A stretch of DNA of 64,000 nt, taken from assembly GCF_014205175.1 (NCBI RefSeq), contig NZ_JACHNA010000001.1, positions 2,170,001-2,234,000 of the forward strand. The letters run 5' to 3'. The stretch is from Micrococcus cohnii. GTDB taxonomy: Bacteria > Actinomycetota > Actinomycetes > Actinomycetales > Micrococcaceae. A program made the position numbers and the translations under genes. Positions 1-64,000 of the stretch are shown piece after piece (within the stretch, counting starts at the first letter, position 1; each line of letters begins with the position of its first letter). The notes under the pieces were generated by a model. That model had not been told where the DNA came from, did no database searches, and worked only from the letters and a program-made list of their open reading frames with translations.

Positions 1-528
1 GCGCCGGACGACGGATGGGCGGGCGTCGACGTCGGTCAGGGCCACATCACCGGAGATCACCAGGACGGCCACGCCGCGCTGCTCGATGGCCGCGCGCATC
101 GCGGTGCGCAGCATGCGAGGCATCTGGTCGGCGGAGCTGACGTGCTCGACGTACACCGAGCACTCGCGGAACAGGTCCTGCGGGTGGGTCTCCTGGAAGT
201 AGCCGGAGCCGATCTCCGCGCTGGGGATGTGCGCGGCGATCGCCAGCACGGGGGTGCGCGTGCGCTGCGCGTCGTACAGCCCGTTGATCAGGTGCAGGTT
301 GCCCGGACCGCACGAGCCGGCGCACACGGCCAGCTCGCCGGTGAGCTGCGACTCGGCCGAGGCCGCGAACGCGGCGGTCTCCTCGTGGCGGACCGGGACC
401 CATTCGACGCCGCCGTGCTCCCGCAGGGCGTCGGTGACGCCGTTGAGCGAGTCGCCGGCGAGGCCGTACATGCGGCGGACGCCGGAAGCGTGGAGGGTCT
501 CGACGAGGTGATTGGCAACTGTGGCCAT
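1..528 (-). CDS. poxB: Pyruvate dehydrogenase (quinone)/pyruvate oxidase, amino-terminal part
   Basis: The gene starts at the ATG at 528 and runs off the left edge with 176 codons visible. A GGAG-like ribosome site lies just upstream. The visible part is the PYR domain of a thiamine-diphosphate enzyme. It opens with [19 protein letters not shown] and keeps the cofactor-activating glutamate in VRHEET (near residue 50). [15 protein letters not shown] and the [14 protein letters not shown] stretch are typical of PoxB rather than of acetolactate synthase. PoxB decarboxylates pyruvate to acetate and CO2 at the inner membrane face and passes electrons to quinone. The TPP-binding and carboxy-terminal membrane-contact domains lie outside the window, so I cannot check them. 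Another TPP-dependent enzyme of the same family is the main alternative. Confidence 0.85.
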
Positions 529-693
529 GCAGTACTCCTGGGATTGTCGGGGATTTCCTTCCCCTCTACCTTCCGCCTTGAGCGCTCCGAACGCATCCCG
601 TCAGCGGTGTTCCGATGCTCACAGGGGCTCGGTGCGGCGGGGACCGGGCGCGCTGACCGGCCGGACGCGAGCCGGCAGCGCGCGGCCGGCCGG

Positions 694-1767
694 TCAGCGC
701 GCCAGCAGCTCCGGGTGGTGCTTCTCGGTGACGGCCGGGTGCGCCCGGGCGAAGCCCTTGAGCATGTTCGCCCCGAAGGACGAGAGCATCGGGTTCTCCG
801 GGTCGTCGGAGGCACCGCGCGCGTGTGCGGCGAGCTCGGCCGGCAGCTGCACCTTCTCGATCACCGCGTCCAGGCGGGGGGAATGGAAGTAGGGCACCGA
901 GTAGCGGTCCATGCCCTCCGGCGGCGACTGCACGCGGTGGATCGTGGCCATCAGATAACCGTCGGTGGCGATCTCGAGCATCTCGCCGAGGTTCACGACG
1001 AGCGCGCCCGGGATCGGCTCGACGGGCAGCCACTCGTCCTGACCATAGGGGCGCACCTCGAGGCCGCCGACCTGATCCTGCAGCAGCAGGGTGATGAAGC
1101 CGTAGTCCGCGTGGAGTCCCACGCCCTGCGAGCCGGCCTCGGCGACGCCGCCGACGTAGTGCGCCAGCTTCGCCATCCAGGCCCGCTGATCGTCGAAGAC
1201 GTCCGCGAAGTGGTCCTCGGGCAGACCGATTGCGACGAGCAGCGCGCCGAGCAGCTCCTCGCCGACGCGGTCCATGAGCGCGGTCCAGCCCATCGCGGCG
1301 CGTTCGAGTTCGGGCATGTCGGCCGGCCACTGGTTCGGGCCCTGCAGGTGCCAGTACTCCTCGCCCTCGCGGATCTGCTCGGCCGGGACGGGCGCGCGCT
1401 CGGGGGAGAAGTCCAGCTGCTCGCGGGAGTCCGGTCGGCCCTGGGTGCGTTCGGCGGCGATCGCCGAGTAGCCCCGGTAGTGCGGGGAGTTCTGATTGTG
1501 CAGGGCGAGCTTGTCCGCCTCGGGGCGGGCGAAGAACCGGGCCGTCACGTCGAACAGCTCATCGACCTGGCCCTCGGCGGCGCCGTAGCCGACGATCTGG
1601 AAGAAGCCGACCTTGTGCGCGGCGTGGCGCAGTCGGTCGAGGAATTCGGGGTTCCGGGAGCCGTCGGGTAGGCGGAGCTCGGACAGGTCGAGGACGGGCA
1701 CCTCGGTGGGGACCGCGTCCTCCGCGAGCTCGGGGTTCTCGGAGGCGGTGGTCTGGGAAGCGTTCAT
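694..1767 (-). CDS. 2-oxoglutarate/Fe(II)-dependent oxygenase (isopenicillin N synthase-like family)
   Basis: This 357-residue protein has the two-part layout of the family. A DIOX_N-type amino-terminal part runs from about residue 20 to 140 (VPVLDLSELRLPDG, then KVGFFQIVGYG). A jelly-roll core follows, with the iron triad HxD in GLHADYGF and the distal histidine in ATIHRVQ. The RYS of DRYSVPYF fits the RxS motif that binds the 2-oxoglutarate carboxylate. The protein should hydroxylate or oxidise a small molecule in the cytoplasm, but the substrate is not evident from sequence. Bacterial relatives are usually annotated as isopenicillin N synthase family proteins without being beta-lactam enzymes, and no biosynthetic cluster is near. 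It is transcribed in the same direction as the poxB fragment, 165 bp before it. Confidence 0.8.
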   Translation of the reverse strand: MNASQTTASENPELAEDAVPTEVPVLDLSELRLPDGSRNPEFLDRLRHAAHKVGFFQIVGYGAAEGQVDELFDVTARFFARPEADKLALHNQNSPHYRGYSAIAAERTQGRPDSREQLDFSPERAPVPAEQIREGEEYWHLQGPNQWPADMPELERAAMGWTALMDRVGEELLGALLVAIGLPEDHFADVFDDQRAWMAKLAHYVGGVAEAGSQGVGLHADYGFITLLLQDQVGGLEVRPYGQDEWLPVEPIPGALVVNLGEMLEIATDGYLMATIHRVQSPPEGMDRYSVPYFHSPRLDAVIEKVQLPAELAAHARGASDDPENPMLSSFGANMLKGFARAHPAVTEKHHPELLAR

Positions 1768-1842
1768 GCGTCCATTGGACGCCCGCAGGCGAGGGCCGGA
1801 CGAGGACGTGTCTCCGCGTTGACTCCCGTGACGCCGCGTGAC

Positions 1843-2775
1843 TCAGGCGGTTGCGTCCAGCAGCGTTTCGGCGTACTCGAGCAGGGAGAGGCCCACGCGC
1901 TCGTGCACGTCGTCGGGCCGGCCGTGGCCGTGCGCGGCGAGGTCGGCCGCGGTGAGCACGGGGTAGGCGGTCGCGGGGACACCGTCGCTCGGGCGCACGT
2001 CGACGTGATCGACTCGGGCGCCGTCCTCGTGCAGCCGGTCGGCCATCGCATAGTCGGTCCGTGAGTCGCCCGCGGTGAACCAGCGGGCGGGCTGCTCGAC
2101 GCCCGCCTCGGCCATGAGTGCGCGGCAGCGCAGCACGCCCAGGTCCTTTCCGGAACGGCGATCCTCCACATCGACGGAGATGACGGTCGGGTCCACCGTG
2201 ATCCGGTCGGCAAGACCACGCTCTGCCAGCAGGGCCCGCACGCCCTCGACCACGTCGTCGCGGACCGCCAGGAACGCGCCCTGGTCGGCCCCGACGGTCT
2301 TCTCCAGGGACACCATCGCGAGCTTGGTGCGGTCGATGAACTGCAGTCCGCCGTCCTCGGGGTCGCCGGCGCGCTCGCGGTTCAGCGTCCAGATCGCCTC
2401 GCGCACCTCGGCCGTGATCGCCATGGACTCGTCCACGCGCAGCCAGCTCGGGGCGTCGGAGGCGGAGGCGATGGCGTCGACCGTGAGCGTCGGGACGCTT
2501 CCGCGGGGGACATCGGAGAACGGGAACCACACGGCTGCCTTCTCGCAGACGCCGTAGAACGGGGCCGCATCGGGCAGGCCCGCAGCGCGCAGCGGCTCGA
2601 TCAGCTGGCGCAGCAGGAACTCGGCCGAGCGGCCCGTGTTGAAGCCGATCGGCACGCGCCGCTCGGCCAGGCGCAGCAGGGCCGCGAGCATGGCCTCGGG
2701 CACCGTGCGGGTCTCGGTCGAGGCGACCGGGCCGTCGACGTCGAGCAGCAGTCCGACCGGGGAGATAGCGCGCAT
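1843..2775 (-). CDS. HAD-superfamily (HAD-IIB-like) sugar phosphatase
   Basis: The protein has 310 residues. The amino terminus LLLDVDGPVAS is HAD motif I (DxDG) with the nucleophile Asp and acid/base Asp. GFNTGRS fits motif II, where a Thr/Ser follows the second strand. The lysine of GKDLGVLRC and the aspartates of TAGDSRTDYAM match motifs III and IV. A large cap lies between motifs II and III, as in HAD-IIB enzymes (sucrose-phosphate phosphatase and mannosyl-3-phosphoglycerate phosphatase relatives). I expect a cytoplasmic phosphatase acting on a sugar phosphate, of unknown substrate. I chose the ATG at 2775 because the hexamer TAGGCT lies exactly 7 nt upstream and no Shine-Dalgarno is present. 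The reading frame also stays open far upstream, but there it overlaps the divergent gene. Confidence 0.72.
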   Translation of the reverse strand: MRAISPVGLLLDVDGPVASTETRTVPEAMLAALLRLAERRVPIGFNTGRSAEFLLRQLIEPLRAAGLPDAAPFYGVCEKAAVWFPFSDVPRGSVPTLTVDAIASASDAPSWLRVDESMAITAEVREAIWTLNRERAGDPEDGGLQFIDRTKLAMVSLEKTVGADQGAFLAVRDDVVEGVRALLAERGLADRITVDPTVISVDVEDRRSGKDLGVLRCRALMAEAGVEQPARWFTAGDSRTDYAMADRLHEDGARVDHVDVRPSDGVPATAYPVLTAADLAAHGHGRPDDVHERVGLSLLEYAETLLDATA

Positions 2776-2808
2776 GGGAGCCAGCCTACGTGCCAGTAGT
2801 CTGGCGGC
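2776..2808. promoter_or_regulatory. Compact divergent leaderless promoter pair
   Basis: Only 33 bp separate the two divergent start codons. On the minus strand the hexamer TAGGCT (2783-2788) is followed by 7 nt and the ATG at 2775. On the plus strand TAGTCT (2795-2800) is followed by 6 nt and the ATG at 2809. Neither start has a Shine-Dalgarno. The two -10 elements lie back to back, so each -35 region must overlap the other promoter or gene. The promoter reading is an inference from spacing. Confidence 0.45.
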
Positions 2809-3762
2809 ATGAGCACCGTCCCCGAGCGCAGCCTTCATCGACTGCGGGACCGTCCCGCCCCTGCCGAGCCCGACCACGACGACGCCGGTCACCGTGCCGA
2901 CCGGGCCGGCCGGTGGACCGACCCGTCCCGGCCCTCCCATCGTCGCGGCCTGTCCTCGCGGGTCGGCCAGGCCGGCACCGCGTTCGTCATCCTGGTCTCG
3001 GTCGCCGTCGCGGCCTGGGGTGCCGGGGCGTTCGGCGGGGCTGGCGTCCAGGACACAATGGGCGGCCTGCTCGGCGAGGACGGGTCCTGGTTGGCCCCGG
3101 CCGCGCCCGCGTTCGGAATCTGGTCGCTGATCTACGCGGGGCTGCTCGCCTATGCGGTGTGGCAGTTCCTCCCGCCGGCGCAGACGCGCCGGCATGACGG
3201 GCTGCGCGGGCTTGTGCTCACCGGTGTCGTGCTGAACTCCGTGTGGCTCGTCGCCGCGCACCTGGAACTGCTGTGGCTGACCGTCGTCGTCATCCTCGCC
3301 CTGCTGGCCGTGCTGGTCACGACCCTGCTGCGGCTCGAGCGACGCCGGCATGCCAGCTGGTCGGAGCGGATCCTGCTCGACGGCGTGCAGGGCGTGTACC
3401 TCGGCTGGATCTGCGCGGCCGCGGTCGCCAACGTCTTCGCGTGGCTGAGCTTCCACAGCTGGCTGCCCGGGGCGTTCCTGCCCGCCACGTGGGCCCTGGC
3501 CGGCCTGGTCATCGCGACGATCGTGGGGGCCGTGATCAGCGTGTACGACGGCGGACGCATCGGCCCCGCCGCCGCACTGGCGTGGGGGTTGGCGTGGATC
3601 GGTGTGGGCCGCTCCGACGGGACCGGAATGCAGTCGGGCTCCGTGGCGGTGACGGCCATCGGCTGCGCGGGCGTCGTCCTGCTGTGCTGGGCCCTCGCCC
3701 TGTGGCTCTCGCACCGCTCCGCGACCGGCGAAGCCCGGGACGTGATCCTCGACCGGGACTGA
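2809..3762 (+). CDS. TspO/MBR-like tryptophan-rich membrane protein
   Basis: This 317-residue protein has a charged, proline-rich amino-terminal tail of about 60 residues and then some seven hydrophobic segments. The stretch FGIWSLIYAGLLAYAVWQ, a later NSVWLVAAH and many helix-end tryptophans match the TspO/MBR (translocator) pattern of bacterial tryptophan-rich sensory proteins. Those proteins bind porphyrins or other ligands in the membrane, but nothing here shows the ligand. The start at 2809 follows TAGTCT by 6 nt, which suggests a leaderless message. The gene is followed by a perfect 18-bp hairpin and faces the YihY-like gene tail to tail. It is longer than classical TspO (about 160 residues), so it belongs to an extended, poorly characterised branch. 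Confidence 0.6.
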   Translation: MSTVPERSLHRLRDRPAPAEPDHDDAGHRADRAGRWTDPSRPSHRRGLSSRVGQAGTAFVILVSVAVAAWGAGAFGGAGVQDTMGGLLGEDGSWLAPAAPAFGIWSLIYAGLLAYAVWQFLPPAQTRRHDGLRGLVLTGVVLNSVWLVAAHLELLWLTVVVILALLAVLVTTLLRLERRRHASWSERILLDGVQGVYLGWICAAAVANVFAWLSFHSWLPGAFLPATWALAGLVIATIVGAVISVYDGGRIGPAAALAWGLAWIGVGRSDGTGMQSGSVAVTAIGCAGVVLLCWALALWLSHRSATGEARDVILDRD

Positions 3763-3770
3763 ACCTGATA

Positions 3771-3809
3771 CGACGGGCCGCCCGCTCCGTTGGAGCGGGC
3801 GGCCCGTCG
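3771..3809. terminator. Bidirectional hairpin terminator
   Basis: A perfect 18-bp inverted repeat (3771-3788 and 3792-3809) has a GTT loop and lies between the tail-to-tail ends of the TspO-like and YihY-like genes. It has no long T run, as is common in GC-rich actinobacteria. It can fold the same way in both transcripts. Confidence 0.8.
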
Positions 3810-3858
3810 TCGTTGGCCGCGGTCGGCCGCGCCCTCACGCGGGCGGGCGGCCGGCGGG

Positions 3859-4959
3859 TCAGCGCTCGGCCTCGCCTGCGGCGCGCAGCTCGTAGCCCTT
3901 CTCTTCGAGCTGCTCCTGCTTCTCGGCCTTCTTCTCGAGCGCGCTGACGTCCTTCGGCGGCAGCTGCAGCGCGTCCTCGGCGGGCATGCCCGCCGTCAGC
4001 TGCTTGGCACGCTCGACCTCGGCGTCCACCTCGAGCCCCAGCAGCAGCACGATGTTGAAGACCCACAGCGCGAACAGCAACGCCATCACACCGCCGATGG
4101 CTCCGTAGGCGCTGTACCCGGCCAGCGTCGAGAAGTACACCGAGAGCGCCACCGCTGCGACGATGAAGCCCACCAGGGCCACGGTGTTGCCCGGGCCGAA
4201 CATGTGGACCTTCGGCTTCCGGACGTTCGGCGTCAGGAAGTACAGCGCCGCGATCAGCAGCAGCGCCATGGCGATCACCACGGGCCACTTCACCCAGGCC
4301 CAGATGGGCAGGAAGGTCTCCGAGAGGAACGTGACGACGCCGGTGAGGCCGAGGGGCTCGGCCACGGGGGCAAGCAGCCCGTCCACGAGCGCACCGTTCA
4401 GCGCGAGGGAGATCAGCACCACGACGATGCCGACGAGCAGGATGACCGTGGTCAGCAGGTTCACGAGGGTCAGCTTGATGAATCCGCGGCCCTCCTCGTA
4501 CCCGTACACCTGGTTGGCCGCGCGGTTGAAGGCCTTGACATAGGCCGACGCCGACCACACGGCGGCGAGGATGCCGATGATCGCCGCGATGATGCCGCCG
4601 CTGCCCGATGCCTGGCTCATCAGGGTGTTCATCACCGACTCGACCACGCTCTTGTAATCGGCCGGGACCGACTCGGTCAGCTTGGTCACCAGATCGTCGA
4701 CGACGGAGCGGTTCGAGGACAGCACCAGCGTGAGGATCGAGAAGATCGCGAGCAGGGACGGGGCGATCGAGAGGACCATGAAGTACGTCAGCTTCGCCGC
4801 GAGGTCGGTGCCGCCGTCGTTGCCGAACTCCTTGAAGGCCCTAGTGAAGGCGTACTTCCACCCGGCCCCGGAGAGCTTGACGCCCTCGAGGCGGCGCTGC
4901 CGGTCCGCGGGGTCGAGATTGGCGGCTTCCAGAGTCGCGTCCATCGGATGAGTGGGCAC
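3859..4959 (-). CDS. YihY/BrkB family inner-membrane protein
   Basis: The protein has about 366 residues with six membrane segments. The family signature is FKEFGNDGGTDLAAKLTYFM, followed by SIAPSLLAIFSIL. GIIAAIIGILAAVWSASAYV and YSAYGAIGGVMALLFALWVF, each typical of YihY/BrkB, also occur. The carboxy tail from about residue 320 is a charged, probably coiled-coil cytoplasmic extension. The family was once mislabelled ribonuclease BN and its molecular role is still unclear; an envelope or transport role is usually proposed. I prefer the GTG at 4959 over the ATG at 5001 because GGAGAGGA lies a suitable distance before it. Confidence 0.85.
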   Translation of the reverse strand: MPTHPMDATLEAANLDPADRQRRLEGVKLSGAGWKYAFTRAFKEFGNDGGTDLAAKLTYFMVLSIAPSLLAIFSILTLVLSSNRSVVDDLVTKLTESVPADYKSVVESVMNTLMSQASGSGGIIAAIIGILAAVWSASAYVKAFNRAANQVYGYEEGRGFIKLTLVNLLTTVILLVGIVVVLISLALNGALVDGLLAPVAEPLGLTGVVTFLSETFLPIWAWVKWPVVIAMALLLIAALYFLTPNVRKPKVHMFGPGNTVALVGFIVAAVALSVYFSTLAGYSAYGAIGGVMALLFALWVFNIVLLLGLEVDAEVERAKQLTAGMPAEDALQLPPKDVSALEKKAEKQEQLEEKGYELRAAGEAER

Positions 4960-5052
4960 GGGGGTTCCTCTCCATGAGGTCGGTCGGGGGGTGGTGGCCA
5001 ACTTAGCGGAGGCCGGGCCGGGCTGTCCTTACTCGTGCAGCGGCCGCGCAGG

Positions 5053-6474
5053 TCAGCACTCGATGACGTTGACGGCGAGGCCGCCGCGCGAGGTCTCCTT
5101 GTACTTGGACTTCATGTCCGCGCCAGTGTCGCGCATCGTCGTGATGGCCTGGTCGAGGGTGACGCGGTGCGAGCCGTCGCCGAGCAGGGCAAGGCGGGCG
5201 GCGTTGATGGCCTTGACGGAGGCGATCGCATTGCGCTCGATGCACGGCACCTGAACGAGGCCGCCGACCGGGTCGCAGGTCAGGCCCAGGTTGTGCTCGA
5301 TGCCGATCTCCGCGGCGTTCTCCACCTGCTCGACGGTGCCGCCGAGCACGGCGCACAGCGCGCCGGCCGCCATCGAGCACGCCGAGCCGACCTCGCCCTG
5401 GCAGCCCACCTCGGCGCCGGAGATCGAGGCGTTGCGCTTGTACAGGATGCCGATCGCCGCGGCCGTCAGCAGGAACTCGACGGCCTTGTCCTCCTGCTGC
5501 TCGACCGTGGCGTCCTCGGGAAGCACGAAACGCATGTAGTAGTGCATCACCGAGGGGATGATGCCGGCCGCGCCGTTGGTCGGCGCCGTGACGATGCGGC
5601 CGCCGGAGGCATTCTCCTCATTGACCGCCAGGGCGAACAGGTTCACCCACTCCATGGCCCACATCGGGTCGGTGTCCCCGGTCTGCTGCTCCAGATGGCG
5701 CCGCAGCTCGGGGGCGCGGCGGCGCACCTTGAGGCCGCCGGGAAGGATCGGCTCGGTGCGGGTGCAGCCGTTCTCGACGCACTCCTGCATCACGTCCCAG
5801 ATGGCGATCAGTTGCGTGCGCAGCTCGGTCATGTCGTGCCGGGTGGCCTCGTTGGCCTCCATCAGCTCGGCGATCGAGATGCCCTTCGAGCGGCAGTGCG
5901 CGACGAGCTCCGTGGCCGTCGCGAACGGGTAGGGTTCGCCGCCCTCGGCGTCCTCGTCCTTGCGTGCGACGTCGCGGGAGTCGTCGAGTTCGGCCTCGAG
6001 CTCTTCGGCGGTGACGACGAAGCCGCCGCCCACCGAGTAGTAGTCGCGGGTGTGGATCTGAGCGCCCGACGCGTCGAACGCGGTGAGCCGCATCCCGTTG
6101 GGATGACCCGGCAGGTTCTCCCGCATGTGCAGGGTCATGTCCTTCTGCCGGTCGAAGGTGATGTGCCGGCGCCCGTCGAGCGGCATGTCGCTGGAGCGCA
6201 CGATCTGCTCGACCAGGCCTGTGCAGGCGTCCGGGTCGATGGTCTCGGGGTCCTGGCCGGCCAGGCCGAGCAGGACGGCCGTGTCCGAGCCGTGGCCGAT
6301 GCCGGTGGCCGCCAGGGAGCCGTACAGATCGGCCTGCACGCGCTGGACCTGGTCGAACAGGCCGTTCTGCTCGAGGCTCGAGGTGAAACGCCGCGCGGCG
6401 CGCATGGGCCCCACGGTGTGCGAGGACGACGGGCCGATACCGATCGAGAACAGGTCCAGGACGCTCAGCGACAT
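5053..6474 (-). CDS. sdaA: L-serine ammonia-lyase (iron-sulfur L-serine dehydratase)
   Basis: This 473-residue single-chain enzyme deaminates L-serine to pyruvate and ammonia in the cytoplasm, using a 4Fe-4S cluster and no PLP. The amino-terminal beta domain begins SVLDLFSIGIGPSSSHTVGP, the family hallmark. The alpha (catalytic) domain holds the three cluster cysteines in GCQGEVGSACSMAAG, GLTCDPVGG and VPCIERN. The start at 6474 is preceded by GGAGGGAG at good distance. The upstream in-frame extension to 6537 lacks such a site. With glycine cleavage genes elsewhere in the window it fits one-carbon, glycine and serine breakdown, but it is not in an operon with them. Confidence 0.95.
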   Translation of the reverse strand: MSLSVLDLFSIGIGPSSSHTVGPMRAARRFTSSLEQNGLFDQVQRVQADLYGSLAATGIGHGSDTAVLLGLAGQDPETIDPDACTGLVEQIVRSSDMPLDGRRHITFDRQKDMTLHMRENLPGHPNGMRLTAFDASGAQIHTRDYYSVGGGFVVTAEELEAELDDSRDVARKDEDAEGGEPYPFATATELVAHCRSKGISIAELMEANEATRHDMTELRTQLIAIWDVMQECVENGCTRTEPILPGGLKVRRRAPELRRHLEQQTGDTDPMWAMEWVNLFALAVNEENASGGRIVTAPTNGAAGIIPSVMHYYMRFVLPEDATVEQQEDKAVEFLLTAAAIGILYKRNASISGAEVGCQGEVGSACSMAAGALCAVLGGTVEQVENAAEIGIEHNLGLTCDPVGGLVQVPCIERNAIASVKAINAARLALLGDGSHRVTLDQAITTMRDTGADMKSKYKETSRGGLAVNVIEC

Positions 6475-6612
6475 GCGAGGCTCCCTCCGAGTCGAGTGCT
6501 GCAGGCGGACGGCGGGGCGGATGCGGGCCGCCGTCATGATCTCCTCAACAGTACGTGCCTGGATGCGGAACTGCTACGGCAGCCGAGGCCGCTGTTCGGG
6601 ATCCGACGGTCG

Positions 6613-7548
6613 TCAGAGCACGTTGTCCGGGGACTCCGCCACGCGCGCGGCGGACCGGAACGCGGCCAGGTCCGCCAGGTACTGCGCGGCGTGCGTGAAC
6701 TCGCGTCGTCGGTCCGCTGCCTCGCCCCGGGGCGAGAGCATGACGGCCCGCACCGGCGCGTGGGCGGCCCCGTGGCGGACGATCGCCGCCCACGCCGCGC
6801 CCGCCTCGGCGTCGTCCAGCGCCTCCTGCAGATGGCGCAGCTGCCACCACGTCGGCGTCATCAGGTTCGCCTCGCCGGCGCGGAATCGTGCGAGCAGCTC
6901 CTCGGGTCGGTGCCAGCCGTGGTCGGCGGCCTCGGAGGAGAGTCGAGCGGGTTCCTGCCCGGCGGGGAGGCGGACGATGAAGAACACCGTGTCGTAGCGG
7001 CGGGGGCCGCCCGGGGGCGTGATCCAGCGCGACCACGGCACGAGGGCCTCGACGTCGGGGCGCAACCCATGGGAGGCGAGCAGCTCGCCGAAGCCGAGGT
7101 CGTGGGCCTCGAGCCGGGACCGGGTGTCCTCGGGCAGCGCGTGGACGACCTCGGGGCGGACGGGCCGACCGCTCGTGGCGTCCCGGGCGAGCAGCACCCC
7201 AGTCTCCTCATAGGTCTCGCGGACGACCGCGGCGAGAAGCCGACCGGCGGCCTCAGCGGGGGTGAGCGCCTCCAGCTCGCTCAGGGCGCCCTCGGGGGCA
7301 GCGGCGTCGAGGCCCAGGCGGCGGGCCCAGTCGGCGAGGTCGACGTCCGACCACAGCGCCGCGTCCAGCGCGTCGCTCGGATCCACCCGCCCGCCGGGGA
7401 AGGCGGTCGCATGGGCGGAGAAGGCCATCGAGCCGGCCCGGCGCAGCGTGAACACCTCGGAGGCTGCGCGCCCGTCCTCGCAGGTCAGCAGCAGGGAGGC
7501 CGCGGGGCGGGCCGGGACGGTCGTCTCGTCGGGCGGCTGCGGCGTCAT
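6613..7548 (-). CDS. NUDIX hydrolase with a split Nudix box (NUDT19-like)
   Basis: The protein has 311 residues. The first part of the Nudix motif (AFPGGRVDPSDA) and the second part (AAVVRETYEETGVLL) are separated by about 45 residues. An insertion inside the Nudix box is the mark of the NUDT19/RP2-like group, whose animal members hydrolyse CoA and acyl-CoA. The metal-binding REtxEEtG core is intact. A CoA-ester or nucleotide-diphosphate substrate is plausible, and the acyl-CoA genes start just across the divergent intergenic region. I chose the ATG at 7548 because GGAGAG lies 5-6 nt upstream. The open frame extends to 8151, but only inside the opposite-strand etfB. Confidence 0.75.
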   Translation of the reverse strand: MTPQPPDETTVPARPAASLLLTCEDGRAASEVFTLRRAGSMAFSAHATAFPGGRVDPSDALDAALWSDVDLADWARRLGLDAAAPEGALSELEALTPAEAAGRLLAAVVRETYEETGVLLARDATSGRPVRPEVVHALPEDTRSRLEAHDLGFGELLASHGLRPDVEALVPWSRWITPPGGPRRYDTVFFIVRLPAGQEPARLSSEAADHGWHRPEELLARFRAGEANLMTPTWWQLRHLQEALDDAEAGAAWAAIVRHGAAHAPVRAVMLSPRGEAADRRREFTHAAQYLADLAAFRSAARVAESPDNVL

Positions 7549-7626
7549 GGGTCTCTCCGGTTCTGCTGGGGGAGTCAGGGTATTCAGTGAATCACGATGA
7601 ACTGGAATAGTGTGTGACGGACGTAA

Positions 7627-7656
7627 CGTGTCACGCTCGTTCGATACGGTGACACG
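7627..7656. promoter_or_regulatory. Inverted repeat in the etfB upstream region
   Basis: CGTGTCAC (7627-7634) and GTGACACG (7649-7656) form a perfect 8-bp inverted repeat with a 14-nt spacer, about 100 bp before etfB and in the divergent gap to the NUDIX gene. This size and symmetry suit a dimeric regulator such as a TetR-type repressor. No regulator gene is adjacent, so the assignment is tentative. Confidence 0.35.
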
Positions 7657-7753
7657 CAAGTGATGGACCCGCCCGCCGGCCCTGGACACCGGCGGACGCC
7701 GACGACCGCGGTGCGAGGCCGCGGCGAGGCGAATGTCGAGGAGGAGACCGACT

Positions 7754-8536
7754 GTGAAGATCATGGTGCTGGCCAAGCAGGTCCCGGACACCTGGCAGGA
7801 GCGCACGCTCGACATGGAGACCGGGATGCTGGTGCGTGACGGCGCTGCCGAGCCCGTCCCGGACGAGATCAGCGAGCGCGTCATGGAGATCGCCCTGCAG
7901 CACCGCGACGCCGGCGCCGACGCGGAGATCGTCGCCATGACGATGGGCCCCGAGGACTCCTCGAAGACCCTGCGCAAGATGCTCGCGATGGGGGCGGACT
8001 CGGCCGTGCAGATCACCGACGACGCGCTCGCCGGCTCGGACGCGGTGCAGACCGCGCGCGTGCTGGCCGCGGCGATCGAGCGGGAGGGCGCCGACCTGGT
8101 GCTGGCCGGCAATCTCGCCACGGACGGCAACTCGGGCGTCGTGCCGGCCATGGTGGCCGAGCTGCTGGACCGCCCCTATCTGCCGCAGGCCGAGGACGTG
8201 CAGATCACCGAGTCCGAGATCGTCGGCACGATCGTGACCGAGGACGCCGATGTGCGTGCCGCCGCGCCGGTGCCGGCCGTCGCCTCGCTGACCGAGAAGA
8301 CCCCGGAGCCGCGCTTCCCGAACTTCAAGAACATCATGGCCGCCAAGAAGAAGACGATCACCGTGCATTCGCTGGCGGATCTGGGCATCGTGGCCGGCCC
8401 CATCGAGGCCGAATACCGGTCCGTGATGGTCTCGGCGAACGCCCGTCCGGAGAAGGAAGCCGGCCCCAAGGTCGTCGACGACGGGACGGCGGCCGAGCAG
8501 CTGGCCGACTTCCTGGCCGAGAACCGCCTGATCTGA
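7754..8536 (+). CDS. etfB: Electron transfer flavoprotein beta subunit
   Basis: This 260-residue protein is the usual length for EtfB. It begins with the conserved KIMVLAKQVPDTW and contains SERVMEIALQHRDAGA and the AMTMGPEDSSKTLRKMLAMG nucleotide-binding region. LVLAGNLATDGNSGVVPAM fits the adenosine/AMP-binding loop. With EtfA it forms the soluble FAD-containing carrier that takes electrons from acyl-CoA dehydrogenases and passes them to the quinone pool. The GTG at 7754 is chosen because GAGGAG lies 6-8 nt upstream and the protein then begins as in its relatives. It is the first gene of an apparent operon etfB-etfA-cytochrome b-hydrolase with gaps of about 30 bp. Confidence 0.95.
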   Translation: MKIMVLAKQVPDTWQERTLDMETGMLVRDGAAEPVPDEISERVMEIALQHRDAGADAEIVAMTMGPEDSSKTLRKMLAMGADSAVQITDDALAGSDAVQTARVLAAAIEREGADLVLAGNLATDGNSGVVPAMVAELLDRPYLPQAEDVQITESEIVGTIVTEDADVRAAAPVPAVASLTEKTPEPRFPNFKNIMAAKKKTITVHSLADLGIVAGPIEAEYRSVMVSANARPEKEAGPKVVDDGTAAEQLADFLAENRLI

Positions 8537-8570
8537 GCCGGAGTGAACGGAATCCCGAGGAGCTATGACC

Positions 8571-9590
8571 ATGACTGAGAACCTTGCCGACACCGGCACC
8601 CAGGACCTGTCCGCGAACACCGTCCTCGTCCTCGCCGAGCTCGACGCCGACGGTGCCGTCCGTTCGAACGCGGCCGGGCTGCTCGGGGCGGCCTCCACCG
8701 TCGGCACGCCCGTGGCCGTCGTCGCCGCGAAGCCCGGCGCCGCGCAGCAGGCCGTCGCCCGAGTGGGTGAGCTGGGCGCCGCTCGCGTGTTCGTCTATGA
8801 GGCCCCCGACGCCGGGGACGTCCTCGGCTCCGCGGCGGTGGCCGCGCTCGCCGAGGCCGTCCGGCAGACCGCCCCCGTCGCGGTGCTGCTGCCCAACGCC
8901 CCTGAGTCACGCGCTGTGGCCGGGCGCCTGTCCGTGCGTGTGAAGGGCCCTGTCTGCGCCGACGCGGTGGGCCTGCGCTGGGCCGATGACGAGGTCATCG
9001 CCCAGCACTCCGTGTTCGGCGGTGACGTGCAGTCCGAGTCCACGGGCGAGGGCGGACCCCGCATCATCACGATGCGCGGCGGGTCCATCGACGCCCGGGC
9101 CCAGGCGGTGCCCTCGCCCGAGACGATCACGCTCGAGGCCGGCGCGCTGCCGCAGGTGAGCGCCGGCGCGCAGATCCGCGAGGTCAGCGCCCACCAGAGC
9201 ACGTCGAGCCGCCCCGAGCTGCGCAGCGCCAAGACCGTCGTCTCCGGCGGTCGCGGCGTCGGCTCCGAGGAGGGCTTCCAGGTCGTCGAGCAGCTCGCCG
9301 ACGAGCTGGGCGCCGCCGTGGGCGCCTCGCGCGCCGCGGTCGACGCCGGCTACACCCCGGCGGAGCGGCAGGTCGGGCAGACCGGCGTCATCGTCTCCCC
9401 GGACCTGTACATCGCCCTGGGCATCTCGGGCGCGATCCAGCATCGCGCCGGCATGCAGACCGCGAAGACGATCGTCGCGATCGACAAGAACGAGGACGCC
9501 GAGATCTTCGAGATCGCGGACTTCAGTGTGGTCGGGGACCTGTTCAAGGTCGTCCCGCAGCTGATCGAGCAGATCCGCGCTCGCCGCTGA
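8571..9590 (+). CDS. etfA: Electron transfer flavoprotein alpha subunit
   Basis: The protein has about 339 residues. The amino half ([11 protein letters not shown], then [18 protein letters not shown]) is the EtfA Rossmann-like part. The carboxy half carries the FAD-binding signature, with [49 protein letters not shown] and [11 protein letters not shown]. It holds the FAD of the EtfAB heterodimer. Two in-frame ATGs lie 6 nt apart. The second (8571) has the better spacing to GAGGAG, and the first (8565) would add two residues. The gene lies 34 bp after etfB. Confidence 0.95.
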
Positions 9591-9618
9591 CGGCGGCACG
9601 CCGCGGAGAGAGGAACGC

Positions 9619-11316
9619 ATGGGCAAGCAGCGCATGGCCGGGTACACGCCGCTGAAGGGTGCGCCTGAGCCGATCGGCATGGCCGCCGGCGGAGTCGCGC
9701 ACGACGAGACAGCTCCCGCTCCGGTGCGCGGTGCGGCGGCCCCGTCGGTCGCGGACGCGACGCACGACCGCGCCACGGCGCCGGGGGCGGCAGCCGGTCC
9801 GGAGGGCGTGACCGACGGCGGATCCGAGGCAGGCCCCGCCGAGGGGCCCAGCATGACCGGTGTGCCGTACGAACAGCGGCAGCGCATGGCCGGGTACACC
9901 CCGTTGCGCGGCGCCAGCCCTGGCGCCGCCCCGGCCGCTGCTGTGGGCACGGGGTCGCCGGGCGGTGCGCAGCACGAGCACGCGTCGAGCGCCGCAGAGC
10001 CCGGCGAGGTCGCCGCCGGCACCGTGCCGGAGCCCGCACCGTCAACGGACCGAGGCGCGGCCCTGGCCGCGCCTGAGTCGCAGGCTGAGAGCGCGGCGCG
10101 GCCTGACGCCCAGTCCGCGGCCCCGACCGGTCAGCGCATGAAGGGGTACACCCCGCTCAAGCGCCCGGCCGTTCCGCAGGCCCCGGCATCGACCCCCGAT
10201 GCGGGGCCCACGGCCGCCGCGTCTGCCACGACTGCGTCGTCGCCTGCCGAGGCTCGGCCAGCTTCCGCCGCGCCGAAGCAGCGCATGGGCGGCCAGCAGG
10301 CCGCACCGCACGCTGCTGCTGCCGGCGCCACGACGCCGCCGTCCGCGACGAAGCCCTCCACGACGACGTCGCCCGCGACGGGCGAGGCCTCGGCCGGCAC
10401 AACCGCGGAGACCTCCTCGTCACGCCGGCGCCTGCTCGTCACCGTCGCCTCCGTCGTCCTGCTGGCCCTGGTTGCGGTGCTCGCGGCGCGTGGTCTGCGC
10501 ACGCTCGAGCCGGTCCAGCAGTTCATCGCCCAGTACGACGGGCACCCGAGGCACCCGGAGTCCGCCCCCATCGGGCTGCCGGCGTGGCTGGGCTGGCAGC
10601 ACTTCCTGAACATGTTCCTGATGGTGCTGATCATTCGCACGGGTCTGCAGATCCGGCGCGAGCAGCGCCCTCCGGCGCACTTCACCCCGAAGGAGAACTC
10701 GCTGTTCTCCGCGAAGGGCGCCCCGCCCAAGAAATACTCGCTCACCATCTGGACGCACCAGGCGCTCGACCTGCTCTGGCTGCTCAACGGCGTGGTGTTC
10801 GTTGTCCTGCTGTTCCTGACGGGGCAGTGGATGCGCATCATCCCCACGGACCCGTTCGTGTTCCACCACGCGCTGTCCGCCGGGCTGCAGTACCTCTCGC
10901 TCGACTGGCCTGCGGAGAACGGCTGGGTGCACTACAACGCGCTGCAGATGATCTCCTACACGCTCGTCGTGTTCGTCGCCGCGCCGCTGGCCGCGCTCAC
11001 CGGCTGGCGCATGTCCAGCTGGTTCCCCGCGAACTCGTCCGGCCTGGCCAAGGCGTTCCCCATGGAGGCGGCCCGCCGAGTGCACTTCCCGGTGCTGCTG
11101 TTCTTCATCGGCTTCCTCGTGGTGCACGTGTTCCTCGTGCTCTTCACGGGCCTGACCCGGAACCTGAACTACATGTACACCGGGCGCGACTCGGCCGACG
11201 TGTGGGGGCTGATCGTCTTCCTCGTCTCCGTGGCCGTCATCGCGGTCGGGTGGTTCTTCCTCAAACCCCAGTTCCTCGCCCCCGTCGCCTCGAAGTTCGG
11301 CACCGTCGGCCGCTGA
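9619..11316 (+). CDS. Cytochrome b561-like membrane protein with repeat-bearing disordered tail
   Basis: This 565-residue protein has an Ala/Pro/Ser-rich, probably disordered first half. The nonapeptide QRMxGYTPL occurs there at residues 4-12, 88-96 and 172-180, exactly 84 apart, with a broken copy QRMGG at 221. After a membrane segment at about 272-291 comes a prokaryotic cytochrome b561/b6-like domain with several helices and helix histidines usable as haem ligands ([40 protein letters not shown]). It sits directly behind etfBA, so it could link ETF electrons to the membrane. That role is an inference from position. The tail repeats may be a docking motif for a partner. GAGAGAGGAA precedes the start. 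Confidence 0.75.
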
Positions 11317-11349
11317 CCGGGCGGCCCCACACCGACAGGAGAGACCAGC

Positions 11350-12414
11350 ATGACCGAGCCCAGCACCCATGACGCCACCGGCACCGACGAGCTGCTCGTC
11401 GAGACCCGAGGCCGCCTCGGCGTCATCACGCTCAACCGCCCCAAGGCCATCAACGCCCTCACCCACGCCATGGTGCGCGACGTCGCCGCCCAGCTGCGAT
11501 GCTGGCGCGATGACGACGCCGTCCAGGCCGTCCTGATCCGCGGCGCCGGGGAGCGCGGCCTGTGCGCCGGCGGCGACATCGTCTCCGTGCACGACGCCGC
11601 GAAGGCCGGCCGGTTCGAGGAGTCCGAGGCGTTCTTCGCCGACGAGTACCGCATGAACCACATGATCAGCCAGTTCCCCAAGCCGATCGTCGCGCTCCAG
11701 GACGGCATCGTGCTCGGCGGCGGGGTCGGCATCTCGGGGCACGCCTCCCACCGCGTGTCCACCGAGCGCACGCGCTGGGGCATGCCCGAGACGGGCATCG
11801 GATTCGTCCCGGACGTCGGCGGCACCTGGCTGATCTCCCGGCTGCCCTCGCAGTTCGGGCTGCACCTGGGGATGACCGGCTCACACATCACGGGCGCCGA
11901 CGTCATGGCCCTGGGGCTGAGCACGCACCACGTCGCCTCGTCCGACCTCGACGCGCTCACCGAGGCCCTCGAGACCCAGGAACCCGACGCCGCACTGGCC
12001 CGCTTCGCCGCGGAGCCCGGCGAGTCCCCGCTGTGGGCGCAGCGACCGTGGGTGGACCACTGCTACGCGGCCGACACGCCTGCCGCGATCATCGCGCGGC
12101 TGCGCGAACGCGAGGAGCCGGAGGCGCAGAAGGCAGCCGACCGGCTCGAGTCGCTCAGCCCCACCGCGATCTCCGTGACCCTCGCCGCCGTGCGCCGCGC
12201 TCGTCAGGCCCGCAGCCTCGGCACCGTGCTCAAGACCGAGTACCGGACGACCTGCGCACACGTGCGCGGCCACGACTTCCCCGAGGGGATCCGGGCGCTG
12301 CTGGTGGACAAGGACAAGTCCCCGCACTGGCGCCCCGGCACGCTGGATGAGGTCACCGCCGACGACGTCGACGCATACTTCCTCGAGCCGGCCTCCGGCG
12401 ACCTCGAACTCTGA
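11350..12414 (+). CDS. Enoyl-CoA hydratase/isomerase family protein, probable 3-hydroxyisobutyryl-CoA hydrolase
   Basis: The protein has 354 residues, longer than simple enoyl-CoA hydratases (about 260) and typical of the HIBYL-CoA hydrolase branch. The crotonase fold is clear from GVITLNRPKAINALTHAMV and the oxyanion-hole segments RGLCAGGDI and GIVLGGGVGISGHASHRV. The acidic residues of the branch are in MPETGIGFVPDVGGTWLISR. The carboxy-terminal extension DFPEGIRALLVDKDKSPHW is also characteristic. The enzyme releases 3-hydroxyisobutyrate from its CoA ester in valine breakdown. It is the last gene of the etf cluster, where FAD-linked acyl-CoA dehydrogenation would feed ETF. A related short-chain acyl-CoA hydratase remains possible. 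Confidence 0.82.
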   Translation: MTEPSTHDATGTDELLVETRGRLGVITLNRPKAINALTHAMVRDVAAQLRCWRDDDAVQAVLIRGAGERGLCAGGDIVSVHDAAKAGRFEESEAFFADEYRMNHMISQFPKPIVALQDGIVLGGGVGISGHASHRVSTERTRWGMPETGIGFVPDVGGTWLISRLPSQFGLHLGMTGSHITGADVMALGLSTHHVASSDLDALTEALETQEPDAALARFAAEPGESPLWAQRPWVDHCYAADTPAAIIARLREREEPEAQKAADRLESLSPTAISVTLAAVRRARQARSLGTVLKTEYRTTCAHVRGHDFPEGIRALLVDKDKSPHWRPGTLDEVTADDVDAYFLEPASGDLEL

Positions 12415-12439
12415 GCCCGGGCGGCCAGCCGGGGGGATG

Positions 12440-13504
12440 TCAGCCCTGGGCCGCCCGGAAGGTGACTTGCACCTGCACCATCGGCTTCTCCGCGACCGGC
12501 TCGCCCGCCTCGTCGAGGCGCACCAGGTCCACGTCCACCAGGCGCAGCGACCGGCCGGCGTGCCGCACCCGCGTCATCGCGACCATCTCGCCGTGCCCGG
12601 GCCGGGTGAAGATCGTGCGGATCGCCTGCACGTCGTACTTCTCCCGGTCGGGCATCGCGGCCTGGGCGGCCAGCACCGCGCGCAGCGTCATCGCGCCGCC
12701 GTGCATCGATCCCTGCGGGTTCGCCAGCGCGGAGCCGTCGGCGAACCGCAGGCCCGGGCGCGGAGCCGGGTCGACCTGCGGTCGCGCGGCCGGGTCGGCC
12801 TCCGGGACGGTCGACTCGTCCACGCCGAGCAGCGAGGCCATCGGCACGCGGGTGGAAGCGTCGACGGGCAGCCGGCTGTGGGCGACGAACGCGTCCAAGG
12901 CCGCGGGCGTGGCCGCCGGGACGGCCTGAAACCACCCGGTCGCCTCGACGTGTCGCACGCCGGCCTCATCCACGAGCCAGGCGCGGGCCGCGCCGCCGAG
13001 CGCGTCACCGTGCAGCGGCGCGTACCAGCACTCCAGCTGCGGCGCGTCGGCGGGATCGGCGTCGGCGGAAGGGTCGAATCCAGGCAGCGGGCGCAGCACG
13101 TTGACCTGCAGCTCCGTGGTGACGACCGCCTCGAGTTCCCCCGCAGCCGCGTGATGCACGGCAACGGCCGTCGCGTTGTCCATCATGATCGTCGCGGCGG
13201 CACCCGTCGGGCGTCCGTCCAGACCGATCGTCCACGGCCCCACCTCGAATCGCGCCGGGTTCCAGGAGACCGCGTCCTGCCCCGCCGTGGCGTCGCCTGC
13301 TGGGCCGCGGCGCACGCTCTCGTGCCGGCGCAGGCCGAAGAGACGCTCGGTGCGGCCCGAGGGCTGGGTGCGCGGACCGGTCAGCTCGGCCGTCTCGGCG
13401 CCCAGTGCATGCGGGGACGGCGGCGCCGGGACCGGTGTCCGCTCCGGTGTCGATGCGGAGATGTCGGCGGCGGGAATCGAGGCGTCAGGCTGAGGAGTCG
13501 TCAC
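12440..13504 (-). CDS. Double-hotdog acyl-CoA thioesterase (PaaI/TesB-like)
   Basis: The protein has about 354 residues with two hotdog-like halves. The first contains GRPTGAAATIMMDNATAVAVHH. The second contains LANPQGSMHGGAMTLRAVLA, in which NPxGxxHGG is the PaaI-type thioesterase signature. It should hydrolyse an acyl- or aryl-CoA, consistent with the convergent acyl-CoA hydrolase gene 25 bp away. I prefer the GTG at 13504, which is preceded by TAGCGT but no Shine-Dalgarno. The frame remains open to 13540. Confidence 0.75.
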   Translation of the reverse strand: MTTPQPDASIPAADISASTPERTPVPAPPSPHALGAETAELTGPRTQPSGRTERLFGLRRHESVRRGPAGDATAGQDAVSWNPARFEVGPWTIGLDGRPTGAAATIMMDNATAVAVHHAAAGELEAVVTTELQVNVLRPLPGFDPSADADPADAPQLECWYAPLHGDALGGAARAWLVDEAGVRHVEATGWFQAVPAATPAALDAFVAHSRLPVDASTRVPMASLLGVDESTVPEADPAARPQVDPAPRPGLRFADGSALANPQGSMHGGAMTLRAVLAAQAAMPDREKYDVQAIRTIFTRPGHGEMVAMTRVRHAGRSLRLVDVDLVRLDEAGEPVAEKPMVQVQVTFRAAQG

Positions 13505-13600
13505 GACATCAGACGCTAACCGACACCATGGCGACGCCACGGGCCGATGTGAGGGGCGTCATCGGCGTTCGGCCGACGACTCCGGCGGCCCCTTCGGGCC

Positions 13601-13972
13601 TTAGTAGCTGGAGTACCCGTCCGAGGTCAGCTCGTGCTTCTCGTCACCGGTGATCGGCGGGTTGAACACCGAGACCAGGTGCATGTCCTCGGTGCCGCCG
13701 CGCAGCTCGTGCTTCTCATGCTTCGGCAACACGTAGACAGTGCCGGGGACGATCTCGTGAACGGTGCCGTCGGGCTCCACGACCGCACCGTTCCCGGCGA
13801 CGCAGTAGCAGGCCTCCTGGTGGTTGCGGTACTGCAGCTTCGAGGAGCTGCCGGCCTCCACGATCGTGTGGCACAGGGCGAATCCCATGCCGTCCGCCGA
13901 GGTCAGCAGGCGCTCTGAGGTGCCTGCGCCCCACTGGACCTTCTCGACGTCCTCACGGCTGCGGGTGTACAT
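13601..13972 (-). CDS. ectC: L-ectoine synthase, solitary copy
   Basis: The protein has 123 residues, slightly shorter than typical EctC (about 130), and is a single cupin. DGMGFALCHTIVEAGSSSKL, YRNHQEACYCVAGNGAV, PGTVYVLPKHEKHELRGG and EDMHLVSVFNPPITGDE follow EctC closely. The residues equivalent to the iron ligands of characterised EctC are kept (Glu53, Tyr80, His88). EctC cyclises N-gamma-acetyl-diaminobutyrate to the osmoprotectant ectoine. No ectA, ectB, ectD or ask_ect gene lies in the flanking 13 kb on the left or anywhere to the right in this window. It therefore needs a substrate from a distant locus or acts in salvage. AAAGGA precedes the ATG at 13972. The amino terminus is divergent from typical EctC. 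Confidence 0.88.
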   Translation of the reverse strand: MYTRSREDVEKVQWGAGTSERLLTSADGMGFALCHTIVEAGSSSKLQYRNHQEACYCVAGNGAVVEPDGTVHEIVPGTVYVLPKHEKHELRGGTEDMHLVSVFNPPITGDEKHELTSDGYSSY

Positions 13973-14030
13973 GGCGGATCCTTTCCGTCGCGGATGCGGC
14001 GGGAACTCTCCCCGCCGCCTGTGCCCCGAC

Positions 14031-14059
14031 GGTAGACACAGGCCGTGCGCGAGGCTCAA
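14031..14059 (-). promoter_or_regulatory. Candidate ectC promoter with leader hairpin
   Basis: On the minus strand TTGAGC (14054-14059) and TCTACC (14031-14036) are 17 bp apart, a good sigma-A spacing. A transcript starting near 14024 would carry a leader of about 50 nt. It contains a perfect 8-bp hairpin (13996-14003 with 14011-14018) just before the ribosome site. That hairpin could modulate translation, but this is an inference. Confidence 0.4.
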
Positions 14060-14127
14060 GAGGTGCGCGGCGCCCTCTCGCCCCGCGTTCCCGTGTGGAA
14101 TACTGAGGTGTACGTCGCATTGCCCTG

Positions 14128-14372
14128 CGCGGGAGAGCGTCGACGCGGCCCCTCGGCGGGCCGTTTGGTCGGCCGCCGAAGGAGCAAGACCTCCCCGGGA
14201 ATCTCTCAGGCATCCGTACCGCGTGGGGGACCGGCGCTCTGAAAAGCGCGTCGGGACGCGCGCCGCGCCCCGCTCGGCCCGTTCCGCCGCCACCGACGGT
14301 GCAAGCCCCCGCGCCCGTGCGCGAGGCGGAAACTCTCAGGTCCATGACAGAGCGGGGAGCCGACCTATTCCC
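14128..14372 (+). ncRNA. Tandem glycine riboswitch (gcvT RNA)
   Basis: Two glycine aptamers are visible in series. Aptamer 1 (about 14128-14250) has the core strings GGAGCAAGAC, GGGAATCTCTCAGGCA and the closing CGCTCTGAAAAGCG. Aptamer 2 (about 14255-14372) has GACGGTGCAAGCC, GGCGGAAACTCTCAGGTCCA and GACAGAGCGGGG. These are the conserved glycine-binding junction elements. The short linker between the aptamers is typical of the tandem form. The element lies 35 nt before the gcvP start, so glycine should switch on the cleavage system. Upstream, TGG followed by AATACT (14099-14104) looks like an extended -10 promoter. The outer boundaries are approximate. Confidence 0.93.
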
Positions 14373-14406
14373 GTGCCGGCCCTCGGCAGGAACCCCGGAG
14401 GTACCC

Positions 14407-17334
<2,928 letters not shown>

Positions 17335-17362
17335 GCAGACAGCACCGACAAGGAGAACGACG

Positions 17363-18529
<1,167 letters not shown>

Positions 18530-18700
18530 GCGGCGGGGCGTGTGGCCGCGTCGGCGTCGCCCCGGCCCCTCCGTCGGGCGCAAGGGCTCGTTCGCTAGGA
18601 TGGGCCACCGGTGCGCGGCCCTGGTCGTCACGCTCCGCGATCGGACGCCCCCTCGCTACGGCGTCTGACACAATTTGTCCGCCCACGTCAGGATCTCCGA

Positions 18701-19525
18701 ATGACCCACGTCGCCGCCCGCGCCCGCGTCCCGAAGAAGGCGCTCATCGTGTTCGCCGTCGTGGCCGCGATCATGCTGGGTCTGGCGGCCGTGTCCGTCG
18801 TGCGGGGGATCGTGCATGAGAGCCGGCGGATGCAGGTCGTGGAGGTCCTCGACGGCAACACCGTCGTCGTGGACGCGAACGGCGAGCACAAGACCGTGAA
18901 GATGGCCGGGGTCCAGTCCTCGATCCGCAACCCCGACGGGCTGCGGGGAGGGCCGAACATGTGCCTGGGGGAGAAGTCCCACGGCTGGCTGCGCGACCGC
19001 CTCGTGCAGGGCGCCACCGCCGAGGTGGACCTGGAGGAGGGCGAGGACGGGCAGCAGTACGCCACCTTCCACCTCGCGGGCAAGGACGTGAACACGTCGA
19101 TGGCCGAGGCGGGCATGGCGGCGCCCACCGACACGGGCGTGGACGACGCGACGGCCAGTCAGATCGACGAGGCCAACGAGCTGGCCCGAAGCACCGGTGC
19201 GGGGCTCTATGACGTCGAGGAGAGCTGCACCTACAACAGCATGCTCTTCGAAGCGGAGTACAAGCTCGACTCGATCCCGGAGAAGACGGACAACACCGTC
19301 AAGGCGCTCGACAAACGCTCCCGCGAGGTGGCCGAGGCGGTCGACGAGATCCGTCTGATCCAGGAGGACGTCGAAGCGCTCGAGAAGGACGGCGGCGACT
19401 TTGAGGACCTCGCCTGGCATCCGGCCAAGGAGGACTTGAAGCAGAAGGCCGACGAGGCGGCCGAGAAGGGTCTGCAGCGTCTGCGCGAGCTCAACGACCG
19501 GCGAAACCAGATCACCGCCGGCTGA
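18701..19525 (+). CDS. Membrane-anchored protein with a degenerate SNase-like domain and coiled coil
   Basis: The protein has 274 residues. A single membrane segment (about 13-36) is followed by a domain (about 44-142) that reads like a staphylococcal-nuclease fold: VVEVLDGNTVVVDANG, then VKMAGV, EKSHGWLRDRLVQGATAEV and GKDVNTSMAEAGMAAPT. The catalytic positions are not kept. The usual DGDT is DGNT, the Arg of VRLxGID is Lys67, the Asp/Glu after it are absent, and the DxYGR arginine is missing in DGQQYATF. The last 110 residues are charged and helical (coiled coil). I infer a non-catalytic surface domain. AGGA precedes the ATG at 18701. An in-frame GTG at 18611 behind TAGGAT is an alternative start. 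Confidence 0.6.
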   Translation: MTHVAARARVPKKALIVFAVVAAIMLGLAAVSVVRGIVHESRRMQVVEVLDGNTVVVDANGEHKTVKMAGVQSSIRNPDGLRGGPNMCLGEKSHGWLRDRLVQGATAEVDLEEGEDGQQYATFHLAGKDVNTSMAEAGMAAPTDTGVDDATASQIDEANELARSTGAGLYDVEESCTYNSMLFEAEYKLDSIPEKTDNTVKALDKRSREVAEAVDEIRLIQEDVEALEKDGGDFEDLAWHPAKEDLKQKADEAAEKGLQRLRELNDRRNQITAG

Positions 19526-19597
19526 CGGACGCGGTCCGCCGTGGTCCGGTCGGCGTGTCGACGCGGTCGAGCCGGTTCTCGGCGGCTCGCTCGCTGT

Positions 19598-20275
19598 TCA
19601 GTCGAGCGAGAGGGTCACCAGACGCAGCTGCGCTGCACGGATGATCGCCTGGACGCGGTCGCGCACCTCGAGCTTCTCCATCGCCCGCGTCAGGGCCGCC
19701 TTCACGGTGGACTCCGACAGGTGCAGGCTCTGGGCGATCTCGGTGTTCGACTGCCCCCGGGCCAGCAGGGCGAGCACCTCGAGCTCGCGTTCGGTCAGGT
19801 CGGAACCGTCCGGGGCGCCCGCGTCCGTCGGCGGGCCAGCGGGCTCGTCTTCCGCGATCGCGGTGAGCAGCTGCTGCGTCACGGCGGGGGAGAGCACCGA
19901 TTCGCCGCGCCGGACCGCGCGGATTCCGTGGATGATCGTCGCGGGGGCCGCGTCCTTGAGCAGATACCCGGCGGCTCCGGCGCGCAGGGCCGGGACGACG
20001 TAGTTCTCCGAGGTGAACGTGGTGATCGCCAGAACGCGCGTCGACGGCGATTCAGCGGTGATGCGCCCCGTGGCCTGCACGCCGTCCATGACGGGCATCT
20101 GCATGTCCATCAGCACGACGTCGGGCTGGGTGGCGAGGCAGCTCTCGACGCCCTCGGCGCCGTTGGCGGCCACGCCGATACAGGTCATGCCCGGCGCCGA
20201 GTCGATCAGCGTGCGCAGTGCTCCGCTCATGAGCGGCTGGTCGTCCACGATCAGTACGCGAAGATCTTCAGTCAC
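19598..20275 (-). CDS. NarL/LuxR-family response regulator
   Basis: The protein has 225 residues. The receiver domain (about 5-120) has the acidic pair Asp11-Asp12, the phospho-acceptor Asp57 in VVLMDMQMP, and the conserved Lys in GYLLKD. A LuxR-type helix-turn-helix follows (LTERELEVLALLARGQSNTE, then LHLSESTVKAALTRAMEKL). It should bind DNA as a dimer after phosphorylation by the divergent kinase at 20649-21995. The GTG at 20275 has TAGACT 6 nt upstream and no Shine-Dalgarno, so the message is probably leaderless. The kinase and regulator are separated by a small secreted-peptide gene, not by the usual direct overlap. Confidence 0.92.
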   Translation of the reverse strand: MTEDLRVLIVDDQPLMSGALRTLIDSAPGMTCIGVAANGAEGVESCLATQPDVVLMDMQMPVMDGVQATGRITAESPSTRVLAITTFTSENYVVPALRAGAAGYLLKDAAPATIIHGIRAVRRGESVLSPAVTQQLLTAIAEDEPAGPPTDAGAPDGSDLTERELEVLALLARGQSNTEIAQSLHLSESTVKAALTRAMEKLEVRDRVQAIIRAAQLRLVTLSLD

Positions 20276-20391
20276 CGCGGCAGTCTATAAGGCGGCTCAC
20301 GTCCACGCGGAGGATCGAAGGCCCGCGTGATGGTTCGTGACGTGCCGAGGGTGGGCCCGCCACAGGCCTGACGCGGGAGCGATATCACCTA

Positions 20392-20439
20392 TTGGCGCAC
20401 AGTGAGGCCTGCCGCATAATGGTGATCATGACTGATCAC
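20392..20439 (+). promoter_or_regulatory. Strong leaderless promoter with overlapping 7-bp inverted repeat
   Basis: TTGGCG (20392-20397), a 17-bp spacer and CATAAT (20415-20420) form the clearest sigma-A promoter in the window. Seven nt later comes the ATG at 20428, so transcription should begin at or next to the start codon. A perfect inverted repeat GTGATCA-TGAC-TGATCAC (20422-20439) covers the start site. Paired 7-mers are the style of site bound by NarL-type regulators, so this may be an autoregulatory operator. That link is an inference. Confidence 0.55.
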
Positions 20440-20652
20440 ACTCGCACCCGTACCGTGGCCGCCGTCGGTGCGCTGCTGCTGTCCCTCTGCACCGTCTCCG
20501 CACCCGCCGCCTCGGCCGTGCCGGCCACCGCTCCGGCCACCTCCGCCTCCGTGTCCTCGGCGGAGCAGGTCGCCACTCCCGCCGGCTGGGGCGCCGGTGT
20601 CCGCGACCAGATCTGCAAGCACCTGGGCCTCTACTGCGACTTCGGGAGGTGA
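20428..20652 (+). CDS. Small secreted peptide precursor, possible signalling peptide
   Basis: This gene encodes 74 residues. A basic start (MTDHTRTRT) is followed by a hydrophobic core (VAAVGALLLSLCTV) and an Ala-X-Ala-rich cleavage region (SAPAASAVPATA), a standard Sec signal peptide. The mature part ends TPAGWGAGVRDQICKHLGLYCDFGR, with two cysteines seven residues apart that could form a loop. The gene overlaps the kinase start by 4 nt (GTGA), so the two are translationally coupled. I do not recognise a family. Size, export signal and coupling to a sensor kinase suggest a self-produced ligand, but a small exported regulator of the kinase is equally open. The start at 20428 follows from the promoter spacing. 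Confidence 0.6.
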   Translation: MTDHTRTRTVAAVGALLLSLCTVSAPAASAVPATAPATSASVSSAEQVATPAGWGAGVRDQICKHLGLYCDFGR

Positions 20653-21995
20653 CCCCGAGGCCTCCGCGGCCCCTGCCCCGATCGGGGTGGGGGCCGTCGT
20701 CGTCCGCACAGGGTTTCGACGGCGTCGAGCCCGGCCCGACGGCGTGGCAGCGCCGATGGCGTGCCGTGTGGCAGTCCCGGGACTTCAGCCCCTGGTACCT
20801 GGGCATCGTCACGGTGCTGGCCTTCGTTTCCGTCGGCTCCGACCTCTGGGTGTTCGAGCAGGAAAGCGGACTCCAGCTCGGGGCGGACGGCCTGCTCATG
20901 TACGCGTTCGTGCTCGTCGCGTACTCGCTGCAGTGGTTCTCGAGCACGCTCGCCTTCGCGAGCCTGGTGCCGATGTTCGCCCTCACATTCGCCGGCGTCG
21001 AGGCCCTCGTGCTGGTCGTCTACGGTCCGGTGATCCTGGGCGGCGTCGTCGCGACGGCCAACCGGCGGTTCGCGGCCACCGCCGCCGGACTGACGCTGGC
21101 CTGGAGCATCTCCTACCCCTTCGCGGCGAGCGCGCACCTCAGCGATGCGGAGGCCTACAACGCGGCCTGGTTCTCCGTGGTGCTGGTCGTCCTGGGCGGC
21201 GGGGCAGGCCTGTTCGTGCGCCTGAACCTGGCACGGCGGGACGCCGACCAGGCGCGACTGGCCGAAGCCCGGCGGCAGGCCCGGGAATCCGCCGCGCGGG
21301 AGCGCCGTGTGTTGGCCCGGGACCTGCACGACATCCTGGCCCACAACCTCACGATCATCACGATGCAGGCCTCGACCGCCCAGTTCGTCGGCACGGGCGA
21401 GGCGGCCCAGAAGGCGCTGGCCGTCGTGGACGAATCGGCGCAGGACGCGCTCGTGGACCTGCGCCGAATGCTCGCGCTGATGCGGGAGGAGGGCGTCGTG
21501 GAGGTCGGCGACGAGGCGGTGCAGGAACGGGGCATGGCGCCGGCCCCGTCCGTGGACCTCGAACTGGGCGTGGCCCGATTCGTGCACGGGCTGGAGGACC
21601 TCGGGTTCCCGGTGGAGCGCCGCTGGGGCCTGGCCGACAGCAAGGTGCCGCTCAGTGTGGAGGGCACAGTCTACCGGGTGCTGCAGGAGGCGGTCACGAA
21701 CGTCGTCAAACACGGAGACCCGGCACACCCGTGCCTGATCGACGTGCATCTGGACGAGGGCGACCTGGTGCTCGTCGTCGAGAACGGGGTGCTGGCGCGG
21801 GAGCCGGAGAAGGACCGGCGGCACCGGCGCCTGGGGCGTGACCGGCAGAGGTGGAACTCCTCCAGCGTGGGGCTGACGAGCATGCGGGAGCGGGTCTCGG
21901 CGTTCGACGGCACGGTCACGGCGGGGCCGGTGGGGGACGACCGGTGGCGGGTGTACGCCCGCGTTCCGGTGCGCTTCTCGGCCGATGAGACGTGA
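20649..21995 (+). CDS. NarL-type sensor histidine kinase (HisKA_3)
   Basis: The protein has 448 residues. Residues 48-195 contain four to six membrane helices with very short loops and no large extracellular domain. This resembles actinobacterial DesK/LiaS-like kinases. The dimerisation domain has the phospho-acceptor His227 in RDLHDILAHNLT, with LVDLRRMLALMRE after it. The HATPase_c domain shows the N box around Asn351 (LQEAVTNVVKHG) and the G box SSVGLTSMRERV. It should phosphorylate the divergent regulator. The annotated GTG at 20649 overlaps the peptide gene's stop codon. The first 45 residues are low in conservation signals, so a later start is possible. Confidence 0.9.
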   Translation: MTPRPPRPLPRSGWGPSSSAQGFDGVEPGPTAWQRRWRAVWQSRDFSPWYLGIVTVLAFVSVGSDLWVFEQESGLQLGADGLLMYAFVLVAYSLQWFSSTLAFASLVPMFALTFAGVEALVLVVYGPVILGGVVATANRRFAATAAGLTLAWSISYPFAASAHLSDAEAYNAAWFSVVLVVLGGGAGLFVRLNLARRDADQARLAEARRQARESAARERRVLARDLHDILAHNLTIITMQASTAQFVGTGEAAQKALAVVDESAQDALVDLRRMLALMREEGVVEVGDEAVQERGMAPAPSVDLELGVARFVHGLEDLGFPVERRWGLADSKVPLSVEGTVYRVLQEAVTNVVKHGDPAHPCLIDVHLDEGDLVLVVENGVLAREPEKDRRHRRLGRDRQRWNSSSVGLTSMRERVSAFDGTVTAGPVGDDRWRVYARVPVRFSADET

Positions 21996-22152
21996 TGCGC
22001 GATACTTTCGGACGGCCTGATCGGCCGAAGGTCCAGTGTCGGCGGAGGGGACGGTCGCTCTACAGTTGACGAGTGCTCCATGAGACGGTGCGCAGTGCAT
22101 GATGATCCGGCGGCAGGCCCCCGTGGGGATGCGGGAGGGCCGCCGTGGATCG

Positions 22153-22190
22153 ACGAGAGGCGACGGGCCGCACGGCCCGTCGCCTCTCGT
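22153..22190. terminator. Strong hairpin between convergent genes
   Basis: A perfect 18-bp inverted repeat (22153-22170 and 22173-22190) lies between the end of the kinase gene and the end of the gene at 22236. It can act for both directions. Upstream of it (22061-22110) a TACAGT hexamer is followed 6 nt later by GTG and a nine-codon ORF. This could be a short transcript ending at this hairpin, but the evidence is thin. Confidence 0.7.
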
Positions 22191-22235
22191 ATGTCATCGC
22201 TCCTGCTGCGTCGTGACGTAGACGCGTCGCCGCGC

Positions 22236-22733
22236 TCAGTCGGCCGGGTCGGGCTCTGTCCCGGCTGGCTCGACGACGCGGGTGAACGGTTGCGCCGCGG
22301 TGCGGCCCAGGGCCATGAGGATGCCCGCGGGGAAGCCGATCACCGGGATGAGCATCGGCAGCACGCCGCCGACACCCTGGGTCAGGACGACCAGACCGAA
22401 CAGCATGCCCACCAGCGCGTAGCCGAGGACGTGCACCCACTGGTTCAGGACGTGGCGGAACGCCCAGTTCACCAGCAGACACAGAGGTAGGCCCACGACG
22501 AGCGCCGCGATGCCCACCACGACCAGCAGCGGAGTCAGTGTGCCGTAGACCTGCAGCTCGGGGATCATCGCGAGCACCATGACGATCGCCGCCATGATCA
22601 GGTTCGGCAGCAGCCAGGCCAGCAGGAATCCGTAGAGGCTCATGCGCAGGCGAGGGCGTCGGGCGGCGGCCTCGCGGCGACGGGCCTGACGGCGTGCGCG
22701 GGTGGTGCTCTTGACCGGTGCGGGGGTCGTCAT
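22236..22733 (-). CDS. Hypothetical four-helix membrane protein
   Basis: The protein has 165 residues. After a very basic tail (about 30 residues, RARRQARRREAAARRPRLR) come four hydrophobic segments: SLYGFLLAWLLPNLIMAAIV, LTPLLVVVGIAALVVGLPLC, VHVLGYALVGMLFGLVVL and VLPMLIPVIGFPAGILMAL. I do not recognise a family. The start at 22733 lies 4 nt after the stop of the next gene upstream, so it is translated with it. The basic amino terminus predicts cytoplasmic placement of both ends. Confidence 0.6.
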   Translation of the reverse strand: MTTPAPVKSTTRARRQARRREAAARRPRLRMSLYGFLLAWLLPNLIMAAIVMVLAMIPELQVYGTLTPLLVVVGIAALVVGLPLCLLVNWAFRHVLNQWVHVLGYALVGMLFGLVVLTQGVGGVLPMLIPVIGFPAGILMALGRTAAQPFTRVVEPAGTEPDPAD

Positions 22734-22737
22734 GCGC

Positions 22738-23811
22738 TCAGCTCCGTCCCGTGCTGTCGACGTGGAAGGCCAGCCCGTCGACGGCGGGCCAGGCCAGCAG
22801 CGACTGCAGGGCGTCCCAGGCATCCGGGTCCTGGGCGTCGACCGGTTCGATCGCCAGGGCACCCAGCTCGCCGTCGATCACGCGCAGCGTCACCTCGAAC
22901 TCGGCGCCATCGGAGGTGAATCGGCCGCGGACCGGCCACGTCGCGTCGTTGGGGACGGCATGATCCACCGGCTGGTCTGTGTCGACGACGATCGGCAGCC
23001 AGTCCGCGACCTCATCGTCCTCGGGGTCGCCCAGCGCGGCGGCGGAGGTCTTCGCGTGCGGCAGCTGGGCGCGCAGAGCGGCGGCGCCGGGCAGGACCGT
23101 GCCGTCGAACAGCGCGGGATCCAACAGCGTGTCCAGCAGGATGCGGGCCTCGACGGGCAGCTCGACCAGATCCTGCTCCAGATCCTCGAGGTCCTGGGGC
23201 TGGGCGTCGGCCAGCAGCGCGGTCAGATTCGCCTCGGTCCGCGCGCGTCGCGCGTCGCGGTTTGCCACGAGCAGGGCGACGGCGCTGACGCCGGCCAGCA
23301 GCAGCCGCGGGGCGGGGACGCCCCAGCGGGTGAGGGCCTGCGTGATCGTCGCGTCCACGCGGTCGTTCAGGCCGGCGCCCTTCAGGGTGAGCGCGCCGGC
23401 GCCGACACCCGCGCCGAGACCGAGCAGGGTACGGCCGACCACACCGACCAGGCCGCGGCCACGGCCGGAGGCCAGCGACGCGGTCCGGGCCGCGGAGGCG
23501 GTCTCGGCGGCGGCGTAGACGCCCGTGAAACCGGCGAGAACGCGGTGCAGGCCGGTGCGCTCGAGGTCGTTCAGCTCGCGCGGGTCCACGAGGGTCAGGC
23601 CGGCGGCGGCCGCCGCAGCGAGGACGCCGTAGAGCCGGCCGCCGGGGGCGAGCGCAGCCGGGCGGAGGCCGGACAGGTCGGCCTCGTCGGTCAGGGGTGC
23701 CTCGGGGAACACGCCGAACTCGTGGTGACGGGCGGATGCGCCCGGGAGCGAGGGGAAAGTCATGGCCCCATTGTGGGGCATGAAGCTGGCCGTCGGCTCG
23801 GTCTGCACCAT
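22738..23811 (-). CDS. Hypothetical protein with central hydrophobic segments
   Basis: The protein has about 357 residues. Residues 50-125 are alanine-rich and partly hydrophobic. GLVGVVGRTLLGLGAGVGAG and RLLLAGVSAVALLVA are probable membrane-associated helices. The last third (from about 215) looks soluble and acidic, with VDGELGALAIEPVDAQDPDAWDALQ near the end. I do not recognise it. I chose the ATG at 23811 because GAGGG lies 4 nt upstream and the gap to the preceding amidohydrolase gene is only 7 nt. The ATG at 23763 is an alternative. It appears to form an operon with the amidohydrolase and the small membrane protein. Confidence 0.5.
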   Translation of the reverse strand: MVQTEPTASFMPHNGAMTFPSLPGASARHHEFGVFPEAPLTDEADLSGLRPAALAPGGRLYGVLAAAAAAGLTLVDPRELNDLERTGLHRVLAGFTGVYAAAETASAARTASLASGRGRGLVGVVGRTLLGLGAGVGAGALTLKGAGLNDRVDATITQALTRWGVPAPRLLLAGVSAVALLVANRDARRARTEANLTALLADAQPQDLEDLEQDLVELPVEARILLDTLLDPALFDGTVLPGAAALRAQLPHAKTSAAALGDPEDDEVADWLPIVVDTDQPVDHAVPNDATWPVRGRFTSDGAEFEVTLRVIDGELGALAIEPVDAQDPDAWDALQSLLAWPAVDGLAFHVDSTGRS

Positions 23812-23818
23812 GGGACCC

Positions 23819-25048
23819 TCAGCGGCCGACATAGGCCAGCAGCCCGGCGAGGGCGGCGCGGTGCCCGGTGTCCAGGGCCGGCGCGAGTTCGGGGGCGAAC
23901 CCCGGGTGGTGATTGCCCGGGACCGACTCGGGGTCGTCGCCGGTGAAGGCGCCGAAGAACCAGTAGACCATCGGCACCTCGATCGCGTCGGCGAGCGCGC
24001 CGACGTCCTCCGAGCCGGTGAACGGGGCGGGGGCGGTCACGTTCTGCTCGCCCAGCTCCGCGCGGAGCGCCCCAGCCACGGCCTCGGCGTGCTCGGGGTC
24101 GTTGTGGCAGCGTGGGAAGCTCGAGAGGCGTCGGAAGGTCGGCGCGGGCGCTCCCGAGGCCTCGGCCTCGGCGCGGGCGATGCGCTCGATGGCGCCCAGC
24201 ACCCGCTCGCGCACCTCGCTGGAGTAGGTGCGCACATTCAGGGCGATCTCCGCGCTGGCGGGGATGATGTTCTCCTTGACGCCGGCGTGGAACGTGCCGA
24301 CGGTCACGACGGCCATGTCCCGGGGGTCGACCTCGCGCGAGACGATCCCCTGCAGCCGGGTGACCACGTGGGAGGCCAGGAGGATCGGGTCGATCGAGGC
24401 CTGGGGCTGCGAGCCGTGCGCCTGCACGCCGTGGAACGTGATGGCCTGGGAATCGGCGCGGGCCATGGCGGTGCCCGGGGTGACGAAGACCGAGCCCGCG
24501 GCCAGCGGCATCACGTGCTGGCCGAGGAGCACCTGCGGCCGGGGTGCCCGGTCCCAGAGGCCGTCGTCGAGCATGGCGCGGGCCCCGGCGGCGGTCTCCT
24601 CGCCGGGCTGGAACACGAACACCACCGTGCCCTGCCACACCTGCGGCGCGGCGTGCAGACGGCGCAGGGCCGTGAGGGCGCTGACGATGTGCGTGTCGTG
24701 GCCGCAGCCGTGCATCACCGGCACCTGCGTGCCGTCCGGGAGGGCGGAGCGCGCCGCGGAAGCGTACTCGAGGCCGGTCTGCTCGGCGATCGGGAGGCCG
24801 TCGGTATCGGCGCGGAAGGCGACGACGGGCCCGTCGGGCGTCTCGGGGTTGGTCAGGACGGCGACGACGCCGGTGCCGCCGCAGCGGAAGTGCGGGACGT
24901 CGAGCTCGGCGAGCTGCCGTTCGATCCAGGCGGCCGTCTCGTGTTCCTGCATCGACAGCTCGGGGTGGGCATGCAGGTGCCGGTAGTCCTCGTGCATGCG
25001 TGCGCGGGCGGCGTCGTTGAGGCGCAGGGGTGCGGGCAGGGTGGTCAT
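23819..25048 (-). CDS. M20 family amidohydrolase (aminoacylase/hippurate hydrolase-like)
   Basis: This 409-residue protein has the two-domain M20D layout. It begins with HLHAHPELSMQEHETAAWI, and the metal-binding set includes VMHGCGHDTH, FQPGEETAAGARAML and GNHHPGFAPE. The dimerisation domain includes FHGVQAHGSQPQASIDPILL and VNVGTF-like VVTVGTFHAG. Such enzymes remove N-acyl groups from amino acids (aminoacylase, hippuricase, IAA-amino acid hydrolase) using one or two metal ions. The exact substrate cannot be read from sequence. The ATG at 25048 is better spaced from GGGAG than the one at 25054. Confidence 0.88.
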   Translation of the reverse strand: MTTLPAPLRLNDAARARMHEDYRHLHAHPELSMQEHETAAWIERQLAELDVPHFRCGGTGVVAVLTNPETPDGPVVAFRADTDGLPIAEQTGLEYASAARSALPDGTQVPVMHGCGHDTHIVSALTALRRLHAAPQVWQGTVVFVFQPGEETAAGARAMLDDGLWDRAPRPQVLLGQHVMPLAAGSVFVTPGTAMARADSQAITFHGVQAHGSQPQASIDPILLASHVVTRLQGIVSREVDPRDMAVVTVGTFHAGVKENIIPASAEIALNVRTYSSEVRERVLGAIERIARAEAEASGAPAPTFRRLSSFPRCHNDPEHAEAVAGALRAELGEQNVTAPAPFTGSEDVGALADAIEVPMVYWFFGAFTGDDPESVPGNHHPGFAPELAPALDTGHRAALAGLLAYVGR

Positions 25049-25085
25049 GGACATGCTCCCTTCGTCGTGGGCCAGAATAGGACGC

Positions 25086-25409
25086 ATGATTCTGATCAAC
25101 CTGAAGTTCACCGTGAAGCCCGAGCTCGCCGACCAGTGGATGGACGCGGTCGCCCAGTACACCGCCAACGTCCGCTCGGAGGAGGGCAACATGTTCTTCG
25201 AGTGGTACCAGCCCGTCGAAGGCGAGAAGAACGAGTACTTCCTGCTCGAGGGATTCACTGATGAGGGCGCGAAGGCCCACGTCGAGTCGCCGCACTTCCA
25301 GGAGGGCATCGACGCGATGCGCCCGCTGCTGGCGAAGACCCCGCAGATCATCTCTGAGCAGATCGACGCCGAGGGCTTTGGCCCGATGGGCGAGATCCAG
25401 ATCGACTGA
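25086..25409 (+). CDS. Putative quinol monooxygenase (ABM domain, YgiN-like)
   Basis: The protein has 107 residues in a single antibiotic-biosynthesis-monooxygenase fold. LINLKFTVKPELADQWMDAV, SEEGNMFFEWYQPVE and YFLLEGFTDEGAKAHVESPH are characteristic. Members are dimeric and act on quinols, or serve as small cofactor-free oxygenases or haem-handling proteins. CAGAAT (25073-25078) lies exactly 7 nt before the ATG with no Shine-Dalgarno, which suggests a leaderless message. It is divergent from the amidohydrolase by 37 bp. Confidence 0.75.
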   Translation: MILINLKFTVKPELADQWMDAVAQYTANVRSEEGNMFFEWYQPVEGEKNEYFLLEGFTDEGAKAHVESPHFQEGIDAMRPLLAKTPQIISEQIDAEGFGPMGEIQID

Positions 25410-25476
25410 CCGCGTCGGCTCCTCGCGTCGGTCCCGCGCATCGGCTCCTCGCGTCGCTTCCAGGACCGACACCACG

Positions 25477-25507
25477 GCGCCCGTCCGGCTGTGAGCCGGG
25501 CGGGCGC
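25477..25507 (+). terminator. Hairpin terminator after the monooxygenase-like gene
   Basis: A 14-bp stem (25477-25490 and 25494-25507, one G-T pair) with a GTG loop lies 68 bp after the stop codon. Just before it, a 16-bp direct repeat TCGGCTCCTCGCGTCG occurs at 25415-25430 and 25441-25456. Confidence 0.65.
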
Positions 25508-25661
25508 TGGTCGTGTCGGGACGGGGCGGTCCCGCGCGGCCACTCGGTGAAGGTCATGATCGTGATCCAAGGAGCGTGTGCAGGGTGCTGTGCCGGAGCC
25601 ATCGGTGGGTCACCGGGCTCGGATAGTGTCGGACTCGAACGGTGCTACGGGGGTGCGGAAC

Positions 25662-26573
25662 ATGGCAGTAACGGGGATGTCCACGAACGACGGCGCGGTC
25701 GGAGTCGCCCAGCTCAGCCACGCGTTCGGCGGCAAGGACGTGCTGAGTGACGTGTCGTTCCGAGCCGAACCGGGGCACGTCACGGCCTTGCTGGGGGCCA
25801 ACGGCGCCGGCAAGACCACCCTGTTCAAGTGCATCGCGGGACTCGTCCGGCCAGATGCGGGCAGAGTGTTCTCTCCCGCCATGAGCCTGCGATCAGGACA
25901 GCCGCCCGCCCAGCACATCGGCTTCGCGCTCGACGCCACCGCGTTGCACCCCGGACGCAGCGTTCGCGAGACCCTCCGCCTGGCGACGATCCTCGCCGGT
26001 GTGGGACGAGACCGGGTCGGCCCCATGCTGGACCGCGTCGGCTTGAGACGCGAAGGACGCAAGCGCGTCGGGGCCCTGTCCCTGGGCATGCGACAACGCC
26101 TGGCCCTCTGGGTGGCCCTGATCGGCGACCCCCGCGCCCTCGTCCTGGATGAGCCCGCCAACGGCCTCGACGCCTACGGCACGGCATGGGTCCACGACAC
26201 CATCCGCTCCGCAGCCGAGTCCGGTGCGGCCGTACTCATCTCCAGCCACCTGCTGCGCGACGTCGAGGTCGTGGCCGACCACCTGGTCGTGATCGACCGG
26301 GGCCGAGTCGTCTCGGACGGGGCCGCCGACGACCTGCTCCGGCTGCGAGGAACCCACGTGGCCGCCGCCGACCCGGACGCCCTCACTCGTGCACTCACCG
26401 CGCGAGGAATGCAACACACCTGGTCCGCAGAGACGGCGACGGTGCAGGCCTCGCCCGAAGCCGTCGGTCAGGCCGCGCTCGAGGCGGGCGTGCCCTTGCT
26501 CCATCTGAGCCAGGCCCGCACCGACCTGCAGGAGCTGTTCATGTCCATGACGACCGACCGGAAGGACGGATGA
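25662..26573 (+). CDS. ABC transporter ATP-binding protein
   Basis: The protein has 303 residues. Walker A is GANGAGKT (45-52), the signature is LSLGMRQRLAL, and Walker B is ALVLDEPANGLDA, followed by the switch histidine in ISSHLL. The order matches the CcmA/NatA-type exporters that pair with a separate permease of the ABC-2 kind. The next gene overlaps by 4 nt and is that permease. The transported substrate is unknown. Starts at 25662 and 25677 are both possible; the first ATG follows a weak GGGGGTGCGG. Confidence 0.88.
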   Translation: MAVTGMSTNDGAVGVAQLSHAFGGKDVLSDVSFRAEPGHVTALLGANGAGKTTLFKCIAGLVRPDAGRVFSPAMSLRSGQPPAQHIGFALDATALHPGRSVRETLRLATILAGVGRDRVGPMLDRVGLRREGRKRVGALSLGMRQRLALWVALIGDPRALVLDEPANGLDAYGTAWVHDTIRSAAESGAAVLISSHLLRDVEVVADHLVVIDRGRVVSDGAADDLLRLRGTHVAAADPDALTRALTARGMQHTWSAETATVQASPEAVGQAALEAGVPLLHLSQARTDLQELFMSMTTDRKDG

Positions 26574-27298
26574 TGCGTGCTCTCCTGCACCACGAAGTGC
26601 GCCATATCCTCGACACCCGCGGCAGTCTCGTGGCCCTGGTGCTCGCCGCGCTGGCGACGCTCGGCCTCGTCGCCGGCGTCGTCTTCCTCCTGCACGGTGA
26701 GTCGAGCTCTGTCCCCGTGGCAGAAGCGCTCGGCATGGTCGTGCTCGTCGCACCCTTGACCATCGCCCTCGTCGTCGTGCTCGCGGCATCCGGAGAGTGG
26801 ACTCACGGTACGGCCGGGACCACCGTCCCCATGGTCTCCTCGCGCTCAGCTCTGTTCGTCGCGAAACTCCTGGCCGTGCTGATCGTCGCGGTCGGGCTCT
26901 ACCTGTTCGCCTCGGCCGCCGTCACACTCGGTGCCGTCGGCATAAGCCTTGCACGAGGCGGAGAAGTGCAATGGGGCGGCGGCTGGTCGCAGCTTTACGC
27001 GGGCCTGGTCGCAACGCTACTGGCGTCCTTCTTCGGATACGGCATGGTGTCCCTGATCCGCGGGTTCCTGCTCTCGAGCCTCGCCGTCGTGGCCGTGACG
27101 CTGGGCTGGAACCTCTTCGCCTCCAGCGTTCTGCACGACCACGACGGCTACCTGCAGAGCCTCACCCCGCTGTCCCTGGCGGTCGCGGACCAGGGCGTCG
27201 AGATGCCGCCCGCACTCGCCGTTTTCTCGTCACTGTCCCTCTGGTACGTGCTGCCCCTCGTGATCGGCTGGCGGCGCTACGTCACCGCGAACCTCTGA
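26570..27298 (+). CDS. ABC-2-like transporter permease
   Basis: The protein has 242 residues with six hydrophobic segments, including SLVALVLAALATLGLVAGVV, ALGMVVLVAPLTIALVVVLA, KLLAVLIVAVGLYLFASAAV and LSSLAVVAVTLGWNLFA. The motif GEWTHGTAGTTVPM after the second helix is typical of ABC-2 permeases coupled to NatA-type ATPases. It starts inside the ATPase stop codon (ATGA overlap), so the two subunits are made together. The ligand is unknown. There is no regulator gene adjacent. Confidence 0.78.
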   Translation: MMRALLHHEVRHILDTRGSLVALVLAALATLGLVAGVVFLLHGESSSVPVAEALGMVVLVAPLTIALVVVLAASGEWTHGTAGTTVPMVSSRSALFVAKLLAVLIVAVGLYLFASAAVTLGAVGISLARGGEVQWGGGWSQLYAGLVATLLASFFGYGMVSLIRGFLLSSLAVVAVTLGWNLFASSVLHDHDGYLQSLTPLSLAVADQGVEMPPALAVFSSLSLWYVLPLVIGWRRYVTANL

Positions 27299-27352
27299 CG
27301 GTATCGGGACGGAGACATCACGCACAGCGGCTCCTCACCCCCCGCGCCCGAC

Positions 27353-28945
<1,593 letters not shown>

Positions 28946-29683
28946 TCAGGGGCGCCAGACGTAGTCATGAGCGAGGACGGAATCCAGCGATTTCCCAATG
29001 TTGTTCATGCGCCGTACCGCCTCTGGGTGCTTCTCCTGAACATGTCGTCGGCGTTGCTCGAAGTAGGTGAGGACGTCCACCGCCTGCAGCAGCCGACTCC
29101 GGTTCGACGGACCGAAGTAGATCGTGTCCAAGAGCTGGCCCAGCTTGCCGTCCGTGAGCCCCTTGACCGACTCCGACCGCATGCGCTGGTAGCGCAACCG
29201 GCTGTCCTCCCGCAGGTGATGTTCGTCGGCGATGACCATCAGTCCACCTGACACCAACCGGGACCGCCGGTGGATCCGGTTGAACAGCTGGCCCGAGACC
29301 ACCAGATACGGTTCCTGGTCTTCCCAGCCCGGGCGGTGACGAAGGCCCTCGGTGTCGACTCCCTGGAAGCCGAACCACGGCTCATGGCTGCAGATCAGCT
29401 CGACGGCCTTCTGGCTGGCCCAGGCTCGGGTGCCCGGGTCCACGCCTGACCAGCCCTCCTCGCCTTGGAACATCGCGTGACCGTGGAACTCGAGTTCAGT
29501 GGGAACTGCTGAGGGGTGGTCTGCCCGTAACTGTTCGTGGAGCTTGTCCAGACTTCGGTCGATGGAGCGGACTTGTTCTGCATCGACCACAAGGGCTCCG
29601 ACGTAGTAGCGGTCGGCTCTGTGCTGCTCGGATTCGTCCAGGTAGCAGAGGCGCAGGGACTTCTCCCTGGGGTCTGTCGTCAC
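28946..29683 (-). CDS. DUF3800 domain protein
   Basis: The protein has 245 residues. LRLCYLDESEQHRADRYYVG at the start is the DUF3800 hallmark, with Asp16 and Glu17 in the first strand. Further acidic sites are in ADEHHLRED and the LQAVDVLTYFEQRRRHV helix. The family is thought to have an RNase H-like fold with a metal-binding acidic set, and is often found with restriction or defence genes. The start GTG at 29683 overlaps the stop of the upstream restriction-modification gene by 4 nt, so the two are coupled. I infer an accessory nuclease-like role in the same system. Confidence 0.7.
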   Translation of the reverse strand: MTTDPREKSLRLCYLDESEQHRADRYYVGALVVDAEQVRSIDRSLDKLHEQLRADHPSAVPTELEFHGHAMFQGEEGWSGVDPGTRAWASQKAVELICSHEPWFGFQGVDTEGLRHRPGWEDQEPYLVVSGQLFNRIHRRSRLVSGGLMVIADEHHLREDSRLRYQRMRSESVKGLTDGKLGQLLDTIYFGPSNRSRLLQAVDVLTYFEQRRRHVQEKHPEAVRRMNNIGKSLDSVLAHDYVWRP

Positions 29684-32600
29684 CACATCTCCCCCTGGGC
29701 GGAACGCCGGTCCTGCCGGATGGTCTTCGGCACCGTGCGCTCGGCGGTGCTCGGCTCGGGGAGCTCGTCGGTCCGGATCAGCTCGGCGGCTAGGACGGCG
29801 TCGAGAAGCGTCGCTTGCTCCTCGCCCAGGGCCACGGTCTCTGTGAGCACCCGCAGCAGGTCTAGGAGCTCGTCGTTCCACTCATCCGCCCACACGGTGG
29901 GGCGAACGCGGTCCAGCGGGGTGGCGGCCTTCCCCGCCGCGCGGCCGATGCCCGTGGCCGTGCGGGCACCCAGCCACTTGTCCAGGACGTTCATCCCGGA
30001 GACGCTGAACGCTCGCACCTCCGGAGAGACGCCCGAGACGACGCCGTCCCCCACCCTCAGCTTCTCCGCCGCCGGATCGTAGGTGACCCCGCGCGGCGAG
30101 GCGGGCAGAGCTGTGACCGCCTGCTCCCAGCCGAGGCCGGGGATCCGCGGCACCCGGCCGGCGGGGCGGCCCTCACCGGTGAAGTGCTCACCGTAGGTCT
30201 GCAGCCACAGCAGCCGCTCGCCCAGCTGTACTGCCCGGGCGAACAGCGCCGGGTCCGCGGTCAGCGGGACCCGGACCGGGCTGCCCTCCAGGGCCTCATC
30301 GAAACGTTGCACGTACCCGTCGTGGGCCACCATCGCCATCACGTACGCGGCCAGGTCCTCCGGTGTGACGTCTCGGCCCAGTCGCCCGCCCCACACCTCG
30401 AGCAGTCCCGCCGTCACGTTCGGCTGGGTTGCTTCCGCGTCCCGATACAGCGGGATGACGTCCTTGCCGCCGTAGGAGCCGACGAAGTAGTGCAGGTCCG
30501 GCACGGCCGTCGCCGCTGTGACGGCGGGGCCGCCGCTGATGCGGGCCGTCTTGGGGGAGATGAGGAACAGCTGCCGGTCCGAGAGCGACTGCCACAATGC
30601 TGGGCTGTCGGTCTTGGCCAATCGGGGGTCGTCGAACGTCCACTGGCGATCAAAGGACCGCCACGCCACCCTGGTGATCGGCTGGTGCGGGGCTTCGGCG
30701 GGCAGCGTTGCCAGTGGGGTCAGGCCGGCCACTGCTGTGTGGATGGTGCGCCCGGAGTTTCCCGTCACGTACTTCTTAGCCCGAGCGTCCGCAGACGGAT
30801 CGACGAGCAGCTCCCGCCATCGCCTCCGAAGCGTCTCCTGATCCGGGGCGACTGGCCACGCCCGGTTGTATTTGATTCCCGGCTGCTGCCAGGGGAACAG
30901 GTCCGCCAGGGCCGGCATGGCCGCCCACGCCTCGTCGCCGCTGGCCGGGGCCAGGGGGTCGCCCGCGGTGCCGGGCAGGCGCTGCCACGTGCCGTCGTCG
31001 GGATCCAGGCGGGACACGGAGTCGAGGGTCGCGAACTTCTCCCCGCGGGTGCCCCGGAAGCGCCGGTAGTACACGGACGCCTCCCGTGCCGCCTTGCCGG
31101 TGCGCACCAGGGTCACGATGGCCACCGGGGTCTGGATGTCGAAGACGTTCTCCTCCTGGCGCGCGCCGCGGCCCTCACCGCCGAGGTCCATCACCCAGAT
31201 CTCACTGGCCGTCTGACGGGCCAGGTCACGCAGGCCCACGAAGGCCGGGCCGGTCAGCCACGACGACGCGGTGATGAAGGAGATGACCGCCCGGTCCCCG
31301 GGGTCCTGCTGGAACGCCTTCCAGATGGCCCATCGCCAGAAGTACACGTAGAGGTTGTAGAGGGACGCCTGCGCGGAGAAGATCACACCCTGCTCCTTGG
31401 CGGGCCCGATCACGTCGTCGAAGAGGGCGGATCCACCCGCGTCCCCCTGCTCCACCCAGCCTCCCGTCCCGGAGGTCGCCCGGTCATAGGGCGGGTTGCC
31501 GATGGCCACGGTGATGCGCCGGTCCCGTTTGATCCGACGGGCAGCCTCCGCAGCCTTGGCCAGGACCCGTGCGTCGCCGAACAGTCCCGGCGCCATGCCA
31601 GCGGAGGGGTCCTCCAGGGTGTCGGTCAGGTACACCCCGATCTCCTCCGCCTGGAAAGCGTGCCCCTGTGTCTCCGCGAGCCGCTGGCCGATCCGCAGAT
31701 GTGCCACGGAGTACGGGCCCGGGAGCAGCTCGAAGGCCAACAGGTTCTTCGTGAGGTTCTTGGCCACCTGCTTGGCCCCGGCGGGTCCACGTTCCTCTCG
31801 CGCGACTGCCTCGGCCCGGTCGATGATCGCCAGCGGATACGTGCCGGAGCCTGTCGCCGGGTCCAGTGTGACCACGGACGGGGCACCGAAGCCGAGGGAC
31901 TGGCCGAAGCGCTCGCGGAGGAGCTGGTCGATGACTCGCACCTGGCACTGCACCACACTGATCGGGGTGAAGTAGACACCTGCCTGGTTGCGGGCTGCGG
32001 GGTCGTAGCGCTGCAGGAAGTCCTCGTAGAACCAGAGCCAAGGCTCGCCGCGGGAGTCGGTGGAGCGCTCGATGGCAGGCACGTCCATGCTCGAGACGAG
32101 CCGCATAATGGCGCCCACCTCAGGCTGAATGAACTCCATGAGCGCCGGAATGCCCAGGATCGGCCCGAGGGAGGCCGCCAGCACGTTGCGATGCGCCGTC
32201 TCCAGCGCCCGCTTCGCTTCCTCCAGCGTGACCACACCGTCCGCGTTCCGGTCCGCCTGGCCGGAGAGGCCCGCGATCGCCATGGAGTACGCCACCACCT
32301 GGGCGACGTCACCGGCGAACTGGGCGTCCGTCGTCGTCTGGTGAACCGTCCGATCCCAGGCCTCCTTGGCCTCGAGGACGGACGCGTACCGGTGCTCCAG
32401 ACCTTCGGCGAGCCGCTCCCGGAGGAAGCGGGCCAACGGGGCCAGACGGTCGGCGAGCTGGCTCACCCGGGTGATCGGCCGGGGCTGGGCAAGCGTGAAC
32501 TGTTCCAGCACCGTCCGCAACCGTGTCGGCGTCCACCCCTCGTGCCCATCGATGGGCAGAGTGGCAGTCTCGATCCGCGTGCCGGACACGTACAAGGCGA

Positions 32601-32955
32601 TCTCCTCGCCGTTCGTGACGAGCAGGGCGTCCAGCTGGGCGAGGAGCTCCCACTGGCGCTTCTCCCGTCCTCGCCACTTCTCGCCTGCCACGGTGTGGCC
32701 GGGCGCCTTGAGCTCGATCCAGCCGCACGGCCGCCCGTCGATACTTGCCGCAAAATCAGGTCGTATGCCGTCTAGCTGAGCTTCACGCAGGAGAACGAGT
32801 TCACCGAGCCCCGACACTTCTGCCACCTGACTCAGAAAGTTGGCAATCGGAACCGTGAGCTGAGCCTCAGGTTCTGCCGCGACGCCCATGGACGTTGCCT
32901 GACGCACGTCGCGCGCATACGTAGCTGCTAGCTGTGTCAGTCGCTCGTCGTTCAT
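29680..32955 (-). CDS. Single-chain restriction-modification enzyme (type IIG-like, with ISP-type methyltransferase)
   Basis: The protein has 1091 residues. The amino-terminal part shows a PD-(D/E)xK nuclease pattern: Glu30, Asp67 in RPDFAA, Glu81 and Lys83 in WIELKAPG. An adenine methyltransferase follows, with GVYFTP (326-331), SAM motif DPATGSG (365-371) and the N6-adenine motif NPPY (487-490). RSFDRQW near 766-772 and the stretch after it resemble the target-recognition end of type ISP enzymes. I see no helicase or translocase motifs, unlike true type ISP enzymes, so cut and modification are probably local. No separate specificity or methylase gene is adjacent. The ATG at 32955 is chosen; a GTG at 32997 is possible. 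Confidence 0.82.
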   Translation of the reverse strand: MNDERLTQLAATYARDVRQATSMGVAAEPEAQLTVPIANFLSQVAEVSGLGELVLLREAQLDGIRPDFAASIDGRPCGWIELKAPGHTVAGEKWRGREKRQWELLAQLDALLVTNGEEIALYVSGTRIETATLPIDGHEGWTPTRLRTVLEQFTLAQPRPITRVSQLADRLAPLARFLRERLAEGLEHRYASVLEAKEAWDRTVHQTTTDAQFAGDVAQVVAYSMAIAGLSGQADRNADGVVTLEEAKRALETAHRNVLAASLGPILGIPALMEFIQPEVGAIMRLVSSMDVPAIERSTDSRGEPWLWFYEDFLQRYDPAARNQAGVYFTPISVVQCQVRVIDQLLRERFGQSLGFGAPSVVTLDPATGSGTYPLAIIDRAEAVAREERGPAGAKQVAKNLTKNLLAFELLPGPYSVAHLRIGQRLAETQGHAFQAEEIGVYLTDTLEDPSAGMAPGLFGDARVLAKAAEAARRIKRDRRITVAIGNPPYDRATSGTGGWVEQGDAGGSALFDDVIGPAKEQGVIFSAQASLYNLYVYFWRWAIWKAFQQDPGDRAVISFITASSWLTGPAFVGLRDLARQTASEIWVMDLGGEGRGARQEENVFDIQTPVAIVTLVRTGKAAREASVYYRRFRGTRGEKFATLDSVSRLDPDDGTWQRLPGTAGDPLAPASGDEAWAAMPALADLFPWQQPGIKYNRAWPVAPDQETLRRRWRELLVDPSADARAKKYVTGNSGRTIHTAVAGLTPLATLPAEAPHQPITRVAWRSFDRQWTFDDPRLAKTDSPALWQSLSDRQLFLISPKTARISGGPAVTAATAVPDLHYFVGSYGGKDVIPLYRDAEATQPNVTAGLLEVWGGRLGRDVTPEDLAAYVMAMVAHDGYVQRFDEALEGSPVRVPLTADPALFARAVQLGERLLWLQTYGEHFTGEGRPAGRVPRIPGLGWEQAVTALPASPRGVTYDPAAEKLRVGDGVVSGVSPEVRAFSVSGMNVLDKWLGARTATGIGRAAGKAATPLDRVRPTVWADEWNDELLDLLRVLTETVALGEEQATLLDAVLAAELIRTDELPEPSTAERTVPKTIRQDRRSAQGEMW

Positions 32956-33089
32956 GTATGCCGCCCCCGTGTCAAATCCGTCGATGATGTCACTCACTGT
33001 AGCCGGCACATCGACAAGACAGCTTCGGCCCGGTGACCCCCGCCACGAGGCCCTGACCGGCAGACCGGGAAAGTGATATTCCAAGAGAC

Positions 33090-34226
33090 ATGGACTCCTC
33101 CGCGCAGCGTCACCGGCTCTCCGACATCAATCCGCTGCCTGCGCTGTTCACCATGGGCCCGCCCGCCCGCGACCACGAGGCGGGGCTGCGCTGCGCCGTC
33201 ACCCTGTTCGTTCCCCTGATGACGCTGCTGCTGCTCGGACGCCTGGACCTCGCGGTCTTCGTCTCCTTCGGCGCGTTCACCGGCATCTACGGACGCAACA
33301 TCTCCCACGGGGAGCGCGTGCGCATGCAGGCGCGGGCCGGATCGCTGCTGATCGTCGTCATGCTGCTGGCCTCCGTGGCCGGGCACGCCGGGATCGCCGA
33401 GCCGGGCAACACCCCGTGGCTGGTGCTCGCCACGGCGATCGTCGCCTCGGGCTCGGCGTGGCTCGCCGGACTGTGGCGCATGCGCCCGACCGGGTCGCTG
33501 TTCCAGATCTTCGCGTTCGGCGCGATCAGTTCCCTGCCGGAGCACCCGCCGGTGCTCGAAGGCATGGTGACGGCCGTGTCCACCGTGCTGTTCGCGCTCA
33601 CCGTGGGGATCAGTTCCCGGTGGCTGCGCCCACACCGGGTGGAGCGCTTCCGCTGGCCCGCCCCCGACCGCGTCGTCGGGCTTGAGCGGACGATGGTCCA
33701 CTGGGAGGCGTTCTGGCACTTTGTTGCCGTCGTGCTCGCCGGTGCGCTCTCCGCGGCCCTGGGGCCGGTGCTCGACATGGAGCACGGCTACTGGGCGATG
33801 GTCGCCGCGATCGTCCCGCTGGCGGGGCATTCGACGCGGTACCGCATCAACCGCGGCCTGCAGCGCGTGATCGGCACGTTCGTCGGGCTGGCGCTCACCG
33901 CGGGACTCATGTTCCTGAACCCTCCGCTGCCGCTGCTGGTGCTGATCGTCGCGCTGCTGCAGTTCGCCGCCGAGCTGACCGTCGTGCGGCAGTACATGCT
34001 CGGGCAGGTCTTCGTCACGCCGCTGGCGTTGCTCTCGACGCTGCTGTCCGCCGCGGCCCTGGCCCCGGGATCGGTCGATAGGTCCGGCCTGATCTGGGAT
34101 CGGGCGGCCGAGACCGTGACGGGCTCGGTGGTGGGCGTGGCGTGCGTGCTGTTCCCGTGGTTCTGGCGCAAGTGGGTGCAGCAGTCCGACGCTCCGACCA
34201 TGCAGATCCCGATGATCCGGCGCTGA
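33090..34226 (+). CDS. FUSC family (aromatic acid exporter-like) membrane protein
   Basis: The protein has 378 residues in two membrane blocks. The first block runs from about 35 to 175 and includes RCAVTLFVPLMTLLLLGRLD and FVSFGAFTGIYGRN. The second runs from about 205 to 355, with GHSTRYRINRGLQRVIGTFV, the repeated FUSC signature. Two such halves are typical of FUSC/YccS-like proteins, linked to efflux of aromatic acids or small lipophilic compounds. The substrate is unknown. GATATT (33075-33080) precedes the ATG by 9 nt, and the gene is divergent from the restriction-modification gene. Confidence 0.8.
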   Translation: MDSSAQRHRLSDINPLPALFTMGPPARDHEAGLRCAVTLFVPLMTLLLLGRLDLAVFVSFGAFTGIYGRNISHGERVRMQARAGSLLIVVMLLASVAGHAGIAEPGNTPWLVLATAIVASGSAWLAGLWRMRPTGSLFQIFAFGAISSLPEHPPVLEGMVTAVSTVLFALTVGISSRWLRPHRVERFRWPAPDRVVGLERTMVHWEAFWHFVAVVLAGALSAALGPVLDMEHGYWAMVAAIVPLAGHSTRYRINRGLQRVIGTFVGLALTAGLMFLNPPLPLLVLIVALLQFAAELTVVRQYMLGQVFVTPLALLSTLLSAAALAPGSVDRSGLIWDRAAETVTGSVVGVACVLFPWFWRKWVQQSDAPTMQIPMIRR

Positions 34227-34301
34227 GGCGGGCGGGTCAGGCGGGGCGGCTCGGGTGCGGTGTCTCGGGTCGTGGGTTCCGGCGCGGGCGGGTAAGGCAG
34301 G

Positions 34302-35189
34302 TCAGTCAGCGCGGGACTCGTAGACGCGGCGGAAGTTCTCCAGCACGCGCGGCGGCTGATCCGCGTCGATCGCCTCGATGCGCGCGAACGTGGCGGCGGC
34401 GTCGCCCGGGGCCATGTAGCCGTGGTCGCGGTAGATGCGCAGCCGCTCGAGCACGCCGGCCTGGTCCAGTTCGGGGTGGAACTGCGTGGCGTACTGGTGG
34501 CGGCCGAGGCGGAACATCTGCACGGGGCACGCCTGACCGCGCACGAGCGTCACGGCCCCGGGCGGGGGCGTCGTGAGCGCCTCCTTGTGCCCGACGTAGG
34601 CATGAAACCGCGGGGGCAGCCCGGCCAGCACCGGGTCGGCGGCGCCGTCATCGGTGAGGGCGACCTCGACCGGACCCGCGGACTCGCCGTACGTGGTGTC
34701 CACCGTGCCGCCGGCGAACCGGCCGAGGGTACCCACGCCGTAGCAGCACCCCAGGAACGGGGAGTCGGCCGCGGTGACGGCCTCGAGCAGAAGCCGCAGC
34801 TCCGCTTCGACTCGGTGCTGCACAGCGGACTTCGTCTCCGGGGCATCCGAGGTCGTGTAGGGGCTGCCGGAGAGGACGACGCCCGCGTGCTCGGCCACGA
34901 GCGCCGGCCAGTCGTGCGTGGGGGCAGGCCTGTCGAGCAGCTCGGCGCCCAGACGCAGGGGGACCAGCTGATCCGCGACGAATCCGCCCAGCCGCTGCAC
35001 GGCCTCGAACTCGGAGGCCGCGGCGTCGTCCTCGGGGCGCGTTTGGATCAGCAGAAACGTGCCGGGGGTGCGGCGGGTGGCGTCAGCGGGGTCGCGGCGG
35101 GCCGGGGTGGTCGCGCATGTGGCGTTGGCGGGAGCGTTGCGGGCCGGGGCGGTGCGGTGGGCGTCGTCGGTCTCGGGCGTGCTCGGCAT
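34302..35189 (-). CDS. Class I glutamine amidotransferase-like protein
   Basis: The protein has 295 residues. The nucleophile Cys is in FLGCCYGVG, and the His-x-Glu dyad is in QFHPELD. GVVLSGSPYTTSD lies where class I GATases have their oxyanion loop. It resembles stand-alone GMP-synthase-like amidotransferases (YfeJ type) that may glutaminylate or hydrolyse gamma-glutamyl compounds. No synthetase partner is adjacent. The first 40 residues are low-complexity. The start at 35189 has TACTCT exactly 7 nt upstream, suggesting a leaderless transcript. Confidence 0.8.
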   Translation of the reverse strand: MPSTPETDDAHRTAPARNAPANATCATTPARRDPADATRRTPGTFLLIQTRPEDDAAASEFEAVQRLGGFVADQLVPLRLGAELLDRPAPTHDWPALVAEHAGVVLSGSPYTTSDAPETKSAVQHRVEAELRLLLEAVTAADSPFLGCCYGVGTLGRFAGGTVDTTYGESAGPVEVALTDDGAADPVLAGLPPRFHAYVGHKEALTTPPPGAVTLVRGQACPVQMFRLGRHQYATQFHPELDQAGVLERLRIYRDHGYMAPGDAAATFARIEAIDADQPPRVLENFRRVYESRAD

Positions 35190-35279
35190 GCCGGTCAGAG
35201 TACTGGAGCGGCAGAACGCGGCGGGCGACCGGCGTCACAGGAGGGGTGCACTCCGGGGGCGCACCCCGTTCCCGAACAA

Positions 35280-35336
35280 GTCGACTTCTTACGGTTATGG
35301 AGAGCGAGGGGCGGGGCATAACCGTAGGAAGTCGAC
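35280..35336. repeat. Long palindromic repeat, copy 1
   Basis: A 20-bp arm (35280-35299, beginning GTCGACTTCT) is inversely repeated at 35317-35336 with one mismatch around a 17-nt loop. The same arm sequence recurs near 36919-36981. The two copies flank the AbiEi/DUF559 gene. No open reading frame or mobile-element end is seen inside. It is a REP-like extragenic palindrome in the 365-bp gap 35190-35554, which also holds the 31-bp tandem repeat. Confidence 0.8.
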
Positions 35337-35370
35337 ACAAAGATTCCGGCGTGGGGGCGGCATGGGGCCA

Positions 35371-35460
35371 GCGTGGGGGCTACCCGTTGTGGGCCGGTCC
35401 CGCGTGGGGGCTACCCATTGTGGGCCGGTCCCGCGCGGGAGGCTACCCATTGTGGGGGCC
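35371..35460. repeat. 31-bp tandem repeat, three units
   Basis: Units at 35371-35401, 35402-35432 and 35433-35460 share the core GGGGGCTACCC(G/A)TTGTGGGC. Units 1 and 2 differ at one base, and unit 3 is shorter and more diverged. There are no spacers between units, so it is not a CRISPR array. It could be a variable-number repeat useful for strain typing. Confidence 0.8.
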
Positions 35461-35554
35461 GCGTGATAGCGGGGGCGTCGGAGTGAGGGCGCAGGCGTCG
35501 GCGTAGCGAGCCGACATCACGACGTCCGCCCTGCCAGACTCGCACGAGCCGACA

Positions 35555-36661
35555 TCACACGCGCCCTGCCTCGAACAGCGCGATGCGGCGCCGCACCAAC
35601 GGCGCCACCTCGACCAACCCGTTGCGCAGGTCCGCGGCCGTCACCTTCACGACGCACCAGCCGTGCTCCTCGCACCAGCGGTCCCGGACGACGTCCCGTT
35701 CCTGCTGTTCCCGCGTCCGATGCCGCGCCCCCTCGTACTGGATGACGATGCGCCACTGAGGCCACGCCAGGTCTACGACGGGCCCAGAGAATCCCCGTTC
35801 GTCCAGGAGCCGGTACGCCACCTCGGGCACGGGGAACCCGGCCTCGACGAGCATGAGCCGGGTGCGTGTCTCCTGTGGTGAGGCGACGGCCTCGCGCATG
35901 TCCGACGCCACCGCGCGGGCGCGTCGTGACCCGTGGAACCGACCCAAACGTGAGCGGACCCGTTCGAGGTCGTCCCGCGTCGTCCGGATCTCGCCGAGCC
36001 CGAAGCCGGGGACCCACTCCTGCCGCATCAGTGAGTCCGCCGCGATCACCAGATCCGTGTGGTCCAGCCCCGACGACGGTTCGCACAGGTCCCACAGCGT
36101 GCGGATCGGCGATGTCGTGCGCAGTCCCCCGTGCGACTGCACGTCCGCGTCCTCGAGCGGTCGCCGGTGCGTCACCACGTCGGTTCGGTGGCTCGAGTGT
36201 GAGGCCGGGGAGGTTACGTGCAGTGTGCGCTGGGAGTTCACCCAGTCTGGCAAGGGGAAGCCGTGCACGCGGGCGGCGGTGTGGTGCGACAGGACCAGGT
36301 GCGGGTGAAGACGTTGCAGGGCGGCCGCGTCATCGGGCGTCCACGGTGCGGCTGGGGTCGTGGACGCCGTCGTGGAGGACCGTGCCGGTCGACGCGACCC
36401 GCCGTGCATCTGACGCGCGGGCCTATTCTTCGACGCCGTCTCATGCCTCGCCCGGCCAGGCTCGGAGGTGCCGCCGGGAAGGGGCTCCTCCGCGACGGAT
36501 TGTCTGATGGGCGGCTGTCGGAGTCGGTACAAGCCCCGGGTGACGCGCACAACGTCACTGGCCTCGACCCGTCGGGGGCTCAGGCCAGCGTCAACCAGGT
36601 CGGTGCGGGTCAACGTCGTGGCAGCGAGGTGTGGTGGCAGAGGCGCAGGGTGACGGGGCAT
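35555..36661 (-). CDS. AbiEi-like antitoxin domain plus DUF559 endonuclease-like protein
   Basis: The protein has 368 residues. The amino-terminal part (LTRTDLVDAGLSPRRVEASD, then VTRGLYRL) is the winged-helix AbiEi-type antitoxin domain. The central part (LSHHTAARVHGFPLPDW, TSPIRTLWDLCE) is common in actinobacterial fusions. The carboxy end (SGPVVDLAWPQWRIVIQYEG, then WCVVKVTAADL) matches the DUF559/Vsr-like endonuclease fold with acidic residues in the strand pair. Such proteins are very common in Micrococcales and their biology is unclear. No cognate AbiEii toxin is present. The gene lies between two palindromic repeats. Confidence 0.7.
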   Translation of the reverse strand: MPRHPAPLPPHLAATTLTRTDLVDAGLSPRRVEASDVVRVTRGLYRLRQPPIRQSVAEEPLPGGTSEPGRARHETASKNRPARQMHGGSRRPARSSTTASTTPAAPWTPDDAAALQRLHPHLVLSHHTAARVHGFPLPDWVNSQRTLHVTSPASHSSHRTDVVTHRRPLEDADVQSHGGLRTTSPIRTLWDLCEPSSGLDHTDLVIAADSLMRQEWVPGFGLGEIRTTRDDLERVRSRLGRFHGSRRARAVASDMREAVASPQETRTRLMLVEAGFPVPEVAYRLLDERGFSGPVVDLAWPQWRIVIQYEGARHRTREQQERDVVRDRWCEEHGWCVVKVTAADLRNGLVEVAPLVRRRIALFEAGRV

Positions 36662-36918
36662 GCACTCATGGTGCTGCGGGCTGTGCCGTCGACGGTCCGC
36701 ACCCTGGGAGCGCAGTGGATCAGAGGGCCGACCCGTGTGGTTGTGCAGGACGTGCGCGTTCGGACGTGGCGGTCTGTGGGCTCGGGGACCGTAGCCGCCG
36801 GCTGCGCACAGGGTGTCAGCGGCTCGTGGCGCGTGGCGAGTGGCGCGCTCCTCGCCACTGCGGATCTCTGGCGGGATCGCCTCTCACGCTGCCGCCGACG
36901 GTGTGATGGTGGCCGCAT

Positions 36919-36981
36919 CAAGTCGACTTTCTACAGTTATCGTGCTTCTGAGAGCGCTCATAACCGTAAGAAGTCGACTTG
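36919..36981. repeat. Long palindromic repeat, copy 2
   Basis: The arm at 36919-36940 (CAAGTCGACTT start) is inversely repeated at 36960-36981 with two mismatches. Its arms match those of the palindrome at 35280-35336. The two copies are about 1.6 kb apart. The 457-bp gap 36662-37118 holds this palindrome and a 26-bp direct repeat. I see no gene in it. Confidence 0.75.
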
Positions 36982-37040
36982 TTCGCTCTTGGGGTGGGGC
37001 AGGGCGGCGGTTGACCGGCGGCCGCGACGGGTCCGACGCC

Positions 37041-37099
37041 GCGACCGCCCTGCCACCGCGCCCGGCCCGCTCCGCGACCGCCCTGCCACCGCGCCCGGC
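37041..37099. repeat. 26-bp direct repeat
   Basis: GCGACCGCCCTGCCACCGCG plus CCCGGC occurs at 37041-37066 and again at 37074-37099, a period of 33 bp. It lies just beyond the stop of the gene at 37119 and may be a simple slippage product. Confidence 0.6.
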
Positions 37100-37118
37100 T
37101 CGCCCCGCGGCACCGCGC

Positions 37119-38003
37119 CTACCGGTTCCGCTCGACCTCCCGCTCCAGCCTGCGGATCGTCTCCACCTCGCGCGCGATCCGCGACTCGAGGTCCGTGTCC
37201 GTGAACGTCTCCGAGCCGCCGCGGGCACGCAGATACAGCAGCGTCGTCCAGCGGGCGCGCCGCCAGCGCAGTTCTGCGGCGGTGTCATCGGCCTGCAACG
37301 CCTTGGAGATCTCCCGGTCGTAGAGCTGCGGCTCATTGAGCTGGCGCTGGCGCACCTCGAGCACGCGCGCGGCCCGACCCGGCTCGCTGGGCAGCTCGTC
37401 CGCCTCGTGCAGCCGACGGCCGAGGTTCGCCGCGGTGATGTGGTCGTCGTCCTCGCGCAGGATCTGCGCGGCCAGCCCGAGCGCCGCCTGCACGGACTTC
37501 CACCGCCCGACGGCCCCGTCCCACGGCAGGTTCGTCAGCAGGCCGAGCGCCTCGAGCGCGCCGTCGGTGTCCTCGTGCAGCAGGTACATGCGCTCGGCCA
37601 TCCCGAGCACATCCTCCAGGTGAGCGCCCGAACGCAGGTTCAGCCCGTGCGAGAGCCGCGCCGCCGTGGCGGTGAGCTCGACGTCGTCCAGATGCCGCTG
37701 TCCCACGGCCACGACGCGCGACTCCGGCGAGCCCGCGTCGGTCGGCGAGAACGTCGTCTCCGGCGTGGGAGCGGCCTCCGCCCGGTCGGTCCGCACCCGG
37801 ATCACGGAGCCGTGCGCGATCTTCACCTCGCGACCGCCCTCGAGGGTGGCGATGACCAGCGCGGGCGTGCCGAAGTCGTCGCGGACCGTGCGCACCGCGG
37901 CCACGGCCGGCGCAGTCTGGCCGCGGCGGGTCAGGAAGCGGTCGCCCGGGTGGACGTCCTGCGCCTTCACATGACGCAGATAGGTGCCGTGCGTGCTCAC
38001 CAT
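37119..38003 (-). CDS. Hypothetical protein, possibly helical-repeat
   Basis: The protein has 294 residues. The first 80 residues form a small beta-rich domain (VKAQDVHPGDRFLTRRGQTA, EVKIAHGSVIRVR) that reads like a hint-like or SH3-like barrel. From about 110 on it is helical and TPR-like (LEDVLGMAERMYLLHEDTDG, QAALGLAAQILREDDDHITA, LGRRLHEADELPSEPGRAAR). No catalytic motif is visible and I do not recognise the family with confidence. Its ATG lies 1 nt past the stop of the DUF4916 gene, so both are in one unit. Confidence 0.55.
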   Translation of the reverse strand: MVSTHGTYLRHVKAQDVHPGDRFLTRRGQTAPAVAAVRTVRDDFGTPALVIATLEGGREVKIAHGSVIRVRTDRAEAAPTPETTFSPTDAGSPESRVVAVGQRHLDDVELTATAARLSHGLNLRSGAHLEDVLGMAERMYLLHEDTDGALEALGLLTNLPWDGAVGRWKSVQAALGLAAQILREDDDHITAANLGRRLHEADELPSEPGRAARVLEVRQRQLNEPQLYDREISKALQADDTAAELRWRRARWTTLLYLRARGGSETFTDTDLESRIAREVETIRRLEREVERNR

Positions 38004-38004
38004 C

Positions 38005-38544
38005 TCAGCGCCCCCATCCCACGTGGGCCAGCGCCTGGCGCACCAGGTTGCCGCGGCCGCCGAGGAACTCCGCCTGCACGTCCTCGCTCAGGGCCTCCTG
38101 AGGCGTGAGCCAGGTCAGTTCGAGCGCGTCCTGCCGGGGGCTGCACTCGCCCGTGACCGGCACGACGTACACGAGCGAGACCGCGTGCTGGCGCTCGTCC
38201 GTCAGGCCCGTCTCCGAGGGGGACGGGAAGTACTCGGCCACCGTGAACGGCTGGATCGACGGCGGCAGCTGCGGGAAGGCCATGGGCCCGAGGTCCTTCT
38301 CGAGGTGGCGCATGAGTGCGGCCCGCACCGTCTCGCGGTACATGACGCGCCCGGAGACGAAGGTCCGCTCGAAGTGGCCGGACTTGTCCGCGACGTACAG
38401 CAGGCCGATCTCGGAGACATAGCCGAGGGCGTCCACGCGCACCGGCAGCGCCTCCACGTAGACCATGGGCAGGCGGCGTCGCGCCTCGGATAGGTCCTCC
38501 TCGGACAACCAGCCGGGGTTCGGGTCTGGGGTGCGCACGCTCAT
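38005..38544 (-). CDS. NUDIX-superfamily protein of the DUF4916 type
   Basis: The protein has 179 residues. WLSEEDLSEARRRLPMVYVE, a beta-rich core (DALGYVSEIGLLYVADKSG) and the helix RETVRAALMRHLEKDLG resemble the DUF4916 family, actinobacterial members of the NUDIX superfamily. The Nudix box is weakly kept: GRVMYRETVRAAL fits the loop-helix but lacks the full REUxEExGU set. Hydrolase activity is therefore uncertain. It is upstream of, and adjacent to, the helical protein gene. Confidence 0.7.
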   Translation of the reverse strand: MSVRTPDPNPGWLSEEDLSEARRRLPMVYVEALPVRVDALGYVSEIGLLYVADKSGHFERTFVSGRVMYRETVRAALMRHLEKDLGPMAFPQLPPSIQPFTVAEYFPSPSETGLTDERQHAVSLVYVVPVTGECSPRQDALELTWLTPQEALSEDVQAEFLGGRGNLVRQALAHVGWGR

Positions 38545-38692
38545 GCCTCAATTTCTACCCGAGTTCCTCGACGCTGGCACGTCCGGTCACCGCCGTTCCG
38601 CTCAGCGCGTGACGCGCTCGGCCGCAGTGCGGGCCTGCCTCACGCGGTGGTGCGAGGCGGTCGTGCGAGGCGGTGGTGCGTAGCCTGGATCC

Positions 38693-38998
38693 ATGCCTTC
38701 CTTCCGCGCCCGCCTGCAGATCGGCGACCTCCGCCCCGGCCATCGTCCGGAGGAGGTCATGGACGTGGCCACGGCAGCTCTGCAGGCCACGCACGAGGTC
38801 GCCGCCAGGGACATCGAGGTAGTCGCCCGGGTGCCGAGGATCGTCCTGCGCTTCACCGTCGACGCGTCCAACGGCCATGCCGAGGACGACGAGGCCCGTG
38901 CCGCGGCGGCTCGTATGGCAGAGGCGGTCGCCGGCGTGGCCACGACGGGCCGGCTCGATGTGCTGCGCCGCGACGGCGGACGCTGGCGAGCGGTCTGA
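38693..38998 (+). CDS. Small hypothetical protein
   Basis: The protein has 101 residues with no signal peptide or membrane segment. It has an alpha/beta pattern (MPSFRARLQIGDLRPGHRPE, then DIEVVARVPRIVLRFTVDA, then a helix DDEARAAAARMAEAVAGVA and a last strand). It may be a small ferredoxin-like fold. I do not recognise a family. TAGCCT (38681-38686) lies 6 nt before the ATG, consistent with a leaderless transcript. The stop is 5 nt from the convergent gene. Confidence 0.55.
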   Translation: MPSFRARLQIGDLRPGHRPEEVMDVATAALQATHEVAARDIEVVARVPRIVLRFTVDASNGHAEDDEARAAAARMAEAVAGVATTGRLDVLRRDGGRWRAV

Positions 38999-39003
38999 GC
39001 CGC

Positions 39004-41559
39004 TCAGGCGCGGCCCGACCCGGCCTCGACGGTCTCGTCCCGCTCTGACTCGACCGCCTCGTCGTCGACGTCGCCCCGGGCGGCCGCCTGCGCGACGGCC
39101 TCGGGGTGGCGGGCGGCGAATCGCTCCGACTCGAGGATGCGGTAGCGGCGCGTGCAGGTCACCACGAACACCACGAACGCCCCGAACACGGCGGTCAGGC
39201 CGACGATGTCTGTCTGCATCGCCCCGAGCGGAGACGGCAGCAGACGGGGCAGACCGATCCACAGCAGCATCAGGCCCAGCGGCACCGCGATGGACACGCG
39301 ACCGCGCTCGCTCCACGCGAGACGTCCGCCGATCAGGAGCACGGGCACGAGCCCGAGCAGGCCCCACAGGGCGGGGGCGACCCACGGGACCCGCACGCCC
39401 AGGCCGATCAGGCTCGCGGCGGTCGTCGTCAGGGCGAAGGCCAGGGCGAAACCGGTGAGGGCTCCAATCGGCCCGTCGGTCAACAGGCCTTCGGTGCGGC
39501 TGCGGGCGGTGCTCAGGTTCAGCCGGTGCACCGCGACGCCCAGGCACGCGGTCGCAGCGAGCCACGGGATCGCCTCGACGGCCACGGGAGAGTGCACCGC
39601 CAGCAGCGCCCAGGCGGACATCAGCAGAAGCGCTGCGCCGACGAGCCAGCCCGTGCGGCGCTGACGCAGCGCATACCCCTGCCGTCGCGTCCATTGGTGT
39701 GCGGCGTACGCGAGCACGAGCAACCACAGCACCGGCCACGTCAGCGCGTGCAGGAACAGCGGGGACACGACGGACGCGGCCGCCCGATAACGGCCCGAGG
39801 GCTGACTCAGGTAGGAGCCGGAGTCGAACGCGGCCATGCCGGGCACGCGGTCCAGCAGACCGGAGGTCCAGAACGTCGCCGCGACGAAGACGAGGGCCGA
39901 CAGCGTGACGAACATCTGCCGCAGCCGGTCGCGGCCGGTCGGCCGGGACACGGGCTCGTACACCGGAGGTGCATAGGGGGCGACGTAGGGCAGCGCGATC
40001 TCTCCGGTCGCGGGGTCCACCTGGGGGCCGGACGCCGCCGCTTCGATCGCTCGGGCCTTCTGCGCGAGTCGGTCGCGGCGCTGCCATTCGGGCAGGAACT
40101 CGACGGCGCGGCGCTGAAGCTCGGCGTCGGAGACGTCCTCGTTCACCTCGGCCAGCAGAGGGCGGTCCTCCGCCGCGGGGATGGACAGCGAGCCGCCGAG
40201 GCGCTCTGCGGCGGCCCGCAGCGCACGGGTCTCTCGCTCTTGGTGCTCGCGCAAGTGGGCGGCGATGTACTCCGCCTCGGCGGCCTCCGCAGCGATGAGG
40301 CGGTCCTCCCAGCGGCGGGCATGGCCCAAAGCGGAGGCCGCGGAGGCCCGAGCGAAGGCGCGGGCCCGCTCCAGTTGCGCGAGCCGGGCTGCCTCGGCTG
40401 CCGCGGCGGCCTCCGCTTCCCGTCGGCGGCGCTCGGCCTCGGCCTCGGCGCGGAGACGATCTCGCTCGGCCTGCTCGGCCTCCTCACGGGCGCGGCGCTC
40501 GGCCTGCACACGGGCGCGCTCGGCGGCCACGGCGGCCTCCCGCTCGCGCCGGTCGCGCTCGGCCTGCTTCGCCTGCTCGGCCTCGGCGGCCTCCCGGCGC
40601 TTCCGCTCGGCGTTCTTCCGTTTCTGCACCTGGGCCTCGAGCCGACGACGGCGCTTGAGCTCCTCGCGGCGCTGGGCCGCGATCTGCTCGGCCTTGCGCA
40701 GCCGCTCCTGCTCCTCGAGCCACAGGGCGTGGTCCTGCAGCGCCTGCTCGTGGGCTGCGGCGACCGCGGCGGCGCTCGCCGCCTCGGCCTCCCGTTGACG
40801 ACGCTCCGCCTCGACGCGGGCCTGCTCGCGCTGGGTGCGGTGACGTGCCTCGGCTGCGGCCTCGGCGTCGCGACGCTCACGCTCGGCAGCGCGGGCCTCG
40901 TCCAGGCGCTCCTGCTCGCGACGCCGGCGCTGCTGCTGCGCCTCGTGCTGGGCCGCCAGGACGGCCTCCTCACGCTCGCGGGCCTCAGCCTCGAGGCGCT
41001 CATGCTCTTCGGCCCGACGGCGCGCGGTCTCTTCGGCACGGCGACGGCGGTTCTCTGCCTGCTCGCGGCGGCGGCGCTCTGCTTCGGCTCGGCGGCGCCG
41101 CGCCTCGGCCGCCTTCTTCGGGTCGTCCTCGGTGCCGGAGGGCAGGACCTTCTCGAGCGGGCCGGCCAGGGGCGCGGTCAGCCGGTCCAGGGTGACGTTG
41201 GGGCCGGCCAGTGAGTCCAGCATCTCGGAGAGGCTGCGGCGCTCGCGTTCGGGCTCGTCCTGCGGCTCCTGCGCCGGCTTGTCCGCAGCGTCGTCCTGCC
41301 GCTGCTGCCTCGTCGTGTCCTCGGGAGAGTCGTGCCGGGCCTGCTCTGGTTCGTCGTCCCGCGCGGGCGCGGCGGTCGACCCGGTACGCGACACACGGGC
41401 GTCGGGTGAGGTGGGGGTGTCGTCGGCGTCCGTCTCGCCGGCCAGCCGTCGGCGGTGCTCGCGCAGCTCGCGGCGGGTCAGCGGGCGGTCGGCGGCCAGA
41501 GCGCGGCGCGGGCGCGCCTCCCGCGGGCCGTTCGACGGTTCGGACGACGGTGTCTCCAC
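39004..41559 (-). CDS. Large coiled-coil protein with a TspO-like membrane domain
   Basis: The protein has 851 residues. Residues 1-140 are charged and disordered. Residues of about 145-440 form a long, nearly uninterrupted Arg/Glu/Ala coiled coil (repeats such as RRRAEAERRRREQAE). After a further soluble stretch, eight hydrophobic helices follow from about 570. The segment FLHALTWPVLWLLVLAYAAH followed by GWLVGAALLLMSAWALLAV resembles the corresponding part of the TspO-like protein at 2809-3762. I infer a membrane-anchored, filamentous cytoplasmic protein, perhaps a cell-organising scaffold. GTG at 41559 has AGAGAGG 5 nt upstream. The stop of the DedA gene lies only 2 nt away. Confidence 0.65.
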   Translation of the reverse strand: METPSSEPSNGPREARPRRALAADRPLTRRELREHRRRLAGETDADDTPTSPDARVSRTGSTAAPARDDEPEQARHDSPEDTTRQQRQDDAADKPAQEPQDEPERERRSLSEMLDSLAGPNVTLDRLTAPLAGPLEKVLPSGTEDDPKKAAEARRRRAEAERRRREQAENRRRRAEETARRRAEEHERLEAEAREREEAVLAAQHEAQQQRRRREQERLDEARAAERERRDAEAAAEARHRTQREQARVEAERRQREAEAASAAAVAAAHEQALQDHALWLEEQERLRKAEQIAAQRREELKRRRRLEAQVQKRKNAERKRREAAEAEQAKQAERDRREREAAVAAERARVQAERRAREEAEQAERDRLRAEAEAERRRREAEAAAAAEAARLAQLERARAFARASAASALGHARRWEDRLIAAEAAEAEYIAAHLREHQERETRALRAAAERLGGSLSIPAAEDRPLLAEVNEDVSDAELQRRAVEFLPEWQRRDRLAQKARAIEAAASGPQVDPATGEIALPYVAPYAPPVYEPVSRPTGRDRLRQMFVTLSALVFVAATFWTSGLLDRVPGMAAFDSGSYLSQPSGRYRAAASVVSPLFLHALTWPVLWLLVLAYAAHQWTRRQGYALRQRRTGWLVGAALLLMSAWALLAVHSPVAVEAIPWLAATACLGVAVHRLNLSTARSRTEGLLTDGPIGALTGFALAFALTTTAASLIGLGVRVPWVAPALWGLLGLVPVLLIGGRLAWSERGRVSIAVPLGLMLLWIGLPRLLPSPLGAMQTDIVGLTAVFGAFVVFVVTCTRRYRILESERFAARHPEAVAQAAARGDVDDEAVESERDETVEAGSGRA

Positions 41560-41561
41560 GA

Positions 41562-42176
41562 TCACCTCTCTCCGGGGCCGCGGCCGGCCTCGGCACGACG
41601 CCGCCAGGCCACGATCCCTGCAATGACTAACCCGGCAAGGGTACCCAAGACCATCCCCATGACAGCAGACACCCACCACGGCAGGCCGGTCGCCTCGCCC
41701 GTGAGCCAGCCCAGGCCCACCATGTAGCAGCTCCACGTGAACGCGCCCAGCCCGGAGAACCAGAGGAACACCCGCCAGCGGATCCCGGCGATGCCTGCGG
41801 CCGCCATTGACGCGGTGCGCCCGCCGGAGACGAAGCGCAGCACGAACAGGCCCGCCAGCGACGGTGCGGGGCCGGCCTTCGCCAGCAGCGAGCGGATCCC
41901 CCGATGCACGCGGCGGCCCCAGCCCCAGCGGTCCAGGACGTGGGTGAGCCGGTGCCGGAACAGGGCGTACAGCCCGATGTCCCCGGCCCAGCAGCCCAGC
42001 CACGCGGCCAGGATCGCGGGGACGACGCCGACGTCGCCGGTGGAGGCCAGCGCGCCCGAGCCGATGACGAACAGTTCGGAGGGCGTCGGGGGCACGGGGG
42101 CGTCGAGCGCGACGAGCCCCGCGGTGATCAGGTAGAACCAGCCGCCGAGGTGTTCGAACAGCTCGGCGGGGCTCAT
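41562..42176 (-). CDS. DedA family membrane protein
   Basis: The protein has 204 residues with the DedA pattern: ALDAPVPPTPSELFVIGSGALA, then GCWAGDIGLYALFRHRL, then FVLRFVSGGRTASMAAAGIAG. The conserved arginine and glycines of the re-entrant loop are present. DedA proteins take part in lipid scrambling or undecaprenyl-phosphate and proton-motive-force upkeep. The start ATG at 42176 overlaps the stop of the pseudouridine synthase gene by 4 nt. It forms one unit with the genes on both sides. Confidence 0.85.
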   Translation of the reverse strand: MSPAELFEHLGGWFYLITAGLVALDAPVPPTPSELFVIGSGALASTGDVGVVPAILAAWLGCWAGDIGLYALFRHRLTHVLDRWGWGRRVHRGIRSLLAKAGPAPSLAGLFVLRFVSGGRTASMAAAGIAGIRWRVFLWFSGLGAFTWSCYMVGLGWLTGEATGLPWWVSAVMGMVLGTLAGLVIAGIVAWRRRAEAGRGPGER

Positions 42177-43219
42177 GCCCGCCCTCCGTCCTCGGGGCGG
42201 GGCGCCTCCTGCAGCGTCGCGTCCGAGGCGAAGCGACGCGGCTGCCCTGTCACCGGGTCCGTGAACGAGATCTGCCGGGCCAGCAGCTGCAGCGGCCGGA
42301 CCAGGTCGTCGTCCGCAGGGTCGAGCAGCTCCGGGTAGAAGGGGTCGAAGGCGATGCCCAGCCCCAGCGCCGCCAGGTGGAGGCGCAGCTGGTGCGTGCG
42401 GCCGGTGCGCGGATGCAGGCGCAGGTGCGCGACGGGCCGGCCGGCGAGCGTCCCGGGCGAGGGGCCGGTGCGGATCAGCTCGATGCGGGACTCCGCGTTC
42501 GCCCCGGCATGGGACAGATTGGAGCGACGCGTGCGCACGGGGGCGCCCGCGGCCCTGCCCGAGGCCTCGACGGGGATCGGCTCGACGACCGAGCGCAGGA
42601 TGCCCTTGTCCTTGCGGATGCGCGAGCGCACGGTGAGCGGGAAGCGGTCCAGCACGGGGGAGGCCGGTCCGGTCTCGGTCGTCGGCAGTGCGGAGACCGC
42701 CTCGTACACCTTCGTGACGGATCGCCGCTCGAACAGCAGGTGATACGCCCCGCGCGTGGCCGGGTTCGCGGAGAACATGACGACGCCCGCCGTCGCGCGG
42801 TCCAGCCGGTGCAAGGGGACGAGATCGTCGACGCCGAGCTCGCGGCGCAGGCGCACCAGGGCAGAGTTCTGCACGAACCGGCCGCCGGGCGTCGTCGGGA
42901 GGAAGTGGGGCTTGTCGATCACCACGAGGTGCTCGTCGCGGTGCAGCAGCCGGTGCTGCACGGGCATCTCGGGCTCGTCGGGCAGGTCCCGGTAGTACCA
43001 GAGGTCCTCGTGCACCCCGAGCGGCGTCGTGGGGGTCAGGGCGGTGCCGTCGGCGGCCACGACCTCCCCCTCGGCGAAGCGCCGGCGGATTCCGTCGGGG
43101 TCCACGTGCCCGAACCGGTGCAGCATGTAGTCCTGCGCCGTGGCCCAGCCGGAGGCGGGCAGGCGCAGGCGGGTCGCATTGACGCCGTCGCGCACGGGAA
43201 GGGGAGAGGAGGCTGCCAC
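42173..43219 (-). CDS. RluA-family pseudouridine synthase
   Basis: The protein has 348 residues. The catalytic Asp140 is in HRLDRATAGVVMF, and the second signature is LRLHPRTGRTHQLRLHL. An S4-like amino-terminal region (ATAQDYMLHRFGHV, RRRFAEGEVVAADG) probably binds RNA. The target (rRNA or tRNA uridine) is not clear from sequence. The GTG at 43219 has CACAAT six nt upstream, and no Shine-Dalgarno. The gene divergently faces the remnant ORF at 43231. Confidence 0.9.
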   Translation of the reverse strand: MAASSPLPVRDGVNATRLRLPASGWATAQDYMLHRFGHVDPDGIRRRFAEGEVVAADGTALTPTTPLGVHEDLWYYRDLPDEPEMPVQHRLLHRDEHLVVIDKPHFLPTTPGGRFVQNSALVRLRRELGVDDLVPLHRLDRATAGVVMFSANPATRGAYHLLFERRSVTKVYEAVSALPTTETGPASPVLDRFPLTVRSRIRKDKGILRSVVEPIPVEASGRAAGAPVRTRRSNLSHAGANAESRIELIRTGPSPGTLAGRPVAHLRLHPRTGRTHQLRLHLAALGLGIAFDPFYPELLDPADDDLVRPLQLLARQISFTDPVTGQPRRFASDATLQEAPRPEDGGRA

Positions 43220-43230
43220 GCGGCCATTGT

Positions 43231-43383
43231 GTCAAGGACGTAGGGCGCGTCGGCATCCAGGTCTCGGGGATCGCCGTGAATGATGACGAGCGGGGCTATG
43301 ACGAACGCGGCACTCAGTCGTTCAACGTCACACGGAGGCTCTATCAGGGAGAGCAGGAGGAGGTGCTCGAGTGGGTGCGATGA
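43231..43383 (+). pseudogene. Carboxy-terminal remnant of a lost gene
   Basis: A frame from 43231 to the TGA at 43381-43383 encodes about 50 residues that look like real coding sequence (VKDVGRVGIQVSGIAVND, then GYDERGTQSFNVTRRLYQGE and a final EEVLEWVR). There is no plausible start, since the pseudouridine synthase start region borders it directly. Its TGA overlaps the in-frame ATG (43380) of the lipoprotein gene by 4 nt, as in an intact operon. I infer that a rearrangement removed the body of the upstream gene. The family is unknown. Confidence 0.45.
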
Positions 43384-43970
43384 GTTACGGGTCGAAGGCA
43401 GTGCTGTGGGTGAGCGTGGTGCTGGCGTCGATCGCCATCACCGGATGCGGAGGAGACGAGATGCTTCCTGACGAGGTCAAGGCTGTGGAAGAGTCTGCGG
43501 GCAGTGAGGCTGAGCAGTATCTGGGAGAGGGGCGTTTGATTCTCGATCATGCGCGACAGGTGTACGGGCCCGGGGTCGCTTCGGGTGAGCGGGAACGGTT
43601 CTCGGCCGGGCTGGACGGGCTCCAGTACGGGGACATCGTCGAGTGCGGGTCGGGCAGGTGGCGTTTGGCGTTGGGGTTTGATGTGCCGGAGGCGGATCCG
43701 CAGAAGCGGTTGCGGCAGGGTCATGAGCTTGTGGGGCTGACGGGGTACGAATTGTCGGGGAACATCACGGACCCGTCCTCGGCGGAGCAGAGAAAGTCGT
43801 TCTTCGTCGGTGGCAGAGCGGCGGATGGTCGACAGTTGTCGGTGGATAATTCGTCTGGGCACTCTCGTGTGATGTGGCACAGCCCGTGTTCGGATGATCC
43901 GTCGATGGTGGAGCTGGGGAAGCTGAAGAGAAACGGGCCGAATTTCTCCATCCCGGGCCGTGATGAGTGA
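43371..43970 (+). CDS. Putative lipoprotein, possibly orphan partner of a lost gene
   Basis: The protein has 199 residues. A signal peptide with the lipobox ITGC (lipid-modified Cys at about residue 26) is followed by an acidic helix and a mixed domain. A Cys in IVECGSGRWRLALGF pairs in layout with a second Cys in HSRVMWHSPC. The same Cys-strand-helix-GY/GW-strands-PC order occurs in the triplicated lipoproteins at 59.6-62.1 kb. The base composition is noticeably less GC-rich than in the neighbours, which hints at transfer. Strong GGAGGAGG lies 7 nt before the GTG at 43371; the ATG at 43380 is the alternative. Confidence 0.65.
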   Translation: MGAMSYGSKAVLWVSVVLASIAITGCGGDEMLPDEVKAVEESAGSEAEQYLGEGRLILDHARQVYGPGVASGERERFSAGLDGLQYGDIVECGSGRWRLALGFDVPEADPQKRLRQGHELVGLTGYELSGNITDPSSAEQRKSFFVGGRAADGRQLSVDNSSGHSRVMWHSPCSDDPSMVELGKLKRNGPNFSIPGRDE

Positions 43971-44015
43971 CTTGTCTGCTCTCCGCACGCCCTGCTTCGG
44001 ATGGGGGGTGGCGGC

Positions 44016-45251
44016 TCAGTCCAGCGGGACTTCGCCGGCGCCGGTGGTCTCGTCACCGGGTGCGTCGCGGTCGGCGGGCACGAGCACGGTGATGTTGCCC
44101 GGCCCGGGCTTCGACTCGCCCGTGCGCTCCGCCGGGATCTCAGCGCCCACGTCCGCCACGACGGCGTCCAGATGCGCCCCCGCGGGGACGGTGGCCGAGC
44201 CGAGCAGCACGCTGCGGCGCACACTGGCCCCGGGCTCGACGACGACGCGCGGGCCGATCACCGACTCCTCGACCCGTCCGGCCACGCGCGCTCCAGGGCA
44301 GACCAGGCTGCCGCGGACCTCGGCGCGTGCGTCGATCATCGCCGGCGGCACCGCGCGGAAGTTCGACAGCAGCGGCCAGCGCTCGTCGGTCAGGTCGAGC
44401 CCCTCACCGCGCAGCAGCTGCATGTGCGCCTGGTAGTAGGCGTCGATCGTCCCGACGTCCTTCCAATACCCGCGGTGCCGGTACTCGTGGGCGCGGCCGC
44501 GCCGCACCAGGGCGGGGATGATCGTCTCGCCGTAGTCGCCGAGCTCGGCGCCCACCGGGTCGTCGTCGTCCACCGTCTCTCCGGGACGGTCGGCGGGCGC
44601 GGTGAGCAGGGACTGGGTCACCTCGGTCAGCGCCTCGATGTCGGCGACGAAGATCTCCGTCGCCACCACGTCAGTGGCGGGCGCGTCAGGTTTGTAGTCG
44701 TAGTCGGTGACGCGGCCGTCGGCGTCGGTCTGCACGACCCCGAAGCGCGAGGCGTCCTCGTCCACCTGTGTGGTCACCACCGTCAGCTCGGAGCCGCGCT
44801 CGCGGTGCTGGGCCAGGACGGGACGCAGATCTATCCGGTAGAGGTGGTCGGCGCTCATGATGATCACGGTGCCCGCGCCGAACTGGCGCAGCGGGGCGAG
44901 CTGCTGGTGCAGGGCGTGGCCGTTGCCGCGGGCGAAGCCCTCCTCGTCGCGGCCCTGGGCCGGGGGCAGCAGCCGCAGACCGTGGCGGGTGCCGTCGAGG
45001 TCCCACGGGCGGCCGCCAGCCAGATGCTGATTCAGCGTGAACGGGCGGTACTGCTCGACGACCCACACGTCGTGTACGCCCGAGTGCGCGAGCGTGGTCA
45101 GCGCGACGTCGATCAGCCGGTACTGCCCCGCGAACGGGACGGCGGGCTTGGACCGCGCGTCGGTGAGCGGGGCCAGCCGGCTGCCGCGGCCACCGGCGAG
45201 GACGAGGGCGACGGTCTGGCTGCGCGGGTCGTCGGGGAACGGGTCGGCCAC
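44016..45251 (-). CDS. glgC: Glucose-1-phosphate adenylyltransferase
   Basis: The protein has 411 residues. The nucleotidyltransferase domain has ALVLAGGRGSRLAPLTDARS, GQYRLIDVALTTLAHSGV, the PxQG-like segment PPAQGRDEEGFARGNGHAL, MSADHLYRID, and the lysine of DYDYKPDAP. A left-handed beta-helix follows from about 300 (GARVAGRVEESVIGPRVVVE). It makes ADP-glucose for glycogen. GAGGAGGA precedes the GTG at 45251. The order is unusual: no other glg gene is adjacent. Confidence 0.92.
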   Translation of the reverse strand: MADPFPDDPRSQTVALVLAGGRGSRLAPLTDARSKPAVPFAGQYRLIDVALTTLAHSGVHDVWVVEQYRPFTLNQHLAGGRPWDLDGTRHGLRLLPPAQGRDEEGFARGNGHALHQQLAPLRQFGAGTVIIMSADHLYRIDLRPVLAQHRERGSELTVVTTQVDEDASRFGVVQTDADGRVTDYDYKPDAPATDVVATEIFVADIEALTEVTQSLLTAPADRPGETVDDDDPVGAELGDYGETIIPALVRRGRAHEYRHRGYWKDVGTIDAYYQAHMQLLRGEGLDLTDERWPLLSNFRAVPPAMIDARAEVRGSLVCPGARVAGRVEESVIGPRVVVEPGASVRRSVLLGSATVPAGAHLDAVVADVGAEIPAERTGESKPGPGNITVLVPADRDAPGDETTGAGEVPLD

Positions 45252-45320
45252 GGGGTGTCCTCCTCGGCTCAGGTGACGGGCACGCGGCTCAGATAAGGGG
45301 TCTGACGCGCTCGACGGCCC

Positions 45321-46274
45321 TCAGCTCTGGCAGCGGCGACACCACCATAGGCGACGGGCCGGGCCGTCGCCTGCGCCCAGTTCCCCTCGCGTCACGGGTC
45401 CGCCGCAACGCAGGCAGGGCTGCCGGTCGTGCCCGTACACCCAGTACGACGGCGCCGGACGGCGGGCGCGGCCACGTGACTCCGGGGCTGCTGTGCCGTG
45501 CGCAGCGGGTGGAGCGGGCCAGGCGGCGGCGTGGGGCACGAGCACGCGCACGCCGAACGGGGCGTCGGGGTCCGGGCGCACGCCGGTGGTGCGGCGGGCG
45601 GCCCCTTCGGCCGGGGCGGCGGGCGGCACGTTGGCGCGCATCAGGTCGCGGGCGAGCGTCACGAGGCCGGGCAGGTCCTCGACCTCCGCGACCGGGCGGT
45701 GCGGGTCGATCCCCGCCAGCAGCAGCGCCTCGCATCGGTAGATGTTGCCCAGCCCCGCCACGAGCCGCTGGTCGAGCAGCGCGGCGCCGATCGGCAGCGC
45801 GGGGCGGGATCGCAGGGCCGCGACGGCCGCCCGCAGCGACGCGGGAGTCCACGCGGGGTCGAGCAGGTCGGGGCCCAGGAAGCCGAGCCGCGTGTCCTCC
45901 TCGGCGGTCGGCAGCAGCTCGAGCAGGCCCAGCTCGATGCCGAGCACCTGGACGTCGTCGGTCTCCAACACGGCCCGGATCCGGTGGGCGGGTGCGGGCC
46001 AGCGCTCGCCTGGCGCACAGACGCGCCAGCGGCCCTCCATCTTCAGATGGGAGAGCAGGGTGAGCCCGCGCGGGTCGTCGGCGTCCCCGGAGCCGGGCGG
46101 TGTGAGCCGCATCAGCACGTACTTCGCCCGCGGGATCACCGCCGTGATGGTCCAGCCTGTCAGGTCCGCGGTCGCGTGGCGGGGCACGCGCAGCTGCGCG
46201 GCCGTCAGGGCGCGGCCAGCGAGCACCGGGCGCAGCCGGTGGGCGGCGCGGACGAGCGAGTCGCCCTCAGGCAT
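45321..46274 (-). CDS. Fpg/Nei family DNA glycosylase (Nei2-like)
   Basis: The protein has 317 residues. It begins MPEGDS, so Pro2 and Glu3 are the catalytic residues, with Lys in HLKMEG. The helix-two-turn-helix lies in LVAGLGNIYRCEALLLAGID. The zinc finger is at the end (QPCLRCGGP, then WCRRC). It excises oxidised pyrimidines or other damaged bases and cuts the strand (AP lyase). It lies after glgC on the same strand with a 69-bp gap. Confidence 0.9.
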   Translation of the reverse strand: MPEGDSLVRAAHRLRPVLAGRALTAAQLRVPRHATADLTGWTITAVIPRAKYVLMRLTPPGSGDADDPRGLTLLSHLKMEGRWRVCAPGERWPAPAHRIRAVLETDDVQVLGIELGLLELLPTAEEDTRLGFLGPDLLDPAWTPASLRAAVAALRSRPALPIGAALLDQRLVAGLGNIYRCEALLLAGIDPHRPVAEVEDLPGLVTLARDLMRANVPPAAPAEGAARRTTGVRPDPDAPFGVRVLVPHAAAWPAPPAAHGTAAPESRGRARRPAPSYWVYGHDRQPCLRCGGPVTRGELGAGDGPARRLWWCRRCQS

Positions 46275-46415
46275 GAGCGTCCTCTTTCTGACTCATTTCT
46301 GCGACCGCGATTCTGCCGTCGGAGCGGGTTGACGGTGCGGTGCCGTGTTGCGGGCTGCCTGCCCGGGGATAAGACTGTTCGAGTCCCACTCGTGACTCGA
46401 TGAAAGCAGGATCTG

Positions 46416-46727
46416 ATGAAGCGCGCGTTCCCCCTGGCCGTCGTGGCCGGCTCCCTCATGCTCTCGGTGACCGGCTGCGGTCTCGGGACCCCGTCGCTCT
46501 CCGCGGACGACGTCGAGAAGGAGATCGAGTCCATCGACAGCTTCAAGGACGCGGACTGTGAGGACGGCATCAGCTTCGACCCGGACGCCGAGGAACAGGA
46601 CCACGAGGAGTCGGTCACCATGTGCACGGCGGAGGCGGATTTCGGTCAGGAGATCGACATCAAGGTGACCGCCGTCGGGTACGACGAAGAGACCGAGGAG
46701 ATCTCCTTCAAGGTGCTGCCGCAGTGA
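46416..46727 (+). CDS. Small acidic lipoprotein, DUF4333-like
   Basis: The protein has 103 residues. The signal peptide MKRAFPLAVVAGSLMLS ends in the lipobox VTGC. The mature part is very acidic and holds two cysteines (DADCEDGISFD and TMCTAEAD), a pattern resembling the DUF4333 family of actinobacterial lipoproteins. It is likely on the outer face of the membrane. Its function is unknown. It is flanked by unrelated genes on the opposite strand. Confidence 0.6.
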   Translation: MKRAFPLAVVAGSLMLSVTGCGLGTPSLSADDVEKEIESIDSFKDADCEDGISFDPDAEEQDHEESVTMCTAEADFGQEIDIKVTAVGYDEETEEISFKVLPQ

Positions 46728-46784
46728 CCCGCCGGGCCATCGTGCGGTGCTGAGGGCGTTGCCGCGGACGGGCAGGTCGGCCGG

Positions 46785-47237
46785 TCAGGCCGCGTTGAGC
46801 TGCCAGGTGACGCCGAAGCGGTCCCCGACCCACGCGAAGCGGCGGGAGAATCCGTAGTCGCCCGGGGGCATGAAGTCCCGACCACCGCCGGCGAGCAGCG
46901 CGTCGTGGACCGCGTCCACCGCTTCCGGCGAGGTCAGCTCGACGAAGAGGCTGATCGCGGGGGTGAACGTGAACTCGTGCGGGGCGAACGAGTCGAAGAA
47001 CCTCAGGCGCTGTCCGGCGATCTCGAGTTCGCCGTGCAGCACCTTGCCCTCCCACTCGGCCCCGCGCGGGGTAGAGGCGTCGAAGAGGTCGCGGCGCACC
47101 TCCCGGACGGGGACGACGCCCTCGAATGCGGTGGTGTAGGCGTCCATCGCGGCGCCGGCCTCGCCCTCGAACATGAGGAACGGGGTGAGAGACGGCGCGT
47201 CGGCTGCGGTGCGGTCCGGAGTGGTGGTCTCGTCCAT
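46785..47237 (-). CDS. VOC family (PhnB-like) protein
   Basis: The protein has 150 residues in one glyoxalase/bleomycin-resistance fold. SLTPFLMFEGEAGAAMDAYT, VLHGELEIAGQRLRFFDSFA and DYGFSRRFAWVGDRFGVTWQ are the PhnB/3-demethylubiquinone-like signature. The exact role is unknown. The ATG at 47237 has TAGGTT exactly 7 nt upstream and no ribosome site, so the transcript is probably leaderless. Confidence 0.8.
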   Translation of the reverse strand: MDETTTPDRTAADAPSLTPFLMFEGEAGAAMDAYTTAFEGVVPVREVRRDLFDASTPRGAEWEGKVLHGELEIAGQRLRFFDSFAPHEFTFTPAISLFVELTSPEAVDAVHDALLAGGGRDFMPPGDYGFSRRFAWVGDRFGVTWQLNAA

Positions 47238-47266
47238 GGGCGTGAACCTACCCCGGCCTGACCCGC

Positions 47267-50200
47267 TCAGGCACGGAACCGCAGCCCGCTGGGCGAGGAG
47301 TAGAACCCGGCGCGCAGCAGGGCTTCGGCCAGCGGGGTGCCGAGGATGCCCGCGCCGTTGGCCTTCTCGAGCGCGAGGCGGTCCGTCCGGGCCCGCCGCA
47401 GAGCCCACACGAGCGCCGCCGCCGCGGCCTCCAGACGGTCGGGGGCGTCGTCGAAGCACAGCAGGGTGCGGCCGCCGCGCTCGAGGTAGAGGACCAGGTG
47501 TCCCTCGCACAGCACGACGATCGCCCCGGCCTTGCGCCCCGGCCGGTGTCCCGTGGGCGTGACCCCGTCGGCTCCGGCCGGCACATCGGGCCAGTCGAGG
47601 GCCGCCCCGTAGGGGTTGGCGGGGTCCGTGGCGGCCAGAGCCAGCGCGGCAGGGACGCTTCCGGAGGCGGAGGCGGAGGCGGAGGCGCCGCCGGCACGGG
47701 GCACGGGGCCGGACGTCGACGGGCTGTCCGTCGCGTCGACGTCGTGCTGGAAGCTGCGCAGCCGGTCGACGACGGCCCCCGTCGAGAACTGGGCCCCGCC
47801 GAGCCGGTCGACGAAGTGCCCGCGGCGCACCTGCCCGGCCTCCTCCATCCGGGTGAGCAGCCGGTACTGCGCGGCGAAGCCGCCGGGCACGTCCTCGGCG
47901 ACGACCGCCCCGCGCGTGATGACGCCGCAGCGGTCCAGCAGCACCTCCGCGGTTGCGTGGGCGCGGACGGTCGGGTCCTGTTCGGCCTCGGGCAGCAGCG
48001 ACCAGCGTCCGGCCGCACGGGCCCGTTCGGCGGGGGTGAGCGACGCCGTGCCCGGCGGCGCGTCGGCCGCCCCGGAACGCAGCCCGGCCGCGCCGGAGCG
48101 CCCCGCTGCGCGCAGGGACGACCGGCCCCGGGCGGGAGCTGCACCGTGAGCGCCGCGGGCGGCGGCGAGTCCGCCTCGAGCCCCGCCGAGCCGGGCGGTG
48201 CGCACGCGCGGGGTGCGCGCGGCCGTCTTGTGCGCCGTCCGGCCACCCGAGAGCAGCCCGCGCACGGGGGCGAAGGTGTCGTTTCCGACCCTGCCGGCCC
48301 AGACCAGCTCCCACAGCGCCGCGAGCACCTCGGCCGGGGTCGGCGCGGTGCCGCCCTCGGCCTGTGCCTGCGCCGCGACGCGGTCGCACAGCGGGCCGAA
48401 GAACCAGGCTCCGGTGCCGTCGAGCGCCTGCAGGACCAGCGCCCTCAGCCCGGACGCGTCGGTCTCGGCCTCGGCCTGCGGCGGGCGCAGCGTCAGGTCG
48501 ATCGTGTCCGCCGGATGCAGCGCGATCCAGCCGTCGTCGCCGGTTCCTGCCGCCGTGGCGGACCACACGTACTCGCCGGTTGAGAGCAGCTCGTCGAGCA
48601 TGCCGGACGCGTAGTCGCGCACACGGGCGGGCAGCACGAGCGACTCCCACGCGCTCGCTGGCAGCGGCGTGCCCGCGAGCTGGTCGAGCACGACGGCGAC
48701 CCCGTCGACGCCTTCGAGGGTGGCCGGTGAGCGGTGTTCCCCCTCGCGGTCCGCCGGGCGCGGGCGCAGATGCTGCCAGTCGGCGAGGAAGCGGGCGTAG
48801 GCGGCCTGGTCCACCGGTTCGACCTCCGCCCGCAGGGCCGCGAGGCTGCGGCGGCGGATGCGCTGCAGCACGCTCGTCTCGCACCACTCGGCGTCCGGAC
48901 CCGCCGCGGGGGCGTCCCCTCCGGGGCGGAACGCGCCCGTGCTGACGCGGCGCTCCGCGGCCAGCCGCTGCAGCACGGGCAGCACGACGGCGGCGCCCAG
49001 CCCGAGCGCCGCGGCGGCCTCGCCGGCGGTGAACGGGCCGTGGGTGCGGGCGTACCGGGACACGAGGTCTGCGAGTGGGTCGTCGACCGGCTCCAGGAAC
49101 GCGGCGGGCACGCCGTGGGGGATCGGGGCGCCCAGCGCGTCCCGCAGCCGGGCGGCGTCCTCGACCGCGGCGTACCGTTCGACGCCGCCCCAGCGCACGC
49201 GGAACGCCCGGGCCGTGCGCTCGAGCTCGGCCAGCCGGTCGGCCGTCTGGGCCGCCTCCTGCTCGACGGTGCGCCGGGCGGCCTCGTCGACGCTGAGCGG
49301 GCCGACGATTCGCAACAGGTCCGCCAGGCCCTCGAGACCGCTGACCCGTCGGTCGGGCGCTAGACGCTGGGCCTGCGCCTCGACCGCCGCGATCACGTCG
49401 GCGTCGAGCAGCTCGCGCAGCCGGTCGGCCCCGAGCAGGTCCGAGAGCAGACCCGGGTCGAGGGACAGGGCGGCGGCACGGCGCTCGGCCAGCGGCGAGT
49501 CGCCCTCGTAGATGAACTGTGCGACGTAGCCGAACAGCAGCGACTGCGCGAACGGGCTGGGCGCGGCAGTCGTCACCTCCGCGATGCGGATCCGCCGTCC
49601 GGCGATGCGCCCGGCCACGTCGGTGAGCGCGGGCAGGTCGTACACGTCCTGCAGCACCTCGCGGACCGTCTCCAGGATCACCGGGAACGACGGGTGCTTC
49701 CGGGCGACGTCGAGCAGCTGTGCCGAGCGCTGCCGCTGCTGCCACAGGGGTGTGCGCTTGCCGGGGCTGCGGCGGGGCAGCAGGAGCGACCGGGCCGCGT
49801 TCTCCCGGAACCGGGCCGCGAACAGGGCCGAGCCGCCGACCTCTTCGGTGACGAGCTGCTCCAGCTCCTCGGCCGTGAACTCGAACAGCTCGGCCCCGGG
49901 CGGCTCGGTGTCCATGTACGGCAGGCGCAGCACGATGCCGTCGTCGGCGGCCATGGCCGCGCCCGAGGACGTCTCGATGCCGTAGCGCTGCTGCAGGCGC
50001 GCCCCGACCGCGAGCGCCCAGGGAGCATGCACGCCCATGCCGAACGGGGAGTGCAGCACCACGCGCCAGTCGCCCAGCTCATCCGTGAACCGCTCGACGA
50101 CGAGCCCCTGCTCGCTCGGCAGCAGGCCCACGGCCTCTCGCTGCTCGCGCAGATAGGCCAGCAGGTTGTCCGCGGACCAGGCGTCGAGCCCCGCCGCCTC

Positions 50201-52246
50201 CAGGCGCTCACGGGCGGCGGCGGGGTCCGCGTCCGTCTCGCGCCGGAAGCGGCCCACGGCCTCGCCCAGCTGCGCCGGCCGCCCGGCCGCGTCGCCCCGC
50301 CAGAAGGGCAGCTTGCCGGGCTGGCCGTAGGCGGGCAGCACGAGCACGCGGTCCGCCGTGATCTCGACGATCTGCCAGCTCGTCGCACCGAGCAGGATCA
50401 CGTCGCCCACGCGGGACTCGTAGACCATCTCCTCGTCCAGCTCCCCGACGCGGCGCCCGCCCGAACGGGCCGAACCGGCGGTGTCCGCGCCCCGGTTCCC
50501 GCTCCGGGCCCCGTTCCGGCCCGCGCTCTCGTCGTCGGCGGCGTCGGACGGGCCGGCCCCGTCGGTGGCGAGGAAGACGCCGAACAGGCCGCGGTCCGGG
50601 ATGGTGCCGCCGGAGGTCACCGCGAGGCGCTGGGCGCCGGGCCGGGCCGCCAGCACGCCGTTCTCGCGGTCCCAGAGGATGCGCGGGCGCAGCTCGGCGA
50701 ACTCGTCGGAGGGGTACCGGCCGGCGAGCAGGTCCAGCACGGACTCGTACGCCGAGGCCGGCAGGGAGCTGAACGGCGCCGAGCGACGCACCGTGTCCAG
50801 CCAGGCCTGGTCGTCGAGGTCCTCGACGGCGACCGCCGCCACGGTCTGCTGCGCGAGCACGTCGAGCGGGTGGGCGGGCACGCGCAGCGGCTCGATCAGT
50901 CCGGCCCGCATGCGCTCGGCCACGACGGCGGTGTCCACAAGGTCCGCGCGGTGCTGCGGGAAGAACACGCCCGTCGAGCTCTCCCCGACCTGGTGGCCGG
51001 CGCGCCCCACGCGCTGCAGGCCCGAGGCGACCGACGGCGGGGAGGACACCTGCACCACGAGGTCGACGGCGCCCATGTCGATGCCCAGCTCGAGTGAGCT
51101 CGTGGCCACCACGCAGCGGATGCGCCCGGTCTTCAGGGCCTCCTCGACGAGCGCCCGCTGGTCCTTCGACACGGATCCGTGATGGGCGCGGGCGACGTCG
51201 GAGACCGGCCCGGCCGCGTCGTCGGCGTCGTGCCGGCCCGCCCAGATCTCGTTGAGTCGGTCCGTGAGCCGTTCGGCCTGGCGGCGGGAATTGGCGAAGA
51301 CGATCGTGGAGCGGTGCGCGGCGACGAGGTCCACGATCCGGTGCTCGACGTGCGGCCAGATCGACCCGCCGGGCGCGTCCGTGAGCGCGCCGTCGGGCCC
51401 GGGGTCCGTCCCCTCGGAGGGGGCGGGCGTGCCCGCCAGGTCGGTCATGTCCGGCACGGGCACGGTCACCGTCAGATCCCAGCGCTTCGTCGAGGCGGGC
51501 CGGACCACCGTCACCGGCTGCACGCCACCGAGGAACCGGGCGACCTCCTCCGCCGGCTCGACGGTCGCGGACAGGCCGATGCGCTGCGCAGGCCGATCGA
51601 GCAGCTCGTCGAGGCGCTCGAGGCTCACCGCCAGGTGCGCCCCGCGCTTCGTCCCGGCGACCGCGTGGACCTCGTCGACGATCACCGTGTCGACGCCGGC
51701 CAGCGTGGACCGGGCCTTGGAGGTGAGCATCAGGTAGAGGGATTCGGGCGTCGTGATGAGCACCTCTGGCGGGTCCTGCGCGAGCCGGCGCCGTTCGGCG
51801 GCCGGGGTGTCTCCTGAGCGGACGCCCACCCGCACATCGGGGGCGGGGACGCCGAGACGCGCGGCCGTCTGGGTGATGCCGATCAGCGGGGAGCGCAGGT
51901 TCCGCTCCACGTCGACGCCGAGGGCCTTGAGCGGGGAGACGTACAGCACACGGGTGGCCGGTCGCGGCGCGGCGTCCGCAGGGTCCTGCCCGGCGCCGTC
52001 CGCGCCGACGGCCTCGGCACCGTCCTCACGAACGAACCCGTCGAGCGCCCACAGGAACGCCGAGAGGGTCTTGCCCGAGCCGGTCGGGGCGACGACGAGC
52101 GCGTTCTGGCCGGAGGACACCGCGTCCCACGCGCCCAGCTGGGCCGCGGTCGGGGCCTCGAACGCGCCCGTGAACCACGCGCGGGTCGGTGCGGAGAAGC
52201 GGGCGAGGACGGCCTCGGCGTCCGGAACGACGGCCTGCTCAGGCAT
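47267..52246 (-). CDS. lhr: ATP-dependent DNA/RNA helicase Lhr
   Basis: This 1659-residue protein has the full length expected of actinobacterial Lhr (about 1500-1650). The DExH core begins with APTGSGKT (53-60) and has DEVH (191-194) and SATVEPAEEVARFLGG. In the second RecA domain, GRIRCVVATSSLELGIDMGA and QRVGRAGHQ are motifs V and VI. Winged-helix and Lhr-specific domains follow to the end. Lhr is an SF2 3'-5' helicase linked to DNA repair and replication stress. The start overlaps the rlmH stop by 8 nt. Two low-complexity insertions (near 51.4 and 50.5 kb) are common in GC-rich homologues. Confidence 0.95.
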   Translation of the reverse strand: MPEQAVVPDAEAVLARFSAPTRAWFTGAFEAPTAAQLGAWDAVSSGQNALVVAPTGSGKTLSAFLWALDGFVREDGAEAVGADGAGQDPADAAPRPATRVLYVSPLKALGVDVERNLRSPLIGITQTAARLGVPAPDVRVGVRSGDTPAAERRRLAQDPPEVLITTPESLYLMLTSKARSTLAGVDTVIVDEVHAVAGTKRGAHLAVSLERLDELLDRPAQRIGLSATVEPAEEVARFLGGVQPVTVVRPASTKRWDLTVTVPVPDMTDLAGTPAPSEGTDPGPDGALTDAPGGSIWPHVEHRIVDLVAAHRSTIVFANSRRQAERLTDRLNEIWAGRHDADDAAGPVSDVARAHHGSVSKDQRALVEEALKTGRIRCVVATSSLELGIDMGAVDLVVQVSSPPSVASGLQRVGRAGHQVGESSTGVFFPQHRADLVDTAVVAERMRAGLIEPLRVPAHPLDVLAQQTVAAVAVEDLDDQAWLDTVRRSAPFSSLPASAYESVLDLLAGRYPSDEFAELRPRILWDRENGVLAARPGAQRLAVTSGGTIPDRGLFGVFLATDGAGPSDAADDESAGRNGARSGNRGADTAGSARSGGRRVGELDEEMVYESRVGDVILLGATSWQIVEITADRVLVLPAYGQPGKLPFWRGDAAGRPAQLGEAVGRFRRETDADPAAARERLEAAGLDAWSADNLLAYLREQREAVGLLPSEQGLVVERFTDELGDWRVVLHSPFGMGVHAPWALAVGARLQQRYGIETSSGAAMAADDGIVLRLPYMDTEPPGAELFEFTAEELEQLVTEEVGGSALFAARFRENAARSLLLPRRSPGKRTPLWQQRQRSAQLLDVARKHPSFPVILETVREVLQDVYDLPALTDVAGRIAGRRIRIAEVTTAAPSPFAQSLLFGYVAQFIYEGDSPLAERRAAALSLDPGLLSDLLGADRLRELLDADVIAAVEAQAQRLAPDRRVSGLEGLADLLRIVGPLSVDEAARRTVEQEAAQTADRLAELERTARAFRVRWGGVERYAAVEDAARLRDALGAPIPHGVPAAFLEPVDDPLADLVSRYARTHGPFTAGEAAAALGLGAAVVLPVLQRLAAERRVSTGAFRPGGDAPAAGPDAEWCETSVLQRIRRRSLAALRAEVEPVDQAAYARFLADWQHLRPRPADREGEHRSPATLEGVDGVAVVLDQLAGTPLPASAWESLVLPARVRDYASGMLDELLSTGEYVWSATAAGTGDDGWIALHPADTIDLTLRPPQAEAETDASGLRALVLQALDGTGAWFFGPLCDRVAAQAQAEGGTAPTPAEVLAALWELVWAGRVGNDTFAPVRGLLSGGRTAHKTAARTPRVRTARLGGARGGLAAARGAHGAAPARGRSSLRAAGRSGAAGLRSGAADAPPGTASLTPAERARAAGRWSLLPEAEQDPTVRAHATAEVLLDRCGVITRGAVVAEDVPGGFAAQYRLLTRMEEAGQVRRGHFVDRLGGAQFSTGAVVDRLRSFQHDVDATDSPSTSGPVPRAGGASASASASGSVPAALALAATDPANPYGAALDWPDVPAGADGVTPTGHRPGRKAGAIVVLCEGHLVLYLERGGRTLLCFDDAPDRLEAAAAALVWALRRARTDRLALEKANGAGILGTPLAEALLRAGFYSSPSGLRFRA

Positions 52247-52697
52247 GGTGGTACGGCCGCCCGGCCGAGATCTCCTGCGCGCGGTAGACCTGCTCGGCGA
52301 GGATCAGCCGCACGAGCTGATGGGGGAACACGAGCCCCGAGAGCGACCACACGCGGTCCGCACGCTCGTGCACGCTCGCGTCGACCCCGTAGGCGCCGCC
52401 GATGATGAGCACGACGGGCGTGCCGACGTCGAACGCCGACTGCAGGTGCCGGGCCAGGCCGGGGGAGTCGAAGCCCGTCCCGCGCTCGTCGAGCAGGATC
52501 ACGTGGTCGCTCGGGGCGATCTTCGCGAGGATCCGCTGCGACTCCTCGGCGCGGGCGGCCTCCTGCTGCCGGGAAGAGTGCGGCAAAAGGCGCCACGACA
52601 GGTCGTAGGGCTTCGTGAGGCGCTTCTCGTAGCGAGTGATCCCCTCGGACACCCACGATTCGTGCTTCTTGCCGATGGCCAACACCGTGACGGACAT
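52239..52697 (-). CDS. rlmH: 23S rRNA pseudouridine-1915 N3-methyltransferase RlmH
   Basis: The protein has 152 residues, the standard size. It begins SVTVLAIGKKHESW. The SPOUT knot is at VILLDERGTGFDSPGLARHL, VVLIIGGAYGVDASV and LSGLVFPHQLVRLILAEQVYRA. It methylates pseudouridine-1915 in helix 69 of 23S rRNA. The start at 52697 has AATGAT exactly 7 nt upstream (leaderless-like). Its 3' end overlaps lhr by 8 nt, so the helicase is translated after it. Confidence 0.95.
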   Translation of the reverse strand: MSVTVLAIGKKHESWVSEGITRYEKRLTKPYDLSWRLLPHSSRQQEAARAEESQRILAKIAPSDHVILLDERGTGFDSPGLARHLQSAFDVGTPVVLIIGGAYGVDASVHERADRVWSLSGLVFPHQLVRLILAEQVYRAQEISAGRPYHHA

Positions 52698-52820
52698 GCA
52701 CACCATCATTGCACCGGCCTCCGAGACGATGACGTCGGGACCGGGAACAGCGCAGGTCAGCCCGTGCCCTGGACGGGCGTGGCCGGCGTTCGAGCCGGCG
52801 AGGAGGGAGGCGGCGCAGGC

Positions 52821-53846
52821 ATGCAGCGCAGGACCGTGCTCAGCGTCGTCGGGACGACAGCGCCGTTGGGAGCGCTCGGCGTGGGCGTCGCCTCCGGTCA
52901 CGTCGGCGGGGCCCGGCCGGACGCCCCGGTCGAGCGGAGCGCAGGCGTGGTCGCGCGTCGCGGGCTGCGCTACGCCCGGCTGCCCGACCGCGCCGGGGTG
53001 CTCGACCTGTACCGGCCGCCGGGCGTCGGCCCCTTCCCCGTGCTGATGTGGACCTCCGGCTCGGGGTGGACCTCGGACGCGGGCAACCGCGATGGTGAGG
53101 ACCTGGCCCGTGCCCTGGTTCCCCACGGATGGGCCGTGGCCGCATACTCGACGCGCAGCTCCGCGCAGGCGACGTTCCCCGCGCATGTCCACGACGCGAA
53201 CGCCGCCGTCCGGTGGCTGCGGGCCGAGGCCGACACGTTCGACCTGGACTCGGACCGGATCGCGATCGGGGGCAGCTCTTCGGGCGGCTGGACCGCTCTG
53301 ATGGTCGGCTACACGACCGGACGGCCCGGTTACGACGGCACCGTGGGCGGGCACTGGGGGACCTCCAGCGCGGTGCGGGCCGTCGTGGACTTCTACGCGC
53401 CCGTGCACCTGCGCAGCCTGGACGAGCACATGCGCCCCGGCGCGTGCCGCCGGCTCAATGAGCACCTCGGGACGAGGCACTGCCACGCCGACGACCGCGG
53501 GTATGAGTCCCGGATGCTCGGCCGCCCCGTGACGCAGACGCTCGCGCTCGCCGACGAGGCGAGCCCGCTGCACCATGTGCATGGGCAGGCCCCGCCCACG
53601 CTGATCGTCCATGGCACCGGGGATGACGTCGTGCCCGAGGAACAGAGCGCCGTGCTGTATGAGGCCCTCGTCAGGCACGGGGTGCCGAGTGCGCACTATG
53701 AAGTGCGCGGGGGCGAGCACGTGGTGGGCCTCGGCCAGAACGGCACGGCGGCCGCTCGGGTGCGCTCGCAGGGGCTGCCGGAGCACGTGCGGCGGCCGGC
53801 TTTCTCTGCCGAGGCGGTGGTGGGCTTCCTCGACGCCGTCGTGTAA
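52821..53846 (+). CDS. Secreted or exported alpha/beta hydrolase
   Basis: The protein has 341 residues. The amino-terminal stretch MQRRTVLSVVGTTAPLGALG reads as a signal peptide or anchor, without a Cys lipobox. The fold includes VLMWTSGSGWTSD (oxyanion region), IGGSSSGGWTALM (nucleophile elbow GxSxG), and the acid and base in IVHGTGDDVVPEEQS and VRGGEHVVGLG. It resembles BD-FAE/dienelactone-hydrolase-like esterases. The substrate is unknown. GGAGGGAGG lies upstream, although its spacing to the ATG is long (about 12 nt). Confidence 0.78.
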   Translation: MQRRTVLSVVGTTAPLGALGVGVASGHVGGARPDAPVERSAGVVARRGLRYARLPDRAGVLDLYRPPGVGPFPVLMWTSGSGWTSDAGNRDGEDLARALVPHGWAVAAYSTRSSAQATFPAHVHDANAAVRWLRAEADTFDLDSDRIAIGGSSSGGWTALMVGYTTGRPGYDGTVGGHWGTSSAVRAVVDFYAPVHLRSLDEHMRPGACRRLNEHLGTRHCHADDRGYESRMLGRPVTQTLALADEASPLHHVHGQAPPTLIVHGTGDDVVPEEQSAVLYEALVRHGVPSAHYEVRGGEHVVGLGQNGTAAARVRSQGLPEHVRRPAFSAEAVVGFLDAVV

Positions 53847-53933
53847 GCGAGGCCGTGGTGCGTGGGGAGGCGCGGGGCGTTCGGCCCGGCTGCGCGTACG
53901 CGGGTCAACACCGCTGAGCCGGGCAAACACCCA

Positions 53934-53967
53934 CGAAGGCCCCGACGCGAGAGCGTCGAGGCCTTCG
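53934..53967 (-). terminator. Hairpin after tRNA-Ser
   Basis: An outer 8-bp arm (53934-53941 with 53960-53967) and an inner CGACGC/GCGTCG stem (53943-53948 with 53953-53958) form a long hairpin 8 nt beyond the tRNA 3' end. GTGTTTGCCC follows in the direction of transcription. It is also the end point for the opposite hydrolase gene. Confidence 0.7.
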
Positions 53968-53975
53968 GAAACTGG

Positions 53976-54063
53976 CGGTGACGGTGGGATTTGAACCCAC
54001 GGTACGGGGTTACCGTACACAGCATTTCGAGTGCTGCACCTTCGGCCGCTCGGACACGTCACC
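53976..54063 (-). tRNA. tRNA-Ser (anticodon CGA)
   Basis: The minus strand reads GGTGACGTGTCCGAGCGGCC and ends CGTCACC plus the discriminator G. The anticodon loop is CTCGAAA, so the anticodon is CGA, reading UCG. A long variable arm (GTACGGTAACCCCGTAC) marks it as a class II tRNA. GGTTCAAATCC is the T loop. CCA is not encoded. Confidence 0.95.
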
Positions 54064-54184
54064 AGACCGGGACAGCCTACCCGAGGCGGCCTCGACTCCC
54101 CAAACCGGCCCCGTGGCCGGGGCCGGGCGCTCGCGCGTCCTGCCCGCCCGGCGCCGCCTCGACCCGCCGCGTGGCGGGCTCGGG

Positions 54185-54748
54185 TCAGCCGCGGCGACGC
54201 GCGAAGAACTCGCGCAGCAGCGCCGCGCACTCGGCCTCGCGGACGCCTCCGCGCACCTCGACCGTGTGGTTGAAACGAGGCTCCCGCACCACGTCGAGCA
54301 CGGAGCCGCACGCCCCGGCCTTGGCGTCCCACGCGCCGAACACGACCCGGGGCACGCGGGCCAGCAGCATGGCGCCGGCGCACATGGGGCACGGCTCGAG
54401 CGTGACGACGAGCGTGCAGTCGGCCAGGCGCCAGCCGTCGGCGTGCTCGTGGTCGCGCCGTGCGCGTACGGCCGCCCGCAGGGCGAGGACCTCGGCGTGG
54501 GCGGTCGGGTCGTCGGTGGCCTCGCGCTCGTTGCAGGCGCTCGCGATCACCTCACCCTGCCCGTCGACGACCACCGCGCCGATCGGCACGTCCTGGGACG
54601 CCTCGGCGCGACGGGCCGCGTCCAGGGCCAGGCCCATCCACGTGTGCTCGTCCGGTGAGGGCGTGCCCCGCTGCGCCCGGCTAGCCGACGGCGACGGCGG
54701 CTCGGGCGCACCGGTCGGCTCGGGGGCGGCGGCGCGGGGCGTCTGCAT
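54185..54748 (-). CDS. tadA: tRNA-specific adenosine deaminase
   Basis: The protein has 187 residues, with a disordered extension of about 35 residues before the core. The zinc and catalytic residues are in AHAEVLALRAA (His, Glu) and PCPMCAGAML (two Cys). It converts A34 of tRNA-Arg(ACG) to inosine. Its substrate tRNA gene lies 2.6 kb downstream in this window (57353-57426). The start at 54748 has TACCCT six nt upstream, overlapping a GGAGG that could also serve as a ribosome site. Confidence 0.93.
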   Translation of the reverse strand: MQTPRAAAPEPTGAPEPPSPSASRAQRGTPSPDEHTWMGLALDAARRAEASQDVPIGAVVVDGQGEVIASACNEREATDDPTAHAEVLALRAAVRARRDHEHADGWRLADCTLVVTLEPCPMCAGAMLLARVPRVVFGAWDAKAGACGSVLDVVREPRFNHTVEVRGGVREAECAALLREFFARRRG

Positions 54749-54842
54749 GCCTCCAGGGTAGGCATCCGTGCGTCCGCGATGAGCGCGTGTGCATGCCCGC
54801 GCCGCCCGTGTCCGTCGGCGGTGCGGGCGATAGGTTGGACCC

Positions 54843-55478
54843 ATGCGTGTACACGTCGTCGACCATCCCCTCATCGCCCACAAGCTCACGATCCTGCGGG
54901 AGAAGACCACTCCGTCCATGATCTTCCGTCAGCTCACCGAGGAGCTGGTGATGCTGCTCGGCTATGAGGCCACGCGGGACGTCGCCGTCGAGCAGGTGCA
55001 GATTCAGACGCCGGTCGCCACGACCACCGGCACGCGGCTGCGTCGGCCCCGGCCGCTGATCGTGCCGATCCTGCGCGCCGGCCTCGGGATGCTCGAGGGC
55101 ATGGTCAAGATGGCCCCGTCGGCCGAGGTCGGCTTCCTCGGCATGGCCCGCAACGAGGAGACGCTCGACATCGTCACCTACGCGGAGCGCCTGCCCCAGG
55201 ACCTCACCGGCCGTCACGTCATCGTGCTGGACCCGATGCTCGCGACCGGCGGCACCCTCGTCGAAGCGATCCGCTTCCTCTACGAGCGCGGCGCCGAGAA
55301 GGTGACGTGCGTGTGCCTGCTGGCCGCGCCCGAGGGTCTGGCCACACTCGAGGAGCGCGCGGGCGAGATGGACGTTGACCTGTACCTCGCGGCGGTCGAC
55401 GAGAGGCTCGACGAGAGGTCGTACATCGTGCCGGGACTCGGTGACGCCGGCGACCGTCTCTACGGGCTGGCGGAGTGA
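54843..55478 (+). CDS. upp: Uracil phosphoribosyltransferase
   Basis: The protein has 211 residues, the usual length. It begins [20 protein letters not shown] and contains [20 protein letters not shown] and the PRPP loop [16 protein letters not shown]. The uracil-binding end is [15 protein letters not shown]. It makes UMP from uracil and PRPP. TAGGTT (54831-54836) is 6 nt from the ATG, again suggesting a leaderless message. It is divergent from tadA. Confidence 0.96.
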
Positions 55479-55873
55479 GGCGATAATGCCTTCCGTGCTG
55501 CAGCGTGGAATGTTTCGTCCATCTGGCGGCAGACTCACGGTTGCAGTCCGGCGCGGATGAGGTGCAGAGCACAGTATCGGATGCCGCGGTGAATAACTTT
55601 CCACGTGCGCGTCACGCTCGTGAGAGCGCATCACGCTGAAAATCCCGAGAGTCTGGGGGTTGCGGGGGAGTCGCGCTCCTGGGTGATTATGCGATGTTGC
55701 GCATTATGAGTTTGGGCACAAAAGGCCTCATTCTGCTCACGATGTGAGATTCGTGCCGTTGTGTTACTTGCCGTGGCATGGCGCTCGGGACCATCCTTGA
55801 CCGAACGGTGGGCGTGAGGCGACCGCTCGGTCCGCCCGTGCCGACAGGCCCGCGGTTCATAAGGAGTGGATCC
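55479..55873. other. Long AT-richer intergenic region
   Basis: This 395-bp gap is less GC-rich than its surroundings and has no convincing gene. It holds an imperfect 8-bp inverted repeat ATTATGCG/CGCATTAT (55686-55693 and 55700-55707), a possible operator, and probably the promoter and leader of the winged-helix gene. Confidence 0.5.
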
Positions 55874-56650
55874 ATGAGCGAGAACGCCGGATACGTGCAC
55901 ATCTCGGTGCGTGAGGCGCAGCGCCGCGCCGCGTTGGCCGAGCGCGGTCGCCGTGCGTCCCTGCGTGTGGCCACGGATGCCGACGCCCCCCAGAACGACG
56001 ACCCGGCCACCGTCCTGGGCGGCCGCGGCGCGGGCCTGACTCCCGTCGCTCAGGAGAACGAGGCGCGCGGCTTCGTGCTCTATGTCGGGATGGACGAGCT
56101 CGCCGCCTCGGCCGCCGGCACCTCGCTGACGCGCTTGGCGAACGAGCTGCGGCACTACGTCGAGTCCCTCGTTCCCGGAGCGCAGTCCCATGCCGCCGTC
56201 GCGATCGCCCCGGCGGGCGCCGAGGGTGCCGACCTCGACGTCGTGCGCCAGGTGCTTGGCGACCCCACCCTGCAGTCGGCGGAGCGGTCTGACCTCGCCC
56301 GGGCCCCGCACCCGCTGCCCACGCGCCAGCCCGGTGTGCTCATCGACCTCTCGCGGCGCGAGGTCCAACTCGACGGGGAAGTCCTGAACCTGACCTACAA
56401 GGAGTTCGAGCTGCTGAACTACCTCGTCGACAACGATGAGCGCACCGTCGGCCGTGACGAGCTGCTCGAGGCCCTGTGGGGAGACGCCGAGGACGCGCCG
56501 AACGAGCGCACGATCGACGTGCACATCCGCCGCCTGCGTTCCAAGCTCGGCCGGCTGTCCAACACCGTGCGCACTGTGCGCGGCCAGGGGTACCGCTTCT
56601 ACCGCCATCCCGAGGTCGTCGTGTGGGCGGCCCCCGAATACAGCATCTGA
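55874..56650 (+). CDS. Winged-helix DNA-binding protein (OmpR-type effector domain without a canonical receiver)
   Basis: The protein has 258 residues. The last 100 residues are a Trans_reg_C winged helix (QPGVLIDLSRREVQLDGEVL, LTYKEFELLNYLVDN, ERTIDVHIRRLRSKLG, VRTVRGQGYRFYR). The first 150 residues do not carry the aspartate set of a receiver domain. They read as a mixed helical domain (GFVLYVGMDELAASAAGTSL, RLANELRHYVESLVPGAQSH). It probably binds DNA without phosphorylation or senses another signal. No kinase is adjacent. AAGGAG lies 8 nt before the ATG. A long upstream region suggests complex control. Confidence 0.8.
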   Translation: MSENAGYVHISVREAQRRAALAERGRRASLRVATDADAPQNDDPATVLGGRGAGLTPVAQENEARGFVLYVGMDELAASAAGTSLTRLANELRHYVESLVPGAQSHAAVAIAPAGAEGADLDVVRQVLGDPTLQSAERSDLARAPHPLPTRQPGVLIDLSRREVQLDGEVLNLTYKEFELLNYLVDNDERTVGRDELLEALWGDAEDAPNERTIDVHIRRLRSKLGRLSNTVRTVRGQGYRFYRHPEVVVWAAPEYSI

Positions 56651-56713
56651 GCGGAACGAACCCGGCTCCTCGGAGGCGTCTGTCCGCGTGGTCGACGACC
56701 GTATGGTGGGGCC

Positions 56714-57244
56714 ATGCACTCCTCCGCACACTCCAAGACCCTGCTCGTCATGCGTCATGCCCAGGCCGGGTGGTCGGCCAGCGGCGACGATCACGACCGC
56801 GAGCTGACCGCTGCCGGGCATGAGCAGGCGCAGCGCATGGGGCAGTGGATTCTCGAGCAGGGGCTGCGCCCGGACCAGATCGTCTGCTCTGACGCCCAAC
56901 GCACGCGGCAGACCTGCGTATGGGTGTGTGAGCGGCTCGGGGAGGAGGCGCCGACGGCCTCGCTCGACTCACGTCTCTACGGGGCCGACGCGGCACGCGC
57001 GCTCAGCGTGATCAATGAGACCGAGGAGCGGGTGGGCGCGATGCTGGTGATCGGGCACATGCCGTGGGTGCAGGAGCTCGGCTTGCGTCTGCTCAGTGTG
57101 GAGTCGGAGCAGTCCGCGTCACTCGAGATGGCCGAACAGATGCCCCCGGCCGGGCTGCAGGTGTTCCGCGTGCCGGGCGTCTGGGCCGAGCTCGACGGGC
57201 GGGACGCCGACCTGCTCCGCTTTGTGACGCCCGAGACCGTCTGA
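56714..57244 (+). CDS. SixA-type histidine phosphatase
   Basis: The protein has 176 residues. LLVMRHAQAGWSASG holds the catalytic RHG/RHA histidine. The second histidine is in VIGHMPWVQELG. DAQRTRQTCVWVCERLGEE is the helix after the phosphate loop. SixA removes phosphate from histidine of signalling proteins; in actinobacteria the target is unknown. TATGGT is 6 nt from the ATG. The position after the winged-helix gene may be coincidental. Confidence 0.88.
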   Translation: MHSSAHSKTLLVMRHAQAGWSASGDDHDRELTAAGHEQAQRMGQWILEQGLRPDQIVCSDAQRTRQTCVWVCERLGEEAPTASLDSRLYGADAARALSVINETEERVGAMLVIGHMPWVQELGLRLLSVESEQSASLEMAEQMPPAGLQVFRVPGVWAELDGRDADLLRFVTPETV

Positions 57245-57313
57245 GAGGAGGAGGGCCCGCGCCTGCGCGCCAGGGATGAGGAGGCTCCGGCGCGTCGAAG
57301 ACTCCGGCACGTC

Positions 57314-57344
57314 GAAGGCCCCGGCGGTCACCGCCGGGGCCTTC
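57314..57344. terminator. Perfect hairpin between sixA-like gene and tRNA-Arg
   Basis: A 14-bp perfect stem (57314-57327 and 57331-57344) with a TCA loop lies 9 nt from the tRNA 3' end and 70 bp after the phosphatase gene. It can end both converging transcripts. Confidence 0.8.
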
Positions 57345-57352
57345 ATGGATGG

Positions 57353-57426
<74 letters not shown>

Positions 57427-57689
57427 ATCTTCTGTTGTCGGTTCGGGGCGTCTCCGCCTCGAACTCGTAAAACTCTACACGGGGTTCGCGCTCGATGCAA
57501 AACCGGCTGGTCGTTCGTGCTCGGGCGGGCGCGCTGCCGGTCCGACGTCGGGCGGGGCGCCCGGTGGCGTCAGGTACCATTGCCCGTACCGCGAGACCAC
57601 AATGATGTGGTGCTGCGCCCGTGGTGGCGCGCGCCTGCGTGTGTGTGGAGCGGAACGGCCCAGGATCGTCAATGGGAGGAATCCCCACC

Positions 57690-59552
57690 ATGGCTGACAA
57701 CGCCACCACCGCGTTCGCGGAGCGTGCCACCGCCAACGCGCCCACCGACTACGCCCAGCTGCTCGACTGGGTCGCTCGGGTCGCCGAGCTCACCCAGCCC
57801 GACGCTGTGCACTGGGTGGACGGCTCGCAGGAAGAGAACGACCGCCTCGCCGCTGAACTCGTCGAGGCCGGCACTCTGACCAAGCTCGCCGAGGACAAGT
57901 TCCCGAACTCCTATGCGGCGTTCTCCGACCCGGCCGATGTCGCTCGCGTCGAGGACCGCACCTTCATCTGCTCCGAGAAGGAGCAGGACGCCGGATTCAC
58001 GAACAACTGGATGGAGCCCGCGAAGATGCGGGGCATCCTGGACGAGGCGTTCGCCGGTTCCATGCGCGGCCGCACCATGTACGTCATCCCGTTCGTCATG
58101 GGCCACCTTGACGCCGAGGACCCCAAGTACGGCGTGGAGCTCACGGACTCCGCCTACGTGGTGATGTCCATGCGCATCATGGCCCGCATCGGCACCGAGG
58201 TGCTCGAGAAGATGTCGGCTGAGCAGGCGTTCTACGTGCCGGCCGTGCACTCGGTGGGCGCTCCGCTCGAGCCCGGCCAGGAGGATGTGCCGTGGCCGTG
58301 CAACGAAACCAAGTGGATCGTGCACTTCCCCGAGGAGCGCTCGATCTGGTCCTACGGTTCCGGCTACGGCGGCAACGCGCTGCTGGGCAAGAAGTGCTAC
58401 GCGCTGCGCATCGCCTCGGTCATGGCCCGTGACGAGGGCTGGCTCGCCGAGCACATGCTGATCCTCAAGCTGACCAGCCCGGAGGGCAAGGCGTACCACA
58501 TCGCCGGTGCCTTCCCGTCGGCCTGCGGCAAGACCAACCTCGCCCTCATCGACCCGACCGTGGAGGGCTGGAAGGCCGAGACCCTGGGCGACGACATCAC
58601 CTGGATCCGCCCGGGCAAGGACGGCGAGTTCCGCGTCATCAACCCGGAGGCCGGCTACTTCGGCGTCGCCCCGGGCACCGGCTGGTCCACGAATCCGAAC
58701 GCGATGCGCGCCATCGCCAAGGGCAACTCGATCTTCACCAACGTCGCCCTCACCGACGACGGCGGCGTCTGGTGGGAGGGCATGACCGAGGAGAAGCCCG
58801 CGCACCTGACCGACTGGCGTGGCAACGACTGGACCCCGGAGTCCGGGACCCCGGCGGCCCACCCGAACTCGCGGTTCTGCACCCCGATCAACCAGACCGA
58901 CATGCTGGCGGACGAGTACACCGACCCGGCGGGCGTGCGCCTCGACGCGATCCTCTTCGGCGGCCGCCGCAAGACCACCGTGCCGCTGGTGACCGAGTCC
59001 TTCGACTGGGAGGACGGCGTGCTCAAGGGTGCGACCCTCTCCTCGGAAACCACCGCGGCCGCCGCCGGCGCCGTGGGCGTGGTTCGCCGCGACCCGATGG
59101 CGATGCTGCCGTTCCTCGGCTACGACGCCGGCGACTACCTGGCGCACTGGGCCAAGGTCTCGGGTGAGTGCGACCCGGAGAAGCTGCCCCGCATCTACCT
59201 GGTGAACTGGTTCCGTCGCAACCGGGACGGCGGCTTCGCCTGGCCCGGCTTCGGCGAGAACTCGCGCGTGCTCAAGTGGGTCGTGGAACGTCTCGAAGGC
59301 AAGGCCGACGCGACCGAAACCCCGATCGGCCACGTGCCGACCCCGGAGTCGCTCGACCTGACCGGCATCGAGGTCAAGGACGCCGACCTCGAGGATGCAC
59401 TGAAGGTCGACCCGGTCGAGTGGGAGACGGAGAACGAGCTCATCGCCGAGTGGCTCGAGAAGTTCGGCGGCACCCTGCCGGAGTCGGTGCGCGCGAAGTT
59501 CGACGCGCAGCGGGAGCGCTTCGAGGCGCAGAAGGCCCGCGCCCAGGCCTGA
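57690..59552 (+). CDS. pckG: Phosphoenolpyruvate carboxykinase (GTP)
   Basis: The protein has 620 residues, the length of GTP-type PEPCK. The kinase-1a and active-site loops are in [20 protein letters not shown]. Other hallmarks are [43 protein letters not shown] and [12 protein letters not shown]. It forms PEP from oxaloacetate in gluconeogenesis, fitting growth on organic and amino acids (serine, glycine and acyl-CoA pathways in this window). GGGAGGA lies at good distance from the ATG at 57690. The 263-bp gap before it holds no gene and probably its promoter. Confidence 0.97.
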
Positions 59553-59583
59553 CCTGCACGGCGGGCCACCCGGCCCTCGACGA

Positions 59584-59623
59584 CCGCGACCCCCTCACTT
59601 CCGCGGAGGTGAGGGGGTCGCGG
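59584..59623. terminator. Perfect hairpin after pckG
   Basis: A 15-bp perfect stem (59584-59598 and 59609-59623) with a 10-nt loop lies between the convergent pckG and the first lipoprotein gene. It probably serves both directions. Confidence 0.85.
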
Positions 59624-59638
59624 CATGTGCTCGGTCTG

Positions 59639-60436
59639 TCAGGGGCGTTTGACGGCGTCGTCGAGGAAGCCCTTTGTGGAGGTCGGCGAGGGGGTGGGGG
59701 CCGACGGGTCGAAGGGCTCTCTGGCTGTCACGCCTTCCGGGCCCGTGGGGACGGGGGTTTGGGTGGATTCGGGCAGGGGGACGGGCCCGGGTTGGGCGTC
59801 GGGGATGGCGTGGGTATCGCCCTGCCCGTCCTTGAAGATGTCTGCGCTGTCGTCGAGGCGGGAGACGGTCATCTTGTGTCCCTCGGGCATTTTCAAGCAG
59901 GGGGCGCTGGCGTAGAGGGTGAGGCGTGGGCGGTTCCCGCTGTCCTCGTAGGCCAACGTGAGAGTGAGTTCCAGGTCGGGTCGGGAGCCTTGGTACATGG
60001 TGACGTTGCCGGAGCCCCACTGTTCGTCGGGGCGGGTGGTCCAGCCCTGCTTCTCGGCTTGGGCACGCAGGGAGGCGCCGACCTTTCGGGCGACGTCCTC
60101 GTCACGGACGTCCACGGTGACGACTCCCCTGACCTCGGTGAGCAGGGGGCGCTTTTCGTAGGGGGTGGTGGGTTGGCAGGTCTCTTCGCCGAGGGTGTCG
60201 AGGGTCTTGGCTCCCATGGACCGGGCGAGGTCGGGCATCTCCCGTTCGAGGGTCTCGAGTTGGCGGGTGGAGAACTCCGCGTTCTCCTGTTTCGACCGGT
60301 CGGCCTTGGGCGGGGGCCACTGAGTCGACTGGGCGTCGTCGGCGGTGGGGGCGAGCGCGCAGCTTGTCAGTAGCCCAGTTAACAGAAGCAGGCAGGCTGC
60401 TGTCGCTGTCGTGGCCTGGTGTCTGTTCCGTGGCAT
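59639..60436 (-). CDS. Tandem-array lipoprotein, copy 1
   Basis: The protein has 265 residues. The signal peptide has the lipobox LTSC at about residue 26. A shared central domain follows: KADRSKQENAEFSTRQLETL, the helix REMPDLARSMGAKTLDTL, a first Cys (EETCQPTTPYEKRPLL), a VVTVDVRDEDVARKVGASLR segment, and a second Cys (YASAPCLKMPEGHKMTV). A Pro/Ser-rich carboxy tail ends KGFLDDAVKRP. It belongs to a family with two neighbouring copies. Its likely place is the outer membrane face. In context it could be an immunity or chaperone lipoprotein for the hydrolase at 62058-64000. No enzymatic motif is visible. Confidence 0.7.
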   Translation of the reverse strand: MPRNRHQATTATAACLLLLTGLLTSCALAPTADDAQSTQWPPPKADRSKQENAEFSTRQLETLEREMPDLARSMGAKTLDTLGEETCQPTTPYEKRPLLTEVRGVVTVDVRDEDVARKVGASLRAQAEKQGWTTRPDEQWGSGNVTMYQGSRPDLELTLTLAYEDSGNRPRLTLYASAPCLKMPEGHKMTVSRLDDSADIFKDGQGDTHAIPDAQPGPVPLPESTQTPVPTGPEGVTAREPFDPSAPTPSPTSTKGFLDDAVKRP

Positions 60437-60448
60437 GGGCCCAGTCTG

Positions 60449-61255
60449 TCAGGGGCGTTGGACGGCGTCGTCGAGGAAGCCCTTTGTGGAGGTCGGCGAG
60501 GGGGTGGAGGCCGACGGGTCGGATGGTTCTCTGCCTGTCACGCCCTCTGGGCCCGTGGGGGCAGGGGTCTGAGTGGATTCCGGCAGGGGGGCGCGCCCGG
60601 GTTGGGCGTCGGGGACAGCATGCCTGATGCCTCCTTCCTCGACGAAGGCGTGAGCCATGGGGTCGAGTCGGGAGACGGTCATCTTGTGTCCCTCGGGCAT
60701 TTTCAAGCAGGGTCCGTCGGCGTAGAGGGTGAGGCGGGGATTGTTCCCGCTGTCCTTGTAGATGAGCATGAGGGTCAGTTCCTGTTCAGGGTGGGAACCT
60801 TGGTAGAACCTCGTGTTGCTGGAGCCCCACTCTTCCTCGGGGCGGGTGGTCCAGCCCTGCTTCTCGGCTTGGGCGCGCAGGGAGGTGCCGACCTTTCGGG
60901 CGACGTCCTCGTCACGGACGTCTACGGTGACGACGCCCTTGACCCGGGTGAGCAGGGGGCGCTTTTCGTAGGGGGTGGTGGGTTGGCAGGTCTCTTCGCC
61001 GAGGGTGTCGAGGGTCTTGGCGCCCATGGAGCGGGCGAGGTCGGGCATCTCCCGTTCGAGGGTCTCGAGTTGGCGGGTGGAGAACTCCGCGTTCTCCTGT
61101 TTAGACCGGTCCGCCTTGGGCGGGGGCCACTCAGTCGACTGGGCGTCGTTGGCAGTGGGGGCGAGCGCACAGCCGGTGATTCCGGTCAGCATCCCGGCTA
61201 ACAGCAGTAGGCAACCTGCTGTCGCTGTCGTGGCCTGGTGTCTGTTCCGTGGCAT
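60449..61255 (-). CDS. Tandem-array lipoprotein, copy 2
   Basis: The protein has 268 residues and is nearly identical to copy 1 over the signal peptide (MPRNRHQATTATA) and the central domain. The middle block differs (EEWGSSNTRFYQGSHPEQEL in place of QWGSGNVTMYQGSRPDLEL). It shares LDPMAHAFVEEGG with copy 3 instead of copy 1. The lipobox is ITGC. The gap to copy 1 is 12 bp, with no terminator, so the array is one transcript from the right. Confidence 0.7.
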   Translation of the reverse strand: MPRNRHQATTATAGCLLLLAGMLTGITGCALAPTANDAQSTEWPPPKADRSKQENAEFSTRQLETLEREMPDLARSMGAKTLDTLGEETCQPTTPYEKRPLLTRVKGVVTVDVRDEDVARKVGTSLRAQAEKQGWTTRPEEEWGSSNTRFYQGSHPEQELTLMLIYKDSGNNPRLTLYADGPCLKMPEGHKMTVSRLDPMAHAFVEEGGIRHAVPDAQPGRAPLPESTQTPAPTGPEGVTGREPSDPSASTPSPTSTKGFLDDAVQRP

Positions 61256-61270
61256 GGGCGGCCCAGTCTG

Positions 61271-62080
61271 TCAGGGGCGTTTGACGGCGTCGTCGAGGAA
61301 GCCCTTTGTGGAGGTCGATGAGGGGGTGGGGGCCGACGGGTCGGATGGTTCTCTGGCTGTCACGCCTTCCGGGCCCGTGGGGGCAGGGGTCTGAGTGGAT
61401 TCCGGCAGGGGGGCGCGCCCGGGTTGGGCGTCGGGGACAGCATGGGTGATGCCTCCTTCCTCGACGAAGGCGTGAGCCATGGGGTCGAGCCGGGAGACGG
61501 TCATCTTGTGTCCCTCGGGCATTCTCAGGCAGGGGGCGCTGGCGTAGAGGGTGAGGCGGGGATTGTTCCCGCTGTCCTCGTAGGCCAACGTGAGGGTGAG
61601 TTCCAGGTCGGGTCGGGAGCCTTGGTACATGGTGACGTTGCCGGAGCCCCACTGTTCCTCCGGGCGGGTGGTCCAGCCCTGCTTCTCGGCTTGGGCACGC
61701 AGGGAGGCACCAACCTTTCGGGCGACGTCCTCGTCACGGACTTCGACGTAGACGACTCCCTGGACCTCCGTGAGCAGGGGGCGCTTTTCGTAGGGGGTGG
61801 TGGCTTGGCAGGTCTTTTCCCGCAGGGTGTCGAGGGTCTTGGCTCCCATGGAGCGGGCGAGGTCGGGCATCTCCCGTTCGAGGGTCTCGAGTTGGCGGGT
61901 GGAGAACTCCGCGTTCTCCTGTTTCGAGCGCTTGGCCTGGGGCGGGGGCCACTCAGTCGACTGGGAGCTTGGCTCAGCCTTTCCAGTGTCGTCGTTCGGG
62001 GCGCATCCCATAATGAGACCTCCTGCCAGGGATAGCGTGCCAATCAGGGCGATGGACTTACGTGTGGAACGCTTCAGCAT
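61271..62080 (-). CDS. Tandem-array lipoprotein, copy 3
   Basis: The protein has about 269 residues. The start ATG at 62080 lies within the 3' end of the hydrolase gene (23-nt overlap), so translation is linked to it. Its signal peptide (LKRSTRKSIALIGTLSLAGG, lipobox IMGC) is unlike that of copies 1 and 2. The central and carboxy parts match the other two closely. It shares the GNVTMYQGSRPDLEL block and YASAPCL with copy 1 and the AHAFVEEGG block with copy 2. It is probably the ancestral member, because it keeps the overlap with the hydrolase gene. Confidence 0.7.
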   Translation of the reverse strand: MLKRSTRKSIALIGTLSLAGGLIMGCAPNDDTGKAEPSSQSTEWPPPQAKRSKQENAEFSTRQLETLEREMPDLARSMGAKTLDTLREKTCQATTPYEKRPLLTEVQGVVYVEVRDEDVARKVGASLRAQAEKQGWTTRPEEQWGSGNVTMYQGSRPDLELTLTLAYEDSGNNPRLTLYASAPCLRMPEGHKMTVSRLDPMAHAFVEEGGITHAVPDAQPGRAPLPESTQTPAPTGPEGVTAREPSDPSAPTPSSTSTKGFLDDAVKRP

Positions 62081-64000
62081 AAGCGACTTTCTTTGACTCG
62101 AAATCATCCTGGGTATCGATACCCTGTCGGCCCAGCGCGTCCGAGAAGAGGTCGTTGTCCCCCAGGTAAGGAATGACCGGCTCGCCGTAGATGAAAGCGG
62201 TCGCGTTCTGTTGGGAGGTGGATCCGCGCTCCAGCATGGCCATGTGTCCCCCGTTGTCCTGATCCTGGACCTTGGAATCGTCCTCCATTAGGCCGGCCTC
62301 CAGGCGTATGGCACCCATGAGCTGGTCTGGGTGGCCCCCGGAGAAGTAGCTTCCGGAGTTGGCGGCGCCGCCATGGTCCTGCGCGACGTCGATCTTGTCC
62401 GTCCTAGACTGGATCAGAGCCCGGTCGGCCTCCGGGCTGGCAACGTCTGCAAGCGAGCCGACTTCGTGGCCGGTGCCGGCCGGCGCCATGTACAGCACCT
62501 TGTCGGCGGTGAGGCCCTCCCGCTCGGCGGTGCCCTGCTTGGATGCTCCCGCAGAGTGAGCCACCCAGGTCTGGGTGGCGTTCACGGCCTCGCGGTCGAG
62601 AGCTCTGTCGAAGGCTGCCTGATTCGTGGCGTCGCGCTCGGCGAAGTCGGGGGTGGCGTTGTCGGCGATGAGAGACGTGAAGGTGTCTTCCTCTGTCAGA
62701 GGGTCTGTCTTGCCGGGGAACTGCCCGTCGGCCCAGTAGATCTCCACGGTTCCTTCACGCCCTTCCCCCATGGCATTAATTTTGTTGTTGTAGTCGCCGA
62801 CAGATTCCATGTCGGTATGAGTGCCGGGGGTAAAAGCAACGATGTTCTTCGTCTCTGGCGAGATATGCCCACGCATCGTAGCGATCTGTCCCTCGCCTTC
62901 GCGGGAAACACTGATGACTCGGTACTCCTCTCCAGAGGTTTTTGGGGAATTCGCGGGACGTTCGCGGTCATTCTGATACGCCTCCCACGCCATGTCTAGG
63001 CCATTCCTCTGCCTCTCAAGTCGTATCCGCTCCGCGTGCCACTTCTTCTTTTCGATCTGGGCTTTTACCTGACCTCCGGGGCCCGGGTAGAGCTGACCCC
63101 AGTTCGGCTCGTCCTCATACTTCTTCAAGGACTTTCCCACCTTGTGTCGGAGCCCTGCCACCGTGATCTCATTGACCGTGGCTCGTTCCTCCAGGGAGAC
63201 GCCGTTCAGGTTGCCAAACACATTGGGGTAGGTGAGCAGCAGACGCTGGCGGTCCTCGGTCGTGAGGGACTCCCATGCGCCGGCTACTTCGTCAACACCT
63301 CGACGGGAATGGCGCGGATCATGGGCGTCGATGGCGGTCTTCATGACGGCCTCGGCAGATCCCGGTGCCGGATGCTCAGGCAGCTTGTTGTCCACCAGCT
63401 TCTCCGCGAGCTCGGGATGGCTGTCCAGCCACTTGCGCAGATCATCGGCGTCCTTCCCCTTCAGCTCCTCCGCAATCGACTCGGGATCGGCCACCTGCCT
63501 CTCGGTCGCCAGGGACGCCGTCAGCCCCGTCAAGACACCACGTCCGGGCTCTGCAATCTCGCGCGTCTCCGGCAGGTCGTCCTTCTCGCCGCCGGTCACA
63601 GCCCGTAGAGCGGCCGCGAAGTCGGCCTGGACCTCGACCCACGTCCTTTCCAGGTCGGCGACTTCGCCGTTGAAGTACTCCACGCTCCTGCTGGCAGATG
63701 CGATCCGGGCCGGATCCTCGGAGGCGAGAGCGACGGCGCGCTCATCTGCCACAGTCGGCCGGAGGATCTCCAGAGAACGGTGCTGGAAGAGAACACCATC
63801 GCACTGCCCGGCGAAGTCGTTGAGGAGGTCGGCGGCGCGGTCGAGCGCGTGCCGCCAGGCATCCACCGGGTCGTCCAGGAGGGCCAGGCCCGTCCACACG
63901 CGCTCCTGTGTGGCGTTGTGCTGGTACGCGCTGCGCAGTCCCCGCCAGGAGGAGTGGGCGTCGTCGAGGTGCTCGCGGACCTGGGTGGATTTTTCGCGAA
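62058..64000 (-). CDS. Putative secreted alpha/beta hydrolase effector with a helical amino-terminal domain (partial)
   Basis: The frame stays open to the window edge, so the true start lies outside; at least 647 codons are visible. The first visible part is helical and WXG100-like (STQVREHLDDAHSSWRGLRS, later VDAWRHALDRAADLLNDFAG). A long helical middle follows. From about residue 325 (counted from the GTG at 63899) comes an alpha/beta hydrolase of DUF1023 style: VAFTPGTHTDMESVGDYNNK, nucleophile elbow AHSAGA with Ser449, MAPAGTGHEVGSL, and a candidate base in GGHMAML (His552). No signal peptide is visible. A WXG-like start suggests type VII secretion. I infer a lipase or esterase effector. 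Confidence 0.6.
   Translation of the reverse strand, partial: REKSTQVREHLDDAHSSWRGLRSAYQHNATQERVWTGLALLDDPVDAWRHALDRAADLLNDFAGQCDGVLFQHRSLEILRPTVADERAVALASEDPARIASASRSVEYFNGEVADLERTWVEVQADFAAALRAVTGGEKDDLPETREIAEPGRGVLTGLTASLATERQVADPESIAEELKGKDADDLRKWLDSHPELAEKLVDNKLPEHPAPGSAEAVMKTAIDAHDPRHSRRGVDEVAGAWESLTTEDRQRLLLTYPNVFGNLNGVSLEERATVNEITVAGLRHKVGKSLKKYEDEPNWGQLYPGPGGQVKAQIEKKKWHAERIRLERQRNGLDMAWEAYQNDRERPANSPKTSGEEYRVISVSREGEGQIATMRGHISPETKNIVAFTPGTHTDMESVGDYNNKINAMGEGREGTVEIYWADGQFPGKTDPLTEEDTFTSLIADNATPDFAERDATNQAAFDRALDREAVNATQTWVAHSAGASKQGTAEREGLTADKVLYMAPAGTGHEVGSLADVASPEADRALIQSRTDKIDVAQDHGGAANSGSYFSGGHPDQLMGAIRLEAGLMEDDSKVQDQDNGGHMAMLERGSTSQQNATAFIYGEPVIPYLGDNDLFSDALGRQGIDTQDDFESKKVAYAEAFHT

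What the first reader, a model, noticed from the sequence alone, without database searches (positions are those of the whole stretch)
19598..21995. Secreted two-cysteine peptide gene coupled to a NarL-type two-component system
Between a divergent response regulator and its kinase lies a 74-codon gene with a clear Sec signal peptide and a short carboxy-terminal peptide with two cysteines (Cys63 and Cys70). It overlaps the kinase start by 4 nt. The kinase has multiple membrane helices but no large sensing domain, as in kinases that detect small ligands in or near the membrane. The strongest promoter in the window (TTGGCG-17-CATAAT) drives the pair, with a 7-bp inverted repeat at its start site that the regulator could bind. 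Together this is the layout of an autoinducing peptide or small regulator circuit. I know no actinobacterial family matching this peptide.
Basis: partly seen in the sequence, partly recalled or inferred. Interest (0 to 1): 0.82.

Follow-up and report, generated by a model that had tools for sequence, protein, structure and literature searches.

The report
Peptide-sensing switch in Micrococcus relatives
A tiny secreted peptide with a conserved two-cysteine loop sits beside a membrane sensor and its gene regulator in many relatives of Micrococcus, and in Micrococcus the sensor gene is followed by a conserved small RNA gene, so this looks like an undescribed cell-to-cell signalling circuit.

Summary
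Window 20428-20652 encodes a 74-aa Sec-type precursor ending in C-x6-C, 4 nt into a HisKA_3 kinase, with a divergent NarL-type regulator. A profile of four such peptides hit 44 of 295 family genomes at E<1e-3, and all 44 hits lie beside the kinase and regulator. The C-terminal 20 residues are the conserved part; dN/dS is 0.12-0.16 in two genera. Micrococcus luteus has the system.

Directly behind the kinase, in Micrococcus and Citricoccus, lies a conserved non-coding RNA element (window about 22073-22188): 26 copies in 17 of 197 genomes, 14 of them not used to build the model. Its promoter carries an inverted-repeat box at fixed distance; the same box sits at -56 from six peptide start codons in other genera. 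A CRP-type palindrome precedes 16 of 17 kinase-linked copies; this window is the exception.

Best reading: secreted loop peptide, six-helix kinase, NarL regulator, then a small RNA (Micrococcus, Citricoccus) or the peptide operon itself (others). All comparative; nothing was tested at the bench. I found no description of it in the searches named.

The parts
19598..20275 (-). NarL/LuxR-type response regulator (225 aa), divergent from the peptide-kinase pair
   Evidence: translation; Pfam Response_reg 4.5e-26 and GerE 4.2e-19
20392..20420 (+). Promoter TTGGCG-17-CATAAT; -10 ends 7 nt before the ATG, so probably leaderless
   Evidence: sequence; one of two best hexamer pairs in the window; -10-like sequences at a similar place in several relatives, by eye
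20428..20652 (+). 74-aa secreted peptide precursor; Sec-type signal, likely cut after Ala30 by eye (no signal-peptide program was run); C-terminal ...PAGWG..Q-I-C63-KHLGLY-C70-DFGR
   Evidence: family alignments; profile search; dN/dS in relatives
20649..21995 (+). HisKA_3 sensor kinase (448 aa), 5-6 membrane helices, no extracellular domain
   Evidence: Pfam HisKA_3 8.7e-14; hydropathy; AlphaFold model, mean pLDDT 84
22016..22041 (+). Candidate regulator box (GGCC-GAAG-GTCC core) 66 nt before GAGACGG of the small RNA
   Evidence: PWM score 5.2, rank 10 of 127,950 positions in the window; fixed spacing in relatives
22061..22066 (+). TACAGT, -10-like element of the small RNA
   Evidence: alignment, sequence
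22073..22188 (+). Candidate small RNA: 5' hairpin GTGC-TCC..GG-TGCGC, second hairpin with loop around GGGGATG, terminator-like hairpin 22155-22188; 5' end inferred from the -10
   Evidence: alignment and consensus fold; covariance model hit 4.6e-17 in this genome, which contributed to the model

Best explanation
This is a self-contained peptide-signalling two-component system of the Micrococcaceae. The 74-aa precursor is exported by Sec and trimmed; its C-terminal ~20 residues end in an eight-residue Cys-x2-(aromatic or Leu)-Gly-x2-Cys loop, probably a disulfide ring, which is the ligand of the adjacent six-helix kinase. The kinase phosphorylates the divergent NarL-type regulator, which activates promoters through an inverted-repeat box (consensus AAGTCTGGAC-AAAG-GTCCACTA) centred near -43. 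In Micrococcus and Citricoccus a direct output is a small RNA gene behind the kinase (plus distal copies in the Citricoccus group), usually also under a CRP-type site; in part of Paeniglutamicibacter and in genus g27 the output includes the peptide-kinase operon itself (autoinduction). Shown by comparison: the gene family, its coding nature, its linkage, the RNA element, the box and its spacing. Inferred: secretion, ring closure, ligand role, regulator-box binding, RNA expression and function.
For: 44 of 44 peptide hits beside kinase and regulator. In named genomes 14 of 18 Micrococcaceae kinase loci carry such an ORF and 0 of 62 others (family membership by genus name, recalled). Conserved residues are in the mature end: of 45 loci, Gly ten before the first Cys in 45, Trp two before it in 37, loop Gly in 43. 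dN/dS medians 0.12 and 0.16. Kinase model: six helices, then a DesK-like core. Small RNA: 26 copies in 17 of 197 genomes, 12 of them the model's own sequences; the 14 others are all in genus g4; next best E 4e-5. Box 64-66 nt before GAGACGG in 18 of 18 boxes (picked by eye) plus the window, and in 8 of 9 distal copies. Between promoters of proximal and distal copies in the same genome the box is 67% identical, the spacer 41%, upstream DNA 22% (8 pairs). The same box is the top site, at exactly -56, before six peptide genes outside g1/g4. The regulator recognition helix differs in Glutamicibacter, which lacks the box.
Against: No experiment. The peptide promoters of Micrococcus, the Citricoccus group and Glutamicibacter lack the box; only 6 of 50 peptide promoters carry it at -56, and three others (L043, L076, L081) have their best site elsewhere with scores above the weakest of the six; one-site p values of the six run from 0.0005 to 0.057. 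Peptide-sensor co-divergence is weak overall (partial r 0.07, p 0.12 given the catalytic domain), clear in Paeniglutamicibacter (0.71) and Micrococcus/Citricoccus (0.33), not in Glutamicibacter (0.16, p 0.12). Four of 18 Micrococcaceae kinase loci had no such ORF by my scan: L120, L121, L123 (Nesterenkonia) and L138 (Sinomonas). The ninth distal RNA copy (L269) has no good box. G008 and G010 lack regulator, peptide, kinase and RNA, but as one contiguous block, which says nothing about function. The window's own box is weak and it has no CRP-type site.
Confidence: 0.6

Rival explanations
1. The peptide is a local accessory subunit of the kinase, for instance a redox- or envelope-sensing cofactor whose two cysteines open and close, and is not a signal between cells.
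For: Tight linkage to the kinase and the Cys pair fit a private partner equally well. A secreted protein acting with a two-component system is known in streptomycetes (HbpS-SenS-SenR, PMC4991794; search listing and start of abstract seen).
Against: Variable residues inside a mostly fixed-size ring (CKHLGLYC, CRHFGIWC, CERWGMFC, CRNLGALC) and fast sensor divergence (mean distance 0.44 versus 0.20 for the catalytic part in Paeniglutamicibacter) look more like ligand specificity.
Confidence: 0.2
2. The peptide is an output, such as an antimicrobial or envelope-active peptide, and the kinase senses something else or senses the peptide for immunity.
For: Small secreted Cys-containing peptides are often antimicrobial (general knowledge); the box before the peptide in some genera shows it can be a target. 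An ABC transporter ATPase gene (25578-26573, PF00005) lies 3.6 kb from the kinase in this window.
Against: That ABC gene is not near the system in 14 of 15 relative loci searched (8.8 to 13.3 kb each) nor in the M. luteus stretch L285; L040 has only a 30% identical ABC gene 3.6 kb beyond the kinase. No peptidase C39 exporter in 6 of 6 genomes. The peptide gene precedes the kinase on the same strand.
Confidence: 0.1
3. The box belongs to another regulator, so the small RNA is a neighbour and not an output of this system.
For: No binding data; the box is missing from Micrococcus, Citricoccus-group and Glutamicibacter peptide promoters.
Against: The same box at nearly the same register precedes peptide genes in other genera, in what I count as three lineages; strong hits of the RNA model are only in the two genera where an RNA copy also lies behind this kinase.
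Confidence: 0.25
4. The small ORF is only a leader that couples or attenuates translation of the kinase.
For: 4-nt overlap with the kinase in the window.
Against: The overlap is not general: most loci have gaps of 6 to 125 nt, with kinase starts picked by rule; conserved C-terminal sequence and dN/dS 0.12-0.16.
Confidence: 0.03

Closest known systems
ComQXPA of Bacillus (recalled)
   Same: Peptide gene directly before a multi-helix HisKA_3 kinase paired with a NarL-type regulator.
   Different: No ComQ-like gene noticed beside it (not searched by profile); Sec-type signal on the precursor; Cys-x6-Cys end in place of a prenylated Trp; regulator divergent.
AgrBDCA-RNAIII of Staphylococcus (recalled)
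   Same: Ring-forming peptide end, six-helix kinase without sensor domain, possible regulatory RNA as output.
   Different: No AgrB in 6 of 6 genomes; NarL-type regulator and HisKA_3 kinase, not LytTR and HPK10; Sec-type export; two cysteines, not a thiolactone.
HbpS-SenS-SenR of Streptomyces (PMC4991794; search listing and start of abstract only)
   Same: Secreted protein acting with a two-component system in an actinobacterium.
   Different: There HbpS is a secreted protein in redox stress signalling; here the partner is a short peptide with a two-cysteine loop.
DesK of Bacillus
   Same: Nearest solved kinase core (5iuk, E 2e-9).
   Different: The match is to cytoplasmic constructs only; DesK has no peptide partner (recalled).

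Membership tests
HisKA_3 (NarX/DesK-type) sensor kinases | HisKA_3 dimerisation domain and HATPase_c | tested here: met
   Pfam HisKA_3 52.3 bits (cut-off 24), HATPase_c 29.9 bits (26.4); DesK-like core
NarL/FixJ response regulators | Receiver domain plus LuxR-type HTH | tested here: met
   Response_reg 91.6 bits, GerE 68.4 bits
Agr quorum-sensing systems | AgrB membrane protease | tested here: not met
   0 of 6 genomes with PF04647; the 14 control genomes rang in one, below the cut-off, so sensitivity is unproven
Double-glycine peptide systems (ComCDE, Blp type) | Peptidase C39 exporter | tested here: not met
   0 of 6 genomes with PF03412; control rang in 8 of 14
ComQXPA | ComQ prenyl transferase next to the peptide gene | not tested
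   No such gene noticed among neighbouring ORFs; not searched by profile
Peptide quorum sensing in general | Peptide is secreted and activates its kinase in a density-dependent way | not testable with these tools
   Needs culture experiments
Known RNA families (Rfam 15) | Match of the small RNA element to a family | tested here: not met
   Window 18-24 kb: one match up to E 1, MIR8008 on the other strand, E 0.25, far below its gathering score; 8 relative loci: none up to E 1

The most novel reading that the evidence does not exclude
A dedicated peptide quorum-sensing system of Actinomycetota that works without any special exporter or processing enzyme and whose regulator has essentially one direct output, a small RNA that also reads cAMP-CRP state; in Micrococcus luteus it could be the missing density input to competence or another density response.
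Probability: 0.35. Interest if true: 0.92.

Novelty: new variant of a known kind. Interest (0 to 1): 0.82.

Why it matters
[quoted passage not shown] start of abstract, passages). For Micrococcus luteus a 2026 paper says there is currently no evidence for a competence-inducing signalling peptide or two-component system and that the upstream signal is unknown (PMC12849477, abstract and passages); an earlier screen had implicated a different two-component system, Mlut_14100/14110 (PMC8467076, passages). M. luteus carries this peptide, kinase, regulator and small RNA, and it is naturally transformable, so the idea is directly testable. If right, it would give a Sec-exported disulfide-loop signal with species-specific loops and a small RNA output.

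Tried and rejected
Peptide outside the family: profile A2 over 396 order genomes gave 135 with E<=0.01; the three hits below 1e-15 are family members (G032, G000, G006), the next is at 1.2e-4, and the other rows that I read match mostly the signal-peptide part, many in long frames; I did not inspect them one by one. Plasmids: no match. PDB by sequence: none. Rfam: nothing usable. Small RNA as a coding gene: rejected, since the ATG is missing in L031, L032, L033 and L034 and the distance between the conserved blocks varies out of frame in the 12 aligned sequences. RNA covariation: 11 of 23 pairs show a compensatory change, all in the terminator hairpin; the two 5' hairpins hardly vary, so they are not tested. 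Genome-wide box search in 19 genomes with up to 3 mismatches gave fewer hits than the reversed pattern in all 19, so it names no further targets; all six listed matches with 0 or 1 mismatch are small RNA boxes (they shaped the pattern), those with 2 are mixed, the list was cut, and the window's own box was not found at 3 mismatches. Loss in G008 and G010 is one contiguous block and was not counted as evidence. Peptide-sensor co-evolution: mixed. My notes call the gene at 22236-22862 DUF2798; that label was recalled and Pfam gives no match. Literature: searches listed no description of this system that I recognised; the library lacks most subscription journals.
Full report
Where it lies. The window is positions 2170001-2234000 of a 2.28-Mb genome, G000. 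Relative G005 is in the same genus; its chromosome is 2,501,097 bp, the length I recall for Micrococcus luteus NCTC 2665, and a ClpX gene and a response regulator lie where published M. luteus mutation coordinates put them (C1063999T and G1064341A in clpX, G1541663A in Mlut_14110; PMC8467076). I therefore call genus g1 Micrococcus; the window's species is not known to me. One search gave names for other genomes through matching contig lengths: g4 holds Micrococcus terreus and a Citricoccus (the Citricoccus group), g22 Paeniglutamicibacter, g23 Glutamicibacter, g13 Nesterenkonia. Genera g27 and g52 remain unnamed.

The observation. The coordinates in the finding are right. The precursor is MTDHTRTRTVAAVGALLLSLCTVSAPAASAVPATAPATSASVSSAEQVATPAGWGAGVRDQICKHLGLYCDFGR. 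Pfam gives no match up to E 1 and NCBIfam one far below its cut-off (E 0.2).

The peptide family. Orthologous kinase loci in three relatives showed the same kind of ORF. A four-sequence profile (A1, which includes the window) found 44 of 295 family genomes at E<1e-3 (152 at E<=1, many of them surely chance). I fetched all 44 loci; all 44 contain a homologous kinase and regulator beside the peptide, the kinase starting from 16 nt before to 125 nt after the peptide stop, with starts picked by rule. Two loci fetched with weaker hits (L110, E 0.018; L112, E 0.0017) have neither. One search matched 50 peptides to their DNA (for L039 the typed start is wrong): the ring is mostly Cys-x6-Cys (CKHLGLYC here, CRHFGIWC in M. 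luteus, CRNLGALC in Paeniglutamicibacter, CKNYGISC in Glutamicibacter); L104 and L044 have five residues between the cysteines and L043 seven. For column counts I dropped L034, L043, L044, L104 and loci with duplicate kinases, leaving 45: Gly ten before the first Cys in 45, Trp two before it in 37, Gly in the loop in 43; the C-x6-C itself was the selection rule. dN/dS (NG86, pairs with dS 0.1-2 only) has a median of 0.12 in 66 Paeniglutamicibacter pairs and 0.16 in 62 Glutamicibacter pairs. Three close Micrococcus pairs give a median of 0.73, and single pairs in Micrococcus and g4 give 0.58 and 0.47; the linkers there align poorly.

Named genomes and reach. My scan for a signal-peptide-like ORF of 45-115 aa ending in a Cys pair found it just 5' of the kinase, same strand, in 14 of 80, all Micrococcaceae (14 of 18 such loci, 0 of 62 others), including Kocuria marina (CHYWPVLC) and K. 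varians (CGYFPYLC); L117, L118 and L162 (Nesterenkonia) are looser. Three such ORFs lay elsewhere in the 80 loci. I then looked at the regulator in 10 of the 80: seven are divergent (five with the peptide; L120 and L123, Nesterenkonia, without), and three (Sinomonas, Actinotalea, Actinomadura) have it downstream on the same strand and no peptide. No profile hit outside the family looked real.

The kinase. The model from 34 homologues has mean pLDDT 84 and shows six helices between residues 48 and about 190, no extracellular domain, then a long signalling helix and a DesK-like core. Simple hydropathy gives five segments. Peptide and sensor distances correlate (r 0.80), but so do peptide and catalytic domain (0.84); the partial correlation given the catalytic domain is 0.07 (p 0.12) overall, 0.71 in Paeniglutamicibacter (0 of 1000 permutations), 0.33 in Micrococcus/Citricoccus (p 0.015), 0.16 in Glutamicibacter (p 0.12). 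So co-divergence is suggestive in two groups only.

A small RNA behind the kinase. Aligning the DNA downstream of the kinase in 12 Micrococcus and Citricoccus-group loci showed two nearly invariant blocks (CCCCATGAGACGGTGC and GGGGATGCGGG) and a terminator-like hairpin. The consensus fold has two short hairpins and the terminator. It is not coding and has no Rfam match. The covariance model R1, built from those 12, gave 26 hits with E<=5e-10 in 17 of 197 family genomes: nine Micrococcus, one copy each, and eight genomes of g4, seven of them with two to four copies. Twelve of the 26 are the model's own sequences; the 14 independent ones are all in g4. The next hit is at 4e-5, and the stricter filters used may lose weak matches. 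Micrococcus genomes G008 and G010 have no hit; there the nuclease-like gene (window 18611-19525) is followed directly by the gene that lies convergent to the kinase here (22236-22862, no Pfam match), so regulator, peptide, kinase and RNA are absent as one block of about 2.6 kb.

The operator candidate. Before the RNA, at 64-66 nt from GAGACGG, lies an inverted-repeat box (18 of 18 boxes picked by eye, plus the window). Of nine distal copies in g4, eight carry it (L261-L268); the ninth and weakest, L269, has no good box. The distal copies lie away from the kinase, six of them in two shared surroundings and the rest elsewhere. In eight proximal/distal promoter pairs the box is 67% identical, the spacer to the -10 41%, the upstream DNA 22%. 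A weight matrix from the RNA boxes was run on 50 peptide promoters: in L040, L077 (g27), L103, L105, L106 and L109 (g22) the best site is at exactly -56 from the ATG, + strand, rank 1 of 124; one-site p values against mononucleotide shuffles are 0.0005 to 0.057, and L043, L076 and L081 have best sites elsewhere that score within the same range. L105, L106 and L109 are close relatives, so I count three lineages; the chance that two further lineages repeat position and strand is about 1e-5 to 1e-4, a calculation made after seeing the result. L095 has its best + strand site at -57 with a poor score. If the peptide mRNAs are leaderless and the RNA starts about 8 nt before GAGACGG, both boxes are centred near -43, a usual activator position (inference). 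The other peptide promoters do not carry it there. The window's own box (22016-22041) scores 5.2, rank 10 of 127,950 positions. Glutamicibacter, without the box, also has a different recognition helix (TVKTHMAKIF, against TVKANLTRIM, TVKAHLSRVM and SVKLYLSRAM in box carriers).

CRP-type sites. In 16 of 17 kinase-linked RNA promoters a TGTGA-N6-TCACA palindrome (13 perfect, 3 with one mismatch) lies 90-92 nt before GAGACGG; the window has none, nor have the eight distal copies examined. That this motif is a CRP site is recalled knowledge.

What it means. The simplest account is a peptide-sensing two-component system whose regulator drives a small RNA in Micrococcus and the Citricoccus group, and its own peptide operon in some other genera. 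It works like ComX-ComP-ComA and like Agr with its RNA output, but by the features tested it is not an Agr or double-glycine system, and ComQ was not tested. An ABC transporter gene 3.6 kb from the kinase in this window is not kept there in relatives. The competence link in M. luteus is a proposal only: the parts of the published mutant tables that I read do not list this locus (not the whole of Table 3), and the 2026 paper argues against a single secreted-signal threshold.

Noticed in passing
window 22061-22189 (+): Conserved non-coding RNA element between the kinase and the convergent gene 22236-22862, multi-copy in the Citricoccus group; became part of the explanation.
   Followed up: yes
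L032, L270-L274 and others, upstream of the small RNA: CRP-type palindromes at a fixed place before 16 of 17 kinase-linked small RNAs, missing in this window and in the eight distal copies examined.
   Followed up: partly
L045, L076-L093 (Glutamicibacter), between peptide and kinase: Conserved TTGACTT...TTATTC-like sequence in the 41-49 nt before the kinase ATG in most of these loci, perhaps a second, leaderless promoter for the kinase, with inverted ACTTCAC/GTGAAGT arms in some.
   Followed up: no
L043 (G033), ORF ending at 8526: A small ORF with a signal-like start and a C-x7-C end lies about 1.5 kb behind the kinase and after a regulator gene, not before the kinase: a rearranged relative or unrelated.
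   Followed up: no
window 25578-26573 (+): ABC transporter ATPase gene 3.6 kb past the kinase; not conserved beside the system in relatives.
   Followed up: partly
L269 (G090:C1:1571876-1577000): Fourth, most diverged small RNA copy in one g4 genome (E 4.8e-10) keeps GAGACGGTGC but has no good box upstream; possibly a decayed copy.
   Followed up: partly
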